This document shows positions 1 through 33,113 of a DNA stretch of 33,113 nucleotides, one piece after another. This stretch comes from a virus. Under the pieces are notes generated by a model. It did not search any database. It had not been told where the DNA came from and saw only the letters and a program-made list of their open reading frames with translations. Both the position numbers and the translations under genes were made by a program. The DNA lies in IMG/VR virus record IMGVR_UViG_3300020446_000042, positions 1-33,113 of that record; one strand, written 5' to 3'. Positions within the stretch are counted from its first letter, which is position 1, and each line of letters starts with the position of its first letter.

Positions 1-306
1 GGTCTTGAGACAGCACGTCAACTAATAACAGAACCAGCAGCATTTGCTAAAGACGTAGCCATAGAAGGAGCAGCATTAGCTGCCAAAGCACCTCTGTCTG
101 TAGCAGGTGCATTACCTATGATTCTTGAATCTAGCCCTGCGGGTGCAGAAAGTGATGTTGTTCCAGACTTTGAATTTACACAGAATAGACCTGAACCTTT
201 AGCAGATGAAGAACAAGAAGCCATGCGTGATACTGGCTTTGTAAATATTGATAGAGGACCCGAAGCCGCTTCTATCAATCAAGACCAAGGCTTCTTATCT
301 AGATAA
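1..306 (+). CDS. C-terminal end of an unknown phage protein (5' cut by window edge)
   Basis: The reading frame is open from base 1 to a TAA at 304-306, so 101 residues of a longer protein are visible. The first 40 residues are Ala-rich and look helical (repeated Ala with Lys/Glu). The rest is acidic, Pro/Glu-rich and probably disordered, and it ends in Gly-Phe-Leu-Ser-Arg. The 911-aa protein encoded at 2679 ends similarly (Gly-Gly-Phe-Ile-Asn-Arg). The gene lies just upstream of a 70-aa gene and the portal, where terminase or virion genes are usual, but nothing here is diagnostic of terminase. I do not recognise the family. An internal ATG at 118 exists but has no ribosome binding site, so I read this as the tail of one longer gene. 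Confidence 0.7.
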   Translation, partial: GLETARQLITEPAAFAKDVAIEGAALAAKAPLSVAGALPMILESSPAGAESDVVPDFEFTQNRPEPLADEEQEAMRDTGFVNIDRGPEAASINQDQGFLSR

Positions 307-318
307 CGGGAGATGAAA

Positions 319-531
319 ATGTCGAATTTAAATTTCGGTGCATCTTATATCATGAACTCAGACAAAACATCCGTAGATGACCAGATGGGTGCAGACAAGC
401 TTTACCGTGAAGGTTTAGAGTTTGACACCAAGACTGCTCAAGGCACTTTGACTGAAGACATGCCAAAAGTTGCAACTAAGGGTACAGTAGACCCTGCCGT
501 AATGAAAATGGCTGAAGAACGCGATTACTAA
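319..531 (+). CDS. Small hypothetical protein upstream of the portal
   Basis: 70 residues. Two ATGs lie at 313 and 319 in the same frame. The Shine-Dalgarno GGGAG at 308-312 sits directly against the first and six bases from the second, so 319 is preferred. The product is hydrophilic and Asp/Lys/Thr-rich (residues with YREGLEFDTKTAQGTL), with no membrane segment or cysteine, and ends in EERDY. It begins 12 bases after the preceding stop and ends three bases before the portal start, so it belongs to the packaging/head operon. Small acidic proteins at this position are common in marine podoviruses, but I cannot name a function. Confidence 0.75.
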   Translation: MSNLNFGASYIMNSDKTSVDDQMGADKLYREGLEFDTKTAQGTLTEDMPKVATKGTVDPAVMKMAEERDY

Positions 532-534
532 GAT

Positions 535-2652
535 ATGTCAGAAGATAATTTCCTTCAACCTGAAGATGACACCACCATCAACCTAATCAACCCTGAAGAA
601 AGTTTTCCGGGTCTTGCAGGTTATGTGAAAGAGAAGTTCGAAGAGTCTGAGAACGGGCGTTATGCTCACGAGCAACGTTGGTTGCAAGCCTACAAGAACT
701 TTCGTGGTGTGTATGATTCTACAACAGTCTATCGTGATTCGGAACGGTCTAAGGTATTCGTAAGAATTACCAAGACAAAGGTTCTGGCAGCGTATGGTCA
801 GATTGTAGATATCCTTTTTGCTAACAAGAAGTTTCCCCTAGTTGTAGAACACACTCCGGTCCCAGAAGGGATTGCGGAGTTTGCTCACATGGAAACACCC
901 CTCGACCAGATGCAGCAGGAAGACCCTTATGGGTTTGCTGGTGACGGACGGGAGATGTTGCCGGGAGCGTTGGGTGCTGAACCATCCAGCAACTTTCTTG
1001 GCGGTCTTCAGAAAGAGTATGGCAACCTACCACTCGCAGAAGGACCTGCAAAGATGGGTGAGGCACAAATTAGCCCCGCGCAGATTGCAGCTTTGAATCT
1101 GGAAAAGGTTATCCACGACCAGCTTCTTGACACAAACGCAGTAAACGTATTTCGTAACGCTATATTTGAATCGTCTCTTCTTGGCACAGGTATTGTCAAG
1201 GGACCTTTCAATTTTTACAAGCGAGTTCACAAGTGGGAACGAAGCGAAGAGGGCGAACGAGAGTACGTCCCTTATGAGAAGGTTGTACCTAGAATTGAAA
1301 TGGTGTCTGCGTGGGACTTCCATCCTGACCCATCTGCTACAAGCATAGATGACTGTGAATACGTCATAGAACGTCACAGATTTAATCGCCAACAATTACG
1401 TTCTTTGATTAAACGTCCACATTTTATTGCAGAAGCTATCGAAGAATGTTTGGCGAAAGGTCCTAACTACGAGGACAAGTACTACGAAGATACTATTCGC
1501 GAGGATGAAACCGAGCCGTATATATCTGAAAGCCGCTACGAGGTTCTAGAATACTGGGGTGTTCTTGACTCTAAACTTGCAAAGGCGGCAGGGTTTGAAG
1601 AAGCGGACATGATGTCTGAGTTCGATGAACTACAGGTAAACATCTGGGTCTGCGGAAACATGATTCTGCGCTGTGTCTTGAACCCATTCACCCCAGCCCG
1701 TATTCCGTATCATGTGTTCCCATACGAAGTCAACCCATACCAGCTATGGGGTGTTGGTGTTGCTGAGAACATGGAAGATGCACAGAAGCTGATGAACGGT
1801 CACGTTCGAATGGCAATTGATAATCTAGCCTTGGCAGGTAACCTTGTGTTTGACGTGGATGAAGCTAGTCTTGTACCGGGTCAAAACATGGACATCTTCC
1901 CCGGCAAGATATTCCGTCGTCAGTCAGGTGTCACAGGCACAGCAATCAACGGCCTGAAGTTCCCTAACACTGCGGGTGAAAACCTACAGATGTACCAGAT
2001 TAGCCGACAGTTGGCTGATGAGGAGACAGGTATCCCGTCAATTATGCACGGTCAGACAGGCGTTACTGGCACAGGACGTACAGCAGCAGGCTTATCGATG
2101 CTGATGGGGTCTGCAGGGCTGTCTATGAAGACGGTTGTAAAGAACATAGATGATATGTTGCTAAAGCCACTAGGAGAGGCGTATTTCCAATGGAACATGC
2201 AGTTTAACGACGATGCCCCGGACATAGTAGGCGACTTAGAGATAAAACCAAGGGGTGTTGCGGCTGTTATGCAGAAGGAAGTTCGCAGTCAGCGTTTGAC
2301 AACTTTGCTACAAACCGTGTCTAACCCAATGCTGGCTCCGTTCGTCAAGATACCCAACTTAATGAGAGAACTAGCAATATCACAGGACATTGACCCTGAT
2401 AGCTTAGTAAACGATGCCAACGAAGCACAACTCTATGCAAAGATGTTACAAGGAATGATGGCAAATGCTCAACAAGCAGCAAGCGCAGAAGCTGGCCCCG
2501 GTGGTGAACAGCAAGGAATGGCCCCTGATGGTGGAGTACCTGCAGGAAGTCCGGGAGTCGATGATTCGGGCCGTGGTGACGGCACAATCGGAGTCGGAAC
2601 TGCGCCAAGTGCAGGGGAAGCTGGCTTTAGTGGAAATGCTCCTCAAACTTAA
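535..2652 (+). CDS. Portal protein
   Basis: 705 residues, a normal size for P22-type portals. The portal is the dodecameric ring at the capsid vertex through which the terminase packages DNA and to which the tail adaptor binds. Supporting features are the N-terminal helical region with KVLAAYGQI near residue 82, the stretch AENMEDAQKLMNGHVRMAID near 410, the segment around ETGIPSIMHGQ (about residue 497) followed by a Gly/Thr-rich loop and a long helix, and the position upstream of scaffold and coat genes. Residues 644-705 are Gly/Pro/Ala/Gln-rich and low in complexity. They overlap a second gene in another frame (see 2465). The ATG at 535 follows the upstream stop by three bases and has no strong Shine-Dalgarno, suggesting translational coupling. 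Confidence 0.9.
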   Translation: MSEDNFLQPEDDTTINLINPEESFPGLAGYVKEKFEESENGRYAHEQRWLQAYKNFRGVYDSTTVYRDSERSKVFVRITKTKVLAAYGQIVDILFANKKFPLVVEHTPVPEGIAEFAHMETPLDQMQQEDPYGFAGDGREMLPGALGAEPSSNFLGGLQKEYGNLPLAEGPAKMGEAQISPAQIAALNLEKVIHDQLLDTNAVNVFRNAIFESSLLGTGIVKGPFNFYKRVHKWERSEEGEREYVPYEKVVPRIEMVSAWDFHPDPSATSIDDCEYVIERHRFNRQQLRSLIKRPHFIAEAIEECLAKGPNYEDKYYEDTIREDETEPYISESRYEVLEYWGVLDSKLAKAAGFEEADMMSEFDELQVNIWVCGNMILRCVLNPFTPARIPYHVFPYEVNPYQLWGVGVAENMEDAQKLMNGHVRMAIDNLALAGNLVFDVDEASLVPGQNMDIFPGKIFRRQSGVTGTAINGLKFPNTAGENLQMYQISRQLADEETGIPSIMHGQTGVTGTGRTAAGLSMLMGSAGLSMKTVVKNIDDMLLKPLGEAYFQWNMQFNDDAPDIVGDLEIKPRGVAAVMQKEVRSQRLTTLLQTVSNPMLAPFVKIPNLMRELAISQDIDPDSLVNDANEAQLYAKMLQGMMANAQQAASAEAGPGGEQQGMAPDGGVPAGSPGVDDSGRGDGTIGVGTAPSAGEAGFSGNAPQT

Positions 2653-2689
2653 AGATAGTCACGAGGCGGTGGTGAAGAATGGCGGATAG
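2465..2689 (+). CDS. Small helical protein overprinted on the portal 3' end
   Basis: 74 residues in a different frame from the portal, sharing 188 bases with it. It looks real. The product is a plausible amphipathic helical protein with regularly spaced Leu/Val (SKEWPLMVEYLQEVRES, then LRQVQGKLALVEMLLKLKD). It has a Shine-Dalgarno (AAGGA at 2450-2454), runs 37 bases past the portal stop, and ends inside the start of the next gene (TAG 2687-2689, next ATG 2679). The portal reads as low-complexity Gly/Pro/Ala/Ser in the shared segment, so the small protein appears to be the constrained frame. Third positions here are unusually G/C-rich (many CTG and GTG). Short proteins immediately after phage portals are common. 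The function is unknown; a portal or scaffold partner is possible. Confidence 0.75.
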   Translation: MLNKQQAQKLAPVVNSKEWPLMVEYLQEVRESMIRAVVTAQSESELRQVQGKLALVEMLLKLKDSHEAVVKNGG

Positions 2690-5414
2690 ATTAGATTTAC
2701 TTGAAATGGAAGATTTTCCTATCATTACGAATCCAGAGGAAGAAGATACATCCTCTGGAGGATTTCGTATAGAGGGTGCTTTTCAGAACTTCTTCACACC
2801 AAGAGAAATATCCATACAAGATTACAGTTCTAGGTTTGTGGACTTTACACGAGAAACCCTCGCTAGTACAGGTATCGGTGTTGACCGCCCTATAGATGAA
2901 GATGATGATAAAGAGGATGCTGTTGCACCTGAAACAGGAATAGTTCGTGCAGATGGGGGAGATGACCCTGTAGATGATGGTCCTGCTTTTACAGGTGAGA
3001 TGTCTATAAACATAGATACTGTTGGAACAAGCGCAGGGGGTAACGCAGACGAGATAAACATTTTTGATATGAACACTGTTGGTTTTCAAACTCCCTTTGA
3101 ATTTAAAGCTACGCAGGAAGCGTATTCAAATGACCGTTCTGGTTTGTTTGGTATGGATAATATAGGAAGAGCCGCCGCTGGTGGTGCGTACCTTTTAGAC
3201 GCAGGTCTTTTCGGTAGCGCAGTAGCAAGTATTGCAACAGGAACAGAAGTTAAGAATCCTTTTGGTATGACTACTTTTAGACCATCAGGGGGATTTGGAA
3301 TTATAGCAGATGTGCTTCACAATAGACAATCTCAAGCTCTCATGGAAGTTCAGTCTGCTCATGCTGCTGGTTTAAACCAAAAAGGCTTTGCACTCACAAT
3401 CGGTTCATCAGGGCTTGTTCGCGCACCGGGCAAGTACGGGTACTTAGGTAACTTAGGTCCTTACTCAAACGAACAGCTTCACCGTATCGAAGCTTTCCAA
3501 AAAGGATTTGACCCACGAACTTTCGACCCAAGAAAAGAAACAGGTAAGTATATAGTTGATGAGGGCGGTGTCATAACAGGCGGTATGAGTTTTTATACAG
3601 CGAATGGTAGTTTTTATAATGGAGCTACTGGTCAAACTTCTGCACAAGGTAGTCTTAGTGACCTTAACAACCTTGCATCAGCAACGGGTCTTACTGGGGG
3701 CCTGACCGGAACAGCACGAACCGCTTTAGATGGTGTTCGCAGTGGTAAGTATGAAAGTCTTCACGATGCTATCAAAGCATTGGGTGGTAATCCTGCAGGA
3801 ATTAAAACCATGCAGGATGCAATTAAAGCTGGGCTTGTAACTTCAGGTAGAGGAGTAAAACTATCTGGCGGCAAGCTTCCGGGTGGTACAACGATTGCAC
3901 AGAAGATAGTGGAGCAAGAAACTGGAAGAACAAAAGATATCAACGAACTTAAGAAAACTGCAAAAGAAAAGTATAATATTGTAGGCATAACAAGTGCCAA
4001 AGCTCTTGAATCTCAGATTGCTGCTAGGCAAACCGAAATGGATGTAGCTGCGGCTAGATATGGCTTTGACGTAGGCAGTAGAACTTATAGTCAAGTAATG
4101 GACAAAGCTAAAGCTGAACAGCAGGCGATAGATTTAGCAAAAAAGGCAGCAGAAGAAGCCGCTGCACAAAATCGAACACTACAGTTTGGTTATCAAGATT
4201 CGAACGACAGTGGCGGGGGTACAGTATCAACTCCTACCGGAGGCGGGAACTTTGTTTCAGAATCGTTTGAAGATTATCAATCAAGAGACTATCACGATTT
4301 TGCAACAGGTGGTTTTGTTGGCATGGCTATCGGTGGTCAGATGGCAGGCGGTATGTCTTCGGGTTTTGTTGACCGCCCACCAAGTCAGGTGTCTGAAGAA
4401 CAGACTGTTGCAGACAACGTAGAGACGAAAATGCCAGAGGGTGCGTTCGTCATCAATGCTGCTGCAGTAGAGTTCGCGGGTGAAGAAGATATCAAGAAAA
4501 TGCTGAACGATGCACAAAAAGAAGCAGTTAGACGCGGTATTACTATTGACAATTCAGAAAACTCCGCTAAACTTATAGATGTAGCCATCTCTCGTGGTGA
4601 AGTAACGGTTGCACCGTACCTCGCTAAAATCATCGGCTACGACAGACTCAACAAAATCAATAATCGCGGTAAGCCAGAAACCAAAGAGCGTCTGCAAGAA
4701 GCAGCGCAGGGTGGTATGTTAGGCATGGCGAATGGGGGTTCGATTTACGATTACGAAGACCCAATCATACTTGATGAAGTTAAACGTAAGATGGAACAAA
4801 TGATTTCGTCTGCTCAACAACAGGGTATGAACATAGAAAGTTACTATGATTTAGACCCCTACGGTCTTTTGGATGAAGAAGAACTTCGTCAAGCCAAAGA
4901 AAACATAGACCAGTTTACTAAAAAAGAAAACATAGACCCTATAGTCTTTGGTCCGTTTTTTGGGACTGATGATTTTATGGGTTCAGGCCCTGCTGCTAAC
5001 GTTCCTAGAACGCCCTCTTTACTTAATTTGTTTATAACAGCAGAAGAGATTGCTCACGCTTCTGGTTCAGGAAAAAACTTTCAATCTTTAGCTAGTCAAC
5101 CCGGTATGACTGATGAAGAAGCTCGTTATAACGAAGAATTAAGAGCAAAACGAATTGCATATGAAACTGTTAGGGGACTTTTACCAAAAGGCGAGAGAAC
5201 TGTACAGCATACGTATGATAACTACGGACATCAATTTTTAGAACATATTAGACAGACTACGCCTAAAGAATTACAGAGTCAAGTCATAGCTTCTATGGCA
5301 GAAAAATATCCTGAATTACAGGATTTAATAGACAGTGAAGAAAGAATTGCGCGGTCACAAAGAGCAAAGCAAACGTTTGAACGAAAAGCAAGCGGTGGAT
5401 TTATTAATAGATAA
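2679..5414 (+). CDS. Large Gly-rich virion-associated protein
   Basis: 911 residues, unknown function. Residues 1-130 are very acidic. Residues about 190-470 are Gly/Ser/Thr-rich with short helices. A recognisable block follows: GGFVGMAIGGQMAGG near 545, then MPEGAFVINAAAVEFAG, SRGEVTVAPYLAKIIGY and a second GGMLGMANGGSI near 685. I remember this Gly-rich motif plus 'EGAFVI' arrangement from proteins in marine phage structural operons, usually unassigned. Residues 700-911 are helical and charged and include EEIAHAS near 787, which resembles a zinc-protease HExxH but lacks its first histidine. The protein ends GGFINR. It overlaps the upstream small gene by 11 bases and precedes the scaffold gene, so an internal or head protein is likely. 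Confidence 0.75.
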   Translation: MADRLDLLEMEDFPIITNPEEEDTSSGGFRIEGAFQNFFTPREISIQDYSSRFVDFTRETLASTGIGVDRPIDEDDDKEDAVAPETGIVRADGGDDPVDDGPAFTGEMSINIDTVGTSAGGNADEINIFDMNTVGFQTPFEFKATQEAYSNDRSGLFGMDNIGRAAAGGAYLLDAGLFGSAVASIATGTEVKNPFGMTTFRPSGGFGIIADVLHNRQSQALMEVQSAHAAGLNQKGFALTIGSSGLVRAPGKYGYLGNLGPYSNEQLHRIEAFQKGFDPRTFDPRKETGKYIVDEGGVITGGMSFYTANGSFYNGATGQTSAQGSLSDLNNLASATGLTGGLTGTARTALDGVRSGKYESLHDAIKALGGNPAGIKTMQDAIKAGLVTSGRGVKLSGGKLPGGTTIAQKIVEQETGRTKDINELKKTAKEKYNIVGITSAKALESQIAARQTEMDVAAARYGFDVGSRTYSQVMDKAKAEQQAIDLAKKAAEEAAAQNRTLQFGYQDSNDSGGGTVSTPTGGGNFVSESFEDYQSRDYHDFATGGFVGMAIGGQMAGGMSSGFVDRPPSQVSEEQTVADNVETKMPEGAFVINAAAVEFAGEEDIKKMLNDAQKEAVRRGITIDNSENSAKLIDVAISRGEVTVAPYLAKIIGYDRLNKINNRGKPETKERLQEAAQGGMLGMANGGSIYDYEDPIILDEVKRKMEQMISSAQQQGMNIESYYDLDPYGLLDEEELRQAKENIDQFTKKENIDPIVFGPFFGTDDFMGSGPAANVPRTPSLLNLFITAEEIAHASGSGKNFQSLASQPGMTDEEARYNEELRAKRIAYETVRGLLPKGERTVQHTYDNYGHQFLEHIRQTTPKELQSQVIASMAEKYPELQDLIDSEERIARSQRAKQTFERKASGGFINR

Positions 5415-5501
5415 GATTTGTCAGCTACCCGCAACGCGGCCCTGACGTAACCGAAGCGGCTACCTACAAGCCAAGTAGCCCCGCATCATGAGGTAAAACA
5501 A
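5415..5501 (+). promoter_or_regulatory. Structured leader upstream of the scaffold/coat genes
   Basis: This 87-base gap has more structure than expected. Hairpin 1: GTCAG (5420-5424) pairs with CTGAC (5442-5446) and encloses CCGC-AAC-GCGG (5429-5439). Hairpin 2: GCGGCTAC (5456-5463) pairs with GTAGCC (5475-5480) and then GC (5483-5484), with a two-base bulge and an 11-base loop. GAGG at 5490-5493 then serves as the ribosome binding site for the ATG at 5502. No T-run follows either hairpin, so a terminator is unlikely. A leader controlling stability or translation of the abundant scaffold and coat mRNA is plausible. The pairings are seen directly; the function is inferred. Confidence 0.45.
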
Positions 5502-6407
5502 ATGGCAAAAACAAAAGGCCACAGAGCCAATAAAGCAAACGACTCTTTCGGAGTTACTAACAACAAAGAACTGTATCGTGGAAAGTATCGCGAAGAAGTC
5601 TATAAGGATGAAGAAGACCAAGAACAGGTAGAAGCATCCGAAGAAGAAACTGACCCCGCCTCACAAGAAGCGGCTACTCAGGAAAGTGATAGTTTCGTTC
5701 CGCAAAAGGAAACAAAAGAAGCGGAACACGATTACAAGAAAAGATACGACGACTTAAAGAAACACTACGATAGCAAGGTAACAGAGTTTAAAGAAGAAAT
5801 CGCGAGTCTTCGAGATACTATGAATAGCCGCGCTGTTGAAATGCCAAGGGGTGTTACACCACCGCGAACTCAAGAAGAACTAGACGAGTTCAAAGAACGT
5901 TACCCTGACGTGTTCGAAGTGGTTCAAACTGTTGCTTCTATGCAAACAGAGTCGCAAGTATCAAAACTCCGTGACGAGATTGGCACAATCAAAGAACGGG
6001 AAAAGAACCTAGAAAAGCAGAAAGCCTACGAGGAACTCTTACGGTTACACCCAGACTTTGATGAACTCAAGACCACAGACCAGTTCTTGGGTTGGCTTGA
6101 AGAGCAGCCACAAACTCTTTCAGATGGTATTTACAAAAACAATACCGATGCAAGATGGGCGGCTCGTGTTGTGGACCTTTATAAGGCCGATGCTGGTCTT
6201 ACAAAAACAAAGAAGTCCAAGCGTCAGGAAAGTGCGGCAGAAGCTGTTACTAAACCTACTGCTAAAGAAGTAGCCACTGACCCCAATGCGGGTAAGAGGG
6301 TCTTCAAGGCTTCGCAAATCGCCAAGATGAAACCTTGGGAGTTCGAAAAGCTAGAGAGCGAAATCGACTCTGCAAGGGCTGAAGGGCGAATCGACTTTAA
6401 CTCTTAA
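5502..6407 (+). CDS. Capsid scaffolding protein
   Basis: 301 residues. Scaffolding proteins template procapsid assembly inside the coat shell and leave or are degraded before DNA fills the head. Evidence: position directly before the coat gene, a highly charged Glu/Lys-rich composition, predicted coiled coil around residues 75-110 (EHDYKKRYDDLKKHYDSK) and again around 145-180 (KLRDEIGTIKEREKNLEKQK), and a basic helical C-terminus (FKASQIAKMKPWEFEKLESE), as expected for a coat-binding tail. There is no Cys and little hydrophobic core. The length fits phage scaffolds of about 300 residues. The start is supported by GAGG at 5490-5493. Confidence 0.82.
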   Translation: MAKTKGHRANKANDSFGVTNNKELYRGKYREEVYKDEEDQEQVEASEEETDPASQEAATQESDSFVPQKETKEAEHDYKKRYDDLKKHYDSKVTEFKEEIASLRDTMNSRAVEMPRGVTPPRTQEELDEFKERYPDVFEVVQTVASMQTESQVSKLRDEIGTIKEREKNLEKQKAYEELLRLHPDFDELKTTDQFLGWLEEQPQTLSDGIYKNNTDARWAARVVDLYKADAGLTKTKKSKRQESAAEAVTKPTAKEVATDPNAGKRVFKASQIAKMKPWEFEKLESEIDSARAEGRIDFNS

Positions 6408-6430
6408 TCCTCAAAGGAAGGGATTGAACA

Positions 6431-7381
6431 ATGGCTTTTAATAGTTCATCAGGTTACAATAACCTGCCCTCCGGTAACTTTACACCGGAAATTTTTAGCC
6501 AAAAAGTTCTCAAATTCTTCCGTCGTGCTTCGGTTGCAGAAGATATTACGAATACCGACTACGCTGGCGAAATTGAAAACTTTGGCGATACTGTACGTAT
6601 CATTAAAGAGCCAACAATCACTGTATCCTCATATGCTCGTGGTTCTGTGGTAAATCCACAGGATTTGGCAGATGACCAGATTACTATGGTTGTTGACCAA
6701 GCAAACGCATTTGCGTTTAAGATTGACGACATCGAAGAGCGTCAGTCTCACGTTAACTTCGAAGCCCTCGCTACTTCTTCAGGTGCGTACTCGCTGAAGC
6801 GGAAGTACGATGGTAATATCCTGACAGCAATGTTCAACGGTGCTGGTATTTCGTCAGAATCTGGCGCGGCTACTGCTACTGTTACAGGTCTGGGTACATT
6901 GGCTTCACCACTGACATCTCAGACAGGCGACAATCTCGTCAACATTATGCTGAAGATGGCTCGTGCATTGGATGACCAAACAGTTCCTGAAGAAAACCGT
7001 TGGTTCGTAGCTGCTCCAGCTTTCTACGAAACACTGTTTGGCGCAGGTGCAAAGTTCGCAGAAGTGCAGGTAACTGGCGACGGTACTTCACCACTGCGTA
7101 ACGGTCTTGTCATGCAGGGCAACATTGCTGGCTTTAATTGCTATAAGTCAACTGCAATGAACGCTTCTGGCACAGACACTGTTGACGTAACTGGTCTGGG
7201 GGCTGGTGAGTTCCCAATCTTGGCTGGTCACATGTCATCAACTGCAACTGCTTCGCATATTGCGAAGACTGAAGTTGTACGTTCTACTGAAACCTTTAGC
7301 GACATCGTACGTGGTCTGCATGTGTTTGGACGTAAAGTTCTTCGCCCAGAAGCCCTCGTTCGTGCCGTTATTTCACTGTAA
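6431..7381 (+). CDS. Major capsid protein (HK97-fold type)
   Basis: 316 residues. This should be the most abundant virion protein, forming the icosahedral shell. Features are an N-terminal arm with PEIFSQKVLKFFRRASVAED, a β-strand region with GDTVRIIKEPTITVSSYARG, an extended-loop and spine-helix region (AFAFKIDDIEERQSHVNFEA), the domain around ENRWFVAAPAFYETLF near residue 195, and a conserved-type C-terminus with GLHVFGRKVLRPEALVRAVI. The strong Shine-Dalgarno AAGGAAGGG (6414-6422) fits high expression. It follows the scaffold gene by 23 bases. The length is short to normal for podovirus coats, and I see no slippery site for a longer alternative form. Confidence 0.88.
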   Translation: MAFNSSSGYNNLPSGNFTPEIFSQKVLKFFRRASVAEDITNTDYAGEIENFGDTVRIIKEPTITVSSYARGSVVNPQDLADDQITMVVDQANAFAFKIDDIEERQSHVNFEALATSSGAYSLKRKYDGNILTAMFNGAGISSESGAATATVTGLGTLASPLTSQTGDNLVNIMLKMARALDDQTVPEENRWFVAAPAFYETLFGAGAKFAEVQVTGDGTSPLRNGLVMQGNIAGFNCYKSTAMNASGTDTVDVTGLGAGEFPILAGHMSSTATASHIAKTEVVRSTETFSDIVRGLHVFGRKVLRPEALVRAVISL

Positions 7382-7394
7382 GGGAGATTAGAAA

Positions 7395-7823
7395 ATGGCG
7401 ACTTTTCAATCATCGGCTGTAACAAGCCAAGACGCTAACATCCCTGCTGGTGGTGGCGCACACGTTGCTGTTGTCAAATTGGACTTTTCAAGCACTAATC
7501 TTGGTACGTCAGAGTCCATTGACGTAATGCACGTTCCCGCAGATACTATCGTTCTAAACGCCTACTTGGAAGTTTTGACCGCTGGTGCTGGTGACCTTGA
7601 CTTAGGTGATGACACAGACCCTAACCGTTACGTAGCTGCTTACGACGGTTCTGGTGCTGCTGTTGCTCCTGCTGCAGGCACTGCTGGGGGCTTTTTGTAT
7701 AACGCTAATGACCACATCGTTTTAACAAACGGTTCGACTGATGCGTTTACAGGCGTTGTTAAAGTTGTAGCAGTAATGACTCCGGTCCCTGCTGACCCTG
7801 CAACTGCGGCAACCTTTGCCTAA
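7395..7823 (+). CDS. Putative head decoration/stabilisation protein
   Basis: 142 residues, directly after the coat gene, with Shine-Dalgarno GGGAG at 7382-7386. The composition is Ala/Gly/Val/Asp-rich and β-prone, with alternating hydrophobic residues such as HVAVVKLDFS and TGVVKVVAVMTPVP, no Cys and no helices of note. A short β-rich protein just after the coat gene is the usual place for a capsid decoration or head-fibre protein, and I remember relatives annotated only as hypothetical or structural. The role is inferred from position and composition. This is the last gene before a promoter and an opposing-type hairpin, so it probably ends the head transcript. Confidence 0.65.
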   Translation: MATFQSSAVTSQDANIPAGGGAHVAVVKLDFSSTNLGTSESIDVMHVPADTIVLNAYLEVLTAGAGDLDLGDDTDPNRYVAAYDGSGAAVAPAAGTAGGFLYNANDHIVLTNGSTDAFTGVVKVVAVMTPVPADPATAATFA

Positions 7824-7832
7824 ATGACTGTC

Positions 7833-7873
7833 GGGGGGCAGGGCAACTTGCCCCTTGACGTACACTTTTTTTT
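7833..7873 (+). terminator. Possible terminator hairpin after the head genes
   Basis: GGGGCA (7835-7840) pairs with TGCCCC (7849-7854) around an 8-base loop and can be lengthened by two G-U pairs. An alternative shorter stem is GGGCA/TGCCC at 7841-7853. A run of eight T lies at 7866-7873. The T-run begins about 11 bases after the stem, which is too far for a textbook intrinsic terminator. The hairpin also overlaps the -35 element of the promoter at 7855. I see the stem and T-run clearly; termination activity is uncertain. Confidence 0.4.
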
Positions 7874-7883
7874 ATGATATAAG
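7855..7883 (+). promoter_or_regulatory. Sigma70-type promoter upstream of the 7911 gene
   Basis: TTGACG (7855-7860), a 17-base spacer, and TATAAG (7878-7883). A TG one base before the -10 gives an extended -10 element. The spacer contains eight consecutive T. The expected transcription start is near 7890, about 20 bases before the next ATG. Both hexamers differ from consensus at one position only, and the spacing is optimal. Confidence 0.75.
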
Positions 7884-7910
7884 CATCTAACCCTGCCGGG
7901 ATACACCCCC

Positions 7911-8129
7911 ATGTTCACAGCCGTAATCATAGCCTGTCATGTTGCAAGCGCAGATATGTGCATGACTATAACAGACAATCGTGGTCCTTACGAAACAGAA
8001 GAGAGATGTAAGGAGCGTATTGATGAAATGGCGTATGACCTCATGGGATTGTGGACTACTTATCGTATGCCTATGATATTTAAAATGACAAGTTGTTTAA
8101 CAGGCGATGGCACAGAAGTATTCACATAA
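7911..8129 (+). CDS. Small exported-type Cys-containing protein
   Basis: 72 residues with four cysteines at about positions 9, 17, 33 and 62. The first 14 residues (FTAVIIACHVASA) are hydrophobic and end in a plausible Ala-x-Ala signal cleavage site, although the usual positive N-terminus is missing. The remainder is mixed-charge. Small proteins with this pattern occur in marine phages as unnamed genes. The gene has its own promoter (7855) and sits just after the head genes. The Shine-Dalgarno is weak. A periplasmic or host-envelope role is possible but inferred only from the signal-like start and cysteines. Confidence 0.65.
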   Translation: MFTAVIIACHVASADMCMTITDNRGPYETEERCKERIDEMAYDLMGLWTTYRMPMIFKMTSCLTGDGTEVFT

Positions 8130-8149
8130 TAAATTAAATGTGATATAAT
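8121..8149 (+). promoter_or_regulatory. Sigma70-type promoter upstream of the 8177 gene
   Basis: TTCACA (8121-8126), a 17-base spacer, and a perfect TATAAT (8144-8149) preceded by TGA, giving an extended -10. The -35 hexamer is formed by the last two sense codons of the upstream gene. Predicted start is near 8157, and a clean AGGAGA ribosome site (8165-8170) follows. This is the closest -10 match to consensus among the four promoters I found. Confidence 0.75.
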
Positions 8150-8176
8150 ACAGCATCACTTATTAGGAGATGAGTT

Positions 8177-8860
8177 ATGAATTATATCACAAGCAATATA
8201 CCGTATTTTAAGGTTTGGGTACGACGAGAATATACAACAAACTTTGACCGATATCAAGGAGAATTTCTTCATGCAATGGCGATAGGGATAACAACCCTAC
8301 CAATGCGAACTCTTAGTTTCCAAGTTATGTTTACTGGATGTGAGGAAGAAGAAAATGTACACGGTGGTGCTATGTGGGCTAGGATGCCTCTCACTGCACT
8401 TGTAGGTGACACACCTTTAGATGAGTGGCCTGAACCAATACCTACTTACCTTGCACAGCCTTGGGATTGCCAATCACACCATCATTCGGTGTTTGTACTG
8501 AATAGAGCGACACCATGCCCTTGGTTGGCAAAGATAGACGGGGAGTTCTACCCTGCTAAATATTACTTTACTGTCGATTATACCGACACTGAGGTAGCTG
8601 ATGACCCTGCTCAACACAAACAAAGTCATGTTTTGGAATTGTTGGATGCAGGTAAGTGGACAGGCAACATGGTTGCCCTTCCCAACAACAGAGTCCGTGT
8701 TACTAATCCTGCGTGGTTTGTAACAGGAGAAGGCCCACCAGACTTTGCACCAAGCCAGTGGGTACACCATTCTAAACAAGACCCTAACTACGTAAGTGAT
8801 ACGGCAAGGGTATTTGATAATCTTTATGCGGAGACAGATTATGAAGAAGATGATGAATAA
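8177..8860 (+). CDS. Hypothetical protein, 227 aa, own promoter
   Basis: The product is globular-looking and rich in aromatic residues, Trp, His and Pro, with a very acidic C-terminus (ETDYEEDDE). Notable stretches are NIPYFKVWVRREY near the N-terminus, QSHHHSVFVLN near residue 100, and PCPWLAKIDGEFYPAKYYFT. No membrane segment is seen. The composition is unlike the flanking virion and basic proteins. I cannot name a family; I believe homologues exist in marine phages as conserved hypotheticals. AGGAGA at 8165-8170 supports the start, and the promoter at 8121 means it can be expressed apart from the head genes. The Trp/His-rich core could suit binding or virion roles, but this is speculative. 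Confidence 0.75.
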   Translation: MNYITSNIPYFKVWVRREYTTNFDRYQGEFLHAMAIGITTLPMRTLSFQVMFTGCEEEENVHGGAMWARMPLTALVGDTPLDEWPEPIPTYLAQPWDCQSHHHSVFVLNRATPCPWLAKIDGEFYPAKYYFTVDYTDTEVADDPAQHKQSHVLELLDAGKWTGNMVALPNNRVRVTNPAWFVTGEGPPDFAPSQWVHHSKQDPNYVSDTARVFDNLYAETDYEEDDE

Positions 8861-9089
8861 AAAGAGCAAGGGCATGGCTCGTGGTGGACGCACTGCCATG
8901 AAATCTAAGGGATATGCCAAAGGTGGTAAGATGCGGTCTAAAGGCATGGCTAAAGGCGGCAAGATGAAGATGCGGTCTAAAGGCATGGCTAAAGGCGGTG
9001 CAGTGGGTGGTAAAAAAGGCAAAGCCATGACTGTTGCACAGATACGTGCTGCTGCAAAGAAAAAAGGCTATAAACTAGTAAAGGCGTAG
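8841..9089 (+). CDS. Small Lys/Gly-rich repeat protein
   Basis: 82 residues, strongly basic, built from short K-G-M-A-K-G-G repeats (KMRSKGMAKGG occurs twice, with earlier degenerate copies) followed by a helical tail TVAQIRAAAKKKGYKLVKA. An upstream in-frame ATG exists at 8796, but GGAGA at 8830-8834 sits six bases from 8841 and there is no site for the earlier one. It overlaps the preceding gene by 20 bases. Histone- or protamine-like nucleic-acid binding is suggested by charge alone. It is the first of six very basic small proteins in this island. Confidence 0.75.
   Translation: MKKMMNKKSKGMARGGRTAMKSKGYAKGGKMRSKGMAKGGKMKMRSKGMAKGGAVGGKKGKAMTVAQIRAAAKKKGYKLVKA
8928..8998 (+). repeat. Tandem 39-bp duplication inside the Lys/Gly-rich gene
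   Basis: Positions 8928-8959 and 8967-8998 are identical over 32 bases, with a period of 39 bases (13 codons), so the repeat keeps the frame and encodes two copies of KMRSKGMAKGG. Identity at third positions indicates a recent duplication or ongoing slippage/recombination, unlike other repeats in the window, which have diverged at silent sites. Confidence 0.85.
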
Positions 9090-9091
9090 TC

Positions 9092-9241
9092 ATGGCTAGA
9101 CAGGGACTATATGCCAACATAGCTGCCAAAAAACGCAGAATAAAAGCTGGCAGCGGAGAGACCATGCGTAAACCCGGAAGTAAGGGTGCGCCAAGCAAAG
9201 CTAACTTTAGACGTGCAGCACAAACAGCTAGGAAGAAGTAA
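9092..9241 (+). CDS. Very short conserved basic protein (MARQGLYANI type)
   Basis: 49 residues, small enough to be missed by gene callers. It starts MARQGLYANIAAKKRRIKAG, contains MRKPGSKGAPSKANFRRA and ends in TARKK. I recognise the pattern LYANI...KR..I..GSGE.MRKPGSKGAP as recurrent in marine phages and, from memory, in some algal giant viruses; its function is unassigned. The ATG lies two bases after the previous stop, and its TAA overlaps the ATG of the next gene by one base, so the three genes are translationally chained. Basic charge suggests nucleic-acid or membrane contact; this is inference. Confidence 0.75.
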   Translation: MARQGLYANIAAKKRRIKAGSGETMRKPGSKGAPSKANFRRAAQTARKK

Positions 9242-9525
9242 TGGCTCGTAAACAAGATAAGATGCCAGCCCGTAACAAGAAGAACTTTCGACCAACGAAA
9301 GCAGGGGCTGGTATGACTAAAGCTGGGGTAGCTGCTTATCGGCGTAAGAACCCCGGTTCAAAATTAAAAACAGCAGTGACAGGGAAAGTAAAGCCGGGTA
9401 GCAAAGATGCTAAACGGCGTAAATCTTTTTGCGCTAGGTCTGCTGGACAAATGAAGAAGTTTCCTAAAGCAGCAAAAAATCCTAACAGCCGTTTGCGTCA
9501 AGCAAGGAAGAGATGGAAATGCTAA
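9241..9525 (+). CDS. Basic conserved protein, DUF6321-like
   Basis: 94 residues, rich in Lys/Arg, with the hallmark blocks GAGMTKAGVAAYRRKNPGSK, LKTAVTGKVKPGSK, AKRRKSFCARSAGQMKKFP and NPNSRLRQARKRWKC. I remember this family from marine phages and algal viruses, possibly under the name DUF6321; the name should be checked. It has two cysteines (in SFCARS and at the C-terminal residue). No function is established to my knowledge. It overlaps the previous gene by one base and the next by seven. High charge and conserved Ser/Cys/Arg blocks suggest a specific nucleic-acid binding role rather than a generic basic tail. Confidence 0.8.
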   Translation: MARKQDKMPARNKKNFRPTKAGAGMTKAGVAAYRRKNPGSKLKTAVTGKVKPGSKDAKRRKSFCARSAGQMKKFPKAAKNPNSRLRQARKRWKC

Positions 9526-9902
9526 CTGCATTGATTGGACCTATAAGCAATATCGCTTCTACGTGGCTTGAGGGCAAGGTAGAAGAGAAGAAAGCACAGT
9601 CAGCTACGAAGGTAGCCAAGGCTCAAGCGGAAGCTGTGGTTATGCAGAAAAAAGCTACGGGTGAAATTGATTGGGACTTGGAGATGGCCCGTGCTTCGTC
9701 TTCAAGTTGGAAAGACGAGTGGCTGGTAATTTTGTTTAGTATTCCGCTGATACTAGCCTTCATACCGGGCATGGAAGGAGTGGTACAAAATGGGTTCGAA
9801 CAACTCAACAAGATGCCTGAATGGTATCAATATTCCTTGGGAGTTATCGTTGCCGCTTCTTTTGGCGTACGTTCAGCTACAAAATTCTTTGGTAAAAAGT
9901 GA
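9519..9902 (+). CDS. Putative holin, GTA 3-TM type membrane protein
   Basis: 127 residues. Holins form lesions in the inner membrane to let the endolysin out. The protein has an N-terminal amphipathic or hydrophobic segment (LTALIGPISNIAS), a charged Lys/Glu/Gln helix, SSSWKDEW followed by a membrane segment (LVILFSIPLILAFIPGM), and a second (WYQYSLGVIVAASFGV). This arrangement resembles the three-TM holin family of gene transfer agents. ATGs occur at 9513 and 9519; AAGGAAG at 9504-9510 is too close to the first, so 9519 is chosen. A lysozyme gene lies about 700 bases downstream. A second small membrane protein at 10372 is an alternative or partner holin. Confidence 0.65.
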   Translation: MLTALIGPISNIASTWLEGKVEEKKAQSATKVAKAQAEAVVMQKKATGEIDWDLEMARASSSSWKDEWLVILFSIPLILAFIPGMEGVVQNGFEQLNKMPEWYQYSLGVIVAASFGVRSATKFFGKK

Positions 9903-9919
9903 TAGGTTAGGAGATTAGT

Positions 9920-10375
9920 ATGATTCGTCGTAGAAGCCGTACAGGAGGCATTAGACAAATAGGTAGAGGCCCGGTAAGAAATAAACCTACTCGTTCAGGT
10001 GATAGTCCTAAAAGACCTAAATTACCAACAAGAGTTAGGGCAGGTAAAAGTTCATTTGGAACAGGTCGAGTTACAGATGCTCAAAAGAGAGCTATGCAAG
10101 CGACATTAAGAGGTAAACTGCAACAAGTCAAACGCAGACGCTCGAATACTACACCAGAACAAAGCGCAAGATTTAAACAAGCTGCAGAACTATTTAAACG
10201 TAGACGTTCAGGACAGCGACCAGCTAGGCCAACACAGAGATTAACTGCACAACAACGTTCAAGGTTGGCTGCACAAAGAAGGGCAGCGCAAGCACGAGGT
10301 AGAGGAAGCAGAGGTAGAAATTTAGCTAGGCGTCTTACTAATAGAATGGGTCCTAGAACATTAAGGCGTAGATGA
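9920..10375 (+). CDS. Arg-rich, extremely basic protein
   Basis: 151 residues, roughly a quarter Arg, with runs such as KRRRS, FKRRRSGQRPARP and LAAQRRAAQARGRGSRGR, ending RTLRRR. There are almost no acidic residues. The centre (DAQKRAMQATLRGKLQQVKR, then TPEQSARFKQAAELFKRRR) has helical spacing. A clean AGGAGATTAG ribosome site precedes the ATG, so high translation is likely. Composition resembles protamines or DNA-condensing proteins, but it lies between two holin-like genes, so membrane or peptidoglycan contact is also possible. I recognise no family. Confidence 0.7.
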   Translation: MIRRRSRTGGIRQIGRGPVRNKPTRSGDSPKRPKLPTRVRAGKSSFGTGRVTDAQKRAMQATLRGKLQQVKRRRSNTTPEQSARFKQAAELFKRRRSGQRPARPTQRLTAQQRSRLAAQRRAAQARGRGSRGRNLARRLTNRMGPRTLRRR

Positions 10376-10584
10376 TGGCTGATTGGTGGAAAAGATATCT
10401 TCAATTTAATGTTACAGCCAAGCTAACTATGATTGCTTCTGTTGCAATGTCATGGCGTTGTGCAGAGTGGTTTATGAACTTAGAAGACCCTACAACACAA
10501 CAGTCTGCATTTGTCTCCGTTATCATGGGTGTTATGACAGGTGTGTACGGTATCTATCTAGGTAGAGAATCTAGGGGTAAGTGA
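10372..10584 (+). CDS. Small membrane protein, possible second holin
   Basis: 70 residues (69 if the second ATG at 10375 is used; the two starts give 4-base or 1-base overlap with the previous stop). It begins MADWWKRYLQF, then has two hydrophobic segments around LTMIASVAMSWRC and FVSVIMGVMTGVYGIYLG, and ends with a charged ESRGK. Size, two membrane spans, charged tail and position directly before the lysozyme fit a holin or holin-partner. Its stop overlaps the lysozyme start by one base. Confidence 0.65.
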   Translation: MMADWWKRYLQFNVTAKLTMIASVAMSWRCAEWFMNLEDPTTQQSAFVSVIMGVMTGVYGIYLGRESRGK

Positions 10585-11072
10585 TGCAATATAATCGTGA
10601 AGCACTCATCGACCAGTTGATTTTACATGAGGGTTTGAAGTTGCAAGTCTATCAAGACCACCTTGGCATTGATACAATCGGTGTTGGCAGGAACCTTGAA
10701 GACCGAGGTATCACTGACGGCGAACTTGCTTTTATGAACATGCTTAAAACAGAAGTGTACGAACAGGGCATAACAGAAGCTCATGCTCGTTTTCTTTTAT
10801 CCAATGACATAGACATTGTAGAAAAAGAATTAATTGCATCACACCCTTGCACAGCAGGACTTGATGATGTTCGTTGTCGTGTGCTTTTAGACATGGCGAT
10901 AAATCTCGGTATGCCAAGATTAAACAAGTTTAAAAACATGTGGAAAGCTATACATGACCGCGATTTTTCTTTAGCAGCAGTTGAGATGCTTGATTCGCGT
11001 TGGGCATCGCAAGTAGGACAACGGGCGGTACGTTTGGCTACCGCTATGCGGGATGGGGAGTTAGTATGTTAA
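10584..11072 (+). CDS. Endolysin, T4-type lysozyme (GH24)
   Basis: 162 residues, the usual size for T4 lysozyme-type muramidases, which cleave the N-acetylmuramic acid to N-acetylglucosamine β-1,4 bond of peptidoglycan. The catalytic triad is intact: Glu16 in LILHEG, Asp25 in VYQDHLG and Thr31 in DTIGVGR, with the E-x8-D-x5-T spacing of T4 lysozyme. The C-terminal half has the expected helical bundle (VLLDMAINLGMPRLNKFKNM and SRWASQVGQRAVRLATAM). A GTG at 10581 could extend it by one codon, but the ATG at 10584, overlapping the upstream TGA, is preferred. There is no signal peptide or SAR segment, so it needs a holin. Confidence 0.92.
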   Translation: MQYNREALIDQLILHEGLKLQVYQDHLGIDTIGVGRNLEDRGITDGELAFMNMLKTEVYEQGITEAHARFLLSNDIDIVEKELIASHPCTAGLDDVRCRVLLDMAINLGMPRLNKFKNMWKAIHDRDFSLAAVEMLDSRWASQVGQRAVRLATAMRDGELVC

Positions 11073-11305
11073 AGCCACCTAAGTACAGAGACGCTTTGCA
11101 AGAATTAAAAAAAGGCGGCAAAGTAAAGAAAAGCAAAAGCCGTGTCAACGAAGCTGGTAACTATACCAAGCCTAGTATGAGAAAGCGTCTGTTCAACCGT
11201 ATTAAGGCAGGTGGAAAAGGCGGCAGGCCGGGACAATGGTCAGCAAGAAAAGCGCAAATGCTGGCTTCTGCCTACAAGAAAGCAGGGGGCGGATATAAAA
11301 ACTGA
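11066..11305 (+). CDS. Small basic conserved protein
   Basis: 79 residues. The start at 11066 is set by GGGGAG at 11055-11060 and gives a 7-base overlap with the lysozyme stop; a longer reading from 11000 has no ribosome site. Hallmarks are LKKGGKVKKSKSRVNEAGNY, TKPSMRKRLFNRIKAG and GRPGQWSARKAQMLA, with a Gly-rich end GGGYKN. I remember this VNEAGNYTKP...PGQWSARKAQ pattern from marine phages and algal giant viruses as an unnamed family. Strongly basic with Gly loops; nucleic-acid binding is likely but unproven. Confidence 0.8.
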   Translation: MLKPPKYRDALQELKKGGKVKKSKSRVNEAGNYTKPSMRKRLFNRIKAGGKGGRPGQWSARKAQMLASAYKKAGGGYKN

Positions 11306-11775
11306 TGGTCGTAGCAGAGGTACTGACAGGAATCGCTCTTGTAAAACAGGCCACAGACTTTATCAAGTCCCAAATCAACACCGCTAAAGATATCGGGGAG
11401 ATAGCAGGACAGATAGACGACCTGTTTCGCGGTGAGCAAGAAGCACAAAAAGCACGTAACAAAAAAGCAGGTGTAGATACGTTTAGCGTTAACACGGTTG
11501 CTCAAGAGGTTATTGATGCAAAATTGGCGGCTGAGAAACTGCGCGAGGTGTCCGTTCTTGTAGACATGCGGTTTGGACCGGGAACGTGGGCAGGTATTGT
11601 TAACGAACGTGCAAAGCGTATACAGGAAGCAAAAGAAGCAGAAAAGCAGCGGCGTATAGAAAAGGCTCGTAAAGAACATCAGTTTTGGGAGGCGGCAAAG
11701 GCAACAGCAATAGCTGTAATTGCAATCGTAGCAATGGTCACCTGCTTTGTTGTTGTGTTGACTTATTCTAGCTAG
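11305..11775 (+). CDS. Tail-anchored coiled-coil membrane protein
   Basis: 156 residues. The N-terminus is mildly hydrophobic (EVLTGIALVKQATDFI). A long charged helical region follows (around VNERAKRIQEAKEAEKQRRI), then one strong C-terminal membrane segment (ATAIAVIAIVAMVTCFVVVL) and four residues. That makes it a C-tail-anchored inner-membrane protein with a cytoplasmic or periplasmic coiled coil. It follows the lysozyme and basic gene with a one-base overlap, so a lysis role is possible. Classical inner-membrane spanins have the membrane segment at the N-terminus, so this would be reversed. No outer-membrane lipoprotein partner is seen. Confidence 0.7.
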   Translation: MVVAEVLTGIALVKQATDFIKSQINTAKDIGEIAGQIDDLFRGEQEAQKARNKKAGVDTFSVNTVAQEVIDAKLAAEKLREVSVLVDMRFGPGTWAGIVNERAKRIQEAKEAEKQRRIEKARKEHQFWEAAKATAIAVIAIVAMVTCFVVVLTYSS

Positions 11776-11786
11776 AACCGTATACT
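11758..11786 (+). promoter_or_regulatory. Sigma70-type promoter upstream of the 11806 gene
   Basis: TTGACT (11758-11763), a 17-base spacer and TATACT (11781-11786). The -35 lies inside the last codons of the membrane-protein gene and the -10 just after its stop. Expected start is near 11793, followed by TTTGGAGA and the ATG at 11806. It could drive the 85-aa gene, the basic protein, the adaptor and the nozzle. Confidence 0.7.
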
Positions 11787-11805
11787 AGAGTATTTGGAGA
11801 AATAA

Positions 11806-12063
11806 ATGGGTTTGCCTAAATTAGCGATAGACGCTTTACTTTTTAAATATCAGGCGGAGATGAAAGATGCAACGTATGTACTTAGCAATTACCTCAGTAA
11901 TCCGGTTGCTGTGGGAGAACATCCAGACTTGCTTGAAGAAATGGACAAAGCAGTTGATAAATATGCTGAAGCGAATGAAAAGTTTGCTACGCTTGTAAAG
12001 CTAACTCAGGAGAATAAAGATGGCACTAAAAAAGAGCCAACGCTCTTTGAAGGCATGGACTAA
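11806..12063 (+). CDS. Small helical hypothetical protein
   Basis: 85 residues, acidic and helical (LAIDALLFKYQAEMKDATYV, then EEMDKAVDKYAEANEKFATL), with no Cys or membrane segment and a C-terminus EPTLFEGMD. The start has GGAG at 11796-11799. It is the first gene after the promoter at 11758 and overlaps the next basic gene by 44 bases in another frame. Acidic helices beside a strongly basic partner gene could suggest a complex, but that is speculation. I cannot name the family. Confidence 0.75.
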   Translation: MGLPKLAIDALLFKYQAEMKDATYVLSNYLSNPVAVGEHPDLLEEMDKAVDKYAEANEKFATLVKLTQENKDGTKKEPTLFEGMD

Positions 12064-12280
12064 ACAGAAGTGGCGTACCAAAAGTGGTAAACCGTCGACA
12101 CAGGGTCCAAAAGCAACCGGGGAAAGATATTTACCTGAGAAAGCCATTAAGTCCCTATCAGCGAAAGAGTACGCTGCAACAACCCGTGCTAAAAGAAAAG
12201 CAACTAAAGCAGGTAAACAAGTCTCTAGACAACCCAAAAAGATTGCTAAAAAAGTACGTCGTCATAGAAGAGTAACATGA
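12020..12280 (+). CDS. Small basic conserved protein, DUF5872-like
   Basis: 86 residues with the distinctive blocks SLKAWTKQKWRTKSGKPSTQ, GPKATGERYLPEKAI and KEYAATTRAKRKATKAGKQ, ending in a Lys/Arg-rich tail. I recognise this WTKQKWRTKSG...GERYLP...KQ pattern from marine phages and algal large DNA viruses; I believe it is called DUF5872. AGGAG at 12008-12012, seven bases upstream, sets the start. It overlaps the preceding gene by 44 bases and the adaptor by four (ATGA). The function is unknown. Conserved Trp/Lys blocks suggest a folded binding domain rather than a simple polycation. Confidence 0.82.
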   Translation: MALKKSQRSLKAWTKQKWRTKSGKPSTQGPKATGERYLPEKAIKSLSAKEYAATTRAKRKATKAGKQVSRQPKKIAKKVRRHRRVT

Positions 12281-12939
12281 CCTATCTCGAATTAATCAAT
12301 TCTGTCTTACGTGAAATTAATGAGGTGGAGATTACCACGGTCAGTACAACTCGTGGTATTCAAACATCTGTTAAAGACTTTATTAACAAAGCACAGCGAG
12401 ACATTATTAATTCTGAAGTTGAATGGCCTTTCACAGTGGTCAATCAGTCTTTTACTACCACAGCAAGCACAGCAGAGTATAGTCGTGAAACAAATGCAAA
12501 GACAGTAGATTTTGACAGCTTTACTGTACAAGAATCTGCAACCACCGCAGAAAGAACACTACGATACTTGTCTTTTGAAGAATACTTAGAAGGCTACAAT
12601 GAAGTAGATACAAATCCGAATGGAGACTCTGAAGGTTTACCTAGATTTGTTTACTCTACACCAGACAACAAAATTGGTTTATCTCCCGTTCCTGACGTAT
12701 CTACATACACAATAAGATATTATTATTATCAGACAACCACAGATATGTCTGCAAATACAGATACACCAACCATACCTGAACGTTTTCACGATGTAATTGT
12801 AAACCGTGCAAGATATTTTGCACATATGCTTCGTTCAGACGTGCAGTTTTCGCAACTTGCATTGCGTGATTACGAGGCTGGTCTTGCTCGTATGCGTATC
12901 GAACTCATCAACAAGAAAGACTACATGAGAGCAGTTTAA
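12277..12939 (+). CDS. Head-to-tail adaptor (T7 gp11 / P22 gp4 type)
   Basis: 220 residues, a typical size for the adaptor ring that joins portal to nozzle in podoviruses. It begins TYLELINSVLREINEVEITT and KDFINKAQRDIINSEVEWPF, the helical pattern seen in these adaptors, followed by β-rich sequence (YTIRYYYYQTTTDMSAN), then TIPERFHDVIVNRARYFAHM and a terminal helix with ALRDYEAGLARMRIELINKK. It is directly followed by the nozzle gene (TAATG overlap). The start overlaps the upstream stop by four bases. Confidence 0.82.
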   Translation: MTYLELINSVLREINEVEITTVSTTRGIQTSVKDFINKAQRDIINSEVEWPFTVVNQSFTTTASTAEYSRETNAKTVDFDSFTVQESATTAERTLRYLSFEEYLEGYNEVDTNPNGDSEGLPRFVYSTPDNKIGLSPVPDVSTYTIRYYYYQTTTDMSANTDTPTIPERFHDVIVNRARYFAHMLRSDVQFSQLALRDYEAGLARMRIELINKKDYMRAV

Positions 12940-14447
12940 TGGCAGATACCTCGCTTCTTAGCCCGTTTGTTGTCCGTTTGGGCGGTGGCTTGGTATTGGA
13001 TAAAGATACTTTTTCTATCCCGCCGGGTGCTGCCTTACAGCTACAAAACTTTGAACCAGACATTAACGGTGGTTATCGTCGCCTTAATGGGTATACTAAA
13101 TTTGATTCTAATCAGGTAGGTGGTTCGTCAGGCACAATTCTTGGGATACATATATACAAAGACCAAGTAATTGTTGCAAAAGGTACGTCTGTATTTAAAA
13201 GTACAGGCAGCGGATACACTAGTATAGATACAGGTCGCACCAGTGCTGGAAGATACAATTTTGTAAACTTCAACTTCAACGGCACAGATAAAATGATTAT
13301 GGTAGACGGTTCAAACCTTGCGTCTGTCTTTGATAATTCTTCTGTAACTGACATAAACACAACTAACAGACCAGCAGACCCTGCATTTGTAGAAATATTT
13401 AAAGGGCATATATTTTTCGGCGGGATGTCAAGTAACCCTGCAGAGTTAGTATTTACTTCACCATTTTCTGAAAATGATTTTAGTTCAAGTGATGCAGGAA
13501 GTTTTAAGGTAGATGAACCTGTAGTAGGTATAAAAGTTTTCCGTGAAGAACTTTTTATATTTTGCCAAGATTCTATATTTAAAGTTACAGGCTCTAGTTC
13601 ATCTAATTTTAACGTTGTTCCAGTTACCCGTGCTACTGGTTGTATTGATGGTTTTAGTATTCAAGAAATATCAGGTGACCTCGTTTATTTAGCCCCTGAT
13701 GGTTTACGTACGATTGCTGGTACTGAAAGAATTGGTGACGTGGAACTGGGTACGATTTCTAAGCAGGTGCAGCCTCGCTTGGATAACGTTGACACAGACC
13801 GTATCTCTAGTGTTGTTATTCGTACTAAATCACAGTACCGTTTGTTTTTTCCAAGTGATACAGGAACTGATGCCTCATCACCGGGATTATTAGGTGTTAT
13901 TAAAGCTGGTGTCGATGGCGGTGTTGGTTGGGAATATGCCGACTTAAAAGGCATTAGAGCTTCTTGTTGTGTTTCTGGATTTATCAGTGGCGTAGAAACA
14001 GTTTTACATGGTGGTTATGATGGGTATGTATACAAGCAAGAATCTGGGAATACTTTTGATGGGTCTAATATAGCGGCTGTTTACACTGGTCCAGATTATA
14101 CAATGGGGGATGCTGGCATCCGTAAGATGATGCAGCGTATCATTTGGAACTACGATAACGAAGGCACAGTGAACTCAAACTTTCGTATTCGATATGATTT
14201 TAATGCAAGCACAACCCCTCAACCAAATACATACACTTTAAATACTGGTGCTGCCATAGCTATTTATGGTAACCCATCATCAACTTACGGAACAGCCGTG
14301 TATGGTTCATCAGGTTCACCTCTTGTACGTCAAAGTATAGAAGGCGGTGGATTTACAGTTGCGGTAAGATTAGACGATACAGCAGGTGCTGCACCAATTT
14401 CATTGAAAGGTTACCAACTGGAGTTTACTCCGGGTGGAAGGAGATAA
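12939..14447 (+). CDS. Tail nozzle / stabilisation protein (P22 gp10 / T7 gp12 type)
   Basis: 502 residues, close in length to P22 gp10. These proteins form a β-propeller-containing tube below the adaptor through which DNA leaves. Evidence: N-terminal block SIPPGAALQLQNFEPDINGG then YRRLNGYTKF, repeated β-strand units with alternate hydrophobic residues (KMIMVDGSNLASVFD, GHIFFGGMS, EELFIFCQDSIFKVTG), and a segment around LVYLAPDGLRTIAGTERIGD near residue 250. The gene order adaptor, nozzle, fibre is standard. No enzymatic motif is seen. Confidence 0.8.
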   Translation: MADTSLLSPFVVRLGGGLVLDKDTFSIPPGAALQLQNFEPDINGGYRRLNGYTKFDSNQVGGSSGTILGIHIYKDQVIVAKGTSVFKSTGSGYTSIDTGRTSAGRYNFVNFNFNGTDKMIMVDGSNLASVFDNSSVTDINTTNRPADPAFVEIFKGHIFFGGMSSNPAELVFTSPFSENDFSSSDAGSFKVDEPVVGIKVFREELFIFCQDSIFKVTGSSSSNFNVVPVTRATGCIDGFSIQEISGDLVYLAPDGLRTIAGTERIGDVELGTISKQVQPRLDNVDTDRISSVVIRTKSQYRLFFPSDTGTDASSPGLLGVIKAGVDGGVGWEYADLKGIRASCCVSGFISGVETVLHGGYDGYVYKQESGNTFDGSNIAAVYTGPDYTMGDAGIRKMMQRIIWNYDNEGTVNSNFRIRYDFNASTTPQPNTYTLNTGAAIAIYGNPSSTYGTAVYGSSGSPLVRQSIEGGGFTVAVRLDDTAGAAPISLKGYQLEFTPGGRR

Positions 14448-14450
14448 TAA

Positions 14451-16634
14451 ATGGCAGGATATACCAGACAATCCACGTTCACTGATGGCGACGTTATTAC
14501 CGCTGCTCACAGTAACGATGAATTTAATAAAATTCTTGCAGCGTTCGATAATACAACAGGTCATGCACACGATGGGACAGCAGCAGAAGGTCCGGTCATT
14601 GGTTTGATTGGTGACCCCGGTGTTGCTACGCCTCTTAACAAGGTTGTCATAGATAATCCCAACAATCAGATTGAGTTCTCTGTGGATGTATCAAGTTCGT
14701 CTGTAGAGCAATTTGTTGTAAAAGATGGTGTAATCGAACCTACGACCACCAACGATATTGACCTTGGCGCAAGCAGCAAACAGTTTAAAGACTTGTATTT
14801 GGATGGTACGGCAACCATCGATGGTCTTGCCATGCCAACAACCACAGTCACTGACATTCTTGACGAAGACAACATGTCCTCTAACAGTGCAACCGCGCTG
14901 GCAACACAACAGTCAATCAAAGCGTATGTTGACACACAGCTAACTGCAGAGGACTTAGATTTTCAAGCGGATAGCGGTGGCGCACTCAGTATAGACTTAG
15001 ATAGTGAGACACTTACGTTTACTGGTGGTACAGGGATTGATACTAGCGGTAGCGGTAACGCTGTTACCTTTGCTATTGATAGCACTGTTGCCACTCTTAC
15101 AGGTTCACAAACACTTACAAATAAAACTATAGATGTAGATAACAATACTGTATCAAATATTGAAGTAGATAACTTTAAAGCTGCTACAATAGTGTTAGAA
15201 TCAGAGGGCATTGGTTCAAATGATAACGATACAACAATACCAACATCCGCTGCTGTCAAGGATTATGTAGATACACAAATCACTGCAGAAGATTTAGACT
15301 TTGCAGGCGATGGTGGTACAGGTGCTGTTGACCTAGACTCACAGTCATTGACTATTGCAGGTACAACTAATGAAATTGAGACATCTGCTTCTGGTCAAAC
15401 ACTTACTATTGGGTTGCCTAACAATGTAACTATAGGTAACAACCTTACTGTTACAGGAGACCTGACTGTTACAGGTGATGATATCACTATGGGTACGAAC
15501 ACCTCTGGTCACATCATGGTGGCAGACGGTGCGAACTTTAATCCGGTTGCTGTATCTGGTGACGTGACTATCAGTAGTGCAGGTGCAGTAACAATTGCAA
15601 ACAGTGCTGTTGAAACAGCGATGCTTAATGCTAATGTAATTAGTGGTCAAACTGCAATCACTTCAGGGCTAGATACATCTAACGATACCCTACTAATCCA
15701 CGATGCAGATGCAGGTGCGTTGAAAAAACTCACACTCGCTAACCTGTCTTCTGGTTTGGGTGGTATTACAGATGTAGTTGCAGATACGACTCCGCAGTTG
15801 GGCGGGTCACTTGATGTTAATGGACAGGATATCGTATCTGTGTCCAATGGCAATATCGACATCTTACCAAATGGTTCTGGTGTAGTAAACCTTGATGGTG
15901 ATGGTTCTTCAGGTGGTGTGTCTGTATCCGACGGTCTTATTGATATACGCACAGGCACAGGCAATGTATCTAAAGTAAAGTTCTATTGTGAGGTTTCTAA
16001 CGCCCACGCACAAACACTACAAGCACAACCACATTCTGCAAGCAGTAGTGCAGTGTTAACATTACCTGTAGCAACAGGAACATTAGTGGGTACTGGGGAC
16101 ACTGGAACAGTATCTAATGGCATGTTAGCTGATGCAGAGTTAAAAGCACTTGCTGGTCTAACATCTGCAGCAGATAAAGGTATTCAGTTTACAGGCAGTG
16201 GTACTGCATCAACGTATGACTTAACTGCTGCTGGTAAAGCCTTGCTAGATGATGCAGATGCTTCTGCTCAACGTACTACACTTGGTCTAGCTATTGGCAG
16301 TGATGTACAGGCATATGATGCGGAACTAGCTGCACTTGCTGGTCTAACATCTGCAGCAGATAAGGGTATTCAATTTACCGGGTCAGGAACAGCCGCAACC
16401 TATGACCTTACAGCCGCAGGTAAAGCTTTACTGGATGACGCTGATGCTGCTGCTCAACGTACAACTCTTGGCTTGGGTACGGCAGCAACTCAAACCGTAG
16501 GGACATCAGCTAATAATGTGGTGCAACTAGATGGCTCTGCACGGTTACCTGCAGTTGATGGCTCACAGCTAACTAATGTAGCATCTTCGGGTGCTTCAGC
16601 AGGTTTTGCAGTGGCTATGGCAATCGCACTTTAG
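14451..16634 (+). CDS. Tail fibre protein with repeat modules
   Basis: 727 residues. The N-terminus ([20 protein letters not shown], then NTTGHAHDG) resembles the virion-attachment domain of phage fibres. The shaft is β-rich, Ser/Thr/Asp/Gly-rich and modular. A unit around [13 protein letters not shown] (near residue 160) recurs around [13 protein letters not shown] (near 275). [12 protein letters not shown] near 220 is a common fibre motif. A 62-residue unit occurs twice in tandem at residues 563-624 and 625-686. The end is Ala/Gly-rich and hydrophobic with no chaperone-like domain, so receptor specificity may come from the separate small genes downstream. AAGGAG lies upstream of the ATG. 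Confidence 0.85.
16137..16508 (+). repeat. Tandem 62-codon repeat in the tail fibre
   Basis: Two adjacent units, 16137-16322 and 16323-16508, encode nearly the same protein (both contain [19 protein letters not shown] and [14 protein letters not shown]). A 32-base stretch is identical (16146-16177 and 16332-16363), while the remainder differs mainly at silent positions. So the protein repeat is under selection and the duplication is not recent, or part of it has been re-homogenised. Confidence 0.85.
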
Positions 16635-16663
16635 TTGACAGACACTTTAAAAAACAGTATACT
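16635..16663 (+). promoter_or_regulatory. Near-consensus sigma70 promoter for the receptor-binding region
   Basis: A perfect TTGACA (16635-16640) starts at the base after the fibre stop codon. A 17-base spacer and TATACT (16658-16663) follow. Expected start is near 16670, a few bases before GAGGAGA and the ATG at 16680. This is the best-matching -35 in the window and would let the 5.5 kb fibre-cassette region be transcribed independently of the tail genes. Confidence 0.8.
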
Positions 16664-16679
16664 ATACTGAGGAGAAATC

Positions 16680-17012
16680 ATGGCACAGGATTTTGAAAGA
16701 AACATTGCAAAAGGTGTGGGAGCAAGCGAAGTAGTTCTACGAACCGCAAATTCCGACGATGCGCTTATCGGTATCAATATTGCTAATATTGTAACTTCAC
16801 AAATTACAGTGGATGTATATATCACAGGGGCAGGTGGAACCACAGATTACTACATTGTTAAATCTGCTCCCATCCCGGCAGGTTCAGCCCTACAGGTATT
16901 GGATGGTGGCGCAAAGGTTGTAATGCAATCTGGTGATATACTTAACGTCATAAGTGATACCGCAAGCAGCGCAGATGTTTGGGTTTCTGTAGTTGACACC
17001 ATCAGTTCATAA
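16680..17012 (+). CDS. Small β-rich structural protein
   Basis: 110 residues. It begins MAQDFERNIAKGVGASEVV, followed by alternating strands (DDALIGINIANIVTSQITVD, then VYITGAGGTTDYYIVKSAPI) and ends with DVWVSVVDTIS. I remember this family from marine phage tail operons as an unassigned structural protein; the fold is probably a β-sandwich. The start has GAGGAGA immediately upstream. As first gene after the strong promoter and before the fibre adaptors, it may be a baseplate or fibre-base component made in quantity. Confidence 0.75.
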   Translation: MAQDFERNIAKGVGASEVVLRTANSDDALIGINIANIVTSQITVDVYITGAGGTTDYYIVKSAPIPAGSALQVLDGGAKVVMQSGDILNVISDTASSADVWVSVVDTISS

Positions 17013-17022
17013 GGAATAGCCC

Positions 17023-17472
17023 ATGCCCCTCATTGGTAATCCTATCACTGCAAATTTTCAAAGCAGACCTGCTACCCAAGAGTTTAACGGTAACGGGTCT
17101 ACAACCACGTTTACCCTGAATCAAACGGTAACTCAGGAAGATATCATCGTATCTGTAGATGGTGTCGTACAGGAAAGTGTTGATGCGTTCACTGTGCCAG
17201 ACGGTACAACACTCACCTTTACTGCAGCACCGTCAAGCGGAACTGGTAATATATTCGTAATTTACATGGGTGTATCTGCAGCGTCTGTAACACCTGCAGC
17301 AGAAAACAAAGGTACGTTTAAGGCAAGCGGTATCTTCCGTACCAACGCACAAACACTCAGTTCCAACACAACCATTTTGGCAACAGAGAACGCTAACGTA
17401 ACAGGGCCACTTACAGTAGCCAGCGGTGTGACACTCACCGTTGAATCTGGTGGTACATTGGTGACGCTATGA
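17023..17472 (+). CDS. Fibre-adaptor-like structural protein (copy 1)
   Basis: 149 residues. It begins MPLIGNPITANFQSR, contains FNGNGSTTTFTLNQTV and IIVSVDGVVQESVDAFTVP, and a region with TLTFTAAPSSGTGNIFVIYM, and ends with a β-helix-like segment (GPLTVASGVTLTVESGG). The central domain resembles N-terminal domains of phage fibres that dock to the virion. The gene at 19963 has the same layout (MP-x-IG start, V-x-V-x-N/DGV strand, GP-I/L-T...VTV end), so the two look homologous. AAGGA at 17011-17015 gives the ribosome site. Its stop overlaps the first GDLA cassette by four bases (ATGA). Confidence 0.75.
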   Translation: MPLIGNPITANFQSRPATQEFNGNGSTTTFTLNQTVTQEDIIVSVDGVVQESVDAFTVPDGTTLTFTAAPSSGTGNIFVIYMGVSAASVTPAAENKGTFKASGIFRTNAQTLSSNTTILATENANVTGPLTVASGVTLTVESGGTLVTL

Positions 17473-17867
17473 GTACGTTGAAAGCAGATACAATTCAGAA
17501 CACCAGTGGCGGTGCGGCTACGCTGACTAAGCAACACGCAGCAAAACATTTTGTTATTTACGATAACACTGACTCATCCAGAGCAATACAAAATAGTTTA
17601 AATTGCAGTTCTTTATCTGATGTAGGCACTGGGCAAACGTCAGTATCTTATGCAAATAATTTTTCTAATACAAAGTATACACATGGGGGTGCAGCCGCGT
17701 GGGACGGTGGTGATATAGTATCAGCAGCCCTTCAAAATGCTGCAACAAAAACTAGTGATATAACAACTTCTGCGATTGAACTATCTACTAGATATGTGAC
17801 TGCAAGCTCTGCGGGTGTTTATGACTATGACTACTCACAAAACACCTCGTTAGGAGACCTAGCATGA
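17469..17867 (+). CDS. GDLA cassette protein 1 (type A head)
   Basis: 132 residues, first of seven paralogues. Head: LKADTIQNTSGGAATLTKQHAAK, shared with cassette 5 (LTKQHAAK). The middle has NSLNCSSLSDVGTGQTSVSY, the family core pattern S/D-x-x-N-x-x-S-L/A-x-D-x-GTG. The rest is Ser/Thr/Ala-rich and β-prone, and the protein ends NTSLGDLA. No membrane segment, Cys pair or enzymatic motif is seen. I infer a distal fibre or receptor-binding piece because of its place between fibre genes. Its last codons (GGAGAC at 17853-17858) provide the ribosome site of cassette 2, whose ATG overlaps this stop by four bases. Confidence 0.75.
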   Translation: MSTLKADTIQNTSGGAATLTKQHAAKHFVIYDNTDSSRAIQNSLNCSSLSDVGTGQTSVSYANNFSNTKYTHGGAAAWDGGDIVSAALQNAATKTSDITTSAIELSTRYVTASSAGVYDYDYSQNTSLGDLA

Positions 17868-18304
17868 GTACAATTCTTGTAAACACACTCACTGGCACAA
17901 GCACTGCTGGCTCTATCTCTGTTACAGGCGAAGGTAACAGCACAACAACTAATCTCCAGCAGGGGTTGGCGAAGGCTTGGGTAACGCACACACACGCAGA
18001 CTCTGTTGATGACTCATTTAATGTATCAACTATCGGAGATTCTGGAACAGGGTTATATATATGTAATTTCACTTCAAATATGAACTCAACTAAATACATT
18101 GTTGGTAGTGCTGGAGCCGTTTATGAAACAAACAGTAGTCGTGGTGGAGATTTTTCTGGCATGGATATGGGCGGTGGTGTAACAGATAAAAGAGCCACTG
18201 ACCATTGTGACGTAGCTGTACAAGCGGGTTCAACTGCTTCAGGTAATGCGGTTTTGGCTGACCGTGATTGGTCGATGCACATATTTCACGGAGATTTAGC
18301 ATAA
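17864..18304 (+). CDS. GDLA cassette protein 2 (type B head)
   Basis: 146 residues, the longest cassette. Head: ILVNTLTGTSTAGSISVTGE followed by GNSTTTNLQQGLAKAWV; cassette 6 has nearly the same head and cassette 4 a shortened one (ATTNLAQGLAKAW). Core: DDSFNVSTIGDSGTGLYICN then FTSNMNSTKYIVG. The distal part is unlike the other cassettes (GGDFSGMDMGGGVTDKRATD). It ends MHIFHGDLA. GGAGA at 18290-18294, inside the GDLA codons, lies nine bases before the next ATG, which overlaps this TAA by one base. A role as a fibre-tip component is inferred. Confidence 0.75.
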   Translation: MSTILVNTLTGTSTAGSISVTGEGNSTTTNLQQGLAKAWVTHTHADSVDDSFNVSTIGDSGTGLYICNFTSNMNSTKYIVGSAGAVYETNSSRGGDFSGMDMGGGVTDKRATDHCDVAVQAGSTASGNAVLADRDWSMHIFHGDLA

Positions 18305-18699
18305 TGGCTGGCAAAATTGTAGCAGACCAACTAGAACACAGCACTGTAGGGTCACTTGATACGCAGTACGTTGTGAATGGTAGTTCAAAAGCTTGGATGC
18401 ATGAACTTCATGCAACAGTTTATGATAGTTTGAATGTAAGTTCAGCAACTGATGGTGGAAGTGGAGATACAGTAATGAATTTTTCTTCTGCAATGAACAA
18501 TAGCTTGTATGCAAATCATGGTGGTGGACTTGATGCTAACATAGGTACAAACAGCGGTTATATGGGTTATCAAGCTGCACATTTTGACCATCAAGTTAGA
18601 ACAACAACTGCTTGTAATCCTAGAAAAGGGTTTTACACTAGCACTGGTGGATTTGGAGATTATATAAGTAGTACAGTAATATTTGGGGATTTAGCATGA
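18304..18699 (+). CDS. GDLA cassette protein 3 (type C head)
   Basis: 131 residues from the ATG at 18304, which overlaps the upstream TAA and has GGAGA nine bases before it; an in-frame ATG at 18268 lacks support. Head: AGKIVADQLEHSTVGSLDTQ then VVNGSSKAWM. Core: DSLNVSSATDGGSGDTVMNF followed by SSAMNNSLYANHGGG. The distal part is His/Gly/Tyr-rich (YQAAHFDHQVR), and the end is VIFGDLA, with GGGGAT codons instead of GGAGA. The ATG of the next, unrelated gene overlaps its TGA by four bases. Confidence 0.75.
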   Translation: MAGKIVADQLEHSTVGSLDTQYVVNGSSKAWMHELHATVYDSLNVSSATDGGSGDTVMNFSSAMNNSLYANHGGGLDANIGTNSGYMGYQAAHFDHQVRTTTACNPRKGFYTSTGGFGDYISSTVIFGDLA

Positions 18700-19172
18700 T
18701 TAAAACACCTAAATTTAAAAATACACATTTATGGGATAGACTGTGCTGGGCAAAAGAAAACCTAGAAGGCTATCAGTCGGAGTACCGTGTGGTCTACGAG
18801 GACAGCATTGATGAGTGCGCTAAGGTGCTTGTACCAGACCCCAACTGGATGGCTTGTGCATTGCAAGGTGGTATACTACCCCCGGTTTGGGTGTACTGGG
18901 AACTTGCAAAGGACGAGGCAGAACCAGACTTCAAGAAACATACTCGTGGCTATCTGTTGCATCAGACAGAGCCAGTGGAAGCTATGACAGAAGAACAGGC
19001 GATTGAGTACCTGATTATGAAAGACTGCCCCCAACACGTTTGGCGGGATTGGAATACAGGCAACAAACCCAAGATGGTTATTTGCCGCAAGGAACAGTTA
19101 CCAAGCACTAGAGAGTGGCGCAATGCTTGGAAAATAACTGAAGAATTAATCGTCACTGATTTAGCAGCCTAA
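18696..19172 (+). CDS. Conserved marine-phage protein in the fibre region (possible fibre-assembly factor)
   Basis: 158 residues, Trp-rich and globular, not β-fibre-like. Blocks: ENLEGYQSEYRVVYED, KVLVPDPNWMACALQGG, PVWVYWELAKDEAEPDFKKH, MTEEQAIEYLIMKDCPQHVW and KMVICRKEQLPSTREWRNAW. I remember this family (PDPNWM, EEQAIEYLIMKD, REWRNAW) from uncultured marine phages, always next to fibre genes and unassigned. The next gene's product has a related R-x-F-R-x-A-W block. Location and globular composition suggest a fibre chaperone or assembly factor, which is inference. Its ATG overlaps the stop of cassette 3. Confidence 0.75.
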   Translation: MIKTPKFKNTHLWDRLCWAKENLEGYQSEYRVVYEDSIDECAKVLVPDPNWMACALQGGILPPVWVYWELAKDEAEPDFKKHTRGYLLHQTEPVEAMTEEQAIEYLIMKDCPQHVWRDWNTGNKPKMVICRKEQLPSTREWRNAWKITEELIVTDLAA

Positions 19173-19185
19173 GAGGAGAAACCTA

Positions 19186-19557
19186 ATGGCAACAACATAC
19201 ATCGTAGACAAGGACGGGAATCAGGTTGATGCTTCTACAGTTACCGTTCCTTCTGACCGTCACTTTCGGGGTGCATGGTCATTGAGTGGCAAAGTCATAT
19301 CCGAAGATATGGACGCAGCCAAAGTAATCTTCAAGGACAAAATCCGTGAAGTTCGTGCGCCTCTGCTCGAAGCAGAAGACGTGGTGTACATGAAGGCACT
19401 TGAAGCTGGTGACACAGATGCACAGGCTGCATCAGTCACTAAGAAGAACGCTCTTCGTGATGCCCCAGCAGCATCTGCAATTACTAACGCAGATACAATC
19501 GCAAAGCTGAAGGCAGCTTGGGATACAAGTGTACTAGGTGACAGCCCGTACGCATAA
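19186..19557 (+). CDS. Conserved helical protein in the fibre region (R-x-F-R-x-A-W family)
   Basis: 123 residues. The N-terminal 30 residues form a short β region (TYIVDKDGNQVDASTVTVPS), followed by DRHFRGAWSLSGKVISEDMD, then helices (AAKVIFKDKIREVRAPLLEA, VYMKALEAGDTDAQ, KKNALRDAPA) and an end with LKAAWDTSVLGDSPYA. I recall similar DRxFRxAW proteins beside tail-fibre genes of many marine phages, function unassigned. The ribosome site AGAGGAGA lies upstream. Shared motif and adjacency with the 18696 product suggest a joint role in fibre maturation or attachment. Confidence 0.75.
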   Translation: MATTYIVDKDGNQVDASTVTVPSDRHFRGAWSLSGKVISEDMDAAKVIFKDKIREVRAPLLEAEDVVYMKALEAGDTDAQAASVTKKNALRDAPAASAITNADTIAKLKAAWDTSVLGDSPYA

Positions 19558-19567
19558 GGAGTGAGAG

Positions 19568-19963
19568 ATGGCACTGACCAATCTTACAAAAGGCACGGTT
19601 GTTGGCTCTGAAGGAGGGTCAGCAACCACTAACCTTGCTCAGGGGTTGGCAAAGGCTTGGGCAGATTACTCAGGTTCAGGAACTACTTTTACCGACAGTT
19701 TTAATTGTGCATCTGCAACAGATAACGGGACGGGTGATTACACCATAACAATTACAAACGATATGGCTAGTGGTAATTTTTCTTTAACAGGAAACTTGGG
19801 TGCAAGTCAGGCTGGAGATGAGCATACTTTAACTTTTTTATCCACCGATACATCCGCTGGTTCTCGTAGGATTTTTTCAAGTACAAACTATGAACCGGGT
19901 TCTGCAAATGGCACTCCAAGAGATAACATAGTAAATGCAGTATTTCACGGAGATTTAGCGTAA
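19568..19963 (+). CDS. GDLA cassette protein 4 (shortened type B head)
   Basis: 131 residues. Head: ALTNLTKGTVVGSEGGSATT then NLAQGLAKAWADYSGSG. Core: TDSFNCASATDNGTGDYTIT followed by TNDMASGNFSLTG. The distal part is charged and Ser-rich (AGSRRIFSSTNYEPGS). It ends AVFHGDLA. Upstream it has a conventional AAGGAG rather than a GDLA-embedded site, because the preceding gene is not a cassette. Its own GGAGA (19949-19953) serves the adaptor copy 2, whose ATG overlaps the TAA by one base. Confidence 0.75.
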   Translation: MALTNLTKGTVVGSEGGSATTNLAQGLAKAWADYSGSGTTFTDSFNCASATDNGTGDYTITITNDMASGNFSLTGNLGASQAGDEHTLTFLSTDTSAGSRRIFSSTNYEPGSANGTPRDNIVNAVFHGDLA

Positions 19964-20421
19964 TGCCATATATAGGAAAATCCCCAGAGTTCGGTGTTCG
20001 CAACCGCTTTGTCTACCAAGCAACTGCTGGTCAGACTAGCTTTAGTGGTAGTGACGCAGACAGTAAAACACTGACCTACGCAGATAGTCTGTACGTAGAT
20101 GTGTATCAGAATGGTGTGCTGCTAAAACCGGGTACAGACTACGCTGCTACAACAGGCACTAGCGTTGTACTGGTCACAGGGGCATCCCTGAACGACATAG
20201 TTGAGATGGTAGTCTACGATGCGTTCAGCATTGCGAACTCGTACACCAAGACTGAATCGGATACTCGCTATCCATTCAAGGGCAACAACAGCATCATCCG
20301 TCTCAACGGTCAGACTATCAGCGCAGACATTACGATTGACTCTGATGAGAATGGCGTGAGTGCAGGGCCAATCACACAGAACGCAACCGTGACTGTTAAC
20401 GGGTATTGGAGCATCGTATGA
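19963..20421 (+). CDS. Fibre-adaptor-like structural protein (copy 2)
   Basis: 152 residues. It starts MPYIGKSPEFGVRNRFVYQA, then TAGQTSFSGSDADSKTLTY and LYVDVYQNGVLLKPGTDYAA, a block I remember at the N-termini of marine phage fibres. It continues with VLVTGASLNDIVEMVVYDAF and SIANSYTKTESDTRYPFKGN, and ends with GPITQNATVTVNGYWSIV. The layout matches the protein encoded at 17023, and both are followed by an LTKQHAAK-type cassette with a four-base ATGA overlap. A virion-docking fibre base is the likely role. Confidence 0.78.
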   Translation: MPYIGKSPEFGVRNRFVYQATAGQTSFSGSDADSKTLTYADSLYVDVYQNGVLLKPGTDYAATTGTSVVLVTGASLNDIVEMVVYDAFSIANSYTKTESDTRYPFKGNNSIIRLNGQTISADITIDSDENGVSAGPITQNATVTVNGYWSIV

Positions 20422-20789
20422 CCAGTGTATTGAATGTAGATACTATTGCAGATAAGGCTGGCACTGGCCCTGTTGAGTTGACTAAACAACACGCAGCAAA
20501 GATGTGGGCAAAATACGATGCTGGTTCAACACTAAATGATAGTTTTAATGTGGCTACATTAACAGACTCTGGAACTGGATTGTTTGATTTAGCTTTTACA
20601 AACAGCATGAATAATGCAAATTTTGCAGGTCAAGCCGAAGGTAATAACAGTGGTTATTTTCCTATGTCAAGTAGTGAAACAACTGGGGAAAACACAACCA
20701 GTAAATTTAGAGACACCCGCAGAAACACATCTCATACGGCTTTTGATTCTACCCTTAACAGATGTAGCGTACACGGAGACCTCGCATAA
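20418..20789 (+). CDS. GDLA cassette protein 5 (type A head)
   Basis: 123 residues from the ATG at 20418, chosen because it overlaps the upstream TGA (ATGA) as in cassette 1. Head: SVLNVDTIADKAGTGPVELT then KQHAAKMWAKYD, matching cassette 1 (both LTKQHAAK). Core: NDSFNVATLTDSGTGLFDLA then FTNSMNNANFAGQ. The distal part is Ser/Thr/Arg-rich (TSKFRDTRRNTSHTAF). It ends CSVHGDLA. GGAGA at 20775-20779 is the ribosome site for cassette 6. Confidence 0.75.
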   Translation: MTSVLNVDTIADKAGTGPVELTKQHAAKMWAKYDAGSTLNDSFNVATLTDSGTGLFDLAFTNSMNNANFAGQAEGNNSGYFPMSSSETTGENTTSKFRDTRRNTSHTAFDSTLNRCSVHGDLA

Positions 20790-21181
20790 TGGCAAGCATA
20801 CTTAAAGTAGATACAATTACGGGTGTAGCCACCGCTGGCTCTATTGCAGTTACTGGCGAGGGCAACTCAACCACGACTAACCTGCAACAGGGGTTAGTAA
20901 AATCTTTCGTAGAAGGAGCTAATCACGCTGCTGGAGCTATAAATGGTGACACGTTTAATATTGCATCATACGTAGATTACACAACAGGCGTATCAGAATT
21001 TAACGTTACCAATGCTATGGGTAACGCAGATTATCCTGTTATGTGTAGTTCTCAAGCAAATCATGTTTATCAAAGTCTTGCAATTAGCACAACTGTTTAC
21101 AGGGCTTCAACTATTGGACTAGGAACTTCAAGTCTTGCTGATGGTGACAATGCTGCAATGATTACAGGAGACCTAGCGTAA
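20789..21181 (+). CDS. GDLA cassette protein 6 (type B head)
   Basis: 130 residues. Head: SILKVDTITGVATAGSIAVT then GEGNSTTTNLQQGLVKSFVE, near-identical in protein to cassette 2, though silent sites differ widely. Core: GDTFNIASYVDYTTGVSEFN then VTNAMGNADYPVM, where the usual GTG has become TTG. The distal part is SQANHVYQSLAISTTVYRAS. It ends AAMITGDLA, lacking the His seen before GDLA in cassettes 2, 4, 5 and 7. GGAGA at 21167-21171 serves cassette 7. Confidence 0.75.
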   Translation: MASILKVDTITGVATAGSIAVTGEGNSTTTNLQQGLVKSFVEGANHAAGAINGDTFNIASYVDYTTGVSEFNVTNAMGNADYPVMCSSQANHVYQSLAISTTVYRASTIGLGTSSLADGDNAAMITGDLA

Positions 21182-21579
21182 TGGCAAGCGAACTGAGAGT
21201 AAACACCCTGAAGGATGCCAGCGGTAACAACTCCATTGGCATGAGTACGGTTGCAGGGGGAGTATCAAAATCTTTTGTAAATTTTGATATGGCAGGTACT
21301 ACCGCAAGGGACTCATTTAACCTATCAAGTTTGACAGATAGAGCAACTGGACAATTCACTGCAAATTTATCATCGGCACATGATAGTGCTGGTTATTCAT
21401 GTGTGGGCAATTCAAATTCTTATGCTGGGGATAGTTTTCAAGGGGCAGGGTCTTTTGGGCTACATACAAATCATATATTTACAAGCACATCAAGTGCTTA
21501 TGGAATGAGTAGTTACACTGGTTCTGCTTATGTTGATGCATCACATAATAGTACAGCTACGCATGGAGACTTAGCATGA
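21181..21579 (+). CDS. GDLA cassette protein 7 (type C head)
   Basis: 132 residues. Head: ASELRVNTLKDASGNNSIGM then STVAGGVSKSFVNFD, which aligns loosely with cassette 3 (V-x-G-x-S/V-SK-A/S-W/F). Core: RDSFNLSSLTDRATGQFTAN then LSSAHDSAGYSCVG. The distal part is Ser/Tyr/Gly-rich (SSAYGMSSYTGSAYVDASHN). It ends STATHGDLA. GGAGA at 21565-21569 lies six bases before the ATG of the terminal fibre-like gene, which overlaps this TGA by four bases. Confidence 0.75.
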   Translation: MASELRVNTLKDASGNNSIGMSTVAGGVSKSFVNFDMAGTTARDSFNLSSLTDRATGQFTANLSSAHDSAGYSCVGNSNSYAGDSFQGAGSFGLHTNHIFTSTSSAYGMSSYTGSAYVDASHNSTATHGDLA

Positions 21580-22136
21580 GTAAAGCAGCAGAACTAGCGG
21601 CATTCATAGGTGGCGGAAGTATTGGGGGTATTGTTAATGAACAACTTGCCATGCTATGCGATGGTCAAAATTACACTGTTTCTAGCGGAACTTACACCCC
21701 TACAAATGTTACTGCGTCACAAGCCTTAGATAACACTTCTACCACTATAACTGGGTCTCAAATTTCATATACTCCACCATCAGGAACGGTTTGCGTAATT
21801 TACGATTTTACTCTTCATTTTACTTTTTTTGATGCTAACGGTATTGCTCATTTTAGATTTTTTATTGATTCAAATGAAGTGACAAATCAAAGGCTTAATT
21901 TAAGTGGGCAATACCCAGAATTTGTGACAACTTTAAGATATGTAATTCCCATTGGCGGTTCAGCAGACACCGCAACTGGCAGACAGGCTACATGGACATC
22001 CGCAAAAACTCTCAAAATTGAATGTAGGGAATACGGCTCATCAAATGAAGCGTACCTTCATGCTACTAAATATTGGGATGGTGCAGGCTCTGCTCAATTT
22101 CATCAGCCTAAGTTAACTATTACGGCGTTGGGTTAG
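21576..22136 (+). CDS. Terminal fibre-like protein (β-sandwich tip candidate)
   Basis: 186 residues. It begins MSKAAELAAFIGGGSIGGIV, a start I remember on many marine phage fibre-tip proteins. The body is β-rich (TITGSQISYTPPSGTVCVIY, DFTLHFTFFDANGIAHFRFF, then VTTLRYVIPIGGSADTATG) and ends with FHQPKLTITALG. The pattern resembles a jelly-roll or C1q-like tip in which an ordered strand run carries ligand-binding loops. It lacks the GDLA end. It closes the fibre region before the ejection-protein genes. Confidence 0.72.
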   Translation: MSKAAELAAFIGGGSIGGIVNEQLAMLCDGQNYTVSSGTYTPTNVTASQALDNTSTTITGSQISYTPPSGTVCVIYDFTLHFTFFDANGIAHFRFFIDSNEVTNQRLNLSGQYPEFVTTLRYVIPIGGSADTATGRQATWTSAKTLKIECREYGSSNEAYLHATKYWDGAGSAQFHQPKLTITALG

Positions 22137-22156
22137 AAAGTCGAGGGTAAATAGAT

Positions 22157-23593
22157 ATGGCAAGTCCCGCAAAACCTAAAATACCCGGTGAAGATGCTAT
22201 CAGGCAAATGTCTGAAGAGAGAAAAGAAGAAGTACGTATCAAATCGGATACTGAGCTTCAAGAACGCATGGGTGACCTAGCAGGAGAAGGCACTGGTGCG
22301 TTTGTTCCTGCTGTTAAGGTTGAGGAACAAGAGGTTCAGGACGATGAGTTGTTAAGCACGGATACTTACAAACTAGATGAACGTGATAAATTAACAGCAG
22401 GGCAAGTTGATACTACAAAGTTAGATGTTGAAGCACCTGAAAGGTTTGACGAATCCATAGGTCAAATCGACAAGATAGAGACAGTTATCGATGACGTTGA
22501 AGCGTTAGGTCCAGCAGAAGTAGCTCGACAAGACGAGCTAAGTTATATTGCTACAGCACCTCAAGGCGAACTATCTCCCGATGCGTACGCTGAAGGTGTT
22601 ACTGAAGAACTTGATGAGAGAGCTACAATCCAGTATCAGTTAGGTGAACTGATGCAACAAATAACATCAGGCGGTCCACTTCCGCCGTGGGCTTCTCCTG
22701 CTGCTCGTAAAGTAAATGCAATTATGCAATCTCGTGGTATGGGTGCATCTTCTATGGCTGCAGCAGCCTTAACCCAAGCCTTAATGGAATCAGGTATTCA
22801 GATTGCATCAAAAGACGCAGATAAATATGGAACTATACAGCTTAAAAACCTCGATAACAAACAAAGAGCAGCTTTACAAAATTCAATAAACGTTGCTTCT
22901 ATGGACGTTGCAAATTTAAATGCTAGGCTTAAAGCAGAGGTAGTCAATGCACAGAACTTTCTAGCCCTAGATGTAAAAAATCTGGACAATGAACAAAAAA
23001 GTAACCTGATAACATATCAAGCCTTGACAGACGGACTTTTTAAAGACGCTGCAGAAGAAAATGCAAGACTTCAGTTTAACGCTAAAAACGAACTTCAGGT
23101 AGAAGAGTTCTTTACCGAACTAGGTTCGCAGGTAGAGACAGCTAACGCTAACAGAACTGCAGCTATGGAACAGTTTAATGTTGCTGAACAAAACGCTATG
23201 GCACAGTATAATGAAACACTTGCTGATAGCCGTCAGAAGTTCAATACAAACATGCAGTTTGCTGTTGACCAATCTAATGCTGTATGGCGACGCGAAACAA
23301 ACACAGCCAATACTGCATCACAAAACGAAGCAAATCGGATTGACGTTCAAAACGAGTTTAATGCAAATCAAAATGCTTTGAACAACTTATGGAACATGAT
23401 GCGAGATGTTGCTTCTTGGAACTTTCAGAAGAGTGAAAATCTTTTGCAGAGGCAGCATGATATAGCGGCTATAGCTATGCAGTTTGCTAATACCGCTGAA
23501 CTGTATGATAAAGAACAAAAGGACCAATTAAAAGAAAAAATTGGTGAGTTCCTTATGAATTGGGGAATGGATTGGGCTACAAGTGAAGAGTAA
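22157..23593 (+). CDS. Probable internal/ejection virion protein, coiled-coil
   Basis: 478 residues. The N-terminal third is acidic and disordered-looking. From about residue 150 to the end it is almost wholly helical and Ala/Asn/Gln/Glu-rich, with long heptad-like stretches (RATIQYQLGELMQQITSG, QRAALQNSINVASMDVANLN, AMEQFNVAEQNAMAQYNETL). One conserved-looking segment is PPWASPAARKVNAIMQSRGM. There is no Cys or membrane helix. Placement after the fibres and before a 1578-aa protein fits the internal core proteins that podoviruses eject ahead of DNA. The ribosome site GAGGG is 10 bases upstream of the ATG. Confidence 0.7.
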   Translation: MASPAKPKIPGEDAIRQMSEERKEEVRIKSDTELQERMGDLAGEGTGAFVPAVKVEEQEVQDDELLSTDTYKLDERDKLTAGQVDTTKLDVEAPERFDESIGQIDKIETVIDDVEALGPAEVARQDELSYIATAPQGELSPDAYAEGVTEELDERATIQYQLGELMQQITSGGPLPPWASPAARKVNAIMQSRGMGASSMAAAALTQALMESGIQIASKDADKYGTIQLKNLDNKQRAALQNSINVASMDVANLNARLKAEVVNAQNFLALDVKNLDNEQKSNLITYQALTDGLFKDAAEENARLQFNAKNELQVEEFFTELGSQVETANANRTAAMEQFNVAEQNAMAQYNETLADSRQKFNTNMQFAVDQSNAVWRRETNTANTASQNEANRIDVQNEFNANQNALNNLWNMMRDVASWNFQKSENLLQRQHDIAAIAMQFANTAELYDKEQKDQLKEKIGEFLMNWGMDWATSEE

Positions 23594-23596
23594 GAT

Positions 23597-24118
23597 ATGA
23601 TTGATAAAATATTTAATTTAGCAACTGGGTTTGATGATTGGATTGGTGCAGGCTTAGATTTTGTAGGTGATTTCGTATCAAAAGGAAAGTCTGGGATAGA
23701 GAACGTATTCGATTCAGGTTCTTCTGGATTTTTAGACATTGCAAGAAGCGGTTTAAGAACCTATTCTAGAATGCAAAAAAGGTCCGAAAGAGGAGGGGGG
23801 AGACAAGGCACAACTTACGGTTATGGCAGAAGCTTTAAACCTGAAAGATTTAGAAACCCTATGTACTCAGGACAAGGCGGTGCGTCTAAAGGTTCATCCT
23901 TTGGTTATAACATGCCTCAAATATCAAATGCCCACGCACGATTGGCGGCACGTATAGGTAGCGGGGGTTTGTCTGACCCACAGCTTGATAAGGTATTTAG
24001 AACTGCAATCAACTTACAGCAAGGAAGACGTACGATAGGTCACTCGACTACAGGAATTAACAGACGAGTTGCTGCAGCCCAGCCAGCACAGGTAACAAAG
24101 CAAGTAACAAGGCGTTGA
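23597..24118 (+). CDS. Probable virion protein, Gly/Arg-rich
   Basis: 173 residues. The N-terminal 40 residues are amphipathic (FNLATGFDDWIGAGLDFVGD). The centre is Gly/Arg/Tyr-rich and probably disordered (ERGGGRQGTTYGYGRSFKP). The C-terminal part has helical sequence (AHARLAARIGSGGLSDPQLD, KVFRTAINLQQGRR) and a basic end (KQVTRR). It starts three bases after the previous stop. I do not recognise the family; operon position suggests an ejection or internal head component. Confidence 0.65.
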   Translation: MIDKIFNLATGFDDWIGAGLDFVGDFVSKGKSGIENVFDSGSSGFLDIARSGLRTYSRMQKRSERGGGRQGTTYGYGRSFKPERFRNPMYSGQGGASKGSSFGYNMPQISNAHARLAARIGSGGLSDPQLDKVFRTAINLQQGRRTIGHSTTGINRRVAAAQPAQVTKQVTRR

Positions 24119-24122
24119 TAGT

Positions 24123-24659
24123 ATGGAAAAGATGAAGCCTCGTAGGGGTAGCATTGCAGCAATAGACGAATTTGCATCCGCACCCCCCGGTCATTCACTT
24201 ACGGAAGATAATACACGATGGCCTTGGGGTAAGCCGCCTCAAGAAGCCAATCCTGAACGAGCATTAGAAGCAAGTATACGTAGCCTAGAAAAACCTCGCA
24301 TACAACAAGAATTGATAAAGTTGCTTATGGTAGGAGTTTCTGTAGAGGTAATCGTAGAAGGTATTTTGATGCAAGGGTTTACTGAAGGTAAGTTCAACCC
24401 TGATATTGGATTGTTGATGAAGCGTCCCCTTGCATTGTTCATAGCTGACATGGCAGAAGAAGCGGGTATACCTTATCGTTTCTTCGAAAACAATAACGCC
24501 CTAGAAGAAGGAACTATGGATGACGAAACCTTCATTTCTATGATGCAAAAAAATAATCCAGCCATGTTCGATATGCTGTATGAAAATGTCAACGCTGCTA
24601 TTCGTGCTGGTAAACAACCCCGTGAAGATAACTTTATGAACATGAAGAAGGAAGACTAG
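24123..24659 (+). CDS. Conserved marine-phage virion-operon protein
   Basis: 178 residues, helical and acidic, with the blocks PPGHSLTEDNTRWPWGKPP, RIQQELIKLLMVGVSVEVIV, EGILMQGFTEGKFNPDIGLL and KRPLALFIADMAEEAGIPYR. I remember this PPGHSLT...WPWGKPP...MVGVSVE pattern from marine phages, including cyanophages, with no function assigned. The hydrophobic stretch near residues 64-83 is amphipathic rather than clearly membrane-spanning. It lies between two probable internal virion proteins and is likely part of that complex. Confidence 0.75.
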   Translation: MEKMKPRRGSIAAIDEFASAPPGHSLTEDNTRWPWGKPPQEANPERALEASIRSLEKPRIQQELIKLLMVGVSVEVIVEGILMQGFTEGKFNPDIGLLMKRPLALFIADMAEEAGIPYRFFENNNALEEGTMDDETFISMMQKNNPAMFDMLYENVNAAIRAGKQPREDNFMNMKKED

Positions 24660-24660
24660 C

Positions 24661-26547
24661 ATGTCGCTAATTCCGTTTTTTACAGGAGCGTTAAATGCTT
24701 ATAATGACCGTTCGAGACTTGAACGGGAAGCTAGGTATGAAAAGGAACGTCTTGCCGAAGAAAATCGACAGGACTTTTCTAGACTCCTTGCAGAGGCGTA
24801 TTTAAATGATAAGATACGGATAGATAAAACTGACCCAAAACAAGTAGCACTTCTTAAAGAATACGGGCTAGAAAACCTGTTAGGTTTACAAGTCCAAATG
24901 GCAAAGGCAAAAACACCTCAAACAGTGTTTGGCATGGGTGATAATACTGTTTCTTTTGGCTGGGACTACCGTGACAAAAAACCTTCTGAATCTGCAGTTT
25001 TAAATTTACGAGATTACAATAGTTCTTTTTCTAATCCTAATTTTTATAGGACAAAAATGGATGAGTTCCTTGCCAGCCCCGGTGCTGCTCAACAGTTTGT
25101 TGGGACAGTTAATAGTCAACTGATGCAGTTTGGCTCTGACTTTCATTTTACGAATAGCTATCAAGACGGCCAGTTAAAAACTCCTGTATTTACAGACTAT
25201 AGCATATACGGTAGTGTTGTTAAGTTTAAGGATGATTTGGCTTCTAGATTAGGTATAGACAATGAGTCTCGTGTGCAACAGACTGTAACCGCAGCTATAA
25301 GTGCAGCTACAAAAGGTCAAGGTCTCAAGCCTAATCAGATATTTATGCCTATTAAAAAAGGTGCTGGTGGATTTACAGCCGAACTTCGAACTTTATCACA
25401 GGGTGAAAAGGGTGTAAAAGAAAAGGCGTTTCTAGAAGCATTAGCAGCCAACCGAAATTATCCTAATGTTAGCATGATGTTATTTGACGCAAACAGTTAC
25501 TCTTATAGCACAGACTCAGAAACGATTATATACAACCTATTAACTCACACCAAAGATTTGTATGATGCTGGTGCAGCAACTATGCTCGAACGTTCAGACA
25601 TAACTGTCACAGAGAATGTGTCTGATATCCTATATACGAACGTATCTCCTGAAGGCAATACTGCCCGTTTTGTAGATGCGCTTCTGCCCCTAGTGCCAGA
25701 GCCACCAGAGTTTCGTGCGCCGGGTACTGTAGGTAAAGTGGTTAAAGGTGAACAGGTCTTGCAATCTCGCGGCATAGACATGAAGAAAATAAAAGATAAA
25801 AACACCTTTGCTATAAAATCAAAAGACCTTGCAGGAATTATACGAGATAATGTAGGTCCAAACGGAACTGTTAAAACTGGTTTTGCTGGGCTAATTCAAG
25901 AGTTAGTTATTGGTGCTTTAGGTCCCGGTGGTCAGTTCGAACAGTTATTTAGCGGATTAAGTGCAGATGAATTAGAGTCAGGCACAAGCGCTGAAAGCCT
26001 AAGAAATATTGCTATCGAAACAATTAAAGCAGAAAATACTAGCATAAAAACTGCAAACGATATAGGTATAACTCAATTAGCCGCTATCCAACTTGCATAT
26101 GCTCGTGCTAGGGCTGTTGATAACAACGGTAGACTTTCTAACGATGACTTTAAAATACAGATGAACTCGCTTGTAGGCACAGGTCTATTTACAAACACTA
26201 ATGTGGTGACAGGTAAATTAAATAGAGTTATAATGGAAGCTCAACGTGATATTGAAGATACACAGTTCTATGTTGACTTTGAGAAGAAAGACGTTAAAGC
26301 AAAACAAGTCAAGGAACTGTTGTTGTATCGTAACATCATCGAGCCTGCTAGAAAAGCTCACAGAAGAAAAATAGCATCTGGTATAAACATCGGCAGTAAA
26401 CAGCCTCCGTCAGAAGGATTGCCAACAGATGCTATTGATTTGGGCGGAGGGTTCTTTAGAAAACCCGGAAACAATAAACAGGTATTTGATGCAAACGGCA
26501 CGGATGTGTCAGAGGAATACGTAGCAACTCAAGGGCGAACTGATTAA
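24661..26547 (+). CDS. Probable internal virion protein
   Basis: 628 residues, mixed α/β, without signal, Cys or membrane segments. It starts SLIPFFTGALNAYNDRSRLE, followed by a charged helix (REARYEKERLAEENRQDFSR). Later stretches include GSVVKFKDDLASRLGID, the Gly-rich TGFAGLIQELVIGALGPGG near 405, and a C-terminal region with KELLLYRNIIEPARKAHRRK. The last 40 residues contain an AIDLGGGFFRKPGNNKQVFD block. AAGGAAG precedes the ATG; the stop overlaps the next ATG by one base. I do not recognise a family. Size and location fit the mid-size ejection proteins of podoviruses. Confidence 0.7.
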   Translation: MSLIPFFTGALNAYNDRSRLEREARYEKERLAEENRQDFSRLLAEAYLNDKIRIDKTDPKQVALLKEYGLENLLGLQVQMAKAKTPQTVFGMGDNTVSFGWDYRDKKPSESAVLNLRDYNSSFSNPNFYRTKMDEFLASPGAAQQFVGTVNSQLMQFGSDFHFTNSYQDGQLKTPVFTDYSIYGSVVKFKDDLASRLGIDNESRVQQTVTAAISAATKGQGLKPNQIFMPIKKGAGGFTAELRTLSQGEKGVKEKAFLEALAANRNYPNVSMMLFDANSYSYSTDSETIIYNLLTHTKDLYDAGAATMLERSDITVTENVSDILYTNVSPEGNTARFVDALLPLVPEPPEFRAPGTVGKVVKGEQVLQSRGIDMKKIKDKNTFAIKSKDLAGIIRDNVGPNGTVKTGFAGLIQELVIGALGPGGQFEQLFSGLSADELESGTSAESLRNIAIETIKAENTSIKTANDIGITQLAAIQLAYARARAVDNNGRLSNDDFKIQMNSLVGTGLFTNTNVVTGKLNRVIMEAQRDIEDTQFYVDFEKKDVKAKQVKELLLYRNIIEPARKAHRRKIASGINIGSKQPPSEGLPTDAIDLGGGFFRKPGNNKQVFDANGTDVSEEYVATQGRTD

Positions 26548-29500
26548 TGGCAGAGGCACAGCAAACTCCCGTAATTGTAGACGAAGAAGACGAGCAGAAA
26601 GCACTTAGCGAACAGAACCTTGAACGTGGTAAAACTGTGGGCGAGATGGTTGAAGCTGGTGAGGTTGCTTTACCGAAAAGTGAGGGAACTGTAGAAGATT
26701 TGCCTACAACAGAAGAAGGAGTGCCACGTCTTGATATCACTCCGGTTAAATTAAAGCCAAAACCAGAAGCAGGCACAGGTACTCAAGTACGTGTTGTAAA
26801 AGACCTGCCCTCATCTGTCCTGCCAGAATTTTTAGACAAGGCTATACGTCCAGTATCAGGCGTAGGAATACAGTTCAAGTCACTTCGTGAAGAAGCTGCT
26901 GCCAGCGTACAAGAAAAGGAACCGTTGACATACGAGAATGTGCTAGAAAAATTAGACGCTGGCGACACTGTAAGTATTCAGACAGGTAATGGAGAGACTC
27001 AAGTATACGAGGGTCCTGTCTCCGCAAAACTAGCTCGTAATCCTGCTGTTAAAAAAGAAATAGAACTACAGTTAGCAATACAAGATTCCCTTGCTAAAAA
27101 GAAACAACAGGAAACTGGTAAGTTCGAACCTGTTCTTCCGTTCACCGGACCGCTAGGTGACATAGACGTAAGCAGTATTAAAGACCCTGAAATGCGGGAC
27201 ATGGCAGAAGAGTATGCAATAGGACGCAAAGCCCTAGACGATACTCTACGTCCGCTAGTCAATACAGGACGGCCTGATATTGACGCTGCTGTTCGCCAGT
27301 ATTTTGTTGATGACTTCTTAACAGGTGATATGTTCTCGAACTTAGCAACACGCCTTGCAGAGACAGGACGTGCCATTCCAACCTTGCCAACTTACGCTGC
27401 AGACTTAGCAGGTAGTGCCGTAGAAGCTATACGCAGAGCTTATGATATGCAAACAAGCTACTTTGATGAGTGGGCCGCATTAGCACCCAAGCGTCAACAG
27501 CAAACTAAAAAAGCCCTTCAAAGTATCGCAGATGTGTTGCCAGCACCAACAGCAGCGATGGCCTTCAACGATTCTATTCGCGAACGTGCTAAAAAGGAAA
27601 TGTCTGACGAACAATACGAAGACTTTGCTTTCATAACTGATACAGTCACTGGTGAGAAAGTTGAGCGTGAGTTTATTTCAGATGAAGCTGCTTACGAAAT
27701 AATCGAAGAAGCTTTTAACCAGATGAACATGGTAGAGTCTTTTGGCGTAATATTTGCTGAAAATATACTGGGCGGTGGCATCCTAACTAAAACAAAGAAT
27801 CGCGCTGCGCTGGATTACGTTGCCCAGATAAAGGGCCGTGCCAAAATGATGGGTATTGCAGATGACATACCTGTCGAGCAGCTTCCTGCAATTATAAGAA
27901 AGCAGGACAAATCTTTTAAGCTTAACGAAAAATTATTCGACCTTGGGATATACAACAAGGGTCTTAATCAGCAGATGAGCGATGCTAAAGACCGTATAGA
28001 TGACTTGGGTAAGCAGATGGAAGCAATAGCGTTACGACCTAATGGTCGTGAAAGTTTTGCGTATGCTAAGTTAGAGTCTGAACGAAACAACCTAATTAGA
28101 CTTCGCAGAAGAAATCATGTAAAGACACGTATAAGCCCTTACATGGCTACCATTGTAAAAGAAGAGGGTGGCCTCGCATTAACCGCAGCATTAGGTAGAG
28201 AATTACTGCCGGGTGCGTTTGGTATGAATCCTGATATAGCAGAGATGACAGGATTTATAGGAGGTTTAGTCACAGGAAAATTTACCGTTCCTGCAGCTAA
28301 GTTTGTGGGCAGACAAGTTGGAAAGATTACAGGCATAACTGGACAGGGCCTTGCTGCAATAACACCTGATGGTTTGTTAAACCCTACGACTGCTATTTTT
28401 CACAAGTTAACTAATGCTGACTTGACAGTGCAGGATTACGAAAAACTATATTACGAACCCCGTTACGGGAGAAAAATGAACTACAAAGAACGTAGGGCAT
28501 TACGAGGAGCTTTCAAACAAGTTGAGCGTATGGATGTTGAAACACAAGAAGAGTTTTTAAACCAACTTCAACAGCAACAAAACTTCCTTGACGGTGTTCT
28601 TGACATTTTCCCTGAAGGTCCACAACGCGATAGAGCTGAAGAGATGTTGGACATGTCTTTTGCAGAAGCATCTGGATTGCCTCAAGCAATAGCTGCCTAT
28701 CAGATAAGCACCGAAACTATGACTATGAAAGGTTTTAGAAAAGGTGGCATGACAGGAGCCTTAGAAGCTGCAAAGGCTGTTGATGCTAAACGTCTACGCA
28801 CTGCAGCTATGATTGATGCGTTTGAAGAGCATGTTGCTGAGTTTGGAAACCCCTCTCAAACACAGGTTGTTACTGACCTGATACAGCAGACACGGAAAAG
28901 TCTTCTGAACATAGAAGACATGATGAACCAAGAGTTTATTAAGCTTAGTAAGAATCTTGACAGTATGATGGATGAAGCTGTATCTGATATTTCAACACCT
29001 CTTGAAGAGACATTTCTATATGATTACGCCGAAGCTAGAGAGTTTTTAGCACGTAGAGTTGGAACAGAAGAAAGTCAGGAGCTTACCGAAGCTGCACAAA
29101 CTGTAGAAGAACTAAGGGATGCTTTAATAAAAACAAACGACTCACTACTCGAACGTTTTGATGGTGTGCGGTCTGTGCGTAATAACAGACAACTTCATTC
29201 TAGCGCACTAGAAAGCGCAGTAGAGGGTGTCCTGTTTCAGCGTTATGGTTATCTGTCAAAGGAGATGGACGAAGCTTATAATACTTTTAGAAAGTTTCAA
29301 GCAGAGCGTGAAGTCGTACCAAAGATAGATATATCTCCATTCGTAGACGATATGCTAAGTCTTGCTGCCGCTGACGAAAAGAACATAACAACTTTCTTTG
29401 GACCTACTTCTACTTTCTTCTCAGGTTTCTTGGGCAGGAAGTCTCGTACGATGTTCGAAGCTATGACACGTAGAACTCTTGAAGAATTAGGGCAAGAAGA

Positions 29501-31283
29501 GTTGCAAGAGATGATGGTGTCTATTGTAGATAGTAGTAAGGGCAGACTAGAATTACAGGATATAGAAGCGATGATGATAAACGAGCCAGTTCAGTTTGGT
29601 TTGTTTCTTCATCAGAACGGTAAGTTAAATGTGTTTGCTAATTCTACTATTGAAGAAGCAGAAGAGTTTCGCAGGGCCTTTCGAGACTACGGTCACAAAA
29701 CATCTAATAAGGCTGTAGCTAGAGAGTATAAGACTGCTGAGAAACGCCTTAATAAACTATTAGAGGAAAGTGACGGCGAAGGATATCAGGAACTTGTAAA
29801 AGCACGGGAAAAATATACACAGCTTAATGACCCACTTCGTGAGGGTTCGCCTATGAACAAGCTAATGAGGTCTAAGGTAGGTGATAAATTTACTGCAGAC
29901 TCAGGACCCTACTCAGGAATGTTCAAGGGGGCTACGCCTTATGACATCGTAAAAGGAATGGGAAATAACATTGCCAAAGCTATGAAAGGCGGCAGAGATA
30001 AAGATGAGGCACTACGAAATCTTCGCACAAAAGAAATACCTGCTATGGAGCAGCTATTCGGCACTGTAGGAGATGACGGTAAAATGCGTATCGACCTTCG
30101 TACAAAAGAGGGTAGACAAGCACTAGACTTACTTGAGGAGATAACTGAAGCTGTTATATATGATGCGTGGGCTGCTGACTTTTTAAACAAACAACCTGCA
30201 GCAGGAGTGCGTTTAGGAGACCCTCGTGGTATTGGTTTTAAACAGTCTGTTATAAATGAACTTGAAGAAATAAGTCAAACGTTTCAAATTAACGTCATAG
30301 ATATGGAAGGTAATAATGATAAAGCTTTAGTTGCCAATCTAACTAGCCTTATAGCTGAAGAGAAAGACATTGCAAAACAGATAAAGAATGGTGGTCGTCT
30401 TTTTGAACAAGGCAAGAGAGCAGTAGCAAAACTTAAAACAGAAATAAAAGAAAAGTCTTCAGTAGTACAAGCTCGTCAAAAGAAAGAATTAAAGGCTATG
30501 CAGGGTCTACAGTCAATAACAAAACTGCAAGAACCTATGGCTTTCTATTCAGAGTACATATCAGGATACGGGGATGTAACAGAATTACGTAATATGTTTA
30601 TGCGTGAAATGCCTCGTGACCCTGACCTAAAAGACTTAACTCCTGAAGAATTAGGCAAGCTATTTGATAATGCTGTTTATAATATGGTTTATCAGGGCAT
30701 CATACAAATTGGAGGATACGGACCGAAAGCAAAGCTTGCTACCCGACAGGCTGTTCAGTCAGGGTTGCTGGGAGAAAACATCACGACATCAGAGTTTGGC
30801 AATGTACTTGGCGCAATTGCCGAGTTAGAAAATCCGCAAGTATTGAATAATTTGCAAAAGATAATGCCAGCAGAGCAAATAACTTCTTTAAAGAATATTT
30901 TATCTTATCTAGCTAACCAAGAGACAGTTCGTATAGCTTCAGATGCTGCTGCAAAAGGAATGTCTGCAGCCTCTGCTTTAAGTAGAGCATACAACATAGC
31001 TAGAGGAATGGTTAGTCCTTTATACGTAACTTCAGAAGTAACTTTATTATTAGCTACTAAGTTAGATGCAGATGCTTTGCTTCTTGCTTTACAGAATAAA
31101 GATGCAGCAAAGATTATTGAAAAGATACTGATGTATCCAAAGCTGGTTACACCGAAGGAACTAGCAACCTTCGACACTTTAATTACAGAATTTGTTGTTA
31201 CGGACATTATCCGAAAAGGACAACAAGAAGCAACCCTAGCATACTTTGAAGATTATGAGGAAGCAAACAATGAACAAGAATAA
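26547..31283 (+). CDS. Giant internal virion/ejection protein
   Basis: 1578 residues, the largest protein here. Residues 1-80 are acidic and disordered. Long helical regions follow, with hydrophobic segments near 530-590 (GLALTAALGRELLPGAFGMN, then EMTGFIGGLVTGKFTVPAAK) and near 1465-1515 (SAASALSRAYNIARGMVSP, SEVTLLLATKLDADALLLAL), which could insert into the host membrane. Length, helix content and position match the largest core protein of T7-like phages (gp16, about 1300 residues). I could not find the N-terminal lytic transglycosylase motif of T7 gp16, so peptidoglycan cleavage is not supported. It overlaps the next gene by 14 bases. Confidence 0.75.
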   Translation: MAEAQQTPVIVDEEDEQKALSEQNLERGKTVGEMVEAGEVALPKSEGTVEDLPTTEEGVPRLDITPVKLKPKPEAGTGTQVRVVKDLPSSVLPEFLDKAIRPVSGVGIQFKSLREEAAASVQEKEPLTYENVLEKLDAGDTVSIQTGNGETQVYEGPVSAKLARNPAVKKEIELQLAIQDSLAKKKQQETGKFEPVLPFTGPLGDIDVSSIKDPEMRDMAEEYAIGRKALDDTLRPLVNTGRPDIDAAVRQYFVDDFLTGDMFSNLATRLAETGRAIPTLPTYAADLAGSAVEAIRRAYDMQTSYFDEWAALAPKRQQQTKKALQSIADVLPAPTAAMAFNDSIRERAKKEMSDEQYEDFAFITDTVTGEKVEREFISDEAAYEIIEEAFNQMNMVESFGVIFAENILGGGILTKTKNRAALDYVAQIKGRAKMMGIADDIPVEQLPAIIRKQDKSFKLNEKLFDLGIYNKGLNQQMSDAKDRIDDLGKQMEAIALRPNGRESFAYAKLESERNNLIRLRRRNHVKTRISPYMATIVKEEGGLALTAALGRELLPGAFGMNPDIAEMTGFIGGLVTGKFTVPAAKFVGRQVGKITGITGQGLAAITPDGLLNPTTAIFHKLTNADLTVQDYEKLYYEPRYGRKMNYKERRALRGAFKQVERMDVETQEEFLNQLQQQQNFLDGVLDIFPEGPQRDRAEEMLDMSFAEASGLPQAIAAYQISTETMTMKGFRKGGMTGALEAAKAVDAKRLRTAAMIDAFEEHVAEFGNPSQTQVVTDLIQQTRKSLLNIEDMMNQEFIKLSKNLDSMMDEAVSDISTPLEETFLYDYAEAREFLARRVGTEESQELTEAAQTVEELRDALIKTNDSLLERFDGVRSVRNNRQLHSSALESAVEGVLFQRYGYLSKEMDEAYNTFRKFQAEREVVPKIDISPFVDDMLSLAAADEKNITTFFGPTSTFFSGFLGRKSRTMFEAMTRRTLEELGQEELQEMMVSIVDSSKGRLELQDIEAMMINEPVQFGLFLHQNGKLNVFANSTIEEAEEFRRAFRDYGHKTSNKAVAREYKTAEKRLNKLLEESDGEGYQELVKAREKYTQLNDPLREGSPMNKLMRSKVGDKFTADSGPYSGMFKGATPYDIVKGMGNNIAKAMKGGRDKDEALRNLRTKEIPAMEQLFGTVGDDGKMRIDLRTKEGRQALDLLEEITEAVIYDAWAADFLNKQPAAGVRLGDPRGIGFKQSVINELEEISQTFQINVIDMEGNNDKALVANLTSLIAEEKDIAKQIKNGGRLFEQGKRAVAKLKTEIKEKSSVVQARQKKELKAMQGLQSITKLQEPMAFYSEYISGYGDVTELRNMFMREMPRDPDLKDLTPEELGKLFDNAVYNMVYQGIIQIGGYGPKAKLATRQAVQSGLLGENITTSEFGNVLGAIAELENPQVLNNLQKIMPAEQITSLKNILSYLANQETVRIASDAAAKGMSAASALSRAYNIARGMVSPLYVTSEVTLLLATKLDADALLLALQNKDAAKIIEKILMYPKLVTPKELATFDTLITEFVVTDIIRKGQQEATLAYFEDYEEANNEQE

Positions 31284-31593
31284 AAAAGGCCGCAAAGCTT
31301 ACGCCTACGGCTCTACAGTCAGGAGTCCTATGAGTCCTGATACAAAGATGATGTCAGAAATGAATCCTATGGCTGACCGCACACAGAAGCAGACTGTGAT
31401 TAAACAAACCATGCCTAGACCAATGGGTATGCCAAAGCCACAGGAACGTAAGTCTAAGAACGTTGAAGTTGCTGCAGGTATGCCGAAGATGGCTATGGGT
31501 GGTAAGAACAAAGCGTTCGCAGCACTAGCCCCGCCTCGTGACAAGATTACATACGCTGATAAGATTGCAGGGGCAACTAAACGTAGCGGCTAG
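31270..31593 (+). CDS. Small basic Met/Lys/Pro-rich protein
   Basis: 107 residues from the ATG at 31270, chosen because AGGAAG (31258-31263) lies six bases upstream; a longer reading from 31246 has no ribosome site. It begins MNKNKKGRKAYAYGSTVRSP, then has Met/Pro/Lys repeats (MPRPMGMPKPQERKSKN, MPKMAMGGKNKAF) and ends with YADKIAGATKRSG. The KxMAMGG pattern recalls the Lys/Gly-rich protein at 8841. It is the last gene of the plus-strand arm. It overlaps the 1578-aa gene by 14 bases and the converging minus-strand gene by 17. Unknown function. Confidence 0.7.
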   Translation: MNKNKKGRKAYAYGSTVRSPMSPDTKMMSEMNPMADRTQKQTVIKQTMPRPMGMPKPQERKSKNVEVAAGMPKMAMGGKNKAFAALAPPRDKITYADKIAGATKRSG

Positions 31594-31798
31594 AGTTTGC
31601 CATCACGTCATCTCCTATCTCTCGTAGATAACGAACGAGACTAGCAACTTTAAACGTTCCCTCATACTCTGGAAAACCACGTTCCATCGTCTTCACAAAC
31701 TCCTCTGGGTCTACCGCCTGATAGTCCAGTTCAATATGCCCCTCAGTGTTCATAACACATGTCAGGTTAAATAACTCAGCTTTAGCTTTCTTTGCCAT
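31577..31798 (-). CDS. Small acidic hypothetical protein
   Basis: 73 residues from the ATG at 31798. A longer reading from 31867 would add an unlikely Cys/Arg-rich stretch lying inside the upstream gene. Start AKKAKAELFNLTCVMNTEG, centre HIELDYQAVDPEEFVKTMER, end VRYLREIGDDVMANSSRYV. It looks like a small α/β protein with no known motif. It overlaps the upstream nuclease-like gene by 17 bases. It is the last gene of the minus arm, and its 3' end overlaps the plus-strand gene ending at 31593. Confidence 0.68.
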   Translation of the reverse strand: MAKKAKAELFNLTCVMNTEGHIELDYQAVDPEEFVKTMERGFPEYEGTFKVASLVRYLREIGDDVMANSSRYV

Positions 31799-32201
31799 CT
31801 TTGTAAGCCTTAAATACATCGGTGGAAAACAATTTCTGAAGGCTGAGTAAATACATACGAGCCGCACCGTTATCCCCCCCGGATACGGTGCGTTTTTCGT
31901 CTAGGTTGTCTATGATACGTTTTAGGGATGGGACATCGAACACGAGCGTTGCAAAAGTCTCGTCGCCAATGCAGAGGTTGTGAAACCAGTAGTCGGACTT
32001 GGTTGCGTTAATACCACTGGGTTTACCATAGCACTCGTACTCTACGGCTATGTTGCCAGTTCGAACCCACATGTCTCGCTCTGACTTGACCTCTATCTTC
32101 TTATCCTGCAGCATGTCAGCAACACGCTTCTCACGCACCTTTCCGTACTGCAGGTCTATGTCAAACTTCTTACGGTCTGCTACACACGGTTCTATACTCA
32201 T
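31782..32201 (-). CDS. Probable PD-(D/E)XK nuclease-fold protein
   Basis: 139 residues. An N-terminal helix with Glu24 (LQYGKVREKRVADMLQ) is followed by KIEVKSERD, in which Glu37-x-Lys39 matches the E-x-K half of the PD-(D/E)XK active site, then TGNIAVEYECYGKPSGIN and ATKSDYWFHN. This helix, EVK strand, EYE strand and PSG...T-x-(A/S)-DYW order is what I remember of short phage nuclease-like proteins. These may act in recombination, Holliday-junction or host-DNA cleavage, but the substrate is not readable here. The acidic residue normally preceding E-x-K is most likely Asp33 or one nearby. It is part of the operon with ribonucleotide reductase, suggesting DNA metabolism. Confidence 0.65.
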   Translation of the reverse strand: MSIEPCVADRKKFDIDLQYGKVREKRVADMLQDKKIEVKSERDMWVRTGNIAVEYECYGKPSGINATKSDYWFHNLCIGDETFATLVFDVPSLKRIIDNLDEKRTVSGGDNGAARMYLLSLQKLFSTDVFKAYKDGKES

Positions 32202-32326
32202 GAGAACTTACCTATCAATGCAAGCACTACTTCATACGCACCGTACAAAAACAGTGCAGTGACACACACCTTTAAAAACTTATTCATGCCATCATCTGAC
32301 ATGCGTTCCCACTCTGGTCTACTCAT
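32198..32326 (-). CDS. Very short membrane protein
   Basis: 42 residues, small enough to be missed. It starts MSRPEWERMSDDGMNKFLKV, followed by one hydrophobic segment (VTALFLYGAYEVVLALIG) and KFS. The ATG at 32326 follows a strong GGGGGAGA on the minus strand, overlaps the stop of the upstream gene by 8 bases, and the stop overlaps the nuclease-like ATG by four (ATGA). This chaining, filling an otherwise empty 117-base gap, is the main evidence that it is real. A single-pass inner-membrane peptide is expected; the role is unknown. Confidence 0.65.
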   Translation of the reverse strand: MSRPEWERMSDDGMNKFLKVCVTALFLYGAYEVVLALIGKFS

Positions 32327-32612
32327 GCTCTCCCCCTATGCCTCTACCAAGACCACCAAAGTATTGTGGCCTTTTACGTGCAACCTCGAACGTGGCTACA
32401 GTTATTACTATACCAGCTATCAGGATACTATGCAATAGCGCACTTATACCAAATACGGTGATAGACCCAATATACATTGAAAAGATGATACACCACATCC
32501 ACGCAAGAAGTTGCATAACAAGATGTCTTGTATTCATATCAGGTATGTTTCGCAAAGGATTGTGTTTACTATTCATAATCACATTCCAACTGTCGTGTAT
32601 AAACTTATTCAT
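32319..32612 (-). CDS. Small two-span membrane protein
   Basis: 97 residues from the ATG at 32612, which overlaps the ribonucleotide reductase stop by one base (TGATG). The N-terminus is hydrophilic (NKFIHDSWNVIMNSKHNPLR), then two membrane spans follow (LLAWMWCIIFSMYIGSITVF and ALLHSILIAGIVITVATFEV), and a Gly-rich charged end RPQYFGGLGRGIGGEHE. I remember the FGGLGRG-x-GGEH tail in several marine phages on small genes in the replication arm. The function is unknown; the position downstream of a metabolic gene makes a holin role less likely. Confidence 0.72.
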   Translation of the reverse strand: MNKFIHDSWNVIMNSKHNPLRNIPDMNTRHLVMQLLAWMWCIIFSMYIGSITVFGISALLHSILIAGIVITVATFEVARKRPQYFGGLGRGIGGEHE

Positions 32613-33113
32613 CACGCAGCACTCAAATCAACAACTTCACACACACCTGCCGTACAAGCAAGTTCACGGGAACCACTAGTATTATCCTCTTTCTCAAACA
32701 GGCTTAGCTGGTTCCAATCTAGCTTCACGTAGCTGTAGGATTGCTGCCAATCGTTGTATTCATCAACATCTATGTCCTGATAGGGAGCCTGCTGATAGGT
32801 ATGGTCACTGTGCGGTAAGAAAGATACCCCAGAGGCTACATCGAAGTTCTCATACACCCACGCTCCTACATCCATCCATTCATTTTCTTTTACAGATATA
32901 GTTACAGATGGCTTGTGTTCGCACCAGTGCAACGCATATGTTTTCCACAGTTCTAGTTGTTCTATGGCTGTCATCTGAGTTCGCGTTACGGCGTTGCTGG
33001 GAGACTTCATAGCAAACGAGAACACGGTAGTCGAGTCTGGCTTCATAACACAGCGTTCGTGGGGTACACCTGCCTCAATCATAAACTGAGTTAGCGGGTC
33101 TTTGTTATCGCCG
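32612..33113 (-). CDS. nrdJ: Class II (cobalamin-dependent) ribonucleotide reductase, C-terminal part
   Basis: The frame is open to the window edge, so the N-terminal part is missing; 166 residues are visible. Ribonucleotide reductase makes deoxyribonucleotides; class II uses adenosylcobalamin and works with or without oxygen. Evidence: PLTQFMIEAGVPHE, VFSFAMKSPSNAVTR, WKTYALHWCEHKPSVTISVK, NEWMDVGAWVYENFDVASGV and SFLPHSDHTYQQAPYQDID, all typical of the monomeric Lactobacillus-type NrdJ. The C-terminal CTAGVC pair keeps the Cys-x4-Cys spacing of the thiol shuttle that re-reduces the active site. It is the most upstream visible gene of the minus operon. Confidence 0.88.
   Translation of the reverse strand, partial: GDNKDPLTQFMIEAGVPHERCVMKPDSTTVFSFAMKSPSNAVTRTQMTAIEQLELWKTYALHWCEHKPSVTISVKENEWMDVGAWVYENFDVASGVSFLPHSDHTYQQAPYQDIDVDEYNDWQQSYSYVKLDWNQLSLFEKEDNTSGSRELACTAGVCEVVDLSAA

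Follow-up and report, generated by a model that had tools for sequence, protein, structure and literature searches.

The window, by which we mean the whole stretch of 33,113 nucleotides that was analysed, is the 33.1-kb record of an HMO-2011-like podovirus whose portal is 45 to 52% identical to those of HMO-2011, pelagiphage HTVC033P and roseophages. Positions 17469 to 21579 hold seven short genes of 123 to 146 aa (hereafter cassettes), each matching the PHROG 11355 tail fiber protein profile (7/7, E values from 1.7e-5 to 1.7e-18); in Pfam, no cassette had a match above the cut-offs. Cassettes 2 to 7 are just 21 to 33% identical to cassette 1, yet the C-terminus is GDLA in all seven. The genes that start at 18696, 19963 and 21576 are not cassettes. 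The array reads as follows.

17469..17867, plus strand: cassette 1, tail-fibre protein ending SLGDLA (ORF; PHROG 11355, E = 8e-12)
17864..18304, plus strand: cassette 2, ending FHGDLA (ORF; PHROG 11355)
18304..18699, plus strand: cassette 3, ending IFGDLA (ORF; PHROG 11355)
18696..19172, plus strand: unrelated follower gene ending TDLAA, orthologue of an HMO-2011 gene (86% identity)
19568..19963, plus strand: cassette 4, ending FHGDLA (ORF; PHROG 11355)
19963..20421, plus strand: unrelated follower gene ending WSIV, whose own end TGGAGCATCGTATGA holds GGAG for cassette 5
20418..20789, plus strand: cassette 5, ending VHGDLA (PHROG 11355; structure model)
20789..21181, plus strand: cassette 6, ending ITGDLA (ORF; PHROG 11355)
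21181..21579, plus strand: cassette 7, ending THGDLA (ORF; PHROG 11355)
21576..22136, plus strand: unrelated follower gene MSKAAEL..., which in relatives follows more often than any other non-cassette gene

The initial annotation had read the GDLA codons as the Shine-Dalgarno (SD) signal of the next gene, and the GGAGA coordinates, spacings, codons and ATGA or TAATG overlaps that it gave were right on direct reading. GGAGA starts at 17853, 18290, 19949, 20775, 21167 and 21565, and GGGGA at 18685. The gap from this core to the ATG is 6 bases at three ATGA joints (starts at 17864, 18696 and 21576) and 9 at four TAATG joints (18304, 19963, 20789 and 21181). The Leu codons of the window's GDLA ends are YTM and the Ala codons GCR. 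The seven joints are listed below.

17853..17863, plus strand: GGAGACCTAGC, GDLA codons and SD for 17864; ATGA joint, GGAGA to ATG 6 bases
18290..18300, plus strand: GGAGATTTAGC, GDLA codons and SD for 18304; TAATG joint, 9 bases
18685..18695, plus strand: GGGGATTTAGC, weaker SD variant for 18696; ATGA joint, 6 bases
19949..19959, plus strand: GGAGATTTAGC, GDLA codons and SD for 19963; TAATG joint, 9 bases
20775..20785, plus strand: GGAGACCTCGC, GDLA codons and SD for 20789; TAATG joint
21167..21177, plus strand: GGAGACCTAGC, GDLA codons and SD for 21181; TAATG joint
21565..21575, plus strand: GGAGACTTAGC, GDLA codons and SD for 21576; ATGA joint

GGRGAYYTNGC occurs seven times in the window, always on the plus strand and always at a cassette end, against 0.21 copies expected in the shuffled window (maximum 1 in 100 shuffles); CAYGGNGAYYTNGCNTAA is a motif with few fixed bases. 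A hairpin in GGAGACCTC was dropped as a candidate, since its loop would be just 2 bases. The non-cassette neighbours in the array also hide an SD-like signal in their last codons, at 20421 (TGG AGC ATC GTA TGA) and at 17472 (TTG GTG ACG CTA TGA).

Relatives were collected from viral contigs, bacterial genomes and phage records via an iterated profile, which gave 754 distinct cassette ends with 361 loci searched; joining ends at least 85% alike left 683 clusters. The overlap of stop and start as ATGA or TRATG, present at all seven joints of the window, was found in 378 of the 683 clusters, with the next start at offset -4 or -1. In the close set, GDLA ends 365 of 388 cassettes and no non-cassette ORF. 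As queries, cassette 2 of Mel-JY33 found no relatives in viral contigs and cassette 7 of the window found only 3 loci. An end was classed as near when the next gene starts at or before +4, and as far when there is no start within 20 bases.

The terminal glycine of 305 distinct close-set cassettes is encoded by GGA in 294, by GGG in 10 and by GGC or GGT in none, whereas the best conserved internal Gly column of the close set uses GGT 109, GGA 96, GGC 52 and GGG 33 times, so that GGA makes up about a third (96/290). The same held for GDLA-type near ends (349 clusters from 102 loci), with 336 GGA and 13 GGG; a GDLA tail written with GGC or GGT ahead of a close gene, which would have spoken against the initial annotation, was found in none of them. 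Peptide variants GELA, GGLA and GVLA retain GGAG or GGGG. The SD duplex energy is -4 kcal/mol or lower at 133 of 137 joints at -4 and 238 of 241 joints at -1, in every case inside the coding sequence. The signal had also been said to work equally before cassettes and before unrelated genes, and codon use agrees, since GGA is found at 191/198 ends followed by a cassette and 133/135 followed by a non-cassette, with no difference between the two.

Dependence on the following gene could be examined by comparing codon choice with and without one, as the initial annotation had proposed. Far GDLA ends were too few for this purpose, and marine relatives ending in FGD, FGDN, FGDQ or FGDV were used instead. 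Near ends of this type have 42 GGA, 7 GGG and 1 GGC, while far ends have 28 GGC, 9 GGT, 10 GGA and 2 GGG (GGC or GGT in 37/49). The difference is significant for GGA (Fisher p = 1.2e-10) and for GGA and GGG together (p = 1.4e-15), although the far cases are not fully independent, since they come largely from one kind of locus, the last cassette before a conserved 66-aa ORF. Nineteen contigs hold both near and far ends; 12 of them go from GGA at the near end to GGC or GGT at the far end and none the reverse (sign test, approximately 5e-4). The outcome was thus as predicted, with GGA kept where a gene follows and relaxing to GGC or GGT where none does. The single near GGC (L095) proved to be a tail-parsing artefact, as the tail there is GGNS and its first Gly is GGA. 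Some apparent far GGA exceptions (L290, L292, L159, L338, L197 and L342) have an ATG or GTG near the stop, the ORF being short or GTG-started. Codon relaxation was not seen inside the GDLA lineage, where the two clear far ends (L073 and L026, with GDLA/GDLL ends and the next gene 48 to 55 bases off) both keep GGAGAC, so the evidence for relaxation comes from the FGD relatives. Among far FGD ends with no nearby start of any kind, GGC is commoner at the end (28/44) than inside the same proteins (35/255); this excess perhaps reflects avoidance of an idle SD or shared descent.

The length of the tail changes with the gap to the next start. When the next gene starts at -4 or -1, cassettes end in GDLA (or GDN, GDS or GDQ), with an SD core that starts 12 bases ahead of the stop. 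At offsets 0 to +4 the tail is mostly GD and the core lies 6 bases before the stop, at +5 to +7 an SD is rare (3/24), and at +8 to +20 the domain mostly ends in FR and the SD follows the stop. The median distance from core to ATG is 6 to 10 bases at all offsets. Tail length therefore tracks the gap such that the spacing from signal to start is roughly kept. Together, the near/far codon switch, the fixation of GGA and this tracking indicate that the tail codons are a Shine-Dalgarno signal; where it lies, how it is spaced, which codons it uses and how these depend on a following gene were all observed directly.

The signal is not obligatory for the family. Most of the 18 near joints of cassette relatives that lack a Gly tail have no SD, which argues that overlap alone can suffice. 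Judging from these joints, the hidden SD likely raises translation of the next gene rather than enabling it. An SD is likewise present at the ends of non-cassette overlapping genes from the same loci (93% at -4 kcal/mol or lower), so the principle is general in these phages; in WSIV ends the Ser codon is AGY in every end listed.

A structure model of cassette 5, built with database-record sequences left out of the input rows, has a mean pLDDT of 83 and shows a beta sandwich; its last strand stops at His119, and GDLA is a tail beyond it. The cassette body appears to resemble the C-terminal domain of the phiAB6 tailspike (best Z 9.0 over 92 residues; Foldseek E 6e-3), the Pam1 tailspike (Z 7.6) and the R-pyocin fibre tip (Z 5.0 to 5.5). 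Unlike these tips, each cassette forms a gene of its own that has a hidden SD tail, and sequence identity to them is 4 to 13%. This apparent likeness to lectin-like tips, both of tailspikes and of pyocin fibres, makes it probable that the cassettes are small tips that bind a receptor.

The Puniceispirillum phage HMO-2011 (GU557055), whose record names just putative tail fibre proteins, has the gene order of the window, with GDLA-ended cassettes and GGAGAC joints. The backbone genes are 67 to 86% identical between the two, and cassette order is common to both. They differ in that the slots of window cassettes 2 and 6 each hold two unrelated genes in HMO-2011, pairs that are joined by overlaps or short gaps and one of which includes a C1q-domain gene. 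Orthologous cassettes of the two phages mostly match over the first approximately 70 residues, then diverge, and have GDLA again at the end. One relative (L342) has a 16-codon cassette remnant after a GDLA end, still in an ATGA overlap. The slot differences and this remnant fit insertion and loss of cassettes at the joints, and the synteny with HMO-2011 is consistent with the proposal that a cassette may be inserted or deleted without breaking expression of its neighbor.

The same differences could be expected if the 12 to 17 bases common to the joints were kept, solely or in addition, as short homology for cassette exchange, with the SD secondary. Conservation of the DNA begins abruptly at GGA (0.2 bit just before it, approximately 2 bits within it), and the conserved stretch includes a preference for GAC and CTC that is otherwise unexplained. 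The terminal Asp is GAC in 95% of close-set cases (280/295) versus 42% at conserved internal Asp, and neither SD pairing nor the residue accounts for this near-fixation. Nevertheless, Leu codons vary freely, also among the ends of a single genome (GAYYTNGCN is not uniform in 57 of the 75 loci with at least three ends), unrelated genes without the 12-mer (WSIV and LVTL ends) are joined in the same way, and the near/far codon switch needs no recombination site. We therefore regard a recombination site as an improbable explanation.

Selection on the RNA could also be the whole of the matter, the GDLA peptide being a by-product of a sequence kept solely as start signal and spacer for the next gene. 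Distant phages do change the tail peptide while the signal stays, as in Nostoc phage GSLA (GGGAGC) and GETNA (GGGGAG), Vibrio phage GGNS (GGAGGC) and GGQQ (GGGGGT), and GRLA, and where no gene is close, many ends stop at FR and have no tail. Against this, Gly-Asp is retained as GGC-GAT at FGD-type far ends, and GGAG nearly always sits in one and the same reading frame. Of the ends in the GDLA lineage, 302/304 have Leu and 298/304 have Ala. All six Leu codons are used (CTC, CTA, TTA, CTT, TTG and CTG) and three Ala codons; none of 74 Leu codons starting with T ends in C or T (no TTY), while 193 of 271 starting with C end in Y. Since Leu and Ala vary synonymously and almost never to other residues, amino-acid selection is present, and Gly-Asp persists in non-SD codons at ends that no gene follows, so that the SD is not the only reason for keeping the peptide. 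The peptide had been suggested to be kept wholly or partly as a DNA signal; "partly" holds and "wholly" does not, and an RNA-only origin appears very improbable. CTC and GCA were in excess of what the SD or the residues need, GCA being forced only in ATGA joints. A role of -LA as a C-terminal degron was considered. The converse, that GDLA is just a protein signal or structural tail whose GGA comes from codon bias or shared ancestry, would explain the constraint on Leu and Ala and the Gly-Asp kept without a following gene but can hardly be correct, given a tail Gly codon use sharply unlike that of internal conserved Gly, its flip with the following gene within the same contigs, and a tail length that tracks the gap.

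We consider it very probable that the GDLA codons serve as the Shine-Dalgarno signal of the next gene, with both codon choice and residues under selection. Under such a model, a cassette would be a small lectin-like fibre-tip domain with a four-residue GDLA tail past its last strand, and the GGA-GAY of that tail would be the SD of a gene starting in the overlapping ATGA or TAATG. Ribosomes ending one cassette, or newly recruited there, would start the next gene. The same 12 bases would be selected twice, their codons (GGA, never GGC or GGT) by translation initiation and their residues at the amino-acid level for some structural or assembly reason, with Gly-Asp retained in a large part of the wider family and Leu-Ala retained in this lineage. 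Because the signal would travel with the end of the upstream gene, cassettes and unrelated genes could follow with the same joint. Translational coupling and modular exchange are what these sequences suggest.

Shine-Dalgarno signals inside upstream genes are well known, and gene ends are reportedly adapted to the SD of the next gene, as Eyre-Walker is said to have described in 1996. For most prokaryote groups, roughly half of the overlapping pairs or more have an SD inside the upstream gene, and the effect of its removal on reinitiation varies widely in size (Huber et al. 2019, PMC6728339). The cassettes resemble those ATGA and TGATG pairs in having -4 or -1 overlaps, an SD within the upstream gene's final codons and a unidirectional operon. 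They differ in that many tandem genes repeat one near-invariant tail of four residues with the SD built into it and that, in cassette relatives, the tail codon switches with the presence of the next gene; coupling in the cassettes is putative. Genome-wide, the SD lies in the upstream coding end at spacers of 1 to 4 and is intergenic at 9 to 15 and rarer at 5 to 8 (Palleja et al. 2009, PMC2784483). The cassette family follows the same pattern, including the rarity at +5 to +7, but those data are genome-wide averages, whereas here codon, tail length and peptide all respond within one protein family. In the literature searched, which was covered in part, no description of such a cassette tail was found; the novelty is a repeated, portable SD tail on probable lectin-like fibre-tip cassettes.

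It is quite possible, and we propose it tentatively, that these phages carry a portable dual-code tail, a short functional peptide whose codons supply the start signal of any next gene. If so, receptor-binding cassettes could be acquired, lost and rearranged as separate genes with the neighbors still translated, and the modularity of the array would be written into the last residues of the protein. The family also offers a natural experiment that parts RNA selection from protein selection, in which single phages write Gly-Asp as GGA-GAT where a gene follows and as GGC-GAT where no gene does. Conserved C-terminal motifs of tandem phage genes should be read with caution, since they can in part be signals for translation, and the array is a ready system for measuring the contribution of the SD to stop-start reinitiation.

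Shine-Dalgarno sequences are concealed in the last codons of two neighbours of the cassettes that are not themselves cassettes, and among the WSIV ends listed the Ser codon is AGY without exception:

Window 17458-17472, LVTL end, TTG GTG ACG CTA TGA
Window 20407-20421, WSIV end, TGG AGY ATC GTA TGA

Across all loci, the terminal Asp codon of the Gly-Asp-Leu-Ala (GDLA) ends is GAC in 95% of cases and the terminal Leu codon is CTC in about half, both far exceeding internal use. Neither Shine-Dalgarno pairing nor the identity of the residue explains this excess. Where cassettes of relatives carry FGD-type ends with no gene start close by, Gly is encoded by GGC in 64% of cases, compared with 14% internally in the same proteins, possibly reflecting avoidance of an idle Shine-Dalgarno sequence. 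Close joints are also found at cassettes ending in IFR (loci L110, L111, L119, L139 and L151), where the next cassette starts at offset +3 or +6 from the stop and its ATG has no Shine-Dalgarno sequence ahead of it.

An AT-rich stretch, TTTGATATACTAAAAGAAAAAACTTATG, lies 3' of the last cassette in L216, L221, L257 and other marine contigs, which have it in common, and is followed by a 66-codon ORF; the stretch looks like a promoter region.

In locus L342, a 16-codon cassette remnant, probably a deletion scar, lies directly 3' of a GDLA end within the ATGA overlap. In HMO-2011 (L008, 6375-7149), the slot of window cassette 6 (20789-21181) is occupied by a C1q-domain gene and a small gene.
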